From Olsenella uli (GTDB lineage: Bacteria > Actinomycetota > Coriobacteriia > Coriobacteriales > Atopobiaceae), in the NCBI RefSeq assembly GCF_016900775.1, contig NZ_JACJKN010000003.1:1-64000 (forward strand): DNA of 64,000 nucleotides, written 5' to 3'. The notes below the pieces were generated by a model that was given only the letters and a program-made list of their open reading frames with translations, ran no database searches and was not told the DNA's origin. A program made the position numbers and the translations under genes. Numbering within the stretch: the first letter of the stretch is position 1; each line of letters starts with the position of its first letter. This document shows, in pieces, positions 1-64,000 of this stretch.

Positions 1-1065
1 GCGGCGCGCGGCGCCGGTGGCCACGAGGTGGTCGAGGTGCGCGATGCTCTCCGAGACGAGGAACCACCGCGTCAGGGCCGGCGTCTCCGCCCAGCGCTCG
101 AACGGCGCGCGCCAGCCCATCGCCGGCACGAGCTCGAAGCCCGTCTGCCCCGCACGCTCGCGGATCGCCGCCAGGGCGCGGGCGCTGCGGCGCTCGTGGT
201 GCGCGGCGTTGGCGCGGCACCGCGCGTCGAGCGGGCCCTCCTGGAGGCCGTGCCCCATGAGGGCCCGCTCGATCCCGAGCGCCGCCAGCCGCTCGAGCGT
301 GGCGAGCTGCGCGCCGATGGGGTCCTCCCCCTCGCCCCAGAAGCCGATGCACGTGGAGCAGAGGAAGAGCACCGCGTCGCCGAGAAGCGCCGTCCGCGTG
401 ACGGGCTCCCACAGCACGCACTGCCCGACGGTGTGGCCGGGCGCCGGGACCACCTCGAACGACCAGCGGCCGCAGCGCACGCGCGCGCCGGGCCCCACCG
501 TCTCAAACGGGACGCCCTCGCGCTCGAAGTTGACCACGTGGTCCCAGATCGCGTCCGCGAGCTCGGCCGCCTCGGCGTCGCCGACGCCCTCGGCCCGCAT
601 GCGCGCGACCATCCCGTCGCGCCAGGCGGGCACGGCGAAGCGCCGCATGTCCGCGAGCACGCCCTCGGGCACGAGCACGCGGGCGCCCGCCTCGGAGAGC
701 TCGCGGGCGAGCCCCACGTGGTCGATGTGGGCGTGCGTGCAGAAGAGCGTCACGCGCGTGGGGTCGACCCCCAGGCCGAGGAGCGCCCGCATGAGGCGCG
801 TGTCGTTCATCGGGTCCGGCGTGCCGGTGTCCACCACGAGCGCGTCCCCGCCGTCGAGCGTCACGAAGGCGTTCACCGAGGGCAGAAAGGTGTCGTGCAT
901 GAGGAGCTCCACGCGCCAGACCTCCGGCTCGTCGAGCACGCGGTGGCAGGTGAAGCCGTCCCCGTCGAGCGTGAAGCAGTTCGGCCCGCAGCCGCAGCCC
1001 CAGTCCTCGCCCGGCGCGGCCACCCCGGCGAGGCGCTGCTCCGGGGCGCCGCCGGCGCTAGCCAA
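1..1065 (-). CDS. MBL-fold metallo-hydrolase (C-terminus cut by window edge)
   Basis: The reading frame is open from the window edge to about 1065. It encodes a metallo-beta-lactamase-fold hydrolase with the metal-binding motif THAHIDHVG (HxHxDH), a later PGHT motif and a GD aspartate, as in glyoxalase II-like enzymes. The substrate is unknown. Near the N-terminus is a cysteine-rich stretch, GCGCGPNC, that may bind another metal. The start is uncertain: TTG at 1065 has GAAGG upstream and overlaps the preceding gene's stop by 8 bases, while GTG at 1023 has no close ribosome site. It follows the YhcH-type gene on the same strand, so the two are probably co-transcribed. Confidence 0.8.
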   Translation of the reverse strand, partial: MASAGGAPEQRLAGVAAPGEDWGCGCGPNCFTLDGDGFTCHRVLDEPEVWRVELLMHDTFLPSVNAFVTLDGGDALVVDTGTPDPMNDTRLMRALLGLGVDPTRVTLFCTHAHIDHVGLARELSEAGARVLVPEGVLADMRRFAVPAWRDGMVARMRAEGVGDAEAAELADAIWDHVVNFEREGVPFETVGPGARVRCGRWSFEVVPAPGHTVGQCVLWEPVTRTALLGDAVLFLCSTCIGFWGEGEDPIGAQLATLERLAALGIERALMGHGLQEGPLDARCRANAAHHERRSARALAAIRERAGQTGFELVPAMGWRAPFERWAETPALTRWFLVSESIAHLDHLVATGAARR

Positions 1066-1522
1066 CGAGCACCTTCACGCAGATCTTCTTGAGCGGCGCG
1101 GGTGCCGTGCCCGCGGGGCAGCAGCCGGGCTTGTGCGCGTCGCACGGGGGCGTCACCACGATGTCGCCGGCGACGAGGACGGCGCTCGCCTCGCGCGCGC
1201 CGGGCATGAACAGGCCAAAGTCGTCCGCCTCGGAGAACTCCCCCACCGGCTCGCACTCCCCCACCGGCGCGACGCAGATGAGCTCGGTCCCGCTGACCAC
1301 GTAGTGGATGTCGGCGTAGCGGCGGTGCGCCTCGTAGTTCTTCTCGCCCGCCGGGACGGTCACGAGCTCCTGGACGTTGGCGAAGACCTCGTCGCCGTCT
1401 ATCTCGTGGCGCCCGGGCGCAAGCCCGGCGAGGTCCTCCCTGGCGAGGAACGCGAGCGCCTTGGCAAAGCGCCCCGCGGAGAGGTCGTTGTCGCGTGCGT
1501 GGTCGATCGACGAGAAGATCAT
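1058..1522 (-). CDS. YhcH/YjgK/YiaL (DUF386) family protein
   Basis: This 154-residue protein matches the YhcH/YjgK/YiaL cupin family in length and pattern, for example NYEAHRRYADIHYVVSG followed by an acidic segment and PPCDAHKPG. Family members are small double-stranded beta-helix proteins with a metal-binding histidine cluster. They are found with sialic acid, beta-galactoside and related sugar pathways and probably act on sugar anomers or derivatives; the exact reaction is not known. The ATG is preceded by GGAGGGAGACACC. Its end overlaps the putative TTG start of the MBL hydrolase, which suggests translational coupling. The Mrp gene is divergent, so 1523-1655 holds promoters for both directions. 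Confidence 0.85.
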   Translation of the reverse strand: MIFSSIDHARDNDLSAGRFAKALAFLAREDLAGLAPGRHEIDGDEVFANVQELVTVPAGEKNYEAHRRYADIHYVVSGTELICVAPVGECEPVGEFSEADDFGLFMPGAREASAVLVAGDIVVTPPCDAHKPGCCPAGTAPAPLKKICVKVLVG

Positions 1523-1655
1523 GGTGTCTCCCTCCTTGCGCGGCCCCGCCGCGGGGCCCTGTTCTTCTCAGTATGAGGCATCCGCGACTGCCGCTTGGGT
1601 AGAATCGAGACGTCGCACACACGCGCCGCCGGGCGGCGCCGAGGAGAGGAATCCC

Positions 1656-2537
1656 ATGGAACAGAGCGATCAGGAGCGGCTCCGTCAGGAGGTCGACGAG
1701 GTGCTGCACGGCCAGAGGCAGCCCCAGGCCCCGGAGTTCTTCAAGCAGAACGACTACTCGGACGTCCACCACGTGATCGGCGTGGTCTCGGGCAAGGGCG
1801 GCGTGGGCAAGTCGCTCGTCTGCGGCACGCTCGCCGTCGAGCTCGCGCGGCGCGGCGCCAAGGTCGGCATCCTGGACGCGGACGTCACCGGCCCCTCCAT
1901 CCCCAAGATGCTCGGCCTCTCCGGCGCGCGGGCGCGCGGCGTGGACGAGCTCATCGTGCCCGTCCTCACCAAGGGCGGCATCAAGGTCATGAGCGCCAAC
2001 CTCGTGCTCGAGCACGAGACCGACCCCGTCATCTGGCGCGGGCCCGTGGTGGCCGGCGCCATCAAGCAGTTCTGGGAGGACTGCGCCTGGGGCGAGCTCG
2101 ACTACCTGCTCGTGGACATGCCCCCGGGGACGGGCGACGTGCCCCTCACCGTCTTCCAGTCGCTGCCGGTGGACGGCATCGTGATCGTGAGCTCGCCGCA
2201 GGACCTCGTCCAGATGGTCGTGGGCAAGGCCGTCAACATGGCCAACATGATGAAGGTCCCCGTGCTCGGCCTCGTGGAGAACATGGCCTACGTCGAGTGC
2301 CCGGGCTGCGGCGAGAAGATCTACCCCTTCGGCCCCTCGCGCCTCAAGGAGACCGCCGAGGCCTTCGAGATCGAGGCCCTGGGCCAGCTGCCCATCGACC
2401 CCAAGATCGCCGCCGCCTGCGACACCGGCACCTTCGAGGACGAGCTTCCCGCCGGCACGCTCTCCGAGGCCGTGGACACCGTGGTCAGCGCGGCAGAGTT
2501 CGTGGACGCCCTGCGCGACCGTCCCCAGGGCGCCTAG
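1656..2537 (+). CDS. Mrp/NBP35-family Fe-S cluster carrier ATPase
   Basis: This 293-residue cytosolic P-loop protein has the deviant Walker A motif GKGGVGKS near residue 46, the DADVTGPSIPKMLG segment and DMPPGTGD, all typical of Mrp/ApbC. The C-terminal half carries CPGCG, the CxxC motif that bridges a dimer-held Fe-S cluster in this family. The role is transfer of Fe-S clusters to apoproteins. Start choice: ATG at 1656 follows GAGGAGAGGAATCCC; a longer open frame upstream lacks family similarity. The flavoprotein gene begins one base after the stop, implying a shared transcript. Confidence 0.93.
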   Translation: MEQSDQERLRQEVDEVLHGQRQPQAPEFFKQNDYSDVHHVIGVVSGKGGVGKSLVCGTLAVELARRGAKVGILDADVTGPSIPKMLGLSGARARGVDELIVPVLTKGGIKVMSANLVLEHETDPVIWRGPVVAGAIKQFWEDCAWGELDYLLVDMPPGTGDVPLTVFQSLPVDGIVIVSSPQDLVQMVVGKAVNMANMMKVPVLGLVENMAYVECPGCGEKIYPFGPSRLKETAEAFEIEALGQLPIDPKIAAACDTGTFEDELPAGTLSEAVDTVVSAAEFVDALRDRPQGA

Positions 2538-2538
2538 C

Positions 2539-3777
2539 TTGGCGCGCCAGGCGAGGAGGGCCCCGCGGTCGCGGGCGCGCGAGGAGGCGCTCGCGGCCGC
2601 GGCGGCCGTGCGCGTGGCCGACGCCTATGACGTTGCCGTGGTCGGCGGCGGCGCCTCCGGGCTCGCGGCCGCCATCGCGGCGGCGGAGTCGGGCGCCTCC
2701 GTCCTGGTGCTCGAGCGCGACGTCGCCTGCGGGCGCACGATCCTCGCCACCGGGAACGGCCGCTGCAACTTCATGAACGCGCGGCTCTGCGGCCCCGCGC
2801 CGGCATGGGGGCGCTACAACGACCCCGCCTTCGTCGAGGCGGCCTCGGGGCCGGGGTTCGGCGACGACGTGCTCGCGTTCTTCGAGGAGTGCGGCCTCGC
2901 CTGGGCCGAGGAGGGCGCGGGGCGCCTCTACCCGCTCTCGCGGCAGGCCGCCTCCGTGCGCGAGGTCCTTCTTTCCCGGGCGCGGCGGGCCGGCGCGGTC
3001 CTGGCGCCCGCCCGCGAGGTCGCCGACGTGTCGACGGACGGGGCTCGCTGCCGCATAACCTGCCAAAACGACCCCAAAATGGGTGGAAAATGTCAGGTTG
3101 TGTCCTCGTGCGCGGTGCTCTCCGTCGGCGGCGGCCCCGCACGCGCGCTCGATGCCCTCGGCCTCGAGCACGCGCCCCTCGAGCCCGTGCTCTGCTCGCT
3201 CGCCTGCGAGCCCGTCGGGGCGGGCGTCTCGCTCGCGGCGCTCGACGGCAGGCGCGCGCACGTGACCGCCCGCCTGCTGCGGGACGGCGCGGAGGTGGCG
3301 CACGAGGAGGGCGAGGCGCTCTTCCGGCCGTACGGGCTCTCGGGCATCGTGACCTTCGACCTCTCCCGCGCGGCGCGGCCGGGCGACGTCGTCTCGCTCG
3401 ATCTCACGTGCGGCATGGATCCCGCCCGCGCCGAGCGCCTCGCGCGGGCGGCCGGGGGCTGCGCCGGGCTCGTCGACCCCGTCGTCGCCCGCGCGCTGGG
3501 AGACGACGCCGGGACGCTGCGCGACCTTCGCTTTGCCGTGCGCGGCCCGGCCGAGCCCGAGCGCGCGCAGGTGACGCGCGGCGGGCTTGCCACCTGGCAG
3601 TTTGACCCCGCCACGCTCGAGGCGCGCGGGCTGCCCGGGCTCTTCGCCTGCGGCGAGGCGCTCGACGTCGACGGCGCCTGCGGCGGCTACAACCTTGCCT
3701 GGGCGTGGAGGAGCGGCCTCGTGGCCGGGCGCGCCGCGGCGGCGCGCGCTGCCGGGCGCCAGGCGGCCGTACGCTGA
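2539..3777 (+). CDS. BaiN/HI0933-type NAD(P)/FAD-dependent oxidoreductase
   Basis: This 412-residue flavoprotein has an N-terminal dinucleotide fold, VVGGGASGLAAA, at residues 34-45, then GRTILATGNGRCNF, which is diagnostic of the HI0933/BaiN family. The C-terminal FAD motif is FACGEALDVDGACGGYN followed by a tryptophan-rich helix. BaiN acts on bile-acid intermediates; the substrate here cannot be deduced. The start is probably TTG at 2539, one base after the Mrp stop. Oddity: bases 3057-3099 form an AT-rich palindrome inside this very GC-rich gene and encode about 15 extra residues near position 173, before the VLSVGGG strand, without breaking the frame. Confidence 0.88.
   Translation: MARQARRAPRSRAREEALAAAAAVRVADAYDVAVVGGGASGLAAAIAAAESGASVLVLERDVACGRTILATGNGRCNFMNARLCGPAPAWGRYNDPAFVEAASGPGFGDDVLAFFEECGLAWAEEGAGRLYPLSRQAASVREVLLSRARRAGAVLAPAREVADVSTDGARCRITCQNDPKMGGKCQVVSSCAVLSVGGGPARALDALGLEHAPLEPVLCSLACEPVGAGVSLAALDGRRAHVTARLLRDGAEVAHEEGEALFRPYGLSGIVTFDLSRAARPGDVVSLDLTCGMDPARAERLARAAGGCAGLVDPVVARALGDDAGTLRDLRFAVRGPAEPERAQVTRGGLATWQFDPATLEARGLPGLFACGEALDVDGACGGYNLAWAWRSGLVAGRAAAARAAGRQAAVR
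3057..3099. repeat. AT-rich palindrome inserted in a coding sequence
   Basis: The arms begin AACCTGCC and end TGTCAGGTT around a centre containing CCCAAAATGGG. The base composition is strikingly unlike the flanking gene, which is near 80% G+C. The outer arms resemble those of the CCTGACA repeat family seen at 14366, 20817 and 53426. The insert keeps the reading frame. Confidence 0.7.
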
Positions 3778-4130
3778 CGCGGTGGCCGCCCCCTCGCCCG
3801 GGCGTGACCGCCCCTGCGACGCGCCTCTCGCCCGGACGTGACCGCCCCTGCGCCGCATCCCTCTCCGATTGGGTGGCATGCTTGATATAAAACCCGGTCA
3901 ATATCAGGAATGCCGCCCAATCGCGCCGGGAATCTGGCCATTTTATATTGCAAGACTTTAATTTTTGCCCTAGGGACGCGCCGTCCCTCCCAACGGCATC
4001 AAACATGCCACCCAATCGCCCGCAAAAGCGGCCCGGGGCGCCGTCCCCGGAGACGCGGCCGAGCGCCACCGCGGTCCCGGGAGGGCAGACATGTGTGACA
4101 ATGTCCCCACAGGCAAGGGAAAGGACTCGC
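3778..4130. repeat. Intergenic repeat cluster: 34-bp tandem plus three ATGCCACCCAATCG motifs
   Basis: No gene was seen in these 353 bases. Two imperfect 34-base tandem units start at 3793 and 3827 (CTCGCCCGGGCGTGACCGCC and a close variant). Three copies of a GCC(A/G)CCCAATCG motif follow: reverse at 3866-3880, direct at 3908-3924 and 4002-4018. Between them is an AT-rich stretch and a small hairpin, AGGGACG-CGC-CGTCCCT, at 3972-3988. A promoter for the downstream flavoprotein must lie here, but no convincing boxes stand out. Confidence 0.75.
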
Positions 4131-5792
4131 ATGCTCGAGGTCTCCGGAATCCGCATACCGCTCTCTGCGCTCGACGGCACAGACGGCCGCGAGCTCGCCG
4201 CGTGCCGTCGCGCCCTCGCGCGCAGGCTCCGCGTGGAGGAGGGCGACCTCGGCCCCGTCGAGCGGCGCCGGCGCTCCATCGACGCCCGAAAGCGGGGGGA
4301 CGTCCACCTCACGTTCACGCTGCGCGCCGGGCTCGCGGGCGGCGCAGGGGCGGAGCGCGCCCTGCTCGCCCGCCTCTCCAGAAAGCGTGCCGAGAAGAAC
4401 GTGCGCCTCGTGGACGAGGCCCCCTACGGCTTTCCCTCCCCCGTCGCGCGCCCGGCGGCGCGGCCGGTGGTCGTAGGCGCCGGGTGCGCGGGGCTCTTCT
4501 GCGCGCTCTCGCTCGCCCGCGCGGGGCTCGAGCCGCTGCTCGTCGAGCGCGGCGACGACGCGGCACGTCGCACCGAGGCCGTGCGCCGCCACGACGAGAC
4601 CGGCACGCTCGACCCCGAGAGCAACATCCAGTTCGGCGTCGGCGGCGCGGGCACCTTCTCCGACGGCAAGCTCAACACCGGCACCAGGAGCGCGGCGCAC
4701 CGCCTCATCCTGGAGACGCTCGTCGCGGCCGGCGCCCAGCGGGAGATCCTCTGGGACGCCAAGCCCCACGTGGGAAGCGACGTCCTGCCCGCCGTGGTGA
4801 CAGACATCGTGCGGCAGATCGAGGAGGCGGGCGGCGAGGTCCGCTGCCGCTGCCGCATGACGGACGTGGACGTCACCGAAGGCGAGGTCCGCTCGGTGAC
4901 GCTTGCCTCTACGGGCCCGGACGGCGCGGTGCGCGAGGAGCTCGTGCCCGCGAGCTGCGTGGTGCTGGCCTGCGGGCACTCCGCGCGCGACGTCTTCGAG
5001 CTCCTGCGCGAGCGCGGCGTGCCCATGGAGCGCAAGACCTTCGCCATGGGCGTGCGCATCGAGCACCTCCAGGCGGACGTCGACCGCGCGCTCTACGGCG
5101 CCGCCGCGGGGCACCCCGCCCTCGGCGCCGCCCCCTACAAGCTCTCCTGCCACCTCCCCTCCGGGCGGAGCGCCTTCTCCTTCTGCATGTGCCCGGGCGG
5201 CTACGTGGTCTCCGCGGCGAGCGAGCCGGGCGGCGTCTGCACCAACGGCATGAGCCTCTCGGACCGCGCCGGCGAAAACGCCAACTCGGGGCTGCTCGCC
5301 AACGTCTTCCCGGAAGACCTCCCCGGCGACGACGTGCTCGCCGGCGTGGCGCTCCAGCGCGCCTGCGAGCGGGCGGCCTTCGCGGCAGGCGGCGGTGGCT
5401 TCGTGGCGCCCGCCCAGCTCGTGGGCGACTTCCTCGCCGGCACGCCGTCCACGGCGGGCGGGCGCATCGCGCCCACGTACCCGCGCGGCGTGGCATGGGG
5501 CGAGGTGGGCACGTGCCTGCCGGACTACGTCACGGAGACGCTGCGCGCGGCGATTCCCGTGCTCGGACGACGGCTTCGCGGCTTCGACGCGGCCGACGCC
5601 GTGCTCACGGGAGTGGAGACGCGCTCGAGCTCGCCGGTGCGCGTAACGCGCGGGGACGACGGGCAGAGCGTGGGCGTGCGCGGCCTCTGGCCCGTGGGCG
5701 AGGGCGCGGGCTACGCGGGCGGCATCATGAGCGCCGCCACCGACGGCATCCTCGCCGCCGAGAAGATCGTGGCGGGGTACTCCTCGCGATAG
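4131..5792 (+). CDS. FAD-dependent dehydrogenase, COG2509 type
   Basis: This 553-residue protein has an N-terminal domain of about 110 residues, then the Rossmann motif VVGAGCAGLFCALSLAR at 115-131, and the family sequence NIQFGVGGAGTFSDGKL. It ends with GLWPVGEGAGYAGGI, a second FAD-contact motif. This architecture matches the uncharacterised FAD-dependent dehydrogenase family COG2509, whose N-terminal part is thought to bind nucleic acid or a protein partner; no reaction is established. ATG 4131 follows AAGGGAAAGGA; open frame further upstream runs through repeat DNA and was discarded. A large perfect hairpin follows immediately after the stop. Confidence 0.88.
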   Translation: MLEVSGIRIPLSALDGTDGRELAACRRALARRLRVEEGDLGPVERRRRSIDARKRGDVHLTFTLRAGLAGGAGAERALLARLSRKRAEKNVRLVDEAPYGFPSPVARPAARPVVVGAGCAGLFCALSLARAGLEPLLVERGDDAARRTEAVRRHDETGTLDPESNIQFGVGGAGTFSDGKLNTGTRSAAHRLILETLVAAGAQREILWDAKPHVGSDVLPAVVTDIVRQIEEAGGEVRCRCRMTDVDVTEGEVRSVTLASTGPDGAVREELVPASCVVLACGHSARDVFELLRERGVPMERKTFAMGVRIEHLQADVDRALYGAAAGHPALGAAPYKLSCHLPSGRSAFSFCMCPGGYVVSAASEPGGVCTNGMSLSDRAGENANSGLLANVFPEDLPGDDVLAGVALQRACERAAFAAGGGGFVAPAQLVGDFLAGTPSTAGGRIAPTYPRGVAWGEVGTCLPDYVTETLRAAIPVLGRRLRGFDAADAVLTGVETRSSSPVRVTRGDDGQSVGVRGLWPVGEGAGYAGGIMSAATDGILAAEKIVAGYSSR

Positions 5793-5872
5793 GCCCGCGC
5801 CGCCCCGAGGTTCTTCTCGCTGCTCGCTGCTGCGCAGAAGTCGCGCGAGAAGAACCTCGGGGCGGCGCGGGC
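5793..5872. terminator. Perfect 28-bp inverted repeat after the COG2509 gene
   Basis: The left arm 5793-5820 and right arm 5845-5872 are exact complements over 28 bases around a 24-base loop. The inner ends of the arms are TTCTTCTCGC and GCGAGAAGAA, so two copies of the recurrent GGCGAGAAGAAC-type motif face each other. It starts directly after the stop codon and has no following T-run. It may be a terminator, an RNA-stabilising hairpin, or a mobile palindrome. Confidence 0.7.
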
Positions 5873-5956
5873 CACGGCACAGAGTCTGGCGCCACGGTCT
5901 TCTCGAGACGGGCGCGTCCTTCGGCGGCGGCTGCCGCCGGGATTGGGAGGTTCGGG

Positions 5957-6445
5957 ATGGACTCGATCGAAATTCGTCCTATGACGGAGGGGGACCTCGA
6001 GGCGAAGGCGCGGCTGCACGTTGCGTGCTGGGACGAGGCGTATGCGGGGATGCTGCCCGCCGCGTGGCTGCGGGAGAACATCACCTACGAGGGCATCCTC
6101 GCGCGTCAGCGTCGCATCGGCTGGGAGCGCATCCTGCTCGCCTGCGACGGCGACGGGCCCGCGGGGTTTGCGAGCTGGGAGCCCGAGGCGCGCGCCTGGG
6201 CGGGCCGCCCGGACGCCTCCGAAGTCTCGTCGATCTACCTGCTGCGGTCCCACCAGGGCCGGGGCATGGGGCGCGCACTCATGGAGGCCGCGCTCGCGCG
6301 CTGCCCGCATGCCGAGGTCGCCCTGCTCGTCCTCGAGGACAACGCGCGGGCCATCGGGTTCTACGAGCACATGGGCTTCTCGCTCACGGGGCGCACGTTC
6401 GTGGACGGCGTGCTCCGGGAGGCCGAGATGCTCCTCGCGCGATAG
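5957..6445 (+). CDS. GNAT-family N-acetyltransferase
   Basis: This 162-residue protein has the acetyl-CoA binding loop of GNAT enzymes, SHQGRGMGRALMEAAL (R/Q-x-x-G-x-G/A), and the C-terminal NARAIGFYEHMGF motif. The substrate is unknown; the family acetylates amines on small molecules, antibiotics or proteins. ATG 5957 follows GGGAGG at 5945-5950. It is separated from the upstream flavoprotein by the 28-bp hairpin and converges with the PTS IIB gene, whose stop lies only 6 bases away, leaving no room for a standard terminator. Confidence 0.9.
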   Translation: MDSIEIRPMTEGDLEAKARLHVACWDEAYAGMLPAAWLRENITYEGILARQRRIGWERILLACDGDGPAGFASWEPEARAWAGRPDASEVSSIYLLRSHQGRGMGRALMEAALARCPHAEVALLVLEDNARAIGFYEHMGFSLTGRTFVDGVLREAEMLLAR

Positions 6446-6451
6446 CGGGCC

Positions 6452-6736
6452 CTACGCCCCGCGCACGATCTCCAGCAGGCGGGCGAGCTCCTTCTCCTGG
6501 TTCATGCCCGTGAGGAAGGCCACGCCGCTCACCGTGGGGACGTCGTACTCGCGCTCCGGCTTGACCACGGGCACGAAGGCGTCGGCCCCCTCGAGGGCGG
6601 CGTCGGCGTGGGCGATGTCCACGGCCACGACCTCCGCCTCGGCGCCCTCGGCGTCAAGGAGCCGCCTGATCTTGGCCGCGACCATCTCGGAGGTCGCCAC
6701 GCCCGAGCCACACGTCACCACAATCCTTGCCGCCAT
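6452..6736 (-). CDS. Orphan PTS IIB component (galactitol-type)
   Basis: This 94-residue protein has the PTS IIB fold: TCGSGVATSEMVAAKI near the N-terminus with the probable phospho-acceptor Cys9 in the CGSG P-loop. It resembles the galactitol/fructose-like IIB domains. No IIA or IIC lies next to it, so either it serves a permease encoded elsewhere or it has a regulatory role. Its ATG begins one base after the stop of the upstream DUF2974 gene, whose last codons supply GGAGG, so the two are translationally coupled. Confidence 0.85.
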   Translation of the reverse strand: MAARIVVTCGSGVATSEMVAAKIRRLLDAEGAEAEVVAVDIAHADAALEGADAFVPVVKPEREYDVPTVSGVAFLTGMNQEKELARLLEIVRGA

Positions 6737-6737
6737 G

Positions 6738-7949
6738 TCAGACCTCCGTCTCCTCGGTCGCGTCCCCTCCCTCCATTTTACCCGCGAGCAGGCCCTCAAG
6801 GTCAGGGAAGCGCGGCAGCGAGAAGTCGGGCATCTGGGGCAGCTGGGGAGGCTCGAGGTCCGGCATGGCGGCGCGCAGCAGCAGCGCGAGCGCGCGCATG
6901 ATGTGCTCCCGCCGCCCGGGCTCAAGGCCGCCCAGCTCGTGGAGCATGGCGGGGACCGAGCTCTGCCAGTTGCCCGCCAGCTCGGCGAAGGTGGCCTCCC
7001 CTCCCGCGGAGAGCACCGAGAAGAGCGTGTCGACAAATCCCGCGCGCTCCTCGCGCGTCATGCTGGAGATCCAGCCGTTGAGGGTCTCGTCCACGAAGCC
7101 CGCGCCGCGCCCGATCCCCTCGAGCCGCACGAAGTCCGACCCCTCGACGACCCACGAGAACGGGTCGTGCTGGGAGACGCCCGTAACCGAGGAGTCCACG
7201 ACGGCGTAGTCCTCCTGCTGCTCGAAGAGCATCCCGATGAGCGAGGAGCGCGGCACCGTCTTGGAGACGAGCCCCGCGCGGGCGCGCCAGCCCTCCGAGG
7301 AGAGCGTCTCGGCGGTAAAGCCGGGGCCGTCGTGCGAGAAGACCCGGGCGAGCCGCGCGGCAACGGCGTCAGAGCAGGTGCAGGCGGCGTAGACCGCGAG
7401 GTTGCCGCCCTTGGAGTGGCCGCCCGCGAAGAGCGGGCCGGACACCGTCGGCGCGACGCGCTCGAGGTAGGCCGTCGCGGCGCGCTGCGAGGGCACGCCG
7501 GTCTCGAACGCCATGTTGAAGTCCTCGCGCCATCCCACGAGCGTGTTGTCGGTCCCCCGGAAGGAGACGTAGGCGCCACCCCCGGGCAGGCGCAGCGTGC
7601 AGGCGGAGAACTGCTTCTCGGCCGCCTCGTCGAAGTCCTCGACGTAGTGGCAGACGCGCAGCTCGCGCAGGCGCGGGCTCGCGGCGACGGCCCCGAGCAG
7701 GCGCGCGAGCCCCTCCGGGGACCAGAGCCCGCGCGTCATGGCGTCGAGCCAGTCCGCCCGGAAGAGGTCGAGGAGCGGCGCGCCCTCGGAAGTGCGCGCC
7801 CGCGCGGCCGCCTCGGGGACGCGCAGGTACGAGAGGCACGAGAGAACGAGGCTGTCCACGTCCCCGAGCGGGCGCTCGTCAAGCGTCTCGAACTCGCGGG
7901 CGAGATACCCGAAGACGTTCCCTTCGTCCGGCGAGAAGAACGGCGCCAT
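6738..7949 (-). CDS. DUF2974 (Mbeg1-like) alpha/beta-hydrolase
   Basis: This 403-residue protein has a lipase-type nucleophile elbow GGHSKGG at residues 176-182 (Ser179), preceded by the class-3-lipase-like SFRGTDNTLVGWREDFN, and later aspartate and histidine candidates in SHDGPGF and SQHDPFSW. It has no signal peptide or membrane segment. The family is predicted to hydrolyse lipids or esters, but no substrate is known. ATG 7949 follows GAGGAAG. Codons 4-8 (FFSPD) are encoded by the recurrent GTTCTTCTCGCC motif at 7930-7941. It is coupled to the orphan PTS IIB. Confidence 0.85.
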   Translation of the reverse strand: MAPFFSPDEGNVFGYLAREFETLDERPLGDVDSLVLSCLSYLRVPEAAARARTSEGAPLLDLFRADWLDAMTRGLWSPEGLARLLGAVAASPRLRELRVCHYVEDFDEAAEKQFSACTLRLPGGGAYVSFRGTDNTLVGWREDFNMAFETGVPSQRAATAYLERVAPTVSGPLFAGGHSKGGNLAVYAACTCSDAVAARLARVFSHDGPGFTAETLSSEGWRARAGLVSKTVPRSSLIGMLFEQQEDYAVVDSSVTGVSQHDPFSWVVEGSDFVRLEGIGRGAGFVDETLNGWISSMTREERAGFVDTLFSVLSAGGEATFAELAGNWQSSVPAMLHELGGLEPGRREHIMRALALLLRAAMPDLEPPQLPQMPDFSLPRFPDLEGLLAGKMEGGDATEETEV

Positions 7950-7962
7950 CGAATCACTTCCT

Positions 7963-8047
7963 CATGTGCGAAGGGGGCAGGCGTGCGAAGGGGGCAGTCG
8001 CTTCTTGCGCGGGAGCGTGCAGAAGTGACTGCCCCCTTCGCGCGGCG
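7963..8047. repeat. GCGAAGGGGGCAG inverted repeat beside uvrB
   Basis: Two direct copies (7967-7980, 7984-8010) and one reverse copy (8017-8043) of a unit near TGCGAAGGGGGCAGTCRCTT lie between the DUF2974 start and the uvrB stop. The middle and right copies can form a stem of about 22 bases. The TTCTTGCGCGGG inside the element resembles the complement of the uvrB C-terminal codons (TTCTTGTGCGGG), as if part of the gene end had been copied. Confidence 0.75.
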
Positions 8048-10282
<2,235 letters not shown>

Positions 10283-10341
10283 GCGACCCCCTCTCCAGCC
10301 GACCTTCAGACAGTGTACCCCAGAACTCCTTCTCCAAACAC

Positions 10342-10370
10342 TTGTTCCTGTTTTCTTTTTGGGGTAGAGT
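10342..10370 (+). promoter_or_regulatory. Candidate promoter of the TPR membrane protein gene
   Basis: TTGTTC at 10342-10347 and TAGAGT at 10365-10370 are spaced by 17 bases in a locally AT-rich patch, 74 bases before the ATG at 10444. The flanks also form an imperfect inverted repeat, CCCCAGAACTC against GAGTTCT. Confidence 0.45.
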
Positions 10371-10443
10371 TCTCGAATCCCGCGGCGGGGCTCCGCGCGG
10401 GAACGGGATACGATGGAACGGAAGAGCCGCGAGAGGAGGGCGC

Positions 10444-12795
10444 ATGCCACAGGACGGGCAGAGGGACGATACGAGGGGACGGGGCGTGAGGCGGGCCCTC
10501 GCCATAACGCTCGTCGCCGTTGCCGCGGTGGCGCTCTGCCTGCTCGTGGCGAGGGGCAACCCCAACGGGACGCGCATGGTCGCCCGCCTGGGCGCAGGCG
10601 CACTCTGGATCGCAGTCCTCGCCGCGTACCTGGCAATCGTGCGCCGCAGGCGCCGCGCCGGGAGCGACCTCGAGGCGGCTCCGCCCTCCCCCGTCCCCAG
10701 CGCCACGCAGGACGCCGGGGACGCCGAGAAGGACGGGCCCAGCCAGCAGCCGGAGACGGCGAGGGCCGAGCTCGACGGCATGCTCCTCCATGCGGACGAC
10801 GCGCTGGCGGCGCTGCGCGACCTCGTGGCCCACGGCCGCGGCCGGGCGGGCTCCGAGCTCCTGCCCCAGCTCCTCGAGAGCGCGGGCCTCATGTCCTGGG
10901 AGGACGCCCCGAGCGTGGGCGCGAACAAGCTCCGGCGCAACGGGCGCTGGTGGCTCACCCCGCGCGGGGACGAGCTCTCCGAGGGGGACCTCGACCGCCT
11001 GCTCGCCGTCGAGGCCGCGCTCAACGTGAACGAGGACCTCGAGCGCGGCAGCTGGCCCGAGCGCATGACGCCCGAGTGGCGCGTCTCGAAGGTGCTCGCG
11101 CGCGTGGCGGACCTGCGGCCCGTCCAACACGACGAGAGTCCGGTCATGGCGTTTCTCTCCGAGGGGGAGGCGCGCGGGGGCGAGTGGGCGTGCCGGCTCT
11201 CCCTCGCGGACCGGCTGGAGAACCTGCCTGCCCCCTTCCGCGTGGGCGCCAGCTTCCAGTGCAACGTCGCGCGGGGGCTCGTCGTGGCGGAGCTCGCCGT
11301 GCCAAGGCCCGCGTGCTTCTCGCCCTTCGCGGGCGATAAGGGGCGGAGGGCGGCGCTGGCCCGCGCCTATGCGCTCAGGAGCGCCGTCCTCGTAGGGCGG
11401 ATGGCGCTCGCCTCGATGCCCGAGGGCGCGCGGGCCGTCGTCAACTGCCACGAGTTCGGCGGGGAGGCGACGCTCCTCTCGCTCGAGCTGACGAAGGATG
11501 CGCTCGACGTGCTCTCGGCCCTCGCGCGGGACGCGCGCGCCGCCGAGGGCGACCTCGCGGACATCCCGGGACTCCGCGCGCGGCCGGGGGACTCCGGGTG
11601 GCTCTCCCCCGTGGAGCCCCACCTGCGCCCCGGCGACGAGGAGGTGTTCCCGCGCGAGCGCTACCGCGAGGTCGAGCTCGACGACTCCCCCGCGCCCGGC
11701 CCCGTCGCGCGCGCCTGCGGCGCCGCGCGCGTGAGCGACCTCGGCATCATGGAGAAGGCCGGCCGCGCGAGCGCGTGGAACCAGGTGGTCCGCGAGCTCG
11801 GCGACACCACGGCGACGGCGGTCTCGCGCCTCGTCGCCCTACGCGAGGCGACCGACGACGTCACCGTGGCCGAGGCGTGCGAGCGCGCGGCGAAGGCGCT
11901 CGTCGACGGCACGATGGACGTGGCCGACCGCCGCGGGCTCGCCCTGCTCTTCGTGGACGGGGGCTCGCTCGCGGAGGCGTCTCGCCGGGCGCGCCAGGCC
12001 GTCAACGCCGACGAGCCGACGCACGAGGAGCTCGTCTCCGCGCTCGACGCGCTCGAGGGGGCCCTCTCCCCCATCACCGAGATGGGGGTCTACCTGGACG
12101 ACGGGGACTCGGTCTATCGCTACTTCAACTCCGTCGCCGAGCGCGTCCGCTACAACCGGACGGCAGACGACGGGGGACGCAGGGTCCGCCTCGTCCCGGA
12201 CGAGTACTACGCCGCCCACGCGGAGGCCGCGCGCATCCTCAACGCGCTCGGCCGCCACGACGAGGCGCTCGCCCACGCGGAGGAGCTCATGCGCGTCGCC
12301 CCCGCGACGCCGGACGCCGCGCTCTGCAAGGTGCGCTGTCTCGAGGGGCAGGCGCGTATCTTCGAGGCGGCCGACCTCCTGAGCGACGCGGTCTGCTACT
12401 CCGCCACGGCGCGCGACATGTCAATCTGCTTCTACCGGCTCGCGTTCATGGAGTGGAAGCTCGGGCGGGGCGACCTCTCCGTGGCCTGCTACCAGCGCGC
12501 GATCGACCTGCACGGCGAAATCGCCGGCCAGGCGCGCCAGGAGCTGAGAGACCTCCTTGAGGCGGAGTCGCCCGCGCTCGCCCCGCTCGAGGACTCGCAG
12601 GTCATCCCCACGCTCGAGGAGGGAGGCCTTCCCGCCGGACCGGTCGGGGCCCTGCGCGAGGAGCTGCGCGACGCCGTGGCGGCCTGCACGGACGCGGGAA
12701 TCTTCTCCGTGGCGCGGCCGCTCGCGGGGGCGCTTCTCGAGGTCTGCCGGGACGACGCGCTCGTCAACGTGCATCAGTCGCTCATGCGGCCCTAG
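10444..12795 (+). CDS. TPR-repeat membrane protein of unknown function
   Basis: This 783-residue protein has two hydrophobic segments near residues 17-35 and 48-66, then a proline/alanine-rich linker and a large soluble part. The C-terminal third has tetratricopeptide-like helices, for example [20 protein letters not shown] and [21 protein letters not shown] do not recognise the central region, which is mainly alpha/beta with acidic patches. The TPR part suggests protein-protein contacts, probably on the cytoplasmic side. It is divergent from uvrB and convergent with the lytic transglycosylase. A function cannot be assigned. Confidence 0.85.
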
Positions 12796-12852
12796 CAGGC
12801 CCTCCCCGGGGCCCGCGCCAGGCCGCCGCGTCCTCGCCCGCCCGGCGACAGC

Positions 12853-13575
12853 CTATCCCGCGATGCCCTCCGGGTAGCTCTCCCGATACCCCTCGTAGGC
12901 GCTCATGACGCGCTCGACATAGGCGCGCGTCTCCGCGTACTCGATGTCCTCCGGTATGCTCCCGCCGTTCGCGAGCCAGCCCTGGACGGCGCCGAGGCCC
13001 GCGTTGTACGCCGCGACGATCTCCTCGGTGGTCGAGAGGTTCTCGTGCAGATAGGCGAGGTACGCGCAGCCGTACTCGATGTTCACGATCGGGTCCGAGA
13101 GGTCTGCCGGGTCGTACTTGCTCGCGTCGACGAGCCCCATCTCCGCGAGATGGGCCGCCGTGTCCGGCATGACCTGCATGAGCCCCACGGCCCCCGCATG
13201 CGACACCACGTCCTCGTCCCAGTCCGACTCGCACTTGATGACCGCGCAGACGAGCGCCGGGTCGAGGCCGTAGTCCTCGGCCGCGACCTTCACCGCCTCG
13301 GGATAGTGCGTCCCCAGGAAGAGGCGGCGCAGCGGCGAGGTGGGGACGGCCGCCATCACGAGCAGCGCCGCCACCGCGACGCCGAGCACCACGAGCAGGG
13401 CAGCGCGACGCGAGACTCCGCCGGACGCCCGCGGGGTGCGCCGAGCACGCGGGGTCGCCTTCCTCCGTGCGGGCCCGGCCGACCGCCGCGCCGCAGACCC
13501 CGCGGCGGAGGGGGCGTGAGTCTTCGGGGCGCGGCCGGTCTTCCCTCTCGGCGTCGGCCTAGGCCCGCGCCTCAT
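12853..13575 (-). CDS. SLT-type lytic transglycosylase, membrane-anchored
   Basis: This 240-residue protein has an unusually basic, Ala/Pro/Arg-rich cytoplasmic N-terminus of about 55 residues, one membrane helix near 58-77, then an extracellular SLT domain. The catalytic glutamate is Glu116 in KCESDW, followed by GAVGLMQVMP and AAYNAGLGAVQGWL, typical of family 1 transglycosylases. It should cleave peptidoglycan between MurNAc and GlcNAc to form anhydro-MurNAc. The start overlaps the end of coaE by 17 bases, so the pair is coupled; this is a placement outside any cell-wall cluster. Confidence 0.92.
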   Translation of the reverse strand: MRRGPRPTPRGKTGRAPKTHAPSAAGSAARRSAGPARRKATPRARRTPRASGGVSRRAALLVVLGVAVAALLVMAAVPTSPLRRLFLGTHYPEAVKVAAEDYGLDPALVCAVIKCESDWDEDVVSHAGAVGLMQVMPDTAAHLAEMGLVDASKYDPADLSDPIVNIEYGCAYLAYLHENLSTTEEIVAAYNAGLGAVQGWLANGGSIPEDIEYAETRAYVERVMSAYEGYRESYPEGIAG

Positions 13576-14248
13576 GCCCGGACCCCTTGGCGACGGGCGC
13601 CCAGCCGGCCTCCTCGCGCGCCTTCCACCAGTCGTGGACCTCCTGGGCCATCACGTCCGCCGTGCGGATGTTGTTGAAGACGTGCGAGCTGTGGGCGCGC
13701 AGGTACGCCTCGCTCGGCTGCTGGTCGCGCCGGCGCTCGAAGTCGCCGCGGTCCATGCCGCGCTGGATGGCGCGGACGCGCCGGGCGTTGAGCGGGCAGA
13801 CCACGCACACGATCTCGTCGGCCAGGTCGAAGGACCCGCGCATGCGGTCGAGGAGCGGGACCTCAACCACCGCGACGCGCTCCGCGGGCGCAGGCTCGCC
13901 GTTCTTCTCGGCCTCGGCGCGGGCCGCGTCCTCCTCCGCGCGGAGCTCCGCGATGCGGGCGCGCAGCAGCTCGTCGATGAGCGGCAGCTCGATCTCCTCG
14001 AGCGTGACCGAGCGCTCCATCGTCACGAAGGCGCGCGCCGCGAGCAGGCGGCGGTTCACGGTGCCGTCCGGGCGCACGACGTCGTCGCCGAACTCGCGGC
14101 AGATGTCCGGCAGGATGCGCGACCCAGGCGCGAGCGCCTCCCTCGAGAGGTCGTCGAGGTCGATGAGCGTGGCCCCGCACTCGCGCATGGTGCGGGCTAT
14201 GGTCGACTTGCCCGAGGCGATGCCCCCGGCCAGATAGATGACGTGCAT
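13559..14248 (-). CDS. coaE: Dephospho-CoA kinase
   Basis: This 229-residue protein has the P-loop GGIASGKST at residues 8-16, then LIDLDDLSREAL and the CoaE-type lid and CoA-binding region. It phosphorylates the 3'-hydroxyl of dephospho-CoA in the last step of CoA synthesis. ATG 14248 follows GACGGAGGGGGACGC. A charged insertion, AEEDAARAEAEKNGEP, lies mid-protein and makes it slightly longer than the usual 200 residues. It overlaps the transglycosylase gene downstream. Confidence 0.93.
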   Translation of the reverse strand: MHVIYLAGGIASGKSTIARTMRECGATLIDLDDLSREALAPGSRILPDICREFGDDVVRPDGTVNRRLLAARAFVTMERSVTLEEIELPLIDELLRARIAELRAEEDAARAEAEKNGEPAPAERVAVVEVPLLDRMRGSFDLADEIVCVVCPLNARRVRAIQRGMDRGDFERRRDQQPSEAYLRAHSSHVFNNIRTADVMAQEVHDWWKAREEAGWAPVAKGSGHEARA

Positions 14249-14365
14249 GCGTCCCCCTCCGTCGTCAATTGATCGAGGGATATCTTCGCATGCCCACGCT
14301 CCCGCACGGGCCCACGCCGAGAAAAACCCGCCCATCTCCAGAGGGCGCCGGGAGGCCTGACAACA

Positions 14366-14432
14366 CCTGACAAGGGTGACAGGGTCGTTTGTCATGAAAA
14401 ACATGACAAACGACCCTGTCACCCTTGTCAGG
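14366..14432. repeat. Perfect 31-bp inverted repeat, CCTGACA family
   Basis: The arms 14366-14396 and 14402-14432 are exact complements around the loop AAAAA. The left arm starts CCTGACAAGGGTGACAGG and continues GTCGTTTGTCATG. The right end provides the stop codon TGA (14428-14430, read on the minus strand) of the adjacent membrane protein gene. Related copies lie at 20817-20846 and 53426-53489. Confidence 0.9.
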
Positions 14433-14934
14433 TTGCCGGGCCTCTCCTGGCAAACGTCCCCGCCAGTGCGATGACGACCCCGCACACGATTCCCAGGACG
14501 GCGGGGAGCACGAACGCGCCCGCGAGCCCCAGCGCGAGGGCGGCCGCCATGAGCGCCGCGCCGAGGGCAACGAGCGCCAGGCCGACGTTGCGGTGCCGCC
14601 CGGCCACCACAAGCAGCTCGTCCTTCTCGCCCCGCTCCCAGAGCAGGTGCGAGCGCACCATGACCTGGCACACCTCCAGGGCGCAGCACAGCGTCATGAC
14701 CACGGCGAGACGGAGGGGCCGAAGGACCTCGCCCGAGACGAGCTCGCCTCCCCACATGATTCCCGAGGCCTCGGGCGCGAGGGCACTCAGGACGAACACG
14801 GCCGCCTCGCACGCGAGATACACCACCGTCAGGACGAGAAGGACGATGCTGGCGACCGCCCAGCGCTGCGTCGTCGAGAAACGTACCTCGTAGTGCTTGC
14901 CCGACGCCTCCTCCATGGCAGACGAGAACAGCAT
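14428..14934 (-). CDS. Small integral membrane protein, four predicted helices
   Basis: This 168-residue hydrophobic protein has helices near residues 26-50, 72-92, 115-137 and 140-160 and is rich in Ala, Leu and Val. No family is recognised. The start with GGGAGGATGCC before ATG 14934 is convincing. Its last sense codons (GPAT) run straight into TGACAAGGG of the 31-bp palindrome, which supplies the stop codon. The original C-terminus may therefore have been altered by the element. It is followed by coaE on the same strand. Confidence 0.75.
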   Translation of the reverse strand: MLFSSAMEEASGKHYEVRFSTTQRWAVASIVLLVLTVVYLACEAAVFVLSALAPEASGIMWGGELVSGEVLRPLRLAVVMTLCCALEVCQVMVRSHLLWERGEKDELLVVAGRHRNVGLALVALGAALMAAALALGLAGAFVLPAVLGIVCGVVIALAGTFARRGPAT

Positions 14935-15063
14935 GGCATCCTCCCTTACCGAACATCGCCCCTGAAGTTACTGCTTTTATGCCCAATCAGGCCGGCCCGA
15001 TCGGGGGGCGGCCCGCATGGAGCCGAGCGGCCCGTTTTTCCCGGCAGGCGGGACCGCACCGCC

Positions 15064-15681
15064 TCATCGGCGCACGGCGCCGCCCGCCACGTGCCACAGC
15101 TCCGCCCGCGGGAACCACGCGAGCTCGCGCTCGTCGTGCGTGACCCAGAAGACGGTGCGGCCCGGAAGCTCCGGCAGCAGAAACGCCATCACGCGCGCAA
15201 CCGTCGCGTCATCCATGCCCTTGAGCGGCTCGTCAAAGAAGAGCGCGTCGGCGTCGGCGAGCGCGCAGCGCAGGATGGCCACGCGGCGGCGCTGCCCGCC
15301 GGAGAGCTCGCGCACGGGGCGCGCGTCCGCGGGCAGGCCCACCGCCGCGAGCGCCGCGCGCTCCCGGGCGAGAAACGCCTCAAGCTCGGCTCCGCGCATC
15401 CTGCCGTGCGGCGCGCGGATGTTCGCCGTGGCCGTGAGGCTGTCCAGCAGCCGGTCCTCCTGGAACGTGGCGGCAAGGCGCGCGCCCTCCGGTCGCTCCA
15501 CGATGCCCGCGTCCGGCTCCTCGAGCCCCATCAGGAGGCGCAGGAGCGTGGTCTTGCCCGCCCCCGAGGGCCCCATGAGCACGTGCGCGCGACCGGGCGC
15601 GAACTCCGCCGTGACGCCCGAGAGGACGCCCCGCCCGCCATACGCCTTGGTGACGTCCCTGAGCGCGAACCCCGCCGTCAT
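15064..15681 (-). CDS. ABC transporter ATPase, SsuB/TauB type
   Basis: This 205-residue nucleotide-binding subunit has Walker A GPSGAGKT at 37-44, a Q-loop in TFQEDRLL, signature LSGGQRRR, Walker B ALFFDEP and switch histidine VTHDE. The QEDRLLDSLTATANI region resembles importers of sulfonate, nitrate, taurine or thiamine precursors. Its ATG overlaps the permease stop by four bases. With the permease and lipoprotein upstream it forms a complete importer operon. Length is slightly short for the class. Confidence 0.92.
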   Translation of the reverse strand: MTAGFALRDVTKAYGGRGVLSGVTAEFAPGRAHVLMGPSGAGKTTLLRLLMGLEEPDAGIVERPEGARLAATFQEDRLLDSLTATANIRAPHGRMRGAELEAFLARERAALAAVGLPADARPVRELSGGQRRRVAILRCALADADALFFDEPLKGMDDATVARVMAFLLPELPGRTVFWVTHDERELAWFPRAELWHVAGGAVRR

Positions 15682-16469
15682 GGCCTCGCCTCCCAGCGCG
15701 CCTGCGCCGCGGCCATCCCACGCGCGACGGCCCACTCCACGAGCGAAGAGAGCGCCACGATGGCGACGGTCCACGCGAAGAGGCTCGGCGTGTCGAGATA
15801 GACCTTGGCGTCGTAGAGGTGCTCGCCGATGGTGAAGTCCGGAAGGCCGATGACCTCGGCCGCGATGCCCGCCTTCCACGAGAGCCCAAGCCCGAGCGAG
15901 ATGGCGGCGCGCACGTACGGCAGCACCTGCGAGGCGTAGACGAGCCGCACGCGCTCCCAGCCGCGAATGCCAAAGACCTCCGCCATCTCGACGAGGGCGG
16001 GGTCGGCCTGCTCGATGCCCTCGAGCACGTTGGTGTAGACCACCGGCAGCGCCATGAGGAAGGAGATCACGATGGAGAGCTCGCGCGAGGAGACCCACAG
16101 CAGCACGAGGATGACGAAGGACGCCACCGGCACCGCCTTCACGGCGCCCATCACGGGGGCAACGAGCTCGCGCACCGCGCGCCAGCGGCTCGCGAGCGCG
16201 GCGAGCGCCACGCCGAGGGCGAGCGCCGCCCCAAAGCCGAGGGCGATCCGCCCGAAGGAGAGCGCCACCGACGCCCAGAACTCCCCCGTCGCCACGAGCT
16301 CGGCGAGGCGCGCGAGCACCTGCGAGGGGCCCACGAGGATGATCTTGAGGTCGATGGCGCGCGCCGCAAGCTCCCAGGCCACGAGCCAGAAGGCCACGGC
16401 GGCGAGGCGGGCGGCCCACGCGCGGGCCCGCCCGCCCCTCCGGGGCCCGAGGTTCTTCTCGCCCCGCAT
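15678..16469 (-). CDS. ABC transporter permease, SsuC/TauC type
   Basis: This 263-residue BPD_transp_1 permease has about six membrane helices and the EAA loop as EVFGIRGWERVRLVYASQ. It pairs with the ATPase immediately downstream. The N-terminal codons 3-6 (GEKN) are written by a copy of the GGCGAGAAGAACC motif (16451-16463), and the ATG lies only 6 bases after the preceding stop. The true start may therefore be later, or the motif has been absorbed into the gene. Substrate is undetermined. Confidence 0.9.
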   Translation of the reverse strand: MRGEKNLGPRRGGRARAWAARLAAVAFWLVAWELAARAIDLKIILVGPSQVLARLAELVATGEFWASVALSFGRIALGFGAALALGVALAALASRWRAVRELVAPVMGAVKAVPVASFVILVLLWVSSRELSIVISFLMALPVVYTNVLEGIEQADPALVEMAEVFGIRGWERVRLVYASQVLPYVRAAISLGLGLSWKAGIAAEVIGLPDFTIGEHLYDAKVYLDTPSLFAWTVAIVALSSLVEWAVARGMAAAQARWEARP

Positions 16470-16475
16470 CAGGCG

Positions 16476-17516
16476 CTACGCGCCGTAGTAGAAGTCGTCG
16501 CCGGGGACGGCGCCGCCCACTGCCTCGGGGTTCTGGTCCGCGAGGACCTGGAGGTAGCCGGAGAGCCGCTCCTTCATGTCCTCCCCCGTGATGCAGACGA
16601 TGTTGCACTCCGGGATGGCCTTCTTGGCCACCTGCGCGGGCACGATGTCATAGGAGCCCACGAGCTCGGCCGCCTCGTCCACGTTGTCGTTCACGAAGTC
16701 GACCGACTCCGCGTAGTGCGCGAGGAAGGCGTCCACGGCCGCGGCGTTGGCGTCCGCGAACTCAGAGCGCACGATGGCCACGCCCGTGACCATGGAGCTC
16801 CGCTCGTCGCCGGTCTGGACGCGGTCCCACTCCTCGGTGAGGTCGAGCGCCACGCGGATCTGGTCGTTCTGGGCCTGCGCGGTGGTGACGAAGGGCTGCG
16901 GCAGCAGCGCCACCGCGTCTCCCGAGGAGGCGACGAGCGCGGCCACGCACTCGGCGTGCTCGCTCTTCCACTCGATGGTCACGTCCTCGCCCACGGTAAG
17001 GCCGTTCTTCTCGAGCACGTACTGGAGGCCGTACTCGGTCGTGGAGCCCTTGCCCGAGGAGAGGATCGTCTTGCCGCGCAGGTCCTCCACACTGTGGACG
17101 GTGTCGCCGAGCTCGCAGATGTAGAGCACGCCGAGGGTGTTGATGGCGATAGCGCGCACGCCGCCGTCGTTCTTGTTGTAGAGCGTGGCCGCGAGGTTCG
17201 CGGGCACGGCGGCGATGTCCACCTCGCCCTTGGCGATGAGCGGCGTGACCTCGTCCGGCGAGGCCATGATCTGGAACGTGTAGTCGTTGTCCGCGGCGTT
17301 GCCCGCCTCGGCCTCGCTCATGAAGCGCACAAGGCCCATGGCCGTGGGGCCCTTGAGGGCCACGGCGCGCACCGCGACGGGCTCGGCGGGCTCCTCCTGC
17401 GGCTCCTCCTCGGCCGCGGGCTCGCTTTCCGCCGGGGCCTCGCCGCCGCACGCGGCCAGGGCAAGCGTCATCGCACCCGCGCCCGCGACCTGCAGAAACG
17501 TCCTTCTGTTAAGCAT
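16476..17516 (-). CDS. ABC substrate-binding lipoprotein, NMT1/SsuA-like
   Basis: This 346-residue protein has a twin-arginine-like start MLNRRTFLQ, a hydrophobic core and lipobox LAAC, so it should be a lipoprotein. A Glu/Pro/Ala-rich linker follows, then a type II periplasmic-binding fold with VDIAAVPANLAATLYN and GKTILSSGKGSTTEYGL, as in NMT1/THI5-like and sulfonate or nitrate binding proteins. Possible ligands include thiamine precursors, sulfonates or nitrate; the sequence alone does not decide. It is the first gene of the three-gene operon. Confidence 0.9.
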   Translation of the reverse strand: MLNRRTFLQVAGAGAMTLALAACGGEAPAESEPAAEEEPQEEPAEPVAVRAVALKGPTAMGLVRFMSEAEAGNAADNDYTFQIMASPDEVTPLIAKGEVDIAAVPANLAATLYNKNDGGVRAIAINTLGVLYICELGDTVHSVEDLRGKTILSSGKGSTTEYGLQYVLEKNGLTVGEDVTIEWKSEHAECVAALVASSGDAVALLPQPFVTTAQAQNDQIRVALDLTEEWDRVQTGDERSSMVTGVAIVRSEFADANAAAVDAFLAHYAESVDFVNDNVDEAAELVGSYDIVPAQVAKKAIPECNIVCITGEDMKERLSGYLQVLADQNPEAVGGAVPGDDFYYGA

Positions 17517-17550
17517 GAGAGAACCTCCCCTTCCATGGTTGCACCAAGCA

Positions 17551-17559
17551 ACGATAGCA
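17551..17559 (-). promoter_or_regulatory. Candidate extended -10 of the NMT1-like ABC operon
   Basis: Read on the minus strand the sequence is TGCTATCGT, an extended -10 (TGn then TATCGT), about 35 bases before the ATG at 17516. A clear -35 box is not seen. No thiamine riboswitch motif is recognisable in the leader. Confidence 0.35.
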
Positions 17560-17611
17560 CGGGGAGGCTCCGCGGGCACGGCCCTTTGGGCAAGCGGCGA
17601 GAAGGTCGGCG

Positions 17612-18022
17612 CTACGATTTGACCTCGAACTTGGTCCCGCACCGGGGGCAGGTGACGCGGAGCTTGCCCTTCCCGCGCGGCACGCGGACCCTCTGCTTGC
17701 AGGAGCCGCAGCGCGCGTGCTTGTACCTCCTGAGCTCCGTCCAGGCGGCGCGGGGGTTCTGGACCCAGGGGCGAGCGGGCCCGAGGGCGTTGAGGAACGC
17801 CTCGTTCTCGCGCGCGCGGCTGCCGAGGTTCTTGGACTGGATGCGGAACATCGCGTAGACGACGAGCGCGAGCGCCACCCAGCCGAGCCACGACGTGCGC
17901 GCGAAGAGGTTCACGATCACCACCACGATCGCCAGGTTCACGCAGAACGTGGCAAGGTCGTCCGGCCCCTGCCGGCCCCTCAGCCAGTCCGCGAGCCTGC
18001 GCTGCCAGTCACCTGCTGCCAT
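17612..18022 (-). CDS. Zinc-ribbon membrane protein of unknown function
   Basis: This 136-residue protein has one or two hydrophobic helices near residues 26-60 and a C-terminal zinc ribbon with CGSC and CPRC knuckles. The second half resembles the small RNA/DNA-binding zinc ribbons fused to membrane helices in actinobacteria. The chosen ATG at 18022 follows GGGGGAGAG; a longer in-frame start at 18064 is less likely. A CTTCTCGCC motif follows the stop within about 10 bases. Function is unknown. Confidence 0.8.
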   Translation of the reverse strand: MAAGDWQRRLADWLRGRQGPDDLATFCVNLAIVVVIVNLFARTSWLGWVALALVVYAMFRIQSKNLGSRARENEAFLNALGPARPWVQNPRAAWTELRRYKHARCGSCKQRVRVPRGKGKLRVTCPRCGTKFEVKS

Positions 18023-18104
18023 CTCTCCCCCTTGGTCGCATATCAACCCTTTGCTGATACCCATTCTTGGGCGTCTCTACACATGGCGGCGGGCGGCACG
18101 CCCC

Positions 18105-18276
18105 TTCCGGGTACGTACACACCCCCTCCGGGTACGTACACACCCCTTCCGGGTACGTACGCCCGCACCACGCCCAGGTTCTTATCGGCACAAGAAAACC
18201 CCAGGTCAGAGGCCTGGGGCTCCCATATCAACAGGTGAAGTTCGTACGTACCCGGGGGCGGAGTGTACGTACCCGG
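18105..18276. repeat. Five GGGTACGTAC motifs, three direct and two inverted
   Basis: Three tandem units of about 21 bases, CCGGGTACGTACACACCCC, lie between 18105 and 18160, and two inverted copies lie at 18243-18254 and 18264-18276. They sit between the zinc-ribbon gene and the end of the M42 peptidase gene, on either side of that gene's terminator. The arms could pair over the terminator. Confidence 0.85.
18191..18219 (-). terminator. Rho-independent terminator of the M42 peptidase transcript
   Basis: On the minus strand CCCCAGG and CCTGGGG form a stem with a 7-base loop, followed directly by TTTTCTTG. It lies about 90 bases after the M42 stop. Confidence 0.75.
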
Positions 18277-18310
18277 AGAGGGCCCCGCCCCAGGGCCCGG
18301 CGAGAAGGAC

Positions 18311-19366
18311 CTAGCGGCCCTCGCCCATCACGTAGGCGCGCGCCAGGCGCTCGGTCTCCACGAGGGCGTCCACGTGGCAGCGCTCGCGGCCGTGGGTGTT
18401 GAGGCACGCCATGCCGAAAGCGCCGCTGCGCAGGTCGTTGCTGTGGGTGTAGGCGCCGTTGGCGTCCGTGGAGTAGTGGAAGCAGACCTGCGTGGACCAG
18501 CGGCCCTCGGTGCAGGCCGCGCCGGCGCAGGCGATCAGCGTGTTGGTGAGGTCCCAGTCGTAGGGGCCCTTGGCGTCGGAGCAGATGACGGCCACGGAGT
18601 GCTCGTCGGCGAGCGCGTAGTCGGGGCCGATGAGCGTGATATCCACGGCCACGTACTCGGAGACCTCGGCCGGCACCCAGGACGCGCCGTGGCCGATCTC
18701 CTCGTAGATGGGGAAGGCGAAGAGCGTGTCGTACGCGGGCTGCTCGCCAGTCTCCTTGAGCCATCGCAGGACGTCGAGAAGGACGGCGACGCTGCCCTTG
18801 TCGTCGATGTGGCGGCTCACGATGTAGCCGTTGTCGAAGGCCTCGAAGTGCGGGTCAATGCCGATCATGGCGCCCTCGGTCACACCGAGCGCGCGGGCAT
18901 CCTCCGGGCTCTTGACGTCGGCGATGAGGCTCACGGACATGGTGTCCTCGGTGCGCGCGTCGGTCTTGGCCTCGGCCCACACGTGGACGGAGTGGTGGTT
19001 GCAGATGACCTGGCCGGCCACCGTGCGGCCGTCGCGGCAGTGGACGAGGCAGGTCTCGCCCTCGATGCTCGCGTAGTTGATGCCGCCGAGCTGGCGGACG
19101 CGCAGGGTGCCGTCATCGTTGAAGCCGCGCACCACGAGGCCGATGGTGTCGAGGTGGGCGCCCAGGCACACGGTCTTCTCGGCGCTCTTGCCGGGCACGC
19201 GCACGTAGGCCGTGGCCTTGTTGTCGACGGTCATCTCGTAGCCCATCTCGGCGAGGGTCTCGCGCAGCCAGGCGTGGACCTCGGGGTAGTAGCCCACGGG
19301 GCTCTCCACCTCGACGCACTCGTGGAGGGTGTCGATCAGGTACTGGGGGTCGATCTGGTAGCTCAA
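18311..19366 (-). CDS. M42-family metallo-aminopeptidase
   Basis: This 351-residue cytosolic peptidase has the two-metal ligand series of the M42/M20 clan: LGAHLDTIG, SRHIDDKGSVAVLL, the catalytic pair in IYEEIGHGAS, an aspartate in VAVDITL, and a C-terminal histidine in NTHGRERCH. It should remove N-terminal residues from peptides and would work on peptides imported by the nearby Opp system. The start codon is TTG at 19366 with a strong GAAGGAGG six bases upstream. It follows pepT on the same strand. Confidence 0.92.
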   Translation of the reverse strand: MSYQIDPQYLIDTLHECVEVESPVGYYPEVHAWLRETLAEMGYEMTVDNKATAYVRVPGKSAEKTVCLGAHLDTIGLVVRGFNDDGTLRVRQLGGINYASIEGETCLVHCRDGRTVAGQVICNHHSVHVWAEAKTDARTEDTMSVSLIADVKSPEDARALGVTEGAMIGIDPHFEAFDNGYIVSRHIDDKGSVAVLLDVLRWLKETGEQPAYDTLFAFPIYEEIGHGASWVPAEVSEYVAVDITLIGPDYALADEHSVAVICSDAKGPYDWDLTNTLIACAGAACTEGRWSTQVCFHYSTDANGAYTHSNDLRSGAFGMACLNTHGRERCHVDALVETERLARAYVMGEGR

Positions 19367-19383
19367 GGGTCCTCCTTCGTCGT

Positions 19384-19401
19384 GGCGGGCACGCGCCCGC
19401 C
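19384..19401. terminator. Small hairpin between pepT and the M42 gene
   Basis: GGCGGGC and GCCCGCC pair around ACGC, directly next to a GGTTCTTCTCGCC motif at 19403-19415. There is no T-run in either direction, so it may act as an attenuator or processing site within the operon. Confidence 0.4.
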
Positions 19402-19423
19402 AGGTTCTTCTCGCCGGGCTATT

Positions 19424-20674
19424 CTACGCCTGCGGGCGCGCGTAGAGCGCCACGAGCTCCTGGAGCACGTCGACCATGCGCTCCAGCTCGCGCACCGGGA
19501 CGAACTCGCGCACGCCGTGGGCGTTGTAGTAGCCGGCGGAGAGGTTGGCGCACGGGAAGCCGCGGAAGGAGAGCTGCGAGCCGTCGGTGCCGCCGCGCAT
19601 GGGCACGCAGAACATCTCCTGCCCCGCCGCCGCGTACGCCGCGCGGGCGTTCTCGATGAGGTGGGCGTACTCCGGGCGGCAGATGACCTCGGCGAGGTTG
19701 CGGTACTGGTCCTTGAACTCCACGGAGATGACGTCGGCGCCCATCTGCGCGTTCACGAGCGCCGCGGCGTCGCGCATGATCTTCTCGCGGCGCTCCACCT
19801 GCGCCCAGTCGTGGTCGCGGATGATGTAGTCCGAGGAGGCCTCCTCGCAGGAGCCCTCGATGCGCTCGAGGTAGAAGAAGCCGTCGTAGCCCTCGGTGAA
19901 CTCCGGGCGCTCGGCGGCGGGAAGGAGCTGGTGGAAGCGGACGAGCGCCTCGGAGGCGTTGATCATCTTGCCCTTGGCGGTGCCGGTGTGGACGGAGACG
20001 CCGTGCGCGCGGACGAAGGCCTCCACGGCGTTGAAGGTCTCGTAGCAGAACTCGCCGAAGGGGCCGCCGTCGATGGTGTAGCCGTACGCCGCGCCAAAGC
20101 GCTCGAGGTCCAGCAGAGCCGCGCCGTGGCCGATCTCCTCGTCCGGGACAAAGGCGAGCGCGAGGCGCGGGTGCGGGAGCGCCGGGTCCGCCTTCAGACG
20201 GGCGAGAAGGGCCACGCACTCGGCCACACCGGCCTTGTCGTCCCCGCCGAGCAGCGACGTGCCGTCCGTGACCACGAGCTCCTCTCCCGCCATGCGCTCG
20301 AGCTCGGGGTTCATCTGGGGGCTCAGGGTCACGGGGCGGCCGTCGCGCCCGGTGCCCAGGGCGAGCTCGCCGCCCTCGTAGCGCACGACGCGCGGGTGCA
20401 CCGGGTCACCCCAGCTCTGCCAGGCGGTGTCCAGGTGGCAGCAGAGGCCGAGCGTGGGCTGGTCCTCGGCGCCGGCGCTCGCGGGCCAGTGGGCCGTCAC
20501 GTAGGCGTGCTCGTCAACGGTCACGTCCTCGGCACCGAGCGCACGCAGGTCCGCGGCCACGACCTCGGCGATCTTGAACTGGGACTCGGTCGACGGCACG
20601 TGGTCGGCCGTCTGGGGGTTGGACTGCGAGGGCACCTCACAGTAGCGGATGAAGCGGTCAAGCACGTCGGACAT
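19424..20674 (-). CDS. pepT: Peptidase T (tripeptide aminopeptidase)
   Basis: This 416-residue M20 metallopeptidase has the ligand and catalytic motifs in order: CCHLDTA, LLGGDDKAGVAE, FVPDEEIGHG, IDGGPFGEFCYE and, at the end, AGYYNAHGVREF. It releases N-terminal residues from tripeptides in the cytoplasm. Its length matches PepT. ATG 20674 follows GATTGGAGTCCCC. It lies between the opp operon and the M42 peptidase gene, all on the same strand, giving a peptide import and breakdown unit. A palindrome CGTTCGAACG (20698-20707) lies 24 bases before the start. Confidence 0.95.
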   Translation of the reverse strand: MSDVLDRFIRYCEVPSQSNPQTADHVPSTESQFKIAEVVAADLRALGAEDVTVDEHAYVTAHWPASAGAEDQPTLGLCCHLDTAWQSWGDPVHPRVVRYEGGELALGTGRDGRPVTLSPQMNPELERMAGEELVVTDGTSLLGGDDKAGVAECVALLARLKADPALPHPRLALAFVPDEEIGHGAALLDLERFGAAYGYTIDGGPFGEFCYETFNAVEAFVRAHGVSVHTGTAKGKMINASEALVRFHQLLPAAERPEFTEGYDGFFYLERIEGSCEEASSDYIIRDHDWAQVERREKIMRDAAALVNAQMGADVISVEFKDQYRNLAEVICRPEYAHLIENARAAYAAAGQEMFCVPMRGGTDGSQLSFRGFPCANLSAGYYNAHGVREFVPVRELERMVDVLQELVALYARPQA

Positions 20675-20697
20675 GGGGACTCCAATCGACGATGGTC

Positions 20698-20707
20698 CGT
20701 TCGAACG
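20698..20707. promoter_or_regulatory. CGTTCGAACG palindrome upstream of pepT
   Basis: This self-complementary 10-mer lies just before pepT, with a second half-site TTCGAACGG at 20747-20755. Its position fits an operator, but no regulator is known here. Confidence 0.35.
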
Positions 20708-20737
20708 CGATTCTCCCACAAAGGTCCCTCGCAAAGA

Positions 20738-20846
20738 GTGACAGGCTTCGAACGGATGAGGCCCCCGAGGGCGCCCCGTCCGTCTAAAACCTGTCACCCA
20801 CTACAAACGCTCAGAACCTGACAGATGACCCTGACACCTTTGTCAT
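20738..20846. repeat. CCTGACA-family repeats between oppF and pepT
   Basis: GTGACAGG (20738-20745) and CCTGTCAC (20790-20797) form one inverted pair. A single arm of the larger element, CCTGACAGATGACCCTGACA and on to TTTGTCATG, spans 20817-20846. The minus-strand reading of its end supplies the oppF stop codon TGA at 20843-20845. The pepT promoter is probably also within this gap. Confidence 0.85.
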
Positions 20847-21917
20847 GATTGCGCGCCGGAGAGGGCCGCCTCCGCCTCGGCGAGGGCGGCGGCCATGACG
20901 GGCTGGCGCTCCTCGGCGGTGAGCCCCCCGTCAAAGAGGTGGCACGCGCAGCGGTGCCCCGGCGCGACCTCGTGCATCTCGGGCGCGCGCTCGCCGCAGA
21001 CCCTCATGCACTGCGGGCAGCGCGTGTGGAAGACGCAGCCCTGGGGCGGGTTGGTGGGGCTGGGGACGTCGCCCTCGAGGATCTTCTTGTCCTGGATGCG
21101 CTCGTGGCGGATGCGCGGGATGACGTCCAGCAGCGCCTTGGTGTAGGGGTGCAGCGGGTTGTCGAAGAGCTCCTCCTTGCTGGCGAGCTCCATCGTGTGG
21201 CCGAGGTACATGACCATCACGGTGTCGGAGATGTGCTTGACCACCGAGAGGTCGTGGCTGATGAAGATGTAGGAGAGGCCGAACTCCTCCTGCAGCTCCT
21301 CCAGCAGGTTGATGACCTTCGCCTGGACCGAGACGTCGAGCGCCGAGACCGGCTCGTCGCAGACCACGACCTCGGGCTTCAGCACGATCGCGCGGGCGAT
21401 GCCGATGCGCTGGCGCTGGCCGCCGGAGAACTCGTGCGGGTAGCGGTACTTGTACGCGAGGTCCAGGCCCACGGCCTTCATGATCTGCTCGACGCGGGCG
21501 TCGCGCTCGGCGCGCGTCTTGTAGGTCTTGGCGATGTCAATCGGCTCGGCGATGATGTCGGCCACCGTCATGCGCGGGTTGAGCGAGGAGTACGGGTCCT
21601 GGAAGATGAGCTTCATCTTCTGGCGGGCGCGCGTGAGCTCGTCGCCCTTGAGCGAGGTGAAGTCCTCGCCGTCGAGCGTGACCGTGCCCTCGGTGGGCTC
21701 GGTCAGGCGCAGGACGCACTTGCCCGTGGTGGACTTGCCGCAGCCCGACTCGCCCACGATGGCGAAGGTCTCGCCGCGGTGCACCTCGAAGGAGACGTCC
21801 TCGAGCGCGTGCACGTAGGCGCCGGTCCTGCCGAAGACGCCCTTCTTCACGGGATAGCGCTTGGTGAGGTGCTCGACCTTGAGCACGACGTCCGTCATGT
21901 CGGCGTTTCTGCCCACG

Positions 21918-21925
<8 letters not shown>
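20843..21925 (-). CDS. oppF: Oligopeptide ABC transporter ATPase OppF
   Basis: This ATPase has about 360 residues: Walker A GESGCGKST, signature FSGGQRQRIGIARA, Walker B VVCDEPVSALDVS, and the C-terminal oligopeptide/dipeptide domain with paired cysteines (FHTRCPQCMRVC, then CAC) typical of the Opp/Dpp ATPases, some of which bind an Fe-S cluster. It energises peptide import with OppD. The start is either GTG 21925, overlapping the oppD stop, or ATG 21898. The stop TGA is formed by the first bases of a CCTGACA-family repeat. Confidence 0.95.
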
Positions 21926-22997
<1,072 letters not shown>

Positions 22998-23009
22998 GGG
23001 TCCTCCCTC

Positions 23010-23978
23010 CTAGGAGCGCATCTTCGGGTCGAGGGCGTCGCGCAGGGCGTCGCCGAGCAGGTTGAACGCCATGACCGTGATGATGATGGCGATGCCCGGG
23101 ATGACGCTGTAGTACGTGCTCGACTGGATGTAGGGCTGGGCGGCGTTGATCATCTGGCCCCAGCTCGACATCGGCGGCTGGACGCCGAGGCCGAGGAAGG
23201 AGAGCGAGGCCTCGGACATGATGGCCGAGGGGATGCCGAGCGTGGTGGTGACGATCAGCGTGGAGACGCAGTTGGGAAGCAGGTGCTTCATGATGATGCG
23301 CCAGCTCTTGCCGCCCGAGAGGATGCAGCTCTGGATGTACTCGGAGCCCTTGAGGCGCATGACGTCGCCGCGCACGAGGCGCGCCGTGGACGCCCAGCCC
23401 AGAAGGCCCAGCGCCACGTACAGGTTCACGAGGCCGGGGCCCAGCGCGTACATGACGACGATGGCGAAGAGCAGGAACGGGAAGCTCGAGAAGACCTGGA
23501 TCACGAAGGAGATGACCGCGTCGACCTTGCCGCCGAAGTAGCCGGCGCACACGCCCGCGAGAAAGCCGATGACAAGGGCGATGGCCTGCGAGACCACGCC
23601 CACGGAGAGCGAGACGCGGCAGCCGTAGAGCACGCGGGAGAGGATGTCGCGGCCGTACTCGTCCGTGCCAAAGAGGTGCGCGGCCGAGGGGGCCTGGAGC
23701 ATGTTGGTGAGCTCCTGGGCGTCCGGGTCATAGGGTGCGAGCACCGGCGCCAGGATCGCGATGAGGGCGAGAAGGACGACGACGCCGAGGCAGAAGACGC
23801 CGACCTTGTTCTTCTTGAAGATGTTCCAGCTCACGGCCCAGTAGCTCGAGGCGCGGCGCTTCACGGGGCCGCCGTTCTCGGGGCTGCCGGTGGGGACCTG
23901 GGCCTCGGAGGCGCGCTCGGCGACGTCCATGGCCTTCTGGACCTTGGGGCTGTTCTTGTCGCTCGTGAGGAGAGCCAT
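23010..23978 (-). CDS. oppC: Oligopeptide ABC transporter permease OppC
   Basis: This 322-residue protein has a soluble N-terminus of about 50 residues, then the OppC_N segment and about six helices in all, including GTDEYGRDILSRVLYGCRVS, highly typical of OppC/DppC. The EAA loop is ILSGGKSWRIIMKHLLPN. It forms the channel with OppB. Its ATG overlaps the oppB stop by one base (TAATG). Confidence 0.96.
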   Translation of the reverse strand: MALLTSDKNSPKVQKAMDVAERASEAQVPTGSPENGGPVKRRASSYWAVSWNIFKKNKVGVFCLGVVVLLALIAILAPVLAPYDPDAQELTNMLQAPSAAHLFGTDEYGRDILSRVLYGCRVSLSVGVVSQAIALVIGFLAGVCAGYFGGKVDAVISFVIQVFSSFPFLLFAIVVMYALGPGLVNLYVALGLLGWASTARLVRGDVMRLKGSEYIQSCILSGGKSWRIIMKHLLPNCVSTLIVTTTLGIPSAIMSEASLSFLGLGVQPPMSSWGQMINAAQPYIQSSTYYSVIPGIAIIITVMAFNLLGDALRDALDPKMRS

Positions 23979-24913
23979 TACTCAGCCGCCTCCTTCCCCA
24001 GTCGGATGCGCGGGTCGACGACGGCGTAGAGGATGTCCACGATGAGGTAGACGGCCACGCAGATGATTGCGATGTACATGACGCCGCCCTGGATGAGGGG
24101 CAGGTCGCGGGAGTTGATGGCGTCGAGCAGAAGCTTGCCCATGCCCGGCATCATGAAGATCGACTCGATGAGGATCGAGCCCGTGAGGATCTCGCCGAGC
24201 TGCGTTCCCGCGATCGTGATGATGGGGATGAGCGCGTTTCTCAGGCCGTGGGCGATGATGACCGTCCACTTGCGGACGCCCTTGGCCTCGGCGGTGCGCA
24301 TGAAGTCCTGCGAGAGGACGTCGAGCATGCTCGTGCGCGTGACGCGGGCGATCGAGGCGGCGTAGCGCACGCCGAGCGCGATCACCGGCAGCACGAAGGC
24401 CTGCCAGGTCTTGATGCCCGAGAGCGGGAACCACTTGAGCGTGAGCGCGAAGACAATCTGGAAGATCACGGCCACCCAGAAGACCGGGGCGGAGATGCCC
24501 AGGATCGAGAGGGCCATGAGGGCGCGGTCGATCCACTTGCCGTGGTTGACGGCCGCGACGACGCCGATGACGAGCCCGAGCACGAGCGCGAAGACGTAGG
24601 CGAGGCCAGCGAGGCGGGCCGTGGTGAGGAAGGCCTGACCCATGAGGGTCACCACGGGCTTGCTCTGCGTGTAGGAGGTGCCGAAGTCACCCTGCAGCAT
24701 GTTGGTGAGCCAGCGCGCGTACTGCACGTGGACCGGGTCGTTGAGGCCCATCTGCTCGCGGATGCGCTCGACCGTCGCGTCGTCCGCCATCTCGCCCACC
24801 ATGATGCGCACCGGGTCGCCCGGCACGATGTTCAGGACGAAGAACGTGATGGCGGAGATGGCGAAGACCACGCCGATCGCCAGCAGGATCCTCTTGATGA
24901 GAAAGCTTCTCAC
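23978..24913 (-). CDS. oppB: Oligopeptide ABC transporter permease OppB
   Basis: This 311-residue protein has the OppB N-terminal helix (ILLAIGVVFAISAITFFVLN) and the periplasmic segment MGLNDPVHVQYARWL, then further helices and the EAA loop. It is the second permease half of the peptide importer. It follows oppA after a 120-base gap that contains a strong hairpin, which may lower its expression relative to the binding protein. Confidence 0.96.
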   Translation of the reverse strand: MRSFLIKRILLAIGVVFAISAITFFVLNIVPGDPVRIMVGEMADDATVERIREQMGLNDPVHVQYARWLTNMLQGDFGTSYTQSKPVVTLMGQAFLTTARLAGLAYVFALVLGLVIGVVAAVNHGKWIDRALMALSILGISAPVFWVAVIFQIVFALTLKWFPLSGIKTWQAFVLPVIALGVRYAASIARVTRTSMLDVLSQDFMRTAEAKGVRKWTVIIAHGLRNALIPIITIAGTQLGEILTGSILIESIFMMPGMGKLLLDAINSRDLPLIQGGVMYIAIICVAVYLIVDILYAVVDPRIRLGKEAAE

Positions 24914-24977
24914 CGCCTGCTCCTTTCTTCTCGCTCGGGCGCGCCGCCCTACCCGCCCGGGCCGCGCGCCGCGACGT

Positions 24978-25018
24978 GGGGCGCCCCGGCACGCGAAACC
25001 GCCGTGCCGGGGTGCCCC
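24978..25018 (-). terminator. Intercistronic hairpin between oppA and oppB
   Basis: A 16-base stem (24978-24993 with 25003-25018, one G-T mismatch) with a 9-base loop follows the oppA stop by 16 bases. There is no T-run, so I read it as a partial terminator or mRNA stabiliser. Such hairpins commonly allow the binding protein to be made in excess over the permease. Confidence 0.7.
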
Positions 25019-25033
25019 CTCTCAGGACTTCGA

Positions 25034-26680
25034 CTAGGCCGAGTAGTTCGGGTCGGACGTGTCGATGTCGATGTCGAACATGTGGTAGATCAGGTTGCCG
25101 ACCTTGGCGTTCTTGACGTAGGACTTGGCGACGAAGGAGTTCTTCGGCCAGTACAGCGGAATCGTGGCAAAGTCGACGCGGGTGACGAGGTTGTCGGCCT
25201 GCTTGTAGAGGTCGGCGCGGACGTCCTGGTCCTGCTCCTGGCGCGCCTCGGTGACGAGCTGGTCGAACTCGGGGCTGTTGTAGAACGAGGACTTGCCCTT
25301 GGCGTTGTCGGAGAGGAAGTACGTGTAGAGGTGGTTGTCGCCGTCGGCGTAGAGCGGGAACCAGCCCACGGCCGTAATCTGGCAGTTACCGTCGGCCCAG
25401 TCGGAGGACCAGACGCCGTTGTCCTCGATAGTGAGGTTGAGGTTGACGCCGATCTCCTTCCAGTAGCTCTGGACGACGGTCATGTACGTCTCATAGAGGT
25501 TGGCGCGGATCTTGGCCTCAAGGGTCAGGCCCTCGGCGCCGGCCTCCTTGATGAGCTCCTTGGCGCGCTCGGGGTCGTACGGGATCTCGGCGTCGGGGTC
25601 ATAGCCCGGGGTCTGCGGGGCGAGCCAGCCCATGGCGGGCGTGCCGGCGCCGGCGAGGACCGTGTCCACGAGGGCCTGGCGGTCGATGGCAATAGAGAGC
25701 GCCTCGCGGACACGCGGGTCGGTGAGACCCATGTCGTCGCGCAGGTTGAGGTTCACGAAGTGCACGCCGAGCGTCTCGTAGAGCGTGATCTGGTCCTTGA
25801 CGTCCGGGTCCTCCTGGTACTGCTTGAGGAGGGTGGCGTCGAGGTCGCACCAGTCGATGTCGCCGTTCTTGAAGGCGAGGAGCTTGGTGTTGTTGTCGTC
25901 GTAGTAGATGATGTGGACCTCATCGAGGGCGGGCTCGCCGCCGTGGTACTCGGCGAACTTCTCCATGACGACCTCGGTGGTGTCGTCGTTGGAGACGACC
26001 TTGTACTTGCCGGTGCCCACGCAGTCGGTGCCCCAGCCCCACTTGCGGCCCTCGGACTCAACCTTCTCGACGGCGGCCTGCGGGAAGATGTCCGCGTAGT
26101 TGATGCCGAGGTTGTTGACGAAGGAGACCATCGGGTACTCGAGGACGAAGGTGAAGTGGGTGTCGTCCTCGACGGTCAGGCCCTCGAGCTCGGTGGCCTC
26201 GCCGTTGAGCATGGCCTTGGCGCCCTTGATCATGTCATACATGTAGGTGGACTTGGCCGCCGTGGCGGGCGTGAACATGCGCTCGAAGGAGAACTTGACG
26301 TCGTTGGCCGTGAGCGTGGAGCCGTCGTGGCACGTAATGCCCTCCTTGAGGGTGCAGTGCAGGGTCACGCCGTCGTCCTCGAACGTGGGAATCTCGGTGA
26401 GCAGGCACGGGACGAGCTCGTTGTCCTCGGTCCAACGCAGCGGCGCCTCGAAGATGCAGTCGGCGATCGAGGAGGAGCCGGAGTTCGTGGAGATCTGCAT
26501 GTCAAGGCCGAGCTTCGGGTTGGACTGGCCGAAGCGCAGGATCTTCTTGACGGAGCCGTCCTCGTTGGTGGCCGGGGCCGCGTCCTCCCCGCCGCATCCG
26601 GCAAGGGCAGCGGTGGCGGTGGCGGCACCCGCGAGGGCAGCGCCCTTCACGAAGCCGCGACGGGTGATCTTGTCGCTCAT
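25034..26680 (-). CDS. oppA: Oligopeptide ABC transporter substrate-binding lipoprotein OppA
   Basis: This 548-residue protein has a signal sequence beginning MSDKITRRGFVKG, a hydrophobic core and lipobox LAGC. The mature part is an SBP_bac_5 fold with EGITCHDGSTLTANDVKFSF and LTDPRVREALSIAIDRQAL. It captures peptides outside the cell for OppBCDF. ATG 26680 is preceded by GGGAGGAATGCCA. Codon use is slightly less GC-extreme than in neighbours, as is common for highly expressed genes. It is the first gene of the operon. Confidence 0.96.
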   Translation of the reverse strand: MSDKITRRGFVKGAALAGAATATAALAGCGGEDAAPATNEDGSVKKILRFGQSNPKLGLDMQISTNSGSSSIADCIFEAPLRWTEDNELVPCLLTEIPTFEDDGVTLHCTLKEGITCHDGSTLTANDVKFSFERMFTPATAAKSTYMYDMIKGAKAMLNGEATELEGLTVEDDTHFTFVLEYPMVSFVNNLGINYADIFPQAAVEKVESEGRKWGWGTDCVGTGKYKVVSNDDTTEVVMEKFAEYHGGEPALDEVHIIYYDDNNTKLLAFKNGDIDWCDLDATLLKQYQEDPDVKDQITLYETLGVHFVNLNLRDDMGLTDPRVREALSIAIDRQALVDTVLAGAGTPAMGWLAPQTPGYDPDAEIPYDPERAKELIKEAGAEGLTLEAKIRANLYETYMTVVQSYWKEIGVNLNLTIEDNGVWSSDWADGNCQITAVGWFPLYADGDNHLYTYFLSDNAKGKSSFYNSPEFDQLVTEARQEQDQDVRADLYKQADNLVTRVDFATIPLYWPKNSFVAKSYVKNAKVGNLIYHMFDIDIDTSDPNYSA

Positions 26681-26732
26681 TGGCATTCCTCCCTTGGGTT
26701 CCTGGCGCGCCGTCCTCCGACGCGCGGCCTCT

Positions 26733-26760
26733 TCATTATGTGTGAGCACTGCCCTGGCAA
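26733..26760 (-). promoter_or_regulatory. Candidate promoter of the opp operon
   Basis: On the minus strand TTGCCA (26760-26755) and TAATGA (26738-26733) are separated by 16 bases, in an AT-richer patch about 55 bases before the oppA ATG. CATAAT overlapping the latter is an alternative -10. Confidence 0.5.
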
Positions 26761-26837
26761 AAGAAGCCTTAACGTACGATTTACTTTGCTAAAGTCCACT
26801 GCCGCAGCCCCGTAACCGGCTCGCAATCGAGGCCGGC

Positions 26838-27146
26838 TTGTTAGGGAATCGCGGCCGTTGCAGGAATTGGGGTCCCGCGGGTTAGAAACTCCCACCGGTT
26901 GCAGGCCGTCCCGGACGGGCCGTTAGCGGCTCGGAGTCGTTGCGCCGCATAAGGGGCGAGAAGAACCCGCGGGCCGCCCGCGCGGGCCGCAGGCGGCGCG
27001 ATCGGGCGGCGTGGCAGGGCGCCTCCGCTCGCCCCTTCCCGCGACGACCCCGCGCCTCCAACGTTCTTCTCGCCCCTCCGCGCAACGACCCCGGATTGCT
27101 AACCGCTCCCGCCCGAATGTGCGCAACGACCCCGGATTGCTAACCA
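26838..27146. repeat. GTTAG...TCGTTGC repeat cluster, five copies
   Basis: There is no gene in 26681-27233. Three direct copies of a 24-26 base unit (GTTAGGGAATCGCGGCCGTT and variants) start at about 26839, 26880 and 26921, and two inverted copies (GCAACGACCCCGGATTGC) lie at 27081-27105 and 27122-27146. The inner part between the two orientations is bounded by GGCGAGAAGAACC (26955-26967) and GTTCTTCTCGCC (27063-27074), which face each other. The same family recurs at 29471-29701 and 42105-42220. Confidence 0.88.
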
Positions 27147-27172
27147 CCGCAGATGGCGGCCGCGGTGCCTGG

Positions 27173-27204
27173 CAACAAAAAGGGGCCGCCCCGAGGGGCG
27201 GCCC
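27173..27204 (-). terminator. Rho-independent terminator of rpsA
   Basis: On the minus strand a GGGCCGCCCC / GGGGCGGCCC stem with a tiny loop is followed by TTTTTGTTG, 30 bases after the rpsA stop. It is the most classical terminator in the window. Confidence 0.9.
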
Positions 27205-27233
27205 AGAGGTGACGCTATGAGAGGGGAAGCGCG

Positions 27234-28406
27234 TTACTCGGCGTCCTCGTCCTTCTCGGCAGGCTTGTCGCTCTCGGGGAGCGGCTTAACCTCGACCTCG
27301 GTGCCGAGGGTCTCGGCCGCGGCCTTCATGGACAGGGAGATGCGACGACGGTCGAGGTCGATCTCCATGACCTTCACCTGGACGTGATCGCCCACGGTGC
27401 AGACCTGGGACGGCTGGTCCACGTGCTGCTTGGCCATCTCGGAGATGTGCACGAGGCCCTCCACGCCCTCACCGAGGTCGACGAAGGCACCAAAGGTGAC
27501 GAGCTTGGTGACGGTGCCCTCGACGATGGCGTCGACGGGGTACTTCTTGACGAGGGAGCGCCAGGGGTCCTCGGTGGTCTGCTTGAGGCCGAGGGAGATG
27601 CGCTCGCGGTTGAGGTCGACGTCGAGCACCTGGACCTCGACCTCCTGGCCGACCTTGACGACCTCGGAGGGGTGGTTGACGTGGTTCCAGGAGAGCTCGG
27701 AGATGTGCACAAGGCCGTCGATGCCGCCGAGGTCGACGAAGGCGCCGAAGTCGACGATCGAGGAGACGGTGCCCTTGAGGCGCATGCCGACCTGGAGCTT
27801 GGAGAGGATCTCCTGGCGCTCGGCCTTGCGGGCCTCCTCGAGGACGACACGGCGGGAGAGGACGACGTTGTTGCGGTTGCGGTCCATCTCGATGACGCGG
27901 GCCTCGATGCGGGTGCCGAGGTAGGCGTTGAGGTCCTTGACGCGACGGAGGTCGACGAGGGAAGCGGGCAGGAAGCCGCGCAGGCCGATGTCGAGGATCA
28001 GGCCGCCCTTGACGACCTCGATGACCTCGCCCTCGACGGTCTCACCGGAGTTGAACTTCTCCTCGACGGCGTTCCAGGCGCGCTCGTACTCGGCGCGCTT
28101 CTTGGACAGGACGAGGCGGCCCTCCTTGTCCTCCTTCTGGAGAACGAGCGCCTCGATCTCGTCGCCCATGGCAACGACCTCGGCCGGGTTGATGTCCTTG
28201 CGGATGGAGAGCTCGCGGGACGGGATGACGCCCTCGGACTTGTAGCCGATGTCAAGCAGGACCTCATCGCGCTCGATCTTGACGACGGTGCCGGTGACAA
28301 GATCGCCCTCATCGAAGTCGGTCACGGTGCCGTCGATGAGGTTGTTCATCTCCTCGTCTGAGATGTCATCCAGGGAGAAGATGGACGAGTTCTGAATCTC
28401 ACTCAA
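27234..28406 (-). CDS. rpsA: 30S ribosomal protein S1
   Basis: This protein has about 390 residues and four S1 RNA-binding domains: near residues 32-100 (DLVTGTVVKIERDEVLLDIG), 118-182, 205-273 (SIVDFGAFVDLGGIDGLVHI) and 290-358 (LVTFGAFVDLGEGVEGLVHI). Four domains is the usual actinobacterial form, shorter than the six-domain proteobacterial S1. It helps bind and unfold mRNA on the ribosome. The start is probably TTG 28406 (protein begins MSEIQNSSIF) with AAAGGGG upstream; ATG 28445 would add 13 residues. The tail is acidic and lysine-rich. Confidence 0.95.
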   Translation of the reverse strand: MSEIQNSSIFSLDDISDEEMNNLIDGTVTDFDEGDLVTGTVVKIERDEVLLDIGYKSEGVIPSRELSIRKDINPAEVVAMGDEIEALVLQKEDKEGRLVLSKKRAEYERAWNAVEEKFNSGETVEGEVIEVVKGGLILDIGLRGFLPASLVDLRRVKDLNAYLGTRIEARVIEMDRNRNNVVLSRRVVLEEARKAERQEILSKLQVGMRLKGTVSSIVDFGAFVDLGGIDGLVHISELSWNHVNHPSEVVKVGQEVEVQVLDVDLNRERISLGLKQTTEDPWRSLVKKYPVDAIVEGTVTKLVTFGAFVDLGEGVEGLVHISEMAKQHVDQPSQVCTVGDHVQVKVMEIDLDRRRISLSMKAAAETLGTEVEVKPLPESDKPAEKDEDAE

Positions 28407-28684
28407 AGGTGGACCCCTTTCGAACAACGGGGCCCCGGTCGTCATGGTCGCTGCCTGCAGTGCCTAGAATCGTGGCGTCTACGTGGAAACTTACATGCTC
28501 TCGGGGGCCAACAGATACGGTTGTGCGGGCCCCTGTGCCCACACGTGGACTAGAGTAGCGTTATGTGAGTGTGTATTTCAAGCGGAACTCTTGGGTATCT
28601 AGTAATTTTCTTACAGGAAATCCGGGGGGACGCCGCGCGCCGCGAGGGCGACGCAACGTCTCCGGAGCGACCAGGGAGGCCACC

Positions 28685-29434
28685 GTGATACGAGCCGTGC
28701 TCTTCGACCTCGACGACACGCTGCTGCGCCTCAACCTCACCGCCTTCATCGCCCGCTACGTGGCCGGCGCCGCGAGCCTGCTCGGCGCGGCTGCGCGCAT
28801 GAGTCCGGCCGCGCTCGGCGCCCCCTTCGTGCGGAGCCTGCTCGCCATCGACGCGCAGGACCGCGCGGACTCGCTCACCAACGAGCAGCTCTTCAACCAG
28901 ACGTTCTTCTCGGCCTCCGGCATCCCACTCGACGACCCGGTGATCCACGACCTTGTGGACTGCTACGAGCGCGAGGTCGTCCCCGGCTACGCACACGGCA
29001 TCGTGGCGGCGCGCCCGGTCGAGGGCGCGCGCGAGGCGATCGACGCGGTCTGGTCCCAGGGCCTCGTCTGCGCGCTCGCCACCAACCCCACGTTCTCGCT
29101 CGCCTGCGACCGCGCCCGCATGGAGTGGGCGGGCGTCCACGTGGACGACTTTGCCCTCGTCTCCACCATCTCGAACTCCACGCGCTGCAAGCCGAGCGCC
29201 CGCTACTACCAGGAGTTTGCCAACCAGCTGGGCGTGCGCCTGGAGGAGTGCCTGATGGTCGGCAACGACGCCGTGCGCGACCTGCCGCGCGCCGACTGCG
29301 GCCTGCGCACCGCCTACGTGGGGCACGCCCGGCCCAAGCGCGCCGTCTGGCGCGGCCCGATGGCCGAGCTCGCGCGCGAGCTGCCGGACCTCGTGCACCG
29401 CCTCAACGAGGCCGACGCGCGCAAGGAGCGCTGA
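28685..29434 (+). CDS. HAD-superfamily hydrolase
   Basis: This 249-residue protein has the HAD nucleophile motif FDLDDTLL (Asp8, Asp10), motif II in ALATNP, a lysine in CKPSARYY and motif IV MVGNDAVRDLPRA. An alpha-helical cap lies between motif I and II. It is probably a phosphatase of small phosphorylated metabolites; the substrate is unknown. The start is GTG 28685 after AGGGAGGCCACC. It is divergent from rpsA and convergent, across a 690-base repeat region, with glnN. Confidence 0.9.
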   Translation: MIRAVLFDLDDTLLRLNLTAFIARYVAGAASLLGAAARMSPAALGAPFVRSLLAIDAQDRADSLTNEQLFNQTFFSASGIPLDDPVIHDLVDCYEREVVPGYAHGIVAARPVEGAREAIDAVWSQGLVCALATNPTFSLACDRARMEWAGVHVDDFALVSTISNSTRCKPSARYYQEFANQLGVRLEECLMVGNDAVRDLPRADCGLRTAYVGHARPKRAVWRGPMAELARELPDLVHRLNEADARKER

Positions 29435-29470
29435 GGCGGGGCTGCCGTGTTCTTCTCGCCGCCGCGCTTC

Positions 29471-29701
29471 TCTGCGTTAGGGAATGGCGGTCGTTGCGGC
29501 CCCGCCGCCGCTCCGGGTTAGTAACTGCCGGTCGTTGCAGGCGGGCCGCCCCTCTTGGTTAGAGAATCGCCGTCGTTGCGCGCCACGAGCGGTGCCACCC
29601 TCGTGAGAAATAACGTTTGACGCTAACTGATTGCCAGAATCCGGCTTCATCGCGCGGGCCCGCCCCCTCAGGCCCGCAACGACCCCCACTTTCTAACGCG
29701 C
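29471..29701. repeat. GTTAG...TCGTTGC repeat cluster, second locus
   Basis: Three direct copies start at about 29474, 29517 and 29558 (for example GGTTAGAGAATCGCCGTCGT), and an inverted copy (CGCAACGACCCCCACTTTCT) lies near 29676-29698; a half-copy GCTAACTGATTGCC lies near 29622. A GTTCTTCTCGCC motif (29449-29460) precedes the cluster and GGCGAGAAAAACC (29703-29715) closes it, inverted. The cluster lies between HAD and glnN; no gene was seen in 29435-30126. Confidence 0.88.
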
Positions 29702-29842
29702 TGGCGAGAAAAACCTGCAACGGGCGCGATTCTCTATGCAGGCGCCGGGCCGCCGGGCCCCACGCGGACACCGCCAGAAACGGCGGGGTTTTGTGTAGTC
29801 GAGGCGCGCCGAGCCTCCCGATTGACGCCCCGTCGCGCAGGA

Positions 29843-29985
29843 CGGCCGCAACTGGGCGGGCACTTTGATATAGCGAGAAGAACCTCCGCTCGCTGACCTG
29901 CCCTTTTGCTGAGGCGGCATCAAACATACCACCCACTGGCCCCCACTTCCTGGCGGGCGCATCAAACATGCCGCCCAATCGCCGG
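29843..29985. repeat. ATGCCACCCAATCG repeat cluster, second locus
   Basis: A reverse copy (AACTGGGCGGGCACTTTGAT) starts near 29850, and direct copies start at 29918 (CATCAAACATACCACCCACT) and 29960 (CATCAAACATGCCGCCCAAT). The motif matches that at 3866-4018. GCGAGAAGAACC lies inside at 29873-29884. Confidence 0.85.
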
Positions 29986-30043
29986 GGTTTTCGCGGGGAG
30001 CCACACGGAGGGGTCGGCCGCGGCGGGAACGACGCTGCAGAAA

Positions 30044-30082
30044 CGCCGCCCCGCGCGGCCACGGGGGCCGGGCGGGGCGGCG
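30044..30082. terminator. GC hairpin at the glnN 3' end
   Basis: A 17-base stem with one mismatch (30044-30060 with 30066-30082) and a 5-base loop lies 45 bases after the glnN stop, and is followed towards glnN by GGTTCTTCTCGCC at 30089-30101. No T-run is present. Confidence 0.55.
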
Positions 30083-30126
30083 ACGGGAGGTTCTTCTCGC
30101 CTGCGGGCCAGAAATGGGCCGAGGGG

Positions 30127-32217
30127 CTACACCCAGAAGAGCATCTGGTTGTAGGTGGGCACGGGCCAGTAGTCCTCGCCGCAGACCTTCTCCATGGCGT
30201 CCACGCACTCGCGCAGGTGCTCCATCGAGGGAAGGACGGTGTCGCGGTAGGCCTCGCACTGCCCCTGCGGGTCCTCGACGCCGCGGGCGGCGGCGTTGTT
30301 GGCCTCGAGGTCGGTCGCGGCCTCGTGGATGGCGGAAATGCCGTCCGTGAGCGTGCGCACGAGCTCCTTCTCGACCGGGCTCTCGATGCCGATCTCGGCC
30401 TTGGTGGCCACGGAGGTCGCGATGTCGCCGGAGTAGTCGAAGAGCGCGGGCAGGTAGAGGTGGCGCGCCATGTAGACCATCGTGTTGGCCTCGATGTTCA
30501 GCAGCTTGGCGTACTGCTCGGCCTTGGAGACGTAGCGGGCGTGGATCTCCGCCTCGTCGAGCACGTGGTACTTGGCGTAGAACGCCACGTTCTCGGGCTT
30601 GACCATGCAGGGCAGCGCGTCGGGCGTGGTCTTGAGGTTGGGAAGGCCGCGCCGCTCGGCCTCTGCCTCCCACTCCTCGGAGTAGCCGTTGCCCTCGAAG
30701 AGCACGCGCTGGTGGTCGCGCAGGGTGTGGCGCACCCAGCGCAGGGCGAGGTTGGTGAACTCGTCGCCCGTCTTGCCCTCGAGCTTGGTGGCAAAGCGGT
30801 CGCACTGCTCGGCCACGGCAGTGTTGAGGACCAAGTTGGGGTCGGCCAGATTCTGCTGGCTGCCGCACATGCGGAACTCGAACTTGTTGCCCGTGAAGGC
30901 GAAGGGCGAGGTGCGGTTTCTGTCCGTGGTGTCGCGCAGGAGGTCGGGCAGCGCCGGCACGCCCAGGTCCATGACCTCGGCCTCGTGGACCTCGGGCTCC
31001 TCCTTGTTGATCAGGGCCTCCACGATGGCGTGGAGCTGGTCGCCGAGGAAGATGGAGATGATGGCGGGCGGCGCCTCGTTGGCGCCGAGGCGGTGGTCGT
31101 TGCCCGCGGAGGCCACCGAGGCGCGCAGCAGGTCGGCGTGCTCGTCGACGGCGGCCACGAGCGCGGCCAGGAAGACGAGGAACTGCAGGTTCTCGGAGGG
31201 CACTGCACCCGGCTCGAGCAGGTTCCTGCCGTCGGCGCAGATGGACCAGTTGTTGTGCTTGCCCGAGCCGTTCACGTACTCGAAGGGCTTCTCGTGCTCG
31301 AGGCAGGCCAGGCCGTGGCGCGTGGCCATGAGCTTGAGCTTCTCCATGGTGAGGAGGTTGTCGTCGATGGCGAGCGACCCCTGCTCGAAGATCGGCGCAA
31401 GCTCGTGCTGGGCGGGCGCGACCTCGTTGTGCTTGGTCTTGACGGGGATGCCGAGCTTCCAGAGCTCGTCGTCGACCTCCTTCATGAAGTCGTTCACCGT
31501 CGGGCGGATGGCGCCGAAGTAGTGCTCCTCGAGCTCCTGGCCCTTGACCGGCTCGCAGCCAAAGAGCGTGCGGCCGCAGTAGATGAGGTCGGGGCGCTTC
31601 TCGTAGTCCTCCTCCTTGACGAGGAAGTACTCCTGCTCGGGGCCGATGGTGGTGAAGACGCGCTTGGGCTCGCGGCCAAAGAGCGCGAGCACGCGCTTGG
31701 CCTGCGTCTCGAGGGCGACCTGCGAGCGCAGAAGCGGCGTCTTCTTGTCGAGCGCCTCGCCGGTGTAGGAGACGAAGGCCGTGGGGATGCAGAGGACCTC
31801 GTCCTTGATGAAGGCCGGGCTCGTGGGGTCCCAGGCGGTGTAGCCGCGGGCCTCGAAGGTGGCGCGCAGGCCGCCGGAGGGGAAGGAGGAGGCGTCAGGC
31901 TCGCCCTGGACGAGCTCCTTGCCCGAGAAGGACATGAGCACCGTGCCGTCGCCCTTGGGCGTGAGGAAGCTGTCGTGCTTCTCGGAGGTGATGCCCGTGA
32001 GCGGCTGGAACCAGTGCGCGAAGTGCGTGGCGCCCTTCTCGAGCGCCCACTCCTTCATCGCGTGCGCGACCTCGTTGGCGATGTCCAGATCGAGCGGCTT
32101 GCCGTCGTCGATGACCTGGCGAAGCTCCTTGTACGTCGGCTTGGGGAGACGCTCCTGCATCACGGCGTCCGTGAAGAGCAGGCTCCCGTACTCCTCTGTG
32201 ACCTTGTCCTTGCCCAT
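30127..32217 (-). CDS. glnN: Type III glutamine synthetase
   Basis: This 696-residue enzyme matches the GSIII family in length and motifs: [48 protein letters not shown], and the C-terminal GSIII-specific extension. It condenses ammonia with glutamate using ATP; GSIII forms a double-ring dodecamer. With gltBD at 50 kb it completes a GS-GOGAT route. ATG 32217 is preceded by AAAAGGGGCGC. It is divergent from polA; the exact promoter is not clear. Confidence 0.95.
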
Positions 32218-32401
32218 GTGCGCCCCTTTTCGTCGTCGGCGTTGTGGCTTACGGCGGAATACTCTAAGGGGTCATTATTTCACGACCGTTGCGCTCGCGT
32301 GAAGCTCGCGGTGACGTTTGGTTGCAGGCACGCTGCGACTTCGTGGCAAGAACGGCGCTCGCGCGTCCGCGACGGGACCCGCACGGCTTCGACCGTCACA
32401 G

Positions 32402-32488
32402 AAACCTCGCACCTGGTGAGTCTGACATAATATTGAGCTTTAATTACATAAAGAATAATCGAGAAAAGTGGGGTCAGGTGCGAGGTTT
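32402..32488. repeat. 14-bp inverted repeat with an AT-rich loop before polA
   Basis: AAACCTCGCACCTG (32402-32415) and CAGGTGCGAGGTTT (32475-32488) are exact complements around 59 bases of unusually AT-rich DNA. The right arm continues outside-in as GGGGTCAGGTGCGAGG, a pattern reminiscent of RAYT-associated repeats. It lies between the divergent glnN and polA genes (32218-32587), where no gene was seen. Confidence 0.85.
32433..32461 (+). promoter_or_regulatory. Candidate promoter of polA-rnhA inside the repeat loop
   Basis: TTGAGC (32433-32438) and TAATCG (32456-32461) are separated by 17 bases within the AT-rich loop. If real, the repeat element would carry the promoter of polA. Confidence 0.35.
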
Positions 32489-32587
32489 GCGGGGAGGGGC
32501 GGCGAGAAGAACCCGCGGGCGCGCGGCCCCGACCGTTCTTGTCGCCCTTCTCGCCTACAATCGGGAGGCAACCACAAGGAGGTACTC

Positions 32588-35272
32588 ATGCCAGACGCCG
32601 CCCGCACCATCGCCGTCATCGACGGCAACTCCCTCATGCACCGCGCGTTCCACGCGATCCGCCAGCCGATGAGCGCGCCGGACGGGCGCGCCACCAACGC
32701 GCTCTTCGGCTTCTTCAACATGTTCATCAAGCTCGTGGACACCTTCCATCCCGACGGCGTGATCTGCGCCTTCGACAAGGGCAAGCCGCGCGTGCGCATG
32801 GAGATGCTCCCGCAGTACAAGGCGCAGCGACCGCCGATGGACCCGGCGCTGCACGAGCAGTTCCCCATGGCGAAGGAGCTCCTCGGCGCGCTCGACGTGC
32901 CGGTGGCCGAGCTCGAGGGCTGGGAGGGCGACGACATCCTGGGCACGCTCGCCCGCCGCGGCGAGGCGGCCGGCTACGACATGTACCTCTTCACCGGCGA
33001 CCGCGACATGTACCAGCTCACCACCGACCACGTGAAGGTCGTCTCCACCAAGAAGGGCGTCACGGACGTGGCGATCATGGACCCCTCCACGGTGGAGGAC
33101 CTCTACCACGGCATCACCCCTGAGCTCGTGCCGGACTTCTACGGCCTCAAGGGCGACTCCTCCGACAACATCCCCGGCGTGCCGGGCATCGGCCCCAAGA
33201 AGGCCGCGGCCCTCATCGTGCAGTACGGCAGCCTCGACGAGGTCATCGCGCACGCCGACGAGGTCAAGGGCAAGATGGGCGAGAACCTGCGCGCCCACGT
33301 CGAGGACGCGCTGGTGTCGCGCAAGGTGGCCACGATCCGCACGGACGCCCCCATCGAGCTCGACCTCGCGGACGCGCGCTTCCCCACCTTCGACCCCGCC
33401 GAGGTCGCGCGCGCCTTCTCCGCGCTCGGCTTCACGGGCATGACCTCGCGCCTCGTCAGGCTTGCCGGCGAGGGCGCCGTGGCCGCCGCGCGCCAGGCGC
33501 TGGGCGAGAAGGACGAGGCCGCGCCCGCCGCGCGCACGGTCGAGCTGCCCGCGCCGCTCTCCGGCGACGACGCGCTCGCGACGCTCGACGAGGCCGTGCA
33601 GGCGGGCTGGGTCGGCGTGGCGCTCGACGACGACCGCGCCGACGGGGCGCTCTTCGGCCTCGCGCACGCCCTGTGGGCCTATGACGGCGAGCGGCTGCTG
33701 CGCCTCGAGGGCGACGCCGCCGACGCCGCGCTCGCCCGGCTCCTGCGCGAGGGGCGCGTGGCCGCGGGCGACGTCAAGGCGCTCGTCCACGCGCTCTCCC
33801 CCGCCGATTCCTCCAAGCCCGAGCTCCTCTCCCCCGGCGAGGTCGACCCCGCGCGCATCTTCGACGTGGCCGTGGCGGCCTACCTGCTCGACTCCGAGCG
33901 CGGCTCCTTCGGCCCCACCGAGCTCGCCGAGGCGTATCTCGCCGAGACCCTCCCCGCCGCGAGCGAGGAGCTCCCCGAGGCCGCGCTCGACGCGGTCCGC
34001 GCGCGCCTGCTCGTTCCGGCGCTCTCCGAGCGCATGGAGCGCGACGGCGCGACCGGCCTCTTCCAGGACATGGAGATGCCGCTTCTGCCCGTGCTCGCCG
34101 AGATGGAGCGCGTGGGCCTCGGCGTGGACGTGAGCGTGCTCGCCGCGCAATCCGCCGAGCTCGGCGCGGAGATCGAGGGCATGGTCGAGCGCATCCACGC
34201 CGAGGCCGGGGAGGACTTCAACATCGACTCCCCGCAGCAGCTCTCCCACGTCCTCTTCGACGTGCTCGGGCTTCCCACCTACGGGCTCAAGCGCACCAAG
34301 CGCGGCTTCTACTCCACCAACGCCAAGGTCCTCGGCGACCTCGCCGACCACGCCATCGTGGCCGAGGTCCTGGACTACCGCGAGCGCTCCAAGATCAAGA
34401 GCACCTACCTCGACGCCCTGCCCGCGCTCGTGGCGGGCGACGGCCGCATCCACACCACGCTCAACCAGACGGTCACGGCCACCGGGCGCCTCTCGAGCTC
34501 CGACCCCAACCTGCAGAACATCCCCACGCGCTCGGAGCTGGGGCACCGCGTGCGCCAGGCGTTCACGGTGCCGGAGGGCAGCGTGTTTCTCGCCTGCGAC
34601 TACTCGCAGATCGAGCTCAGGCTGCTCGCGCACCTCTCCGGGGACGAGCACCTCATCGCCGCCTTCTGCGAGGGGCGCGACTTCCACGCCGCCACGGCCG
34701 CGCGCGTCTTCGGCGTGCCGGTGGAGGAGGTCACGCCGCAGCTGCGCAGCCGCGCCAAGGCCGTGAACTTTGGCATCGTCTACGGGCAGCAGGCCTTTGG
34801 CCTCGCGAGCTCGCTCAAGATACCGCGCGCCGAGGCGCAGGAGATGATCGACCGCTACTTCGAGGCCTACCCCGGCGTGCGGGCGTTTCTGGACGAGGCG
34901 GTGCGGCGCGCCCACGAGCTCGGCTACGCCGAGACCCTCTTCGGCCGGCGCCGCCACATCAAGGAGTTCCGCCAGCGCAACCGCCAGCTCGTGGCCTTTG
35001 GCGAACGCACGGCCATGAACCACCCGATGCAGGGCACCGCGGCCGACATCATCAAGATCGCGATGGTGCGCGTGGAGCGGCGCCTCCACGAGGAGGGCCT
35101 CGCGTCCAAGCTCGTGCTGCAGATCCACGACGAGCTGGACCTCGAGGTCCCCGAGAGGGAGATCGAGGCCGCGAGCGCCCTCGTGCGCGAGACGATGGAG
35201 GGCGTGATCGAGCTCAAGGTGCCGCTCATCGCGGAGGTCTCCTATGGCGCCAACTGGGCGGAGGCCAAGTGA
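32588..35272 (+). CDS. polA: DNA polymerase I
   Basis: This 894-residue protein has an N-terminal 5'-3' exonuclease ([41 protein letters not shown]), a middle domain that has lost the DxE proofreading residues, and a C-terminal polymerase domain. Motif A is DYSQIELR with Asp671, motif B contains [14 protein letters not shown], and motif C is HDELDLE with Asp848. It fills gaps and removes RNA primers. Start ATG 32588 follows ACAAGGAGGTACTC. Its stop TGA overlaps the ATG of rnhA by one base, so the two primer-removal enzymes are co-expressed. Confidence 0.97.
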
Positions 35273-35808
35273 TGGCGAGCTGGGCGGAGTTCTCGGGGAG
35301 CCTGGCGGATTCCCCCGCCTCCCCGGCCAGGATGCGCGTCGAGGCCTGGTCGGACGGCTCGTCGCGCGGCAACCCGGGGCCGGGCGGCTACGGGACGGTC
35401 CTGCGCTACACGGGCCCGGACGGGCGCACGCACGAGCGCGAGTTCTCCGCGGGCTACCGGCGCACGACCAACAACCGCATGGAGCTCATGGGGGCCATCG
35501 TCGCCCTCGAGGCGCTGCGCCGCCCGTGCGCCGTCACCATGACCACCGACTCGCAGTACGTGGTCAACGCCTTCAACAAGAACTGGATCGGCGGCTGGCT
35601 CCGGCGCGGCTGGAAGACCGCGAGCAAGCAGCCGGTGAAAAACGTCGACCTCTGGAAGCGGCTGCTCACGGCCTGCGATGCGCACGAGGTCACCTGGGTC
35701 TGGGTCAAGGGCCACGCCGGGCACCCCGAGAACGAGCGCTGCGACGAGCTGGCCACGGCCGCGGCCGACGGCGCGCAGCTCGCGGAGGACGCAGGCTTCA
35801 CGGAGTAG
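35272..35808 (+). CDS. rnhA: Ribonuclease HI
   Basis: This 178-residue enzyme cleaves RNA in RNA-DNA hybrids. The acidic catalytic residues are visible: Asp28 in [11 protein letters not shown], Glu71 in NNRMELMG, Asp93 in TTDSQYV and Asp158 in NERCDELA, and the histidine loop in [10 protein letters not shown]. It has a short extra N-terminal segment of about 20 residues. Translation is coupled to polA through a TGATG overlap, which is functionally sensible since both act on Okazaki primers. Confidence 0.96.
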
Positions 35809-35830
35809 CCGGGGCCGCGGGGAAGGCGAA

Positions 35831-36024
35831 CGCGCTCGCGAATCGGGGCGCGTCCCGGTTCCCAGCGGCGGCGCGCTCCGGAATCGGGGTATGTCCCAGT
35901 TTCTGGGCCGGTTTTTTCTGGGGCATGAGGCGATTTGCGAGCAAATCCGCCCGCCGGGCTGGGACATGCCCCGATTCGCGAGCAGACCGTCCTTCTCGAC
36001 TGGGACGTGGCCCGATTCTGGAGC
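35831..36024. repeat. Inverted AATCGGGG...GTCCCAG repeats after rnhA
   Basis: Direct copies start near 35833 and 35873 (GGAATCGGGGTATGTCCCAG) and inverted copies at 35958-35984 (CTGGGACATGCCCCGATTCG) and 35998-36024. Between them is a second small palindrome, GATTTGCGAGCAAATC. A GTCCTTCTCGCC motif closes the cluster at 36036-36047. No gene was found in 35809-36338. Confidence 0.88.
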
Positions 36025-36070
36025 GCCAGGCCGACGTCCTTCTCGCCGGGCCGTCGCGCGCCCTCCAAGT

Positions 36071-36208
36071 CGCGGTTGTGAGCAACACGTTTGATGCGAC
36101 AGATAAAAGGTGTTGCACACAACCGCGCCGCCCCGTGCCCAAACGTGCAAAACCGCGCGGAGGTGGCGCGCCGGGGGCCGCTGCATAAAAGATGTTGCTC
36201 ACAACCGC
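36071..36208. repeat. GGTTGTGAGCAACA inverted repeats
   Basis: One direct copy (CGCGGTTGTGAGCAACACGT, 36071-36092) faces two inverted copies (GTGTTGCACACAACCGCG, 36110-36127; ATGTTGCTCACAACCGC, 36192-36208). Each lies next to an AT-rich run ATAAAAG. This is a separate family from the cluster just upstream. Confidence 0.85.
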
Positions 36209-36338
36209 CCGGCGGAGGGCGGAAACGTCGCCCGGCGGAGCGCGCGAGACGCCCCGGTGCAAAACCGCGGCCCCACGCGCCAGAGAAAAAGTCGCCCGGA
36301 CGGAAGGAGGTCCGTCCGGGCGACGCAGACGCTCGCGG

Positions 36339-36734
36339 CTAATACCGGCCAGATCCGCGAGTGCGCCTCGTGATGATGTCCGTAAGCGGCCGACGGGCGG
36401 GCACGAGCTTGGCGCGGCCAAGATGCTCGTTCATTGCCCGCACGACCCGGGCGCCCTCGGACAGGACAAACGGGAGCGATCTTCCTTCGGAGACGCAAAG
36501 CTCCACGCTGCGCACGAACTTTCCGTACGCGTCCACGCGCACGAGACCGATCTCCTCCCAAGGAACCTGAACGAACCCTCGCCCGTCCCGCGCGCGAAAC
36601 TCAACTCCGCGCTCGCCAAGCATGAGCAGCCCCTGCTTGGGAAAGAGCGGCGAGAAGGACGAAGTGGCCCGCACGCACAGCTCTACCGACTCGTTGAGGG
36701 CTCCTGGATCTCCCTGGTCATGTCGCTCCGCCAT
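36339..36734 (-). CDS. DUF956 protein of the mannose-type PTS operon
   Basis: This 131-residue protein resembles DUF956 (ManO-like) by its conserved place after a mannose-family IID gene and the pattern GERGVEFRARDGRGFVQVPW and FVRSVELCVSEG. It is predicted to be a small cytosolic regulator of the mannose PTS; mechanism unknown. ATG 36734 follows AGGAGGGACC, 8 bases after the IID stop. Codons near residue 25 (SFSP) are written by a CCTTCTCGCCG copy of the common motif at 36649-36659. The tail is basic, ending TRRTRGSGRY. Confidence 0.8.
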   Translation of the reverse strand: MAERHDQGDPGALNESVELCVRATSSFSPLFPKQGLLMLGERGVEFRARDGRGFVQVPWEEIGLVRVDAYGKFVRSVELCVSEGRSLPFVLSEGARVVRAMNEHLGRAKLVPARRPLTDIITRRTRGSGRY

Positions 36735-36742
36735 GGTCCCTC

Positions 36743-37759
36743 CTAGAAGATGCCGAAGAACGCGCCGACAACGCCCACGGCAAACAGGCCGCAGATGATG
36801 ACGATCGGGTTCACCTTCTTGCGGAGCAGGAAGATGCACAGGAAGGTGAGCACAAGCGGCATGAGACCCGGAAGCAGGGAGTCGCACACGCTCTGGAGCG
36901 TGGTCGTCTGCATCAGGCGCACCGGGGCATCGGGGTAGGCGGCCGCGTTGGTGATGGCAGTGTAGCCGCTCGAGAGCATGCTCTGCAGGCCGGAGAAGCC
37001 GTTCGTGAGCGCCTCGGCCGTCATCTCCGTGCCGCCGTTGATGAGGTCGAGCAGGGTGGTGATGCCGGGGAACTTCTCCGCGACGGCGCCCATGTCAGAG
37101 GTCGAGAAGACCACGTTGGCCAAGTTGATGCTCGTCCAGCGCGGGATGAGCACGCCCATGACGAACATGCCAAGGATCGAGGAGCCCGTCGTGATCTTCT
37201 GCATGATGCCGCCGGAGAGGTCGGAGACGATGTTGCGGCCCTGCTTGTAGCCAAGCTCCTGCGTGTACCAGGTGAAGGCCATGCGCACGGCGTTCCACAC
37301 CACGAAGAAGGCGACGGCGCCCATGACGTTGCCCGTGAGCGCAAGGGACGCGGCAAAGGCGCCCAGAATCGGGCGCAGCGTGCCCCAGAAGACCGGATCG
37401 CCCACGCCGGCGAGCGGGCCCATCATGCCAATCTTGACGCCCTGGATCGCAGCGTCGTCAATGTCGGCACCGGCAGCGCGCTCCTCCTCCAGCGCCATGG
37501 TCACGCCGAGAATCGGTGAGGCAAGGTAGGGGTGCGTGTTGAAGAATTCGAGGTGACGCTTGAGGAAGGCCGAGCGGTCATCCTTGTTGGGATAGAGGCG
37601 GTTCACAACCGGCACCATGGCAAAGGTGAAGCCCATGGTGATGAGGCGCTCGTAGTTGTTGGATGCCTGCATGAAGGTGCTGCGAAGCCACACGGCAATG
37701 CGGTCACACTTGGTGAGGCGCAGGGCCTCGCCGCCTTTGGCGGTCTCGTTGGTAGCCAT
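36743..37759 (-). CDS. PTS mannose-family IID component
   Basis: This 338-residue protein matches ManZ-type IID: MQASNNYERLITMGFTFAMVP, the conserved LAGVGDPVFWGTLRPIL near residue 115, and a hydrophobic C-terminal tail. It forms the membrane translocator with IIC. It is slightly longer than the usual 270-310 residues owing to an insertion in the second half. It lies between IIC and DUF956 with short gaps. Linkage to the GH4 enzyme suggests a beta-glucoside or cellobiose-like substrate. Confidence 0.95.
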   Translation of the reverse strand: MATNETAKGGEALRLTKCDRIAVWLRSTFMQASNNYERLITMGFTFAMVPVVNRLYPNKDDRSAFLKRHLEFFNTHPYLASPILGVTMALEEERAAGADIDDAAIQGVKIGMMGPLAGVGDPVFWGTLRPILGAFAASLALTGNVMGAVAFFVVWNAVRMAFTWYTQELGYKQGRNIVSDLSGGIMQKITTGSSILGMFVMGVLIPRWTSINLANVVFSTSDMGAVAEKFPGITTLLDLINGGTEMTAEALTNGFSGLQSMLSSGYTAITNAAAYPDAPVRLMQTTTLQSVCDSLLPGLMPLVLTFLCIFLLRKKVNPIVIICGLFAVGVVGAFFGIF

Positions 37760-37769
37760 GGGTCCTCCC

Positions 37770-38564
37770 TTACTCGTAGTCGTTGATGATCGCGTCGAGC
37801 TCGTCGCCCGCCACGCCGGCGCTCGCCGTCTGCGCGCCCGACGAGTTGAACTCGGGCGCCAGCTGCAGATACACGAAGGCGATGCAGAGGCCGATGATGC
37901 CCATGGAGATGAGGTTCAGGGCAGAGAGCGCCGAGAGCGCAAAGCCGAGGAAGAAGAAAGGCCAGAGCTTGGGCGTGGCCATCATGTTGATGACCATCGC
38001 GTAGCCAACCGCCACGATGAAGCCGCCGGCAGTGGAGAGGCCCGTGGTCACCCATGTGGGAATCGCATCGAGTGCAGCCTGGACCATCTCGACGGGCACG
38101 GCGATGATGAACGCCGCGGGAATGACGACGCGCAGGCCCTGGAGCAGAAGCGCAGTGAGGTGAGCGACCTCCACGCCGCGGACGCTGCCCTTCTCGGCAG
38201 AGGCATCGGCAAAGTGGATGAGGCCAACGGTGATCGTGCGGACGATGATCGTGAGGCCGAGGCCCGCAACGGCGAGCGCCATGGCGGCGGAGATGCCAAC
38301 GCCCATGTCGACGCCCTTCATGCAGACGAGGATGGCCGAGGCCACCGAGCAGAGCGCGGCGTCGGGCGCGACGGCAGGGCCGATGTTCATCCAGCCGAGC
38401 GCCACGAGCTGGAGCGACCCGCCGAGCATGATGCCCTCCGCCGGGTGCCCGGTGACAAGTCCGATGAGCGTGCAGGCCACGATGGGCTGGTGGAACTGGA
38501 ACGAGTCGAGAATGCCCTCGAACCCGGCGAGCAGCGCCACGATAAGGACGAGGATAACTTCCAT
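37770..38564 (-). CDS. PTS mannose-family IIC component
   Basis: This 264-residue membrane protein has the ManY-type start IVALLAGFEGILDSFQFHQP and GHPAEGIMLGGSLQLVALGW, and about eight hydrophobic segments. It contributes the sugar channel with IID. The gap to IIAB upstream is 36 bases and to IID downstream 10 bases. Confidence 0.95.
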   Translation of the reverse strand: MEVILVLIVALLAGFEGILDSFQFHQPIVACTLIGLVTGHPAEGIMLGGSLQLVALGWMNIGPAVAPDAALCSVASAILVCMKGVDMGVGISAAMALAVAGLGLTIIVRTITVGLIHFADASAEKGSVRGVEVAHLTALLLQGLRVVIPAAFIIAVPVEMVQAALDAIPTWVTTGLSTAGGFIVAVGYAMVINMMATPKLWPFFFLGFALSALSALNLISMGIIGLCIAFVYLQLAPEFNSSGAQTASAGVAGDELDAIINDYE

Positions 38565-38600
38565 GAGACAAACCTCCCTTGGTAGGTGAAGTCGAAGGGG

Positions 38601-39563
38601 CTAGTCGAGAAGGCCACTCTGCTCGACAAGGGGCCAGACGGGCTCCTCGTGGTCGGCGGGCACCTTCTGCCAGCCGAGCTCGCAGCCATGGTCGTGAAGG
38701 GCCTTGAGGGCGCGGGCGTCGTCGGCGTCAATCGAGACGGTCCCATTGATGGCGACCTTCCCGGCGGAGTGCGCCATCGAGCCCACGTTGACGTGGGCTA
38801 TCTTCACGCCCGCCTCAACGACGCGGAGCAGGTCCTGCGGCGTCTCGAAGAGCAAAAGGGCGCTCGTGTGCGAGAAGCGCGGGTCGCGCGTGATCTGGAC
38901 GAGCTTGTCGATGGGGCAGACGTTGGCCTTGATGCCGGGAGGCGCCGCCTGGGTGATGAGGTCCTTGCGAAGCTGGTCGTGGGCAACGGCGTCGGAGACC
39001 ACGATGATGCGGTCGGGGCGGATCTCCTTGGACCACGCCATGGCGACCTGGCCATGCAGCAGGCGCGAGTCGATGCGCACCCAGCTGATGTTGAGGCCGC
39101 CCTCCCCCGCCGGCGCCGGGCCGGGGGCAACGACTGGCGCCGAGGAGGTGCGGCGTGCCTTGGGCATGAGCTCCTCCGGCAGCGCGCGGACGCCGCGGCG
39201 CCCCTCGACCACGAGCTGGGCCGCGAGACCGCGGGCGCTCGAGCCCGGCTCGCGCGACGAGCATGCCTCGATGGCCATGGGCAGGTTGAGGCCCGTCACC
39301 ACCGCCCAGCCCTCGTGGTCGGCGAGCAGCGCCGAGGACTGGTTGAAGGGGGTGCCGCCCCAGAGATCGACCAAGACGAGCACGTCCGCCGGATCCGAGA
39401 GACCCTGAGCCGCGGACGTAATCATCGCGCGCAGCTCATCCGGTGACATGCTTGGCTCCAGAGAGGCGCACGCGAGGTCCGCCTGGTCTCCGAGCAGCAT
39501 CCTGAGGGAGTCCCTCACCCCCTCGGCGAGCCCTCCGTGGCTGGCAAGTACGATGCCTGTCAT
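38601..39563 (-). CDS. PTS mannose-family IIAB fused component
   Basis: This 320-residue protein has an N-terminal IIA domain with phospho-histidine His9 in LASHGG, a linker rich in Ala, Pro and Gly (about 140-156), and a C-terminal IIB domain with the phospho-acceptor His170 in IDSRLLHGQVAM. It relays phosphate from HPr to the sugar during import through IIC/IID. Start ATG 39563 follows GAAGGAGAG. Confidence 0.95.
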   Translation of the reverse strand: MTGIVLASHGGLAEGVRDSLRMLLGDQADLACASLEPSMSPDELRAMITSAAQGLSDPADVLVLVDLWGGTPFNQSSALLADHEGWAVVTGLNLPMAIEACSSREPGSSARGLAAQLVVEGRRGVRALPEELMPKARRTSSAPVVAPGPAPAGEGGLNISWVRIDSRLLHGQVAMAWSKEIRPDRIIVVSDAVAHDQLRKDLITQAAPPGIKANVCPIDKLVQITRDPRFSHTSALLLFETPQDLLRVVEAGVKIAHVNVGSMAHSAGKVAINGTVSIDADDARALKALHDHGCELGWQKVPADHEEPVWPLVEQSGLLD

Positions 39564-39608
39564 GCTCTCTCCTTCCTGTGAGCGCGAATTCCTTGCACCA
39601 GCAGCCGC

Positions 39609-41018
39609 CTACTTCCCCTCGGCGAGCAGCTGGAGAACGACCGGGTCGGTTACGCGTGCGCCCTTCGCCTTGAGCGCGGCGATGGCGTCTGCGAACTGCG
39701 GCAGGTACTTCTCGTGCGCGAGCAGGAGCTGGTCCAGGACCTCGATGGCCTCGGGGTTCTTTGCCACGAGCGGGTTGATCGTGAAGGCCTCGCGAGCGGT
39801 GCCGTAGTCACCCGTGAGGGCAGCGGAGATGGTGAGCTCCTCCATGGCCTTCATCTCCTGCAACCAGCCCTTCTCGGCCGTGGGCATGGGACCCCAGCAG
39901 ATGGGCTCGGCGCCGCGCGCCGAGATGAGGCTCGAGACCTCCACGATCGAGGTCGGGTCGAGGTCGGTGAGGGCGCCGTTGTTCTGCGTGGAGACGACCA
40001 TGTGCTCGTGCTTGTCGTTGACGATCGCGGCGATGCACTCGCAGGCGGCGTCGGAGTAGTACGCGCCGCCGCGCTCGGCGAGCTGAGCCGGCTTGTGGTC
40101 GAGCTCGGGGTTGCGGTAGAGCGCGAAGAGCTCGTCCTCGACCTCCTTGACGTGCTCGGCGCGCGTGTCGTTCTCCTTGAAGTCCTCGACGCAGTGGCCG
40201 AGCATCTCGTCCGCCATGTAGTAGTAGCGATGGTAGCCGCAGGGCATGAGGTGCATCGAGTGGAGCAGGTCGGAGGGGAACTCCGCCGCAAAGATGTTCA
40301 CCGGGAACGGCCCCTCGGGGTCGTTGGCGTGCTCGATCATCTCGTCGGTGAGGTCGTTGCCCGCGTTGTCGAAGACCTTGTGCCAGTGGAAGTGGTTGAG
40401 GCCCGCGAAGCGCCAGGTGAGCTCGGAGGGGTCGCGCCCGATGAGCGCCGGCTCCTTCATCATCGAGATGACGGGGATGTTGCAGAGGCCGATGGTGCGC
40501 TTCCAGCCAAAGTGCTTGATGGCGGCCTCGGTCACCATGCCGGAGGGGTTCGTGAAGTTGATGAGCCAGGCATCCGGGCAGAGCTCGCGCATGTCGGCGA
40601 TGATCTGGCCGATCACGGGAATGGTGCGGAAGGCCTTGAACATACCGCCGGCACCGTTGGTCTCCTGGCCGAGCATGCCGTGGGCGAGCGGGATGCGCTC
40701 GTCCTTGATGCGAGCGTAGAGCAGTCCCACGCGGAACTGCGTGGTCACGAAGTCCGCGCCGGGCAGCGCCTCGCGGCGGTCGAGCGTGACGTGGACCTCG
40801 ACGTCGTGGCCGGCCGCCCTCCACATGCGCCGCGCCATGTCGCCGATGATGCTGACCTTCTCGCGGCCCTCCTCGATGTCCACGAGCCAGATCTCTCGGA
40901 CGGGCAGCTCGTGGTAGCGCTTGATGAAGCCCTCCATGAGCTCCGGCGTGTAGCTGCTTCCGCCTCCGATCGTGACGATCTTGATGCCGTTCGCGTACTT
41001 CTCGGCGTTCATTGCCAT
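39609..41018 (-). CDS. GH4-family 6-phospho-beta-glucosidase
   Basis: This 469-residue GH4 hydrolase has the N-terminal NAD motif TIGGGSSYTPEL, then NFTNPSG near 154-160, the metal ligand Cys179 in LCNIP and His209 in GLNHFHWHK. GH4 enzymes cleave phosphorylated glycosides by an NAD- and metal-assisted redox elimination. The Cys-Asn-Ile-Pro motif favours a phospho-beta-glucosidase (CelF/LicH-like). It heads the PTS operon. ATG 41018 follows GGGAGGCACGCA. Confidence 0.92.
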   Translation of the reverse strand: MAMNAEKYANGIKIVTIGGGSSYTPELMEGFIKRYHELPVREIWLVDIEEGREKVSIIGDMARRMWRAAGHDVEVHVTLDRREALPGADFVTTQFRVGLLYARIKDERIPLAHGMLGQETNGAGGMFKAFRTIPVIGQIIADMRELCPDAWLINFTNPSGMVTEAAIKHFGWKRTIGLCNIPVISMMKEPALIGRDPSELTWRFAGLNHFHWHKVFDNAGNDLTDEMIEHANDPEGPFPVNIFAAEFPSDLLHSMHLMPCGYHRYYYMADEMLGHCVEDFKENDTRAEHVKEVEDELFALYRNPELDHKPAQLAERGGAYYSDAACECIAAIVNDKHEHMVVSTQNNGALTDLDPTSIVEVSSLISARGAEPICWGPMPTAEKGWLQEMKAMEELTISAALTGDYGTAREAFTINPLVAKNPEAIEVLDQLLLAHEKYLPQFADAIAALKAKGARVTDPVVLQLLAEGK

Positions 41019-41125
41019 TGCGTGCCTCCCTGCTCGCAGCCGATAAGACCGTGCTGTGGCAACTATGGGGGCAGGCACCGGAATCGTGGGCGCTCAGCCG
41101 GCAGACTGGAAGTCGTTTTCAGAAG

Positions 41126-41172
41126 TTGTTCTTTGCCCGGCGGCGCCTGTGATAAGTTCTGATAAGTTCTGA
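41126..41172 (+). promoter_or_regulatory. Divergent control region: promoter and GATAAGTTCT operator repeats
   Basis: TTGTTC (41126-41131) and TGATAA (41150-41155) could form a promoter for the RpiR gene with 18-base spacing. The 10-base unit GATAAGTTCT is repeated exactly in tandem at 41151-41160 and 41161-41170, one helical turn apart, followed by GA, and an inverse TCAGAA lies at 41119-41124. This suggests an operator for the RpiR protein controlling both itself and the PTS operon. Confidence 0.5.
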
Positions 41173-41194
41173 CTTCTCTGGCGAAGGGGGCGCG

Positions 41195-42052
41195 ATGGAC
41201 ATCCGACACCGAATCCAGGCGTGCGAGCGGCTCACGTCAACCGAGCAGTCCCTCGCCGGCACGATTCTGGCAAACCAGGAGCGGCTGAGCTCGCTTTCCA
41301 TCGAGGACCTCGCCCGAGAGTCGCACACCTCTCCGGCGGCAGTGAGCCGGTTCTGCAAGAAGCTCGGGCTGTCCGGCTTTCGCGAGCTCAAGATCGAGGC
41401 GGCACGCTCGGCCGGCGCGATGGCGTCCGTCGAGGAGGTCAACGTCGACTACCCGTTCATGGCGGACGACTCCCCTCGCCTTGTGGCCCAGAGCTTTCGC
41501 TCGCTCTACCAGCTCATCATTGACGACGCGGTCTCCTGCCTCAGCTACTCCGAGCTCTATGCCTGCGCCCGGCTCGTCGCGCGCGCCCGCGACGTTCAGC
41601 TGCACACGCACTCGCACAACTTCTACGTTGCCGCGACGTTCCAAGAGCGCCTCCTGCGCATCGGACACTCCGCGATCCTGCCCTCGGCCGAGGAGGAGCA
41701 GCGCATCATCGCCGCCGCCTCGCGCTCGGACGCCGTGGCGATCGTCATCTCGTACTCCGGGCGAGCAACCTTCCTCTCTCGCGTGCTCCCCATTCTGCGC
41801 GAGCGCAACGTGCCAGTCATCTTCATTGGCTCGATGGAGGGGGCGCGCCTGAACCCTGGCCTTGCCCACTACCTGCTCGTCAGCGACCGGGAGGACCCGC
41901 AGGAGCGAATCTCCCAGTTCGCGTCGCACATCGCGCTGCAGTACGTGCTCGACGTGCTCTATGGCTGCGCCTTCACGCTCGACTACGATAACAACGTCGA
42001 GTTTCTCCAAAAGACGATGCGCAGTGTGGACGACCGCAGCTTCGACGAGTAG
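41195..42052 (+). CDS. RpiR/MurR-family transcriptional regulator
   Basis: This 285-residue protein has an N-terminal HTH_6 domain (SIEDLARESHTSPAAVSRFCKKLGLSG, residues about 36-62, here shortened in quotation to SPAAVSRFCKKLGLSG) and a C-terminal SIS domain with VIVISYSGRATFLSRVLP. Such regulators bind phosphorylated sugars through the SIS domain. It is divergent from the GH4-PTS operon and probably controls it. ATG 41195 follows GAAGGGGGCGCG. A cluster of repeats follows its stop. Confidence 0.92.
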   Translation: MDIRHRIQACERLTSTEQSLAGTILANQERLSSLSIEDLARESHTSPAAVSRFCKKLGLSGFRELKIEAARSAGAMASVEEVNVDYPFMADDSPRLVAQSFRSLYQLIIDDAVSCLSYSELYACARLVARARDVQLHTHSHNFYVAATFQERLLRIGHSAILPSAEEEQRIIAAASRSDAVAIVISYSGRATFLSRVLPILRERNVPVIFIGSMEGARLNPGLAHYLLVSDREDPQERISQFASHIALQYVLDVLYGCAFTLDYDNNVEFLQKTMRSVDDRSFDE

Positions 42053-42067
42053 CCGCCGGCGCGCGGG

Positions 42068-42250
42068 CTTCTCGCCCGACGCTCTTCTCGCTGCCGCCCC
42101 TCGCTGTTAGGAATCGCCGGCCGTGGGTAGGTTTTCTCGCCAGATGTATACGAATCGCCGCCGGTGGGTAGTTTGGCAAGCCAGAACAACCCACCGGCGG
42201 CGTTTTCTAACAAGCAACAAGGACACGGCGACAAGAACGGCGAGAAGAGC
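42068..42250. repeat. Repeat-bounded cassette with GTTAG and CCGGTGGGTAG motifs
   Basis: CTTCTCGCC (42068-42076) and GCTCTTCTCGC (42081-42091) at one end face GGCGACAAGAAC (42227-42238) and GGCGAGAAGAGC (42239-42250) at the other. Inside are GTTAGGAATCGCCGGCCGTG (near 42108), GAATCGCCGCCGGTGGGTAG and an inverted AACCCACCGGCGGCGTTTTC (near 42198). It lies between the RpiR gene and the iron-type ABC ATPase. Confidence 0.85.
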
Positions 42251-42259
42251 CCGCCAGGC

Positions 42260-43336
<1,077 letters not shown>

Positions 43337-43339
43337 GCT

Positions 43340-45049
43340 TTATGCCTCCTCGGTGTACTTGCTGGTGCCAAAGTGCTTGATGGCGAGGTTCATGAGCAGA
43401 ACCGAGCCGTAGGTGATGGCGATAAGAATCGTGGCGAACGCGCAGGCGATGCCGTAGGAGCCCTTCTCGGCGAACTCGTTGATCTGCACCGTGATGAGGA
43501 AGAACTGCGGCGTCACGAGCAGGATGATCGCGGAGATGGCCGTGATCGAGCGGACGAACGCCGTCACGAGGCCCGAGAGGAACGAGTCCTTGATGAGCGG
43601 CAGGGTGACCGTGCGGAAGACCGTGAGGCTATCCGCGCCCATGTCGTAGGCACTCTCCTCGATGGACTTGTCGATCTGGCGCAGCGCCGAGATGCCCGAG
43701 CGCGTGCCCGTGGGCAGCGAGCGCACGATGAAGACGATCACGAGGATGGCCGCCGAGCCGTAGAGCCCCTGGAGAAAGCCGGTGCGGAAGACGCCCGCGG
43801 AGAAGCCGCGGATGAAGCCGACGCCCAGCACCGTGCCGGGGACGGCCATGGCGAGCATGGAGACGAACTCGATGAAGCCCTTGGTGCGGAAGTTCCGCTT
43901 GACCACGAGGTAGGAGATGATCATCGAGAGCAGGGCCGTGAGCGGCGCGGCTATGAGCGAGAGCACGAAGGAGTCGCGGAACGCCTCGAGGCCGTGGTAG
44001 CGCTCGAAGACCTGGATGAACCACTTGGGCGTGAGCGTGAAGTCGTAGCCCCAGGTCTTGAACAGGGCGCCAAAGGGCACGCAGATGTACATGATCACGA
44101 CGAACAGCGCCACGGCGCCGCACAGGATGGTGAGCGGCAGCGTGACGGACTTGTCGGTGATGAGCATGCGGGCGCGGGAGGCCTTGCCGGTGAGCGTTGC
44201 CGTGCTCTTGGCCTCGAGCACGTACTTCTGCACGATGAACATGAGCAGCGTGATGCACAGGAGCACGACTGCCATCGCGGCCGCGCCCTCCTTGTCGTAG
44301 GCGCCCGTGATCTGCAGGTAGATCGTAGTGGCCAGCGTGTCGTAGGAGCCGCCGATGATCATGGGGTTGGCAAAGTCGGCGATCGACTCGATGAAGGTGA
44401 CGAGAAACGCGTTGCCCAGTCCCGGAAGCACCAGCGGCAGCGTGACGGACGTGAAGACCTTCCAGCGGGAGGCGCCCATGTCGCGGGCCGCCTCCTCGAG
44501 CGACGGGTCGATGTTCTTGAGCAGGCCGCGCAGCATCATGTAGCACACGGGGAAGAACGTGAGCGTCTGGACCACGAAGATGCCCCAGAAGCCGTAGACC
44601 GAGTTGTCGTAGATGCCGAGCATATAGCGCGTGATGATGCCGGCCTTGCCGAAGAGCATGATCACCGAGAGGGAGAGCACGAACGGCGGCGAGACCACGG
44701 GCAGCATCGAGACGACCTTGAAGAGGCCCGAGAGGAAGCGCGTGCGCAGCTTCACGTAGACCTCGACGTAGGCGAACAGCAGGCCCACCAGCGCCGACGC
44801 CACGCTCACGAGCAGTCCCACCGAGAGCGTGTTGGTGATCGCCGTGGTGAACGACGGCATGTCAAAGATGCGCTGGAAGACGGACAGGCTCGGGCCCTGC
44901 TCGGTGATGAAGCTGTCAACGAGCAGGATCGCGAGCGGGTACAGGATAAAGAGCGTCAGAAACGCGATGAGCACCACGATGGTGGTCACCATGATGGGGT
45001 CTGCCAAGAGCTTCTTGCGGTCGAGCTCGGCGCCCTGCGATCTTGCCAT
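43340..45049 (-). CDS. Two-domain ABC permease, FbpB type
   Basis: This 569-residue protein contains two BPD_transp_1 units in one chain, each with about six helices and its own EAA loop: EEAARDMGASRWKVFTSV in the first half and EESAYDMGADSLTVFRTV in the second. This fused layout is typical of ferric iron and thiamine importers (FbpB, ThiP). ATG 45049 follows GGGAGAGTGACT. It lies between the lipoprotein and the ATPase gene. Confidence 0.94.
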   Translation of the reverse strand: MARSQGAELDRKKLLADPIMVTTIVVLIAFLTLFILYPLAILLVDSFITEQGPSLSVFQRIFDMPSFTTAITNTLSVGLLVSVASALVGLLFAYVEVYVKLRTRFLSGLFKVVSMLPVVSPPFVLSLSVIMLFGKAGIITRYMLGIYDNSVYGFWGIFVVQTLTFFPVCYMMLRGLLKNIDPSLEEAARDMGASRWKVFTSVTLPLVLPGLGNAFLVTFIESIADFANPMIIGGSYDTLATTIYLQITGAYDKEGAAAMAVVLLCITLLMFIVQKYVLEAKSTATLTGKASRARMLITDKSVTLPLTILCGAVALFVVIMYICVPFGALFKTWGYDFTLTPKWFIQVFERYHGLEAFRDSFVLSLIAAPLTALLSMIISYLVVKRNFRTKGFIEFVSMLAMAVPGTVLGVGFIRGFSAGVFRTGFLQGLYGSAAILVIVFIVRSLPTGTRSGISALRQIDKSIEESAYDMGADSLTVFRTVTLPLIKDSFLSGLVTAFVRSITAISAIILLVTPQFFLITVQINEFAEKGSYGIACAFATILIAITYGSVLLMNLAIKHFGTSKYTEEA

Positions 45050-45164
45050 AGTCACTCTCCCTCGCTGACTCCGGGACGTGCGAACGCCGGGCGGATGGAT
45101 GCACCCGCCCGGCGCGCTTCGCTCACGTGAGGTCGCTCACGTTGGGCGAGAAGAACCTGGGAGC

Positions 45165-46307
45165 TTACGCGTCCTCGGTCTCGAAGCGGTCGTCGCCGCC
45201 GCCCAGGGCCTCCATGACCTCGGCGACGTAGGTGTCGGTGTTGGCCTTGGCGTCCTCGAAGTCGTAGTCCATGGTGTTGTTCGGGTCGAGGCCGAACTCG
45301 GTGGCAATCTCGGGCTGCTCGGCGTTGTCGATCACGAGGAACTGGTAGGAGCCGTTCTGCGCGGCAAGCTCGACGCACTCGGGCGAGAGGGCGTACTCGA
45401 TCCAGAGCTTGGCGGCGTTGGGGTGCTTGCAGCCCTTGAAGATGGCCGTGGCGCCGACCTCGCAGGAGGTGCCGGAGGACGGAACGACGAGCTCGATGTT
45501 CTCGTAGCCCTGGTCCACGATCTGGAAGATGCCGTCGTGGAGGAACCCGAGGCCGATCACGCACTCGCCGGTGCCGATGTTCTTGGACGGGCCGGAGCCG
45601 GACTTGGTGTAGACCTGGATGTTCTTGTCGAGGTCAACGAGGTACTGGATGCCCTCGTCGTGGCCGTACTTCTGGATCATCGTGTTGACGATGAGCTTGG
45701 CGGTGCCGGCCGTGTTGTAGTTGGACGACCAGATGAGGCCCTGGTACTGCGGGTCGGTGAGGTCGGCAAAGTCCGCCGGCGGGGTGACGCCTAGGCGCTC
45801 GACCTCGTCCTTGTTGTACATGATGCCAAGAAGGCCGGTGTAGATGCCGTACCAGTTGCCGTCGGCGTCCTGGTACTTGGGGTCGGTGATGTGGCTCGCG
45901 TTGGCAGCGGCGTAGGGCTCGAGCAGGCCCTCGGCGGTCACGACGTTGTACGGGTCGGTGGTGCCGCCGAACCAGACGTCGCCGGAGGGGTTGCCGTTCT
46001 CCTCCTCGATCTTGGCCTGGACCTCGCCCGTGGAGAGGCGCTGCTGCTCGACCTTGATGCCAAAGACCTCCTCGAAGTGCTCGCAGGCGGCGGCGAGGTA
46101 GTCCTCCTCGCAGGAGCCGTAGACGACGAGGGTGCCCTCCTCCTGGGCGGCCTTGATGAGGTCCTCGGAGGCGCCGACGCTGTTCTCGGCAACCTGGCCG
46201 TCGGCGGCCGGCTGCTCGCCGCCGTCACCGCCGCACGCGGCAAGGCCGAGGCCGGCGAGCGTGGCGGCGCTGGCAGCGATGAAGTTCCTGCGGGAGAGGC
46301 TAGACAT
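45165..46307 (-). CDS. ABC substrate-binding lipoprotein, ferric-iron type
   Basis: This 380-residue protein has a signal beginning MSSLSRRNFIAASA, with lipobox LAAC. The mature part is an SBP_bac_6/8-like fold: EGTLVVYGSCEEDYLAAACEH is the typical start of FbpA-type iron-binding proteins, and GDVWFGGTTDPYN follows. Aromatic residues suitable for iron contact are present, but the ligand is not proven. ATG 46307 follows GGAAGGAACACTT. It heads the three-gene operon. Confidence 0.93.
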   Translation of the reverse strand: MSSLSRRNFIAASAATLAGLGLAACGGDGGEQPAADGQVAENSVGASEDLIKAAQEEGTLVVYGSCEEDYLAAACEHFEEVFGIKVEQQRLSTGEVQAKIEEENGNPSGDVWFGGTTDPYNVVTAEGLLEPYAAANASHITDPKYQDADGNWYGIYTGLLGIMYNKDEVERLGVTPPADFADLTDPQYQGLIWSSNYNTAGTAKLIVNTMIQKYGHDEGIQYLVDLDKNIQVYTKSGSGPSKNIGTGECVIGLGFLHDGIFQIVDQGYENIELVVPSSGTSCEVGATAIFKGCKHPNAAKLWIEYALSPECVELAAQNGSYQFLVIDNAEQPEIATEFGLDPNNTMDYDFEDAKANTDTYVAEVMEALGGGDDRFETEDA

Positions 46308-46356
46308 AAGTGTTCCTTCCTTCCGTGTGCCCCCGCGGCGCGGAGGCCATTCCCAC

Positions 46357-46405
46357 CCCTCTTTATAGACTCCTGACAGGTTCCTTACGGTCAGCTTTCC
46401 GTAAG
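46357..46405 (-). promoter_or_regulatory. Promoter with CTTACGG...CCGTAAG operator before the iron-type ABC operon
   Basis: The -10 box on the minus strand is TATAAA (about 46366-46361). A perfect interrupted palindrome, CTTACGG-N8-CCGTAAG, lies at 46384-46405, where it would overlap the -35 region. This is a good operator candidate, possibly for a metal-responsive repressor; it does not match the usual Fur box. Confidence 0.55.
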
Positions 46406-46502
46406 CGGCATGGGTCCGGCGGAGCGGCGGCAGAAGAAACGAGCGGCAGGCAGCGAGGGGGGGCGGCGGGGCGCTCCGAGGCACGACGGGGCCCGCTCGG
46501 CC

Positions 46503-47435
46503 CTAGTCGTCGGTGCCGGGGCGACCCTCGTAGTTGAGGCCGTCCACGAGCTCGCGCAGGCGCGGCTCGTCGCCGCGAACGAAGGCCTCGGCGAGCTTGG
46601 GATAGGCGAGGCGCGCCTCGTCAAAGAGGTCGGCAAAGGAGGCGCTGCGAACCTCGCCGGTGAAGGGGTTCTCCCAGTCGCGGCACGCGAGGTTGGCGGC
46701 AGGGCACTCGTCGGTCGTGCGCACGTAGTGGGCAACGGCCTCGGCGAGCGAGCGGCCGCGCGCGAGGCGCTCGAGCGCGCCCAGAAGGCGCGTCCGCGGC
46801 GAGCCGGCCGGGTCAACGAGGCGCAGCGTGAGCTCGTAGTCGCGCACGGCGAGGCCGTACTCGCCGGCGCCGATCACGGTCCCAAAGACCGCGAGCGCCA
46901 CCTGCGAGACGAGCGCGCCGCCCACGCGCTCGACGCGCGCGGTGCGCATGAGGTTGCCCGCCGCCGGCCGCTCGAGCACGGTGGCGCGGCGCTTCTCCCA
47001 CAAGATCCAGGCGTCGATGTCCGACTCGATGACGGCGTGGACCTCCCGCGCGCAGGGCGCGAGCTCGGGGTCCGCCTCGGCGAGGGCGCGCTGCTGCGCG
47101 ATCACGAAGGGATGGGCCGCGCGGTCAAGCGCGTAGTGGCCGAGAAGCCCGAGCGCGAAGGTCCGGCCGATCCGCTCGTCCGAGACGGGCAGCCGGCTCA
47201 CCCCCTCGCGCACGGCCATGAAAGCGCGCGTCACGCTCCCGCCCTGGATGCGATGGCCCAGCTCGCGGCAGGCGGCGGAGCGACCGGGCAGCGCCAGGCG
47301 ACGGGCGAAGAGCGGGTCGGGGCCCTGGTTAGCGAGCAGGAAGGCGAGCAGCTCCTCCTCGCCCTCGAGCATGCCGGGCGGCAGCGTGCCCGCGACGTCC
47401 TCGCCGAAGATGTGATGCGTGATGACCGCGGGCAT
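46503..47435 (-). CDS. Zinc-dependent phospholipase C-like protein
   Basis: This 310-residue protein has the histidine/aspartate pattern of the zinc-dependent phospholipase C family: MPAVITHHIFGEDV at the N-terminus, NQGPDPLFA and ALGLLGHYALDRAAHPFV. No signal peptide is visible, so it may be cytosolic and not a secreted toxin. The family also contains proteins of unknown function in anaerobes. ATG 47435 follows GAAGGGGGTCCC. It is divergent from the DUF308 gene and shares strand with the iron-type operon downstream. Confidence 0.8.
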   Translation of the reverse strand: MPAVITHHIFGEDVAGTLPPGMLEGEEELLAFLLANQGPDPLFARRLALPGRSAACRELGHRIQGGSVTRAFMAVREGVSRLPVSDERIGRTFALGLLGHYALDRAAHPFVIAQQRALAEADPELAPCAREVHAVIESDIDAWILWEKRRATVLERPAAGNLMRTARVERVGGALVSQVALAVFGTVIGAGEYGLAVRDYELTLRLVDPAGSPRTRLLGALERLARGRSLAEAVAHYVRTTDECPAANLACRDWENPFTGEVRSASFADLFDEARLAYPKLAEAFVRGDEPRLRELVDGLNYEGRPGTDD

Positions 47436-47564
47436 GGGACCCCCTTCGATGCGTTGCGTTTCCCCTAGGGTAGCGCAACGCTGCCGCCGCGCGGCCGCGC
47501 AGGCCCGACCGTTGACGAGCCTGAAAAGCGGGTAGAACAAAGGCAGCGAGAGAAAGGCTTACCC

Positions 47565-48083
47565 ATGCACAACATGTTCCAGCGCGCGCGAACGACGACC
47601 GGTCTCATGGGCGTGGCGTCGCTTCTGTGCGGCATCGTCGTCCTGCTCAACCCAACGGGCGTGGCCCTGTTCATGACGAGCGCCATCGGCGTGGTCCTTG
47701 CCGTCGTGGGCGTGGCCACGGTCCTTGGCTACGTCCGCCGGCGCGAGGCGTCCGGCGGGCTCGACCTCACGATCGGCCTCATCGAGCTCGTCCTTGGCGC
47801 GGCCCTCGCCTCGATGCCTGCCGTCTTCGTCAACTGGGTCATCGTGGTCGCAGGCGTGTTCATCCTGTTCTCCGGCTTCGGCGACCTCATGGAGGCGCGT
47901 GCCCTGACTGTCGTGGGGGCGCCGTTCGCGGGCGCGGGCACGCTCATGGCCCTCCTCACGATCGTCTTCGGCGTGCTCGTGGTGGTGGCACCCTTCGCGC
48001 TCGTGGACCTCGCGCTTGCGGTCGCCGGCGTGGGCCTCGTCTTCAACGGCGTCACCGAGCTCGTCGCCGCCTTCAAGCTGTAG
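47565..48083 (+). CDS. DUF308/HdeD-like membrane protein
   Basis: This 172-residue protein is almost wholly hydrophobic, with about six helices arranged as repeated pairs, as in the HdeD/DUF308 family (GLMGVASLLCGIVVLLNP, GLIELVLGAALASMPAVF). HdeD members are linked to acid resistance in enteric bacteria; a role here is unknown. ATG 47565 follows GAGAGAAAGGC. A repeat cluster follows its stop. Confidence 0.88.
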   Translation: MHNMFQRARTTTGLMGVASLLCGIVVLLNPTGVALFMTSAIGVVLAVVGVATVLGYVRRREASGGLDLTIGLIELVLGAALASMPAVFVNWVIVVAGVFILFSGFGDLMEARALTVVGAPFAGAGTLMALLTIVFGVLVVVAPFALVDLALAVAGVGLVFNGVTELVAAFKL

Positions 48084-48102
48084 CGCACTTATCGCCGACG
48101 CC

Positions 48103-48230
48103 CTTCTCGCCGACGTTCTTGTCGCCGACGCCCTTCCCCCCAAATGTTATCTGGGCACAAACTTCTAACCAAAATGACCCAGATAAGACCTTTGGCGAGA
48201 AGAACCACAGGTCGCGAGTGCCCAGATAAG
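48103..48230. repeat. TTATCTGGGCA repeat cluster
   Basis: One direct copy (TGTTATCTGGGCA, 48145-48157) faces two inverted copies (GACCCAGATAAG, 48176-48187; GTGCCCAGATAAG, 48218-48230). CTTCTCGCC (48103-48111) and GTTCTTGTCGCC (48115-48126) open the cluster and an inverted GGCGAGAAGAACC (48194-48206) lies inside it. Apart from the terminator-like hairpin at 48374, 48231-48442 shows nothing recognisable. Confidence 0.85.
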
Positions 48231-48373
48231 CGGCCTCGCAGAAATGGTTCAACCTCTATGCGGGCCGCCCGGGGACGGACGACTGAGGGCGGCTCTGTGC
48301 GGGCACGCCGGCGCGCGGCGTGGCGAGAAGTACCTTCAGGCCGCCAGATGGCACGGACACGAATCGGTCGTCA

Positions 48374-48405
48374 CGGCGCCCCTCGCGCAAGCGCGAGGGG
48401 CGCCG
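48374..48405. terminator. Perfect hairpin between DUF308 and the gltBD operon
   Basis: CGGCGCCCCTCGCGC and GCGCGAGGGGCGCCG are exact 15-base complements around AA, about 40 bases beyond the small gene's stop. The plus-strand side is followed by TCTTTGG; it probably ends transcription from both sides. Confidence 0.65.
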
Positions 48406-48442
48406 TCTTTGGATGCCGCCTTTGGGCGCCGCGGGCACGCCC

Positions 48443-48748
48443 CTAGAGCCAGATGAGGGTGTCGGGCGGCTTGGGGCCCTGGTTTGCGGGCGGCGCCTCA
48501 CGCCCGGGCTCTCCCCACGCCGCCGACTCCTCGAGCCAGGGGCGCCGGTGCTCGGGAGGCGGGGTGAAGGGCCGCTCCTCCCCGTCCTCGAGCCAGACGA
48601 GGGGCTCGTGCGCCGGCTCGGGGCCGCGCTCGGCCGCGGGCCCCGAGCCGCGGGCCGCATCGCCCGCAGGGCCCGGGGCGGAGGCCGCAGGGCCCGTCAC
48701 CACCGTGGCCGACCCGCGGACGAGCATGATGCCGACCGGTCCGTCCAT
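48443..48748 (-). CDS. Small Pro/Glu-rich protein downstream of gltD
   Basis: This 101-residue protein begins two bases after the gltD stop, so it should be co-transcribed. It is rich in Pro, Ala, Gly and Glu, with three related hydrophobic-aromatic patches: EPLVWLEDGEERPF, RRPWLEESAAWG and PDTLIWL at the extreme C-terminus. I recognise no family. The repeated W-L motifs could be short protein-binding peptides. It could also be a non-conserved frame, since GC-rich DNA favours long open frames. Confidence 0.5.
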   Translation of the reverse strand: MDGPVGIMLVRGSATVVTGPAASAPGPAGDAARGSGPAAERGPEPAHEPLVWLEDGEERPFTPPPEHRRPWLEESAAWGEPGREAPPANQGPKPPDTLIWL

Positions 48749-48750
48749 GG

Positions 48751-50220
48751 CTAGAGCCCCAGCTCGGAGGCGACCTCTGCCGCGCACGCCACCGCGTCCG
48801 CGATGGCGCTCACCACGAGCGAGGAGCCGCTCCGCACGTCGCCGGCGAGAAAGACGGGCGTGGGGCCCGCCGCCGCGGCGCGGTGCGCACCGCCCTCGAC
48901 GACGGGCAGCCCCCGCTCGCCAACGCCCACGCCGAGCGCGTCCAGCAGGCCGCGCTCCGGGCCCACGAAGCCGCACGCCACGAGCACGAGCTGGGCGGCG
49001 AGCTCGCGCTCGCTGCCCGCCACGCGCTCGGGCCGGCCGGCCGACCAGTCAAGGTCGGCCACGCAAAGGCCGCGCACCGCGCCGTCCGCGCCGAGCAGGA
49101 CCTCGAGCGTGTCGACGCCCCAGGCGCGCATCTCGCCGCCCATGAGCTCGATGGCCTCGGCCTGGCCGTAGTCGGTCTTGAGGGTGGCGGGCCACTCGGG
49201 CCAGCGCGTGGCGTCCGGCCCCGGCTCGGCGGGGCGCGGCAGGAACTCGATCTGGGTCACGCTGCGGGCCCCCTGGCGCACGGCGGTGCCGAGGCAGTCG
49301 TTGCCCGTGTCGCCGCCGCCTATCACCACGACGTCGAGCCCGGCCGCGCTCGGCGCGGGCTCGCCGCCGTCGAGCAGCGAGCGCGTGGAGGCCTCGAGGT
49401 AGTCGACGGCCCAGGCAACGCCGCCGGAGGCGAGCCCGGCCTCGAAGCCCGTCGCCGAGAGCCCGCGCGGCACGCGCGCGCCGGCGGCCACGACCACGGC
49501 GTCGGACTCCGCGAGGAGCGCCGAGACCACGTCCTTCTCGGCCGCGTCCGTGTTGAGGCGAAACTCCACGCCCAGCTCCTCCATGAGCGCGACGCGCCGG
49601 GCGACCACCCGCTTCTCGAGCTTCATGTTGGGGATGCCGTACGTGAGCAGTCCCCCCGCGCGGTCGGCGCGCTCCACGACCGTCACGCGCGCCCCGCGCC
49701 GGGCGAGCTCCCAGGCCGCCGCCAGCCCGGCGGGGCCGGAGCCCACCACGGCCACGCGCGGCGCGCCCTGCGCGGCGGGCGAGAAGCGCCGGGGGCCGCC
49801 GTGCGCCCACTCCCAGTCCGAGATCGCGCGCTCGTTGTCGTGGATGGTCTCGGGCTCGCCGTGGCACCCCAGGTTGCAGGCCGCCTCGCAGAGCGCCGGG
49901 CACACGCGGCTCGTGAACTCAGGCAGCGGCGAAGTGAGCGCGAGGCGCTCGGCGGCCTCGCGCCAGAGGCCCCGGTAGACGAGGTCGTTCCACTCGGGGA
50001 TGAGGTTGTGGAGCGGGCAGCCGCTCGGGCGCGCCCCGCCAAAGCCGACGCCCGCCTGGCAAAACGCCACGCCGCACATCATGCAGCGGCTCGCCTGCGC
50101 TCGGCGGCGCACCTCGTCCAGCTCGCCGTGGAGCTCGTCGTAGTCGAGCACCCGCTCGGCGACCGGCCGCAGCGGCTCGGTCTCGCGCCCAACCGTCAGA
50201 TACGCACCAGGCCTTCCCAT
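48751..50220 (-). CDS. gltD: Glutamate synthase small subunit
   Basis: This 489-residue protein has the N-terminal double Fe-S domain with cysteines in RCMMCGVAFCQAG, SGCPLHN and CPALCEAACNLGC, then FAD motif VVGSGPAGLAAAWELAR, NADPH motif VVIGGGDTGNDCLGTA, and the final FAD motif FLAGDVRSGSSLVV. It passes electrons from NADPH to the large subunit. ATG 50220 is two bases after the gltB stop (51 kb side), so the two are tightly coupled. The order gltB-gltD matches the usual operon. Confidence 0.95.
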   Translation of the reverse strand: MGRPGAYLTVGRETEPLRPVAERVLDYDELHGELDEVRRRAQASRCMMCGVAFCQAGVGFGGARPSGCPLHNLIPEWNDLVYRGLWREAAERLALTSPLPEFTSRVCPALCEAACNLGCHGEPETIHDNERAISDWEWAHGGPRRFSPAAQGAPRVAVVGSGPAGLAAAWELARRGARVTVVERADRAGGLLTYGIPNMKLEKRVVARRVALMEELGVEFRLNTDAAEKDVVSALLAESDAVVVAAGARVPRGLSATGFEAGLASGGVAWAVDYLEASTRSLLDGGEPAPSAAGLDVVVIGGGDTGNDCLGTAVRQGARSVTQIEFLPRPAEPGPDATRWPEWPATLKTDYGQAEAIELMGGEMRAWGVDTLEVLLGADGAVRGLCVADLDWSAGRPERVAGSERELAAQLVLVACGFVGPERGLLDALGVGVGERGLPVVEGGAHRAAAAGPTPVFLAGDVRSGSSLVVSAIADAVACAAEVASELGL

Positions 50221-50221
50221 G

Positions 50222-54874
<4,653 letters not shown>

Positions 54875-54876
54875 GT

Positions 54877-54908
54877 GACTCCCCTCGCTCGGGTTTTCAA
54901 GGGGAGTC
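54877..54908 (-). promoter_or_regulatory. Hairpin that would cover the gltB ribosome binding site
   Basis: In the minus-strand RNA, GACTCCCC (54908-54901) can pair with GGGGAGTC (54884-54877) across a 16-base loop. The second arm contains the Shine-Dalgarno GGGGAG four bases before the ATG, so the fold would block translation. Confidence 0.45.
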
Positions 54909-55086
54909 TATGACGCGCGGGCGTGAGGCGAGAAAACCGAGACCAACTCGCTACGCGCTCGCCACGCGCGCGTTTCCCGGCCGCCATCTGCGCGTTGCGA
55001 GCCGGAAACGGGCGGGAAATCTGGGCCGCTCACGCGGGCGGGCGGACGTCGCGCACCTGCCCGCGCGGGCTCGGAGGGGGCGCGGC

Positions 55087-56034
55087 CTAGCGGCCGAGCC
55101 CCGCGGGCGGCACCGGCCGGCCGTCCCCGGGGCCGCGGCCCGCGGGCGGACGGACGTCGCGCGGCTCCCACGCGCAGGCGAGCGGCCCCGGCTCGGGGAC
55201 GTCCGCCGCGGCGAGCAGGCGCCAGCCCCTCACCGCCGCCGGCGCGTAGAGCAGGACGGCGACGACGTAGAGGGCGACCATCACCGCGCCGAGAAGCGCC
55301 GCGGCGGGGCCCTCGCCCACGGCCACGTAGGAGCCGAGCAGGTCCTCCCCGCCTCCCACGAGCGCGAGGGGCGCCATGAGCAGGAAGTCAGAGAGCCCGT
55401 GCACGAGCGCGGCGCCCCACACGCCGCGCGTCCGCACGAAGATGCCGGAGAGCAGCAGCGAGAAGCAGGTGACCTGCGCGGTCTTGAGCGCCATCTGCGC
55501 GATCGCCAGGGCGTCCGCGGTCCCGATGGCGTAGCTCACGTGCGCGAGCCCAAAGACCACCGAGGAGGCGAGCGCCGAGCCGAGGACGCCGCGGCGCGTG
55601 TCGCCAAAGCGCGAGAGCATGCCGCCCAGCAGAAGCGAGCGGAAGAGCAGCTCCTCGAAGGCGCCCACGCCAACGCAGAGGAGTGCCATGCCGAGAAGGT
55701 CCGTCGCCCACGCGGCGGAGGGCGCCGCCTCGCCCGCGCGGACGGAGGCGAGAAGGGACGCGAGCTCGAGGGCACACAGGCCCGCGGCGAGCCCCAGGGG
55801 ATAGGCGCCCTCGCGCAGCGCCGTGCGTAGTCCCGCCGCCCGGGGCGCGAGGGAGCGCGCGCCGCCGAGCAGCGCCACGAGGCCGGCCACCGCGGCCGCG
55901 GCGACGGCGCGCCTCAGCGCCTCGTCGAGGTAGAACGGAAGGCCCGCCACGCCCGGGACCACATCAAGCAGCGCGAGCCCCACCACGAACAGCGCGACCG
56001 ACCTGCCGAGCCTTCCCTTGCGCACCCGCTCCAT
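55087..56034 (-). CDS. CPBP-family intramembrane metalloprotease
   Basis: This 315-residue membrane protein has about eight helices and the CPBP/Abi signature: EELLFRS (EExxxR), a second motif FGLAHVSY (FxxxH) and a third HGLSDF. These residues coordinate zinc within the membrane and the family includes CAAX-like proteases and bacteriocin-immunity proteins. A hydrophilic Pro/Gly-rich tail follows the last helix. ATG 56034 follows GGAGGTGCGGGG; longer in-frame starts run through repeat DNA. It converges with nothing and is divergent from the BMP-like gene. Confidence 0.9.
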   Translation of the reverse strand: MERVRKGRLGRSVALFVVGLALLDVVPGVAGLPFYLDEALRRAVAAAAVAGLVALLGGARSLAPRAAGLRTALREGAYPLGLAAGLCALELASLLASVRAGEAAPSAAWATDLLGMALLCVGVGAFEELLFRSLLLGGMLSRFGDTRRGVLGSALASSVVFGLAHVSYAIGTADALAIAQMALKTAQVTCFSLLLSGIFVRTRGVWGAALVHGLSDFLLMAPLALVGGGEDLLGSYVAVGEGPAAALLGAVMVALYVVAVLLYAPAAVRGWRLLAAADVPEPGPLACAWEPRDVRPPAGRGPGDGRPVPPAGLGR

Positions 56035-56085
56035 CCCCGCACCTCCGGCATCCGATGCCCCTCCTGGGCCCCAGGCCCAGTCTAT

Positions 56086-56164
56086 CCTGACAATCGCCTC
56101 CGGGGAAACTGTCATGATCGCCCCCGGGGAAACTGTCAGGGGAAACTGTTGACATTCCCAACGC
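56086..56164. repeat. GGGGAAACTGTCA repeats between divergent genes
   Basis: Units of about 24-26 bases (ATCGCCTCCGGGGAAACTGT) are repeated near 56094 and 56118, then a third shorter GGGGAAACTGTTGACA follows. TCATGA and TGACA elements recall the CCTGACA family. They occupy the promoter gap between the CPBP gene and the BMP-like gene. Confidence 0.8.
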
Positions 56165-56236
56165 GGGCCACGGCGGCGGGCGGCCGCGCTACCATGGACG
56201 AGGGGAATCGATTCCACGCCAACGAAAGGCGGTCCC

Positions 56237-58198
56237 ATGCTCGAGGACTACGCTAAGGCTCGCAAGCTCGGTCTCAAGCAGGTCGAGCGCGACGTCTCGG
56301 ACGGCCACTACCCGTACCCGCCCGCGCTGGACGACATCCTCAAGAACCAGGGCTACCAGGGCGAGGTTCCCATCGGCCTCACGGAGATAGACCTCTCGCT
56401 CATCGCCGGCACCAAGACGCGCGGCCGCCAGAACATGTTCTCGAGCGGCTTTCTGCCCATCGCCGAGCCGGAGTCCGAGTTCGCGATGAAGTGGAGCGAC
56501 CTCATCGACTCCCAGCGCGCCGAGGGCCTGCGCGACCCGATCGTGGTCTTCGAGTACCTCCAGCGCTTCTACGTGCAGGAGGGCAACAAGCGCGTCTCCG
56601 TCTCGCGCTACCTGGGCATGCCCACGATCCTGGCAAACATCACGCGCGTGACGCCCATGCCCGCGGACGAGAAGGGCCTGCGCATCTACCACGAGTTCAC
56701 GCGCTTCTACCGCGTGTGCCCCATCTACGGCATCACCTCCTCCGAGGAGGGCTTCTACGCGCGCCTCGCGGCCCTCCTGGGCCGCGACCTCCACGAGCCC
56801 TGGCCCGACGACGTGGTCCGCGACCTGCGCGCGCTCTTCGACAGCTTCTCGGCGGCCTTCCGCGCCCACGGCGGCGACGGGCTCGACCTGCAGGTGGGGG
56901 ACGCCCTCGCGCAGTACATCAGCATCTTCGGCTTCGAGCACGTGCGCGGCCTCTCCCCGCGCGAGGTGGACGCCCAGGTTGAGAAGATCTGGGGCGAGTT
57001 CGTGGTCACGCAGGGCACGGGCGCGCGCGCCTACCTCGAGGACCCGAGCGCGGAGCGCACGGCGCCCCTGCCCAAGCTCAAGAACCTCGCCAAGAAGGCC
57101 GTGTCCGCCAGGCCCTTCCGCGTGGCCTTCATCTACGACCGCAACCCCCTCTCCTCGGGCTGGATCTCCATCCACGACCGCGGCCGCAAGAAGCTCGAGG
57201 AGGCCCTCGGCTCGAGCGTGTCCACCTCCGCCTACACCGACCGCAGCTCGGACGCCGCGTTCGACCAGGCCGTTGACGACGCCGTGGCGCAGGGCGCGGA
57301 CCTCGTGGTCACCTGCGCCGCCGCGCAGATGCGCCAGACCCTGCGCGCCGCGGCGGAGCACCCGGGCCCGGCCTACCTCAACTGCTCCGTGAGCCTCTCG
57401 CACAGCGCGGTGCGCGGCTTCTACGGCCGCATGTACGAGGCCAAGTTCCTGCTCGGCGCGCTCGCGGCGAGCCTCGCGGGCCACCACAAGGTGGGCTACG
57501 TGGCCGAGTCCCCGGTCTTCTCCACCGTCGCCGAGATCAACGCCTTCGCCATCGGCGCCGCCATGGTGGACCCCTACGTCACCGTGTACCTCAAGTGGTT
57601 CTCGGCCAAGGACTACGACTGGCGCCGCGAGCTCAAGGAGGAGGGCGTCCACATCATCTCCGGGCGCGACTACGCCAACCCGCTCGCGCCCAAGGAGTCC
57701 TGGGGCCTCTACCGCGTGGAGGACAATGGCGCCGAGACCCACCTCGCCGAGCCCGTCTGGATGTGGGGCCGCTACTACGAGCTGCTCGTCCGCTCCATCA
57801 GGAACGACACCTGGAAGAAGGAGGGCGAGAAGATCCAGGGGCAGTCGCTCAACTACTGGTGGGGCATGTCGGCCGGCGTGCTCGACGTGCGGCTCGCGGA
57901 CGAGCTTCCGCGCGGCCAGCGCATGCTCGTGGACGTGCTGCGCCAGTCCGTGCTCTCCGGCCGCGTGCACCCGTTCACGGGCGAGCTGCGCGCCCAGGGC
58001 GGCGACGTGGTGCAGGGCCCGGAGGCGGGCCGGCTCACGAGCGAGCAGATCGTGCGCATGCGCTGGCTGAACGAGAACGTGGTGGGCCGCCTGCCCGAGC
58101 AGCGCGAGCTCGACCGCGACGGCCTCGTGGAGGTCGAGGCCGCCGGCGTCATCCCGGTGGACCCCTCGACTGTCCTGCTCAAGGACACGAGTCGCTAG
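56237..58198 (+). CDS. Cytosolic BMP-family protein with ParB-like N-terminal domain
   Basis: This 653-residue protein has no signal peptide or lipobox. Residues about 75-130 contain DPIVVFEYLQRFYVQEGNKR and VSVSRYLGMP, similar to ParB/sulfiredoxin-type domains that contact nucleotides or DNA. Residues about 290-640 look like a BMP/Med-type type I binding fold (RVAFIYDRNP, GWISIHDRGRKKLEEALG, HHKVGYVAESP). BMP proteins bind nucleosides for ABC import, but no permease or ATPase is adjacent, so I infer an intracellular sensor. ATG 56237 follows AACGAAAGGCGGTCCC. The phosphoesterase gene follows after 10 bases. Confidence 0.8.
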   Translation: MLEDYAKARKLGLKQVERDVSDGHYPYPPALDDILKNQGYQGEVPIGLTEIDLSLIAGTKTRGRQNMFSSGFLPIAEPESEFAMKWSDLIDSQRAEGLRDPIVVFEYLQRFYVQEGNKRVSVSRYLGMPTILANITRVTPMPADEKGLRIYHEFTRFYRVCPIYGITSSEEGFYARLAALLGRDLHEPWPDDVVRDLRALFDSFSAAFRAHGGDGLDLQVGDALAQYISIFGFEHVRGLSPREVDAQVEKIWGEFVVTQGTGARAYLEDPSAERTAPLPKLKNLAKKAVSARPFRVAFIYDRNPLSSGWISIHDRGRKKLEEALGSSVSTSAYTDRSSDAAFDQAVDDAVAQGADLVVTCAAAQMRQTLRAAAEHPGPAYLNCSVSLSHSAVRGFYGRMYEAKFLLGALAASLAGHHKVGYVAESPVFSTVAEINAFAIGAAMVDPYVTVYLKWFSAKDYDWRRELKEEGVHIISGRDYANPLAPKESWGLYRVEDNGAETHLAEPVWMWGRYYELLVRSIRNDTWKKEGEKIQGQSLNYWWGMSAGVLDVRLADELPRGQRMLVDVLRQSVLSGRVHPFTGELRAQGGDVVQGPEAGRLTSEQIVRMRWLNENVVGRLPEQRELDRDGLVEVEAAGVIPVDPSTVLLKDTSR

Positions 58199-58208
58199 GG
58201 GGCGGGGC

Positions 58209-58850
58209 GTGAGGATCCTCTGCATAGCCGACGAGGAGGAGGGCTGGCTCTACGACCACTGGGACGCCGAGCGCGTCTCCGGCGTGGACCTCATCATCTC
58301 CTGCGGCGACCTGCCCGCGGTGTACCTCGAGCACATCGTGACCCTCGCCAACGTGCCGCTGCTCTACGTGCAGGGCAACCACGACACCGCCTACGACCGG
58401 CACGCCCCCGAGGGCTGCGTCTCCATCGACGGCCACATCCGCGACTTCCGCGGCCTGCGCATCATGGGGATCGGCGGGTCCATCCGCTACAACGACCAGG
58501 TCCACGGCTTCACCGAGGCCGAGATGGGCCGCCAGGCGGCCCGCCTGACGCTGCTCGCCCAGGCGACCGGCGGCGTGGACCTGATCGTGACGCACGCGCC
58601 CGCGCGCGGGTACGGCGACCTCGACGACCTCCCCCACCGCGGCTTCGAGGCCTTCAACCGGCTCCTCGAGCGCACGCGCCCGCGCTACCTGGTTCACGGC
58701 CACGTGCACCTCACGTACGGCCGCATCGCGCGCGTGCGCGAGCACGCGTGCGGCACCACGATCGTGAACGCCTTCGGATCGCACGTCATCGAGATCCCCG
58801 ACGGCGACATCCCCCAGCGCGGCGGCCTCTTCCGCCCCGAGGGCGTGTGA
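58209..58850 (+). CDS. Calcineurin-like metallophosphoesterase
   Basis: This 213-residue protein has the dimetal motifs CGDLP, GNHD, THAPARGYGD and HGHVH. The first motif, usually DxH, reads IADEEEG, as in a subfamily with a glutamate instead of histidine. It probably hydrolyses phosphodiesters or monoesters of unknown identity. Start is GTG 58209, ten bases after the BMP-like gene, after AGGGGGCGGGGC. A 13-base perfect hairpin follows. Confidence 0.9.
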   Translation: MRILCIADEEEGWLYDHWDAERVSGVDLIISCGDLPAVYLEHIVTLANVPLLYVQGNHDTAYDRHAPEGCVSIDGHIRDFRGLRIMGIGGSIRYNDQVHGFTEAEMGRQAARLTLLAQATGGVDLIVTHAPARGYGDLDDLPHRGFEAFNRLLERTRPRYLVHGHVHLTYGRIARVREHACGTTIVNAFGSHVIEIPDGDIPQRGGLFRPEGV

Positions 58851-58851
58851 T

Positions 58852-58883
58852 GGGGGCGGCGCGGCCGAGACCGCGCCGCCCCC
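58852..58883. terminator. Bidirectional GC hairpin between the phosphoesterase and galK
   Basis: GGGGGCGGCGCGG and CCGCGCCGCCCCC are exact 13-base complements around CCGAGA, 2 bases after the phosphoesterase stop and 33 bases before the galK stop. No T-run on either side. GGCGAGAAGAGC follows at 58896-58907. Confidence 0.65.
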
Positions 58884-58916
58884 TAAGGACGCGCTGGCGA
58901 GAAGAGCGATGCCGCC

Positions 58917-60164
58917 CTACGCCCTGCCGAGGCAGGCGGCGCCCGTCTGGCGGATGTTGGTGAGGTAGACGTTCTCGCGCCCGAAGTAGCCGGCCATATA
59001 GTCGACGTAGCCCGCGGTCTCGGCCTTGGGCAGCACGCACATGATCACGCCGGCAAATCCGCCGCCGTGCAGGCGGCATACGCCCGCGCCGATCTTGCGC
59101 AGGTAGAGCTCGGTGAGGGCAAGCGCCATCGGGATGGGCTCCTCGGCGGGCATGCCGGGGACCACGGCGTTTTGCAGCCACTCCCAGGAGCTGCGCCCGG
59201 AGGCGGTGATGAGGTCGAGCACGTGGGCCTTGTCGCCGGCGTTGATGGCCGCCTCGGCGGCCTCGACGCGACCCACCTCCTCGAAGTAGTGCAGGGCGCG
59301 CAGCACCGCGCGGTCGCCGCACTTCTCGCGCAGCTCCGCGAGGCGTGCCAGCACCGCGTCCTCGGTCGTGTCGCAGAGGTTCTTGACGCCGAGCTCGGCC
59401 GCCACGGCATGCATCTCGTTGGGGACGGAGGAGTACTCCTCGGAGAGGTCCGCGTGGCCCTTGCCGGTGTTCACGATCACGAGGTCGCAGCCCAGCTCGT
59501 CAAAGCCGAAGTCGACCCTCTCGTACTTGACGCCGTCCGAGAAGTCCAGAAGGATCGTGCCGCCCACGGCGCAGGCCATCTGGTCCATGAGGCCCGAGGC
59601 CTTGTCCCACCAGACGTTCTCGGCGTACTGTCCAATGCGGGCGTAGTCGGCGCGCTCGATGGCGTCGTCGTTGTAGAGGTGGTTGACCATCTCGCAGACG
59701 AGCATCTCGAAGGAGGCCGAGGAGCTCACGCCGGCCGACGGGATGACCTCGGAGGAGCACACGGCGTTGAAGCCGCCGATCTTGAAGCCGCGCTTGGCCG
59801 TGGCCTCGAGCATGCCGGCGACGAGCGTGGTGGAGCCGCCGCCGTGGGGGATCTGGTCGATCGCGGCCGTGTCCACGACGATGGCCTCGGGGTAGCCCTC
59901 GCTCCAGATGGTGACGATGCCGTCGTCCGTGCGCTGCGCGGCGCCGATGCTGTCCATCGTGATGGAGGCGGCGAGGATCTTGCCGCCGTTGTGGTCCGTG
60001 TGGTTGCCGATGATCTCCGTGCGCCCGGAGGCGGTGAAGAACTCGGGGTCGCCGGCGCCGAAGGCCTCATCGAAGCGCGCAGCCAGCGCCGAGAGGCGCT
60101 CGGCGGCGCGCGGCGCGTCCTCGCCGTAGACCTTGGTCAGTGCGTCGGTCGTGGGAATGCCCAT
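58917..60164 (-). CDS. galK: Galactokinase
   Basis: This 415-residue GHMP kinase has the galactokinase signature GRTEIIGNHTDHNGG, the ATP motif SAGVSSSASFEM, and the C-terminal GHMP motif GAGVCRLHGGGFAGVI. It phosphorylates galactose to galactose 1-phosphate in the Leloir pathway. It follows galT by 46 bases. The first line of the family signature has TEI where RVN is common, but the catalytic layout is intact. Confidence 0.95.
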   Translation of the reverse strand: MGIPTTDALTKVYGEDAPRAAERLSALAARFDEAFGAGDPEFFTASGRTEIIGNHTDHNGGKILAASITMDSIGAAQRTDDGIVTIWSEGYPEAIVVDTAAIDQIPHGGGSTTLVAGMLEATAKRGFKIGGFNAVCSSEVIPSAGVSSSASFEMLVCEMVNHLYNDDAIERADYARIGQYAENVWWDKASGLMDQMACAVGGTILLDFSDGVKYERVDFGFDELGCDLVIVNTGKGHADLSEEYSSVPNEMHAVAAELGVKNLCDTTEDAVLARLAELREKCGDRAVLRALHYFEEVGRVEAAEAAINAGDKAHVLDLITASGRSSWEWLQNAVVPGMPAEEPIPMALALTELYLRKIGAGVCRLHGGGFAGVIMCVLPKAETAGYVDYMAGYFGRENVYLTNIRQTGAACLGRA

Positions 60165-60210
60165 GGGTGATCTCCTCTCATGCGTGGAAAAGTGACAGGC
60201 GCCTTTCCAC

Positions 60211-61782
60211 CTAGCGCACGCCCGCGACGAAGCGCGCGAGCGCCGCCCTGCCCTGATCGTCGTCGGCGAAGACCGCGCAGTGCTCGAGCACCTGCGCGAA
60301 GACCTGGCCGATCTCCTCCTCGATGATGCCGTCGAGCGGCGCCGGGTCGGCCCCGGAGACGTTCTCCGGCGCGTACTCGGGGTGCCGCGCCAGGACCTCG
60401 GCCGCCCACGCCGCGTGGCTCGCGACCTCCGGCACCGCGGCCGGGTCCTCCCCCGCCAGGATGACCTGCTTCAGGCGGTCCATCTCGCCGAGCAGGCGCG
60501 CCGGCAGCACCGCGAGGCCCATGACCTCGATGAGGCCGATGTTCTCCTTCTTGATGTGGTGCAGCTCCTGGTGCGGGTGGAAGATGCCGAGCGGGTACTC
60601 CTCCGTCGTGCGGTTGTTGCGCAGCACGAGGTCGAGCTCGAAGCCCTCGCCGCGCCGGCGCGCGATGGGCGTGATGGTGTTGTGCGGGGTGCCGTCGGTC
60701 TCGGCGAGCACGCCCACGGAGGCGTCCGAGTAGCCGCGCCAGGCGGTGAGGATCCGGTCGGCCAGCTCCACGAGGCGCTCCGGGTCGTCGGCGTCCAGGC
60801 GGATGACCGACATCGGCCAGTCCACGATGCCCGCGCGCACGTCCTCGAAGCCCGGGAAGCCCACCTCCTCGCGCAGGCCCGCGCGCGCCATGGCGAACTC
60901 GTAGCAGCCGCCCTGGTAGTGCTCGTGGGTGAGGATGGAGCCGCCCACGATGGGCAGGTCCGCGTTGGAGCCCACGGTGTAGTGCGGGAACATCGTCACG
61001 AACTCGAGCAGGCGCTGGAACGTGGCGCGGCTGATCTGCATGGGCACGTGCTTCTCGGAGAGCACGATGCAGTGCTCGTTGTAGTAGACGTAGGGGCTGT
61101 ACTGCAGGTACCACGGCTCGCCCGCCAGCGTGAGCGGGATGAGGCGGATGGTCTCGCGCGCGGGGTGGTCGAGCCTGCCGGCGTAGCCGAGGTTCTCGGG
61201 GCAGAGCTGGCAGCGCGGGTAGGGCTCGTGGTCGCTCTTCTTGGTGAGCGCGGCGGCGATGGCCTTGGGGTCCTTCTCGGGCTTGGAGAGGTTGATCGTG
61301 ATGTCGAGGTCGCCGTAGCGCGTGGAGGTGACCCACTTGCGGTCGCGCGCGATGCGATAGGAGCGGATGTAGTCGGAGTCGAGCGCGAGCTGGTAGAAGT
61401 AGTCGGTCGCGCTCTTGGGGGACTCCTCGTAGCGCTCGCGGAACGTGCGGGTGACCTCGCTCGGGCGCGGGGTCACGCAGCCCATGAGGCGCGTGTCCAG
61501 AAGGTCGCGGCTCGCGATGCCGGCGTCGCAGACGCCGCGGGCCACGGCGTCGTCGAGCAGGCCCGCGAGGATCTCCTCGAGCGGCGGCAGCTCCCCGGAC
61601 GCCGCGACGGCCTCCACGGCCTCGCGCGGGACGTACGAGCCCTCGGGCTCGTAGGAGAGCGCGTCGAGCATGAGGTTGGCGGCATAGGTGACGTCGTCCT
61701 GCCCGATGAGGCCCCGGCCGAGGGCGTAGGCGACGAGCTCGGCCACGCCCCTCTCGACGGCGCCTGCCTGGTAGTTGTCCAT
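60211..61782 (-). CDS. galT: Class II galactose-1-phosphate uridylyltransferase
   Basis: This 523-residue enzyme matches the class II GalT family in length, with RYGDLDITINLSKPEKDPKA, CQLCPENLGYAGRLDHPARE, FPHYTVGSNADLPIVGGS and the active-site segment GIFHPHQELHHIKKENIG. It transfers UMP between galactose 1-phosphate and UDP-glucose. It is the first gene of a galT-galK operon; galE is not in this window. ATG 61782 follows GGGAGCCCAGGAAT. The upstream gap holds hairpins and the LacI operators. Confidence 0.94.
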   Translation of the reverse strand: MDNYQAGAVERGVAELVAYALGRGLIGQDDVTYAANLMLDALSYEPEGSYVPREAVEAVAASGELPPLEEILAGLLDDAVARGVCDAGIASRDLLDTRLMGCVTPRPSEVTRTFRERYEESPKSATDYFYQLALDSDYIRSYRIARDRKWVTSTRYGDLDITINLSKPEKDPKAIAAALTKKSDHEPYPRCQLCPENLGYAGRLDHPARETIRLIPLTLAGEPWYLQYSPYVYYNEHCIVLSEKHVPMQISRATFQRLLEFVTMFPHYTVGSNADLPIVGGSILTHEHYQGGCYEFAMARAGLREEVGFPGFEDVRAGIVDWPMSVIRLDADDPERLVELADRILTAWRGYSDASVGVLAETDGTPHNTITPIARRRGEGFELDLVLRNNRTTEEYPLGIFHPHQELHHIKKENIGLIEVMGLAVLPARLLGEMDRLKQVILAGEDPAAVPEVASHAAWAAEVLARHPEYAPENVSGADPAPLDGIIEEEIGQVFAQVLEHCAVFADDDQGRAALARFVAGVR

Positions 61783-61934
61783 ATTCCTGGGCTCCCTTCT
61801 CCGTGGGCTCCCCCCGAACCCCGCGTTCAAAAACAGACCTTTGGGAACGATACCGCAGTTGGGGCCTGGCGGGACCCACTCCCGTGAGCGGCGCAGCGGG
61901 CGGCACGCCCCGGCGGGGTCACAAGGGGCCGGCC

Positions 61935-62127
61935 GAGCATGCCCGGGCGCACGGCTCCTCTCGCCCGCCAGCGCTTTCCGTGCGCAGGGGCATGCTCGGG
62001 CCCGGGGCGCGGCCGCGGGGCGTCGCGAGTCCCCCGCGGGCCGGACGTGCGGGGGGCTCGCGACGGTCCTTCTCGCCAAAGCGTCGCCGGGGCCCCGCGC
62101 ACGGGCCGTGCGGGGCTCCGGCGACGC
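61935..62127. repeat. Three consecutive hairpins separated by CTTCTCGCC motifs
   Basis: Hairpin 1 pairs 61935-61954 with 61978-61997 (GAGCATGCCCGGGCGCACGG). Hairpin 2 pairs 62022-62037 with 62049-62064 (GTCGCGAGTCCCCCGC). Hairpin 3 pairs 62081-62104 with 62106-62127 (GCGTCGCCGGGGCCCCGC). GTCCTTCTCGCC (62066-62077) lies between 2 and 3, and inverted GGCGAGAAG copies follow at 62151 and 62168. No gene is seen in 61783-62381. Confidence 0.85.
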
Positions 62128-62269
62128 CTCCCTCGGCCGACGGCCCAACAGGCGAGAAGGGCCACGGGGCGAGAAGAACGGCGAGCGGCGCAAATCCGCC
62201 CGCGAGCGGAAATCTCCGGTTCTTCTCCCCCGGCGGCGCAAGGTGCGCTATAGTTGCGCTCAAGCCGAT

Positions 62270-62340
62270 TGGAAACGTTTCCAACCCATCCGCTCCCTCC
62301 TCTTCCCTTCCTGCTAGAATGGTTTGGAAACGTTTCCAAT
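62270..62340 (+). promoter_or_regulatory. Two perfect LacI-type operators with an extended -10
   Basis: The 16-base palindrome TTGGAAACGTTTCCAA occurs at 62270-62285 and 62325-62340, 55 bases apart. An extended -10, TGCTAGAAT (TAGAAT at 62316-62321), sits between them. This is a textbook LacI/GalR-family operator arrangement, directly upstream of the LacI gene, indicating autoregulation and possibly control of galT-galK and malQ. Confidence 0.88.
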
Positions 62341-62381
62341 CGGCTCCGGGCACAAGGCGTCGGGGCGAAGGCAGGTGAGCC

Positions 62382-63386
62382 ATGGACATCAGGGACATCG
62401 CGGGGCGCTCGGGCTACGGCGTCGGCACGGTCTCGCGCGTCATCAACGGACAGCCCAACGTGAGCGACCGCGCCCGCAAGCGCATCCTGGCCGTGATGGC
62501 CGAGTGCGGCTACGAGCCCAACTCCAACGCGCGCTACCTCAAGATGCGCTCCCAGACGCCCGTGGCGGTCTTTGTGATGGGCGTCGGCAACCGCATGTTC
62601 GACGACATCCTCGGGCCCCTGCAGGCGGCCCTCGCCCGCGAGGAGGAGGAGATCGTCGTCACCTACCTCACGGGCGAGGTCAACGAGGTCAGGGCCGCCA
62701 TCGACTACCAGCACGCGCGCCACCCCAAGGGGATGGTCTTCCTCGGCGGCGAGCTCGAGAGCTTCCGCGCCTCGTTTCACGAGGTGGAGACGCCGAGCGT
62801 CCTTGTGACGGCGAGCGCCGAGGGCCTTGGCTTCGCCAACCTCTCGAGCGTCACCATCGACAACGAGGCGGCCGCGCGCCGGGCCGTGGGGCACCTGCTC
62901 GAGCGCGGGCACCGGCGCATCGGGATCGTCGGCGGCAACCGCCTTGGCGGCCAGATCGGCGAGCTGCGCCTGCGCGGCGCCGACGATGCCCTGCGCGCGC
63001 ACGGCATCGAGCTCGACTACGAGCGCGACTACGAGCCCTGCGACTTCATCGAGCGGGCCGGCTACGAGGCCACGCGCCGGCTCCTCGCCCGCGCGGGGGA
63101 CCTCACCGCCGTCTTCGCCCTCGGCGACGTCGTCGCCTTCGGCGCGCTGCGCGCCATCGTGGACCAGGGGCTCGGCGTCCCCGAGGACGTCTCGCTCGTG
63201 GGCTTTGACGACACCGCCTTCTCCCAGTACGCCGTCCCGCGCATCACGACGATCCGCCAGGACGCCGAGCGCCTCGCCGAGCGCGCCGCGCGCCTCCTGC
63301 TGGGCGCCATGCGCGACGGCTCCCCGGCAACCCACGAGCTCGTGGACTTCGAGCTCGTCGAGCGAGAGAGCGTCCGCTCCCTCTGA
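62382..63386 (+). CDS. LacI-family transcriptional regulator
   Basis: This 334-residue protein has an N-terminal LacI helix-turn-helix (MDIRDIAGRSGYGVGTVSRV, then INGQPNVS), a hinge, and a type I periplasmic-like sugar-binding domain with the C-terminal LVGFDDTAFSQYAVPRITTI. Effector sugar is unknown; neighbours suggest galactose or maltodextrins. ATG 62382 follows GAAGGCAGGTGAGCC. It ends 43 bases before malQ. Confidence 0.94.
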   Translation: MDIRDIAGRSGYGVGTVSRVINGQPNVSDRARKRILAVMAECGYEPNSNARYLKMRSQTPVAVFVMGVGNRMFDDILGPLQAALAREEEEIVVTYLTGEVNEVRAAIDYQHARHPKGMVFLGGELESFRASFHEVETPSVLVTASAEGLGFANLSSVTIDNEAAARRAVGHLLERGHRRIGIVGGNRLGGQIGELRLRGADDALRAHGIELDYERDYEPCDFIERAGYEATRRLLARAGDLTAVFALGDVVAFGALRAIVDQGLGVPEDVSLVGFDDTAFSQYAVPRITTIRQDAERLAERAARLLLGAMRDGSPATHELVDFELVERESVRSL

Positions 63387-63429
63387 GCGCAGCGGCCGGC
63401 GGGACCGTCCCGCCGAGAAAGGAGGACGC

Positions 63430-64000
63430 ATGAGAACCTCGGGCATCCTCATGCCCATCACGTCGCTCCCCTCCCCCTGGGGGGTGGGCACCATGGGCGG
63501 CGAGGCGCGGGCCTTCGTCGACTTCCTGGCGCGCGCCGGCGTGTCAATCTGGCAGGTGCTGCCCATCGTGCCCACGAGCTACGGGGACTCGCCCTACCAG
63601 TCCTTCTCGACCTACGCCGGCAACCCCTACCTCATCGACCTCGACGACCTCGCCGCCGAGGGCCTGCTCGAGCGCAACGAGTACGCGGGCGCGGACTGGG
63701 GGCGCGACCCGGAGCGCGTGGACTACGGCGCCCTCTACCGCGGCCGCTTCGACGTGCTGCGCCGCGCGGTGCGGCGCCTGCGCGACGCGCAGCCGGAGGC
63801 GCTCGCCCGCTTCTGCGAGCGCGAGGCCGCCTGGCTCGACGACTACGCCCTCTTCATGGCCCTCAAGGACCGCCACCACGGCGCCCCCTGGTCCACCTGG
63901 GCGGACCCCCTGCGCCTGCGCCGCACAGACGCGCTCGCCCGGGCGCGCGAGGAGCTCGCCGAGGACGTCGCGTTCTGGCAGGGCGTCCAGTGCCTGTTCT
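63430..64000 (+). CDS. malQ: 4-alpha-glucanotransferase (N-terminal part, cut by window edge)
   Basis: The first 190 residues are present. MRTSGILMPITSLPSPWGVG and YGDSPYQSFSTYAGNPYLID are typical of GH77 amylomaltase, which transfers alpha-1,4-glucan segments between maltodextrins. Conserved WQVLP and the acidic LDDLAAEGLL follow. ATG 63430 follows GAAAGGAGGACGC. It is probably co-transcribed with, and controlled by, the LacI-type regulator upstream. Confidence 0.95.
   Translation, partial: MRTSGILMPITSLPSPWGVGTMGGEARAFVDFLARAGVSIWQVLPIVPTSYGDSPYQSFSTYAGNPYLIDLDDLAAEGLLERNEYAGADWGRDPERVDYGALYRGRFDVLRRAVRRLRDAQPEALARFCEREAAWLDDYALFMALKDRHHGAPWSTWADPLRLRRTDALARAREELAEDVAFWQGVQCLF

Follow-up and report, generated by a model that had tools for sequence, protein, structure and literature searches.

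A perfect hairpin at the end of a membrane-protein gene of Olsenella uli belongs to a RAYT-linked family of palindromes

The window, a 64,000-nucleotide stretch of the Olsenella uli genome that was analysed as a whole, contains a long inverted repeat at the end of a predicted membrane-protein gene; the neighbours are coaE and, in the other direction, ABC transporter genes. Positions of the features are collected in Table 1. An inverted-repeat search of the window returned two arms of 32 nt each, 100% complementary and 5 nt apart, so that the perfect repeat described in a sequence-only reading of this DNA is real and extends one pair beyond the 31 noted there. The stop codon of the membrane-protein ORF (14430-14428) is the TGA of the repeat's outer TGACAAGGG box, as that reading had also claimed. 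A perfect 32-bp hairpin stands far above chance in 64 kb, for which an expectation of the order of 64000 x 4^-32 is estimated, and the RNA fold of the window copy is very stable (-64.2 kcal/mol). The membrane protein matched no Pfam family, and an Rfam search of positions 14000-15000 gave 14 matches at E up to 1, all of them to microRNA models below the gathering score.

Table 1. Features of the hairpin locus and of the second family copy in the window
Feature	Position	Strand	Remarks
coaE (dephospho-CoA kinase)	13559..14248	-	neighbour
Extra box CCTGACAAC	14356..14364	+	adjoins left arm; read by eye; possibly remnant of an outer unit
Left hairpin arm	14365..14396		REP-like unit TGACAAGGGTGACAGGGTCGTTTGTCA at 14368-14394
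Loop AAAAA	14397..14401		
Right hairpin arm	14402..14433		perfect complement; minus-strand REP-like unit 14404-14430
Stop TGA of membrane-protein gene	14428..14430	-	within the repeat's outer TGACA box
Predicted membrane-protein gene	14428..14934	-	168 aa; repeat-derived stop
gltB (glutamate synthase, large subunit)	50222..54874	-	1550 aa
Second, diverged TGACA-family copy	53419..53496		arms 81% complementary; in frame inside gltB

A DNA search of the O. uli genome (2.48 Mb, 66 contigs) with the hairpin gave 76 matches on both strands and located a near-identical copy elsewhere (97% over 73 nt). Forty places were counted by hand from this search, 37 with arms of at least 29 nt; 35 entered alignment A1, from which L047 and L048 were excluded for their long loops. 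A covariance model built from A1 (R1) returned at least 118 matches, equivalent to at least 59 places, with 150 of 1050 first-look candidates scored. The model finds a match in 29 of 31 genomes of the genus; its matches extend to hairpins of further families (in the relative termed G015, of the GAGACA and GCCA types), and its counts per genome are not specific to the TGACA family. Arm sequences vary among the copies, while each copy matches itself: no arm mismatch was present in 45 of the 59 hairpins of the O. uli genome, so that exact complementarity, which the sequence-only reading had held to be rare, is common within this family. In the 35 aligned copies 97.3% of cells are paired and 14 pairs changed on both sides, with 106 double-change cells against 26.3 in shuffles (0/500) that ignore relatedness and so do not yield a probability. 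G-U pairs are few despite the many pairs with both sides changed, and some loop types recur in several copies.

Each copy follows the plan TGACA-AAGG-TGACAGGG-spacer-TGTCA, with two REP-like units inverted around a short loop. The family thus shares with REPINs the inverted REP-like units within one hairpin and the many dispersed extragenic copies (59 places, one intragenic). Because the 35-copy consensus lacks the 5' GT[AG]G foot, the family is not placed among the classical GTAG REPs. The intragenic copy lies at about residue 462 of gltB, in the stretch that separates the GATase_2 domain (24-447) from the central domain (491-772); the glutamate synthases of G015 and of a second relative, G008, have no hairpin copy and leave an alignment gap of 11 residues at this point. 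The repeat can furnish both stop codons and an in-frame linker.

Five Y1_Tnp genes with open frames of 261-290 codons are present in the O. uli genome. One, a RAYT-like gene at G000:C2:101671-102441 (the C2 RAYT), is bracketed by TGACA-family arms, while the other four lie between other arm types. Since the same arms bracket one of the five RAYT-like Y1 genes, the hairpin is best described as a REPIN-like palindromic doublet, for which the TIRYT type would fit better than the classical REP type. The C2 product scores 40.8 bits against Y1_Tnp (cut-off 23) and 59.8 bits, below the 80-bit cut-off, against the NCBIfam model of REP-associated tyrosine transposases (NF047646). A C-terminal helix-turn-helix is indicated only weakly (TetR_N, E 0.053; HTH_31, E 0.04), and comparison with solved structures gave nothing matching at E 0.001. 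The sequence contains NHVH and YVHLNP, the motifs (NHVH, Y[IV]HLNP) of TIRYT and TnpA-Y1 subclass 2.1, and would thus fit subclass 2.1 and likely the TIRYT group, two classes that, to judge from the accessible text of PMC6006769, are probably the same. The core of the C2 arms, GGTGACAG, agrees with 7 of 8 letters of GGGGWSAS, and the arms of the RAYT genes on contigs C24, C35 and C8 include GGGGACAG.

Relatives of the C2 RAYT occur in 28 of the 31 genomes. Thirty-four RAYT loci were inspected, 30 with a usable frame and 29 of those with an inverted arm pair; a retry of nine added six. No RAYT frame was found at L100, L102, L110, L114, L273 or L281, and no arms at L107 or L278. The arms have a plan in common, comprising a stem box, a core near GGGGACAG and the inverse stem box. 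At the locus syntenic with C2, the G015 RAYT carries GCCA arms. In the G008 relative (L280, C3:80700-83300) the match is spread over two overlapping frames, and the gene may be broken.

The copies are placed predominantly at gene 3' ends. Genes were called by a hexamer script made for this analysis. By these calls, 50 of the 59 copies either overlap a gene 3' end or have a facing one no more than 30 nt away; the gltB copy was entered with a distance of 1597 nt to a facing end, although it lies inside the gene. Fifteen copies overlap a stop codon, and the TGA of the TGACA box is the stop for 14 gene ends. In gaps between co-directional genes, 29 of the 32 copies used (out of 36; distances up to 400 nt) are nearer the upstream stop than the downstream start, at medians of 5 and 89 nt. 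Divergent gene pairs enclose four copies, and one, that of gltB, lies inside a gene. Placement of REP elements behind genes is already known (PMC3733652, accessible text). A canonical intrinsic transcription terminator was rejected, as a T-rich tail follows the hairpin at 0 of 64 facing gene ends.

The gene ends occupied in O. uli (slots) were compared with their orthologues in G015 and G008. Identity is 93.0% between the two relatives and 90.8 and 89.6%, respectively, between O. uli and each of them. The two window copies and six hand-paired loci were omitted; 51 copies were left, of which 43 had a gene end within 35 nt, 42 were retained and 41 were used. The 190 nt behind each orthologous end were scanned for a hairpin by one rule, with family types assigned by simple patterns. 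REPIN-type hairpins were found at 21 of 38 testable ends in G015 and at 29 of 39 in G008. Control ends, namely window gene ends with a syntenic orthologue scanned by the same rule, carry a REPIN-type hairpin in 1/37 and 1/36 cases (any hairpin, 3/37 and 4/36), giving Fisher P values for the REPIN types of 3e-7 and 6e-11, respectively. A smaller control near the slots gave 3/19 and 4/16, where in each case two entries are one hairpin of an already counted slot. Flank homology often picks up within some bases on both sides whatever the family, if not at every slot; the right flank is unanchored at slots 2, 9, 33 and 39 in either relative and at slot 16 in G008.

The families at these shared slots differ. 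The 38 ends in G015 comprise 12 GCCA hairpins, 2 GCCA with GTGCA, 6 GTGCA, 1 GAGACA, 2 other hairpins and 15 with none, including slot 4 (L237), which reaches a contig end and was entered as 'none'; no TGACA hairpin was present at any of them. The 39 in G008 comprise 22 TGACA, 6 GTGCA, 1 GCCA and 10 with none. Exact arm cores across the three genomes number 137 TGACA cores in O. uli, 110 in G008 and 6 in G015; 0, 4 and 91 GCCA cores, respectively; and 20, 105 and 118 GTGCA cores, respectively. Reversed control patterns gave 0 in all three. Nine slots (6, 9, 11, 15, 20, 22, 23, 32 and 33) hold TGACA in both O. uli and G008 but GCCA or GAGACA types in G015, a pattern that would be explained most simply by a switch in the lineage of G015. 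Where O. uli and G008 both have TGACA (22 slots), G015 has another family at 9, no recognised REPIN type at 11 (one of which reads into a contig end) and a contig end that cuts off the remaining 2; by these counts hairpin loss is at least as common as family exchange.

Possible traces of an earlier occupant are seen at some slots. Seven locus pairs were located through G015 matches and stand outside the statistics, two of them (L121/L136 and L132/L138) with flank homology on one side. At the pair L040 (O. uli) and L141 (G015), a GCCA hairpin lies beside the remnant GGTGCTGACAAGGG, and at slot 6 of G015 TCTGACAAAG is kept outside the GCCA hairpin. Slots 9, 13, 15, 20 and 23 of G015 display hairpins nested within hairpins, including GTGCA inside GCCA; remnants and nests alike were read by eye. 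Together they suggest replacement in place. As separate observations, G015 locus L242 (C34:104087-104802) is a multi-layer nested palindrome of GGGGACGGGTTATTTCTCTCAG-like and GCCA-type units, and the arms of the G015 RAYT gene L276 are of the GGGGACGGGTTATTTCTCTCAG-like kind.

The reading that best accommodates these observations, with a probability of roughly 0.7, is that the hairpin represents one of the scattered copies of a REPIN-like doublet that would be mobilised by the RAYT and whose slots would be turned over in place. It draws on the 59 hairpins, the 45 perfect ones, the covarying arms, the RAYT bracket, the placement of copies at gene 3' ends, the excess at orthologous slots, the GCCA arms and cores of G015, the remnants and the nests. 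Several observations sit less easily with it: loss is at least as frequent as exchange, the G008 RAYT is perhaps broken yet 110 TGACA cores are present there, O. uli has a GTGCA-type RAYT yet few GTGCA cores, and loops are kept through a change of family no more often than by chance (permutation P 0.28). On this last result, an exchange of arms with the loop retained across the family change, which slots 28 and 31 had seemed to suggest, was rejected. A bolder version, in which RAYT-type transposases land on existing palindromes, the new hairpin enters the tip or body of the resident one, the old arms are lost and slots are inherited, with the family swapped genome-wide after a change of specificity, is quite possible, if somewhat short of an even chance. 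If true, it would amount to a slot-faithful, concerted replacement of mobile elements, between families whose similarity is too low for ordinary recombination.

A tentative alternative is that the shared slots are hot or permissive gene ends, filled by independent insertion in each species after loss, with no element-by-element replacement. Because few bases behind a stop codon are permissive, coincident positions would be likely for copies lying right behind stops, and slots 2, 5, 26 and 27, which are hairpin-free in both relatives, indicate that gains or losses do occur. This account is opposed by the scarcity of REPIN-type hairpins at the control ends, by the TGACA remnants directly outside the GCCA hairpins of G015 (L141 and slot 6) and by the nested hairpins at the five slots listed above.

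Arms and loops carry a history of their own. The 19 slot pairs of O. uli and G008 with a readable arm share a mean of 24.4 of 27 letters against 23.3 in random pairing (P 0.0009); five pairs are identical, and the spacer TCAAC is common to 10 of the 19 G008 arms. In view of these identities and of the common spacer, some TGACA copies are inherited and others look rewritten. At slots 23 and 38 (O. uli and G008) and at slot 3 (G015 and G008) one loop is the exact reverse complement of the other, a flip that would fit both template switching and insertion in the other orientation; at slot 32 both arms changed together while the loop stayed similar. These loops and slot 32 are what would be expected if replication template switching evened the arms and flipped the loop of any inverted repeat, with no transposase involved, and arm homogenisation and spacer inversion have been described for yeast inverted repeats (PMC8604942, accessible text). 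As the whole explanation this is nonetheless rather unlikely, as it accounts neither for the dispersal in 59 copies nor for the RAYT bracket nor for the change from TGACA to GCCA or GTGCA, and the flipped loops may represent separate insertions in opposite orientation, as some loop types recur. A further candidate, in which fold-back synthesis at insertion would leave an inverted duplicate of the flank, was rejected, the outer palindromic extensions often being partial REP-like units, although some extensions are unexplained.

The membrane-protein gene is present in three of the 31 genomes, including O. uli; the orthologue in G015, the closest relative, is 84% identical and the G008 version is cut short. 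The C-terminus reads ...RRGPA-TAA in G015 and ...RRGPA-ACC-TGA in O. uli, where ACCTGACA is the repeat edge, supporting the loss of the native stop and the gain of one threonine in O. uli. One-residue extensions that look alike are suggested at slot 2 (RMPKG* in O. uli, RMPR* with TAG in both relatives) and slot 24 (EIRPS* in O. uli, CCG-TAG at that point in the relatives, read by eye). The remaining compared ends, at those slots where C-termini are comparable, are either unchanged or shifted by -3 to +2 residues. The effect of the repeat on stop codons is thus small but real. The interval between coaE and the membrane-protein gene spans 82 bp in O. uli and 536 bp in G015, with both flanks colinear. 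In G015 it carries an extra ORF of 151 aa and, on the coaE side, what is likely a collapsed repeat remnant. This ORF was found at this place in G015 only; 10 other genomes, O. uli included, have matches to it elsewhere at 32-40% identity, and either an insertion or a deletion may have shaped the membrane-gene end. Given the extra ORF and the likely remnant near coaE, the repeat may be older than the gene-end junction, in which case a deletion may have joined gene and repeat.

The sequence-only reading had suggested that insertion here may have replaced the natural end of the gene, had taken the exact arms to imply recent origin or selection, and had named an orthologue ending at the same residue without the repeat as the outcome that would refute it. 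The G015 orthologue, whose native TAA follows directly on the alanine, comes within one residue of that outcome. Replacement of the native TAA by the repeat's TGA stands, and the near-identical copy elsewhere in the genome would agree with a recent event; yet the C-terminus differs by a single residue, and the likely G015 remnant and intervening ORF count against it. A recent insertion that cut the gene short and supplied its new end is unlikely. Least probable of all is a role in RNA at gene ends, through termination or protection of mRNA 3' ends, with slots refilled because loss is costly: the 3' placement, the stable fold of the window copy, the shared slots, which refilling would explain, and the presence of a separate simple terminator within 120 nt beyond the hairpin at only 1 of 64 facing ends (a figure with no baseline from other gene ends) would agree with it, but the T-rich tail is absent throughout, G-U pairs are few despite the frequent two-sided pair changes, a gene carries one copy in frame, and 15/38 (G015) and 10/39 (G008) slots have no hairpin.

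Under the preferred reading of a mobilised doublet turned over in place, the doublet would most likely be non-autonomous and handled in trans, as single-stranded DNA, by the C2 RAYT. Insertions at other places are proposed to be harmful, which would leave copies chiefly right behind stop codons. In one frame the TGACA boxes would offer an adjoining gene its TGA, whereas the element can be read through in the other two. Perfect arms would follow from turnover, in which hairpins at persistent gene-end slots repeatedly disappear, are renewed or are overwritten, at times by a different family; template switching inside the hairpin may also even out the arms.

The family resembles several known systems, compared here through the accessible parts of the cited papers. 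REPINs and their RAYTs (Bertels and Rainey 2011, PMC3116915) share the long-hairpin inverted doublets, the compensatory arm changes, which are thus already known, and a single-copy RAYT bracketed by the same units. In contrast, the family described here has no GT[AG]G foot, its arms are nearly continuous with a loop of a few nucleotides rather than a longer spacer, and its copies number tens rather than hundreds. TIRtrons and TIRYTs (Di Nocera and colleagues 2013, PMC3733652) share a Y1 transposase (about 260 aa) that contains NHVH and YVHLNP, and inverted repeats with a core near GGGGWSAS, from which GGTGACAG differs at 1 of 8 letters; dispersed TIR families in dimers are mentioned in that paper. 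No REP-like sequences beside TnpA-Y1 subclass 2.1 genes are reported in PMC6006769, whereas in O. uli the units that bracket the gene are found again in 59 hairpins with perfect or near-perfect arms. Dispersed REPIN-like hairpins would thus be linked to a transposase type reported without REP-like sequences. The orthoswitch of REP classes (Nunvar and colleagues 2013, PMC3686654) is similar in the syntenic RAYT, with TGACA arms in O. uli and GCCA arms in G015, and in the matching abundance in each genome. In that model the original REPs stay and decay while new ones spread; here, hairpins of the new family sit in many of the old slots. Template-switch repeats (PMC8604942) share the arm homogenisation and spacer inversion, and were described in yeast coding DNA with no link to mobile elements. 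Titles and abstract openings in the open-licence literature on REPIN, RAYT, REP, TIRYT and orthoswitch report no family exchange at orthologous slots, and this exchange is the part that deserves follow-up. How RAYTs spread and maintain REPINs, and what REPINs are for, is left open in the accessible text of PMC3116915 and PMC3686654, and the three close relatives form a natural series that allows replacement, nesting, collapse and loop inversion to be followed directly.

Other repeats are present in the window. A perfect 29-nt inverted repeat of another type (GCGAGAAGAACCTCGGGG) lies at 5792-5873, at the end of the gene 4131-5792, and a hairpin of the same type is found at this gene end in G015 and G008. 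Units of the GGGTACGTACAC type occur in direct and inverted orientation at 18100-18283. Repeated CGCAACGACCCC...TAAC units occupy 27064-27144 and 29658-29697, two side by side and the third 2.5 kb away, while positions 36059-36221 hold a 39-nt imperfect inverted repeat with 79% complementary arms lying 85 nt apart.
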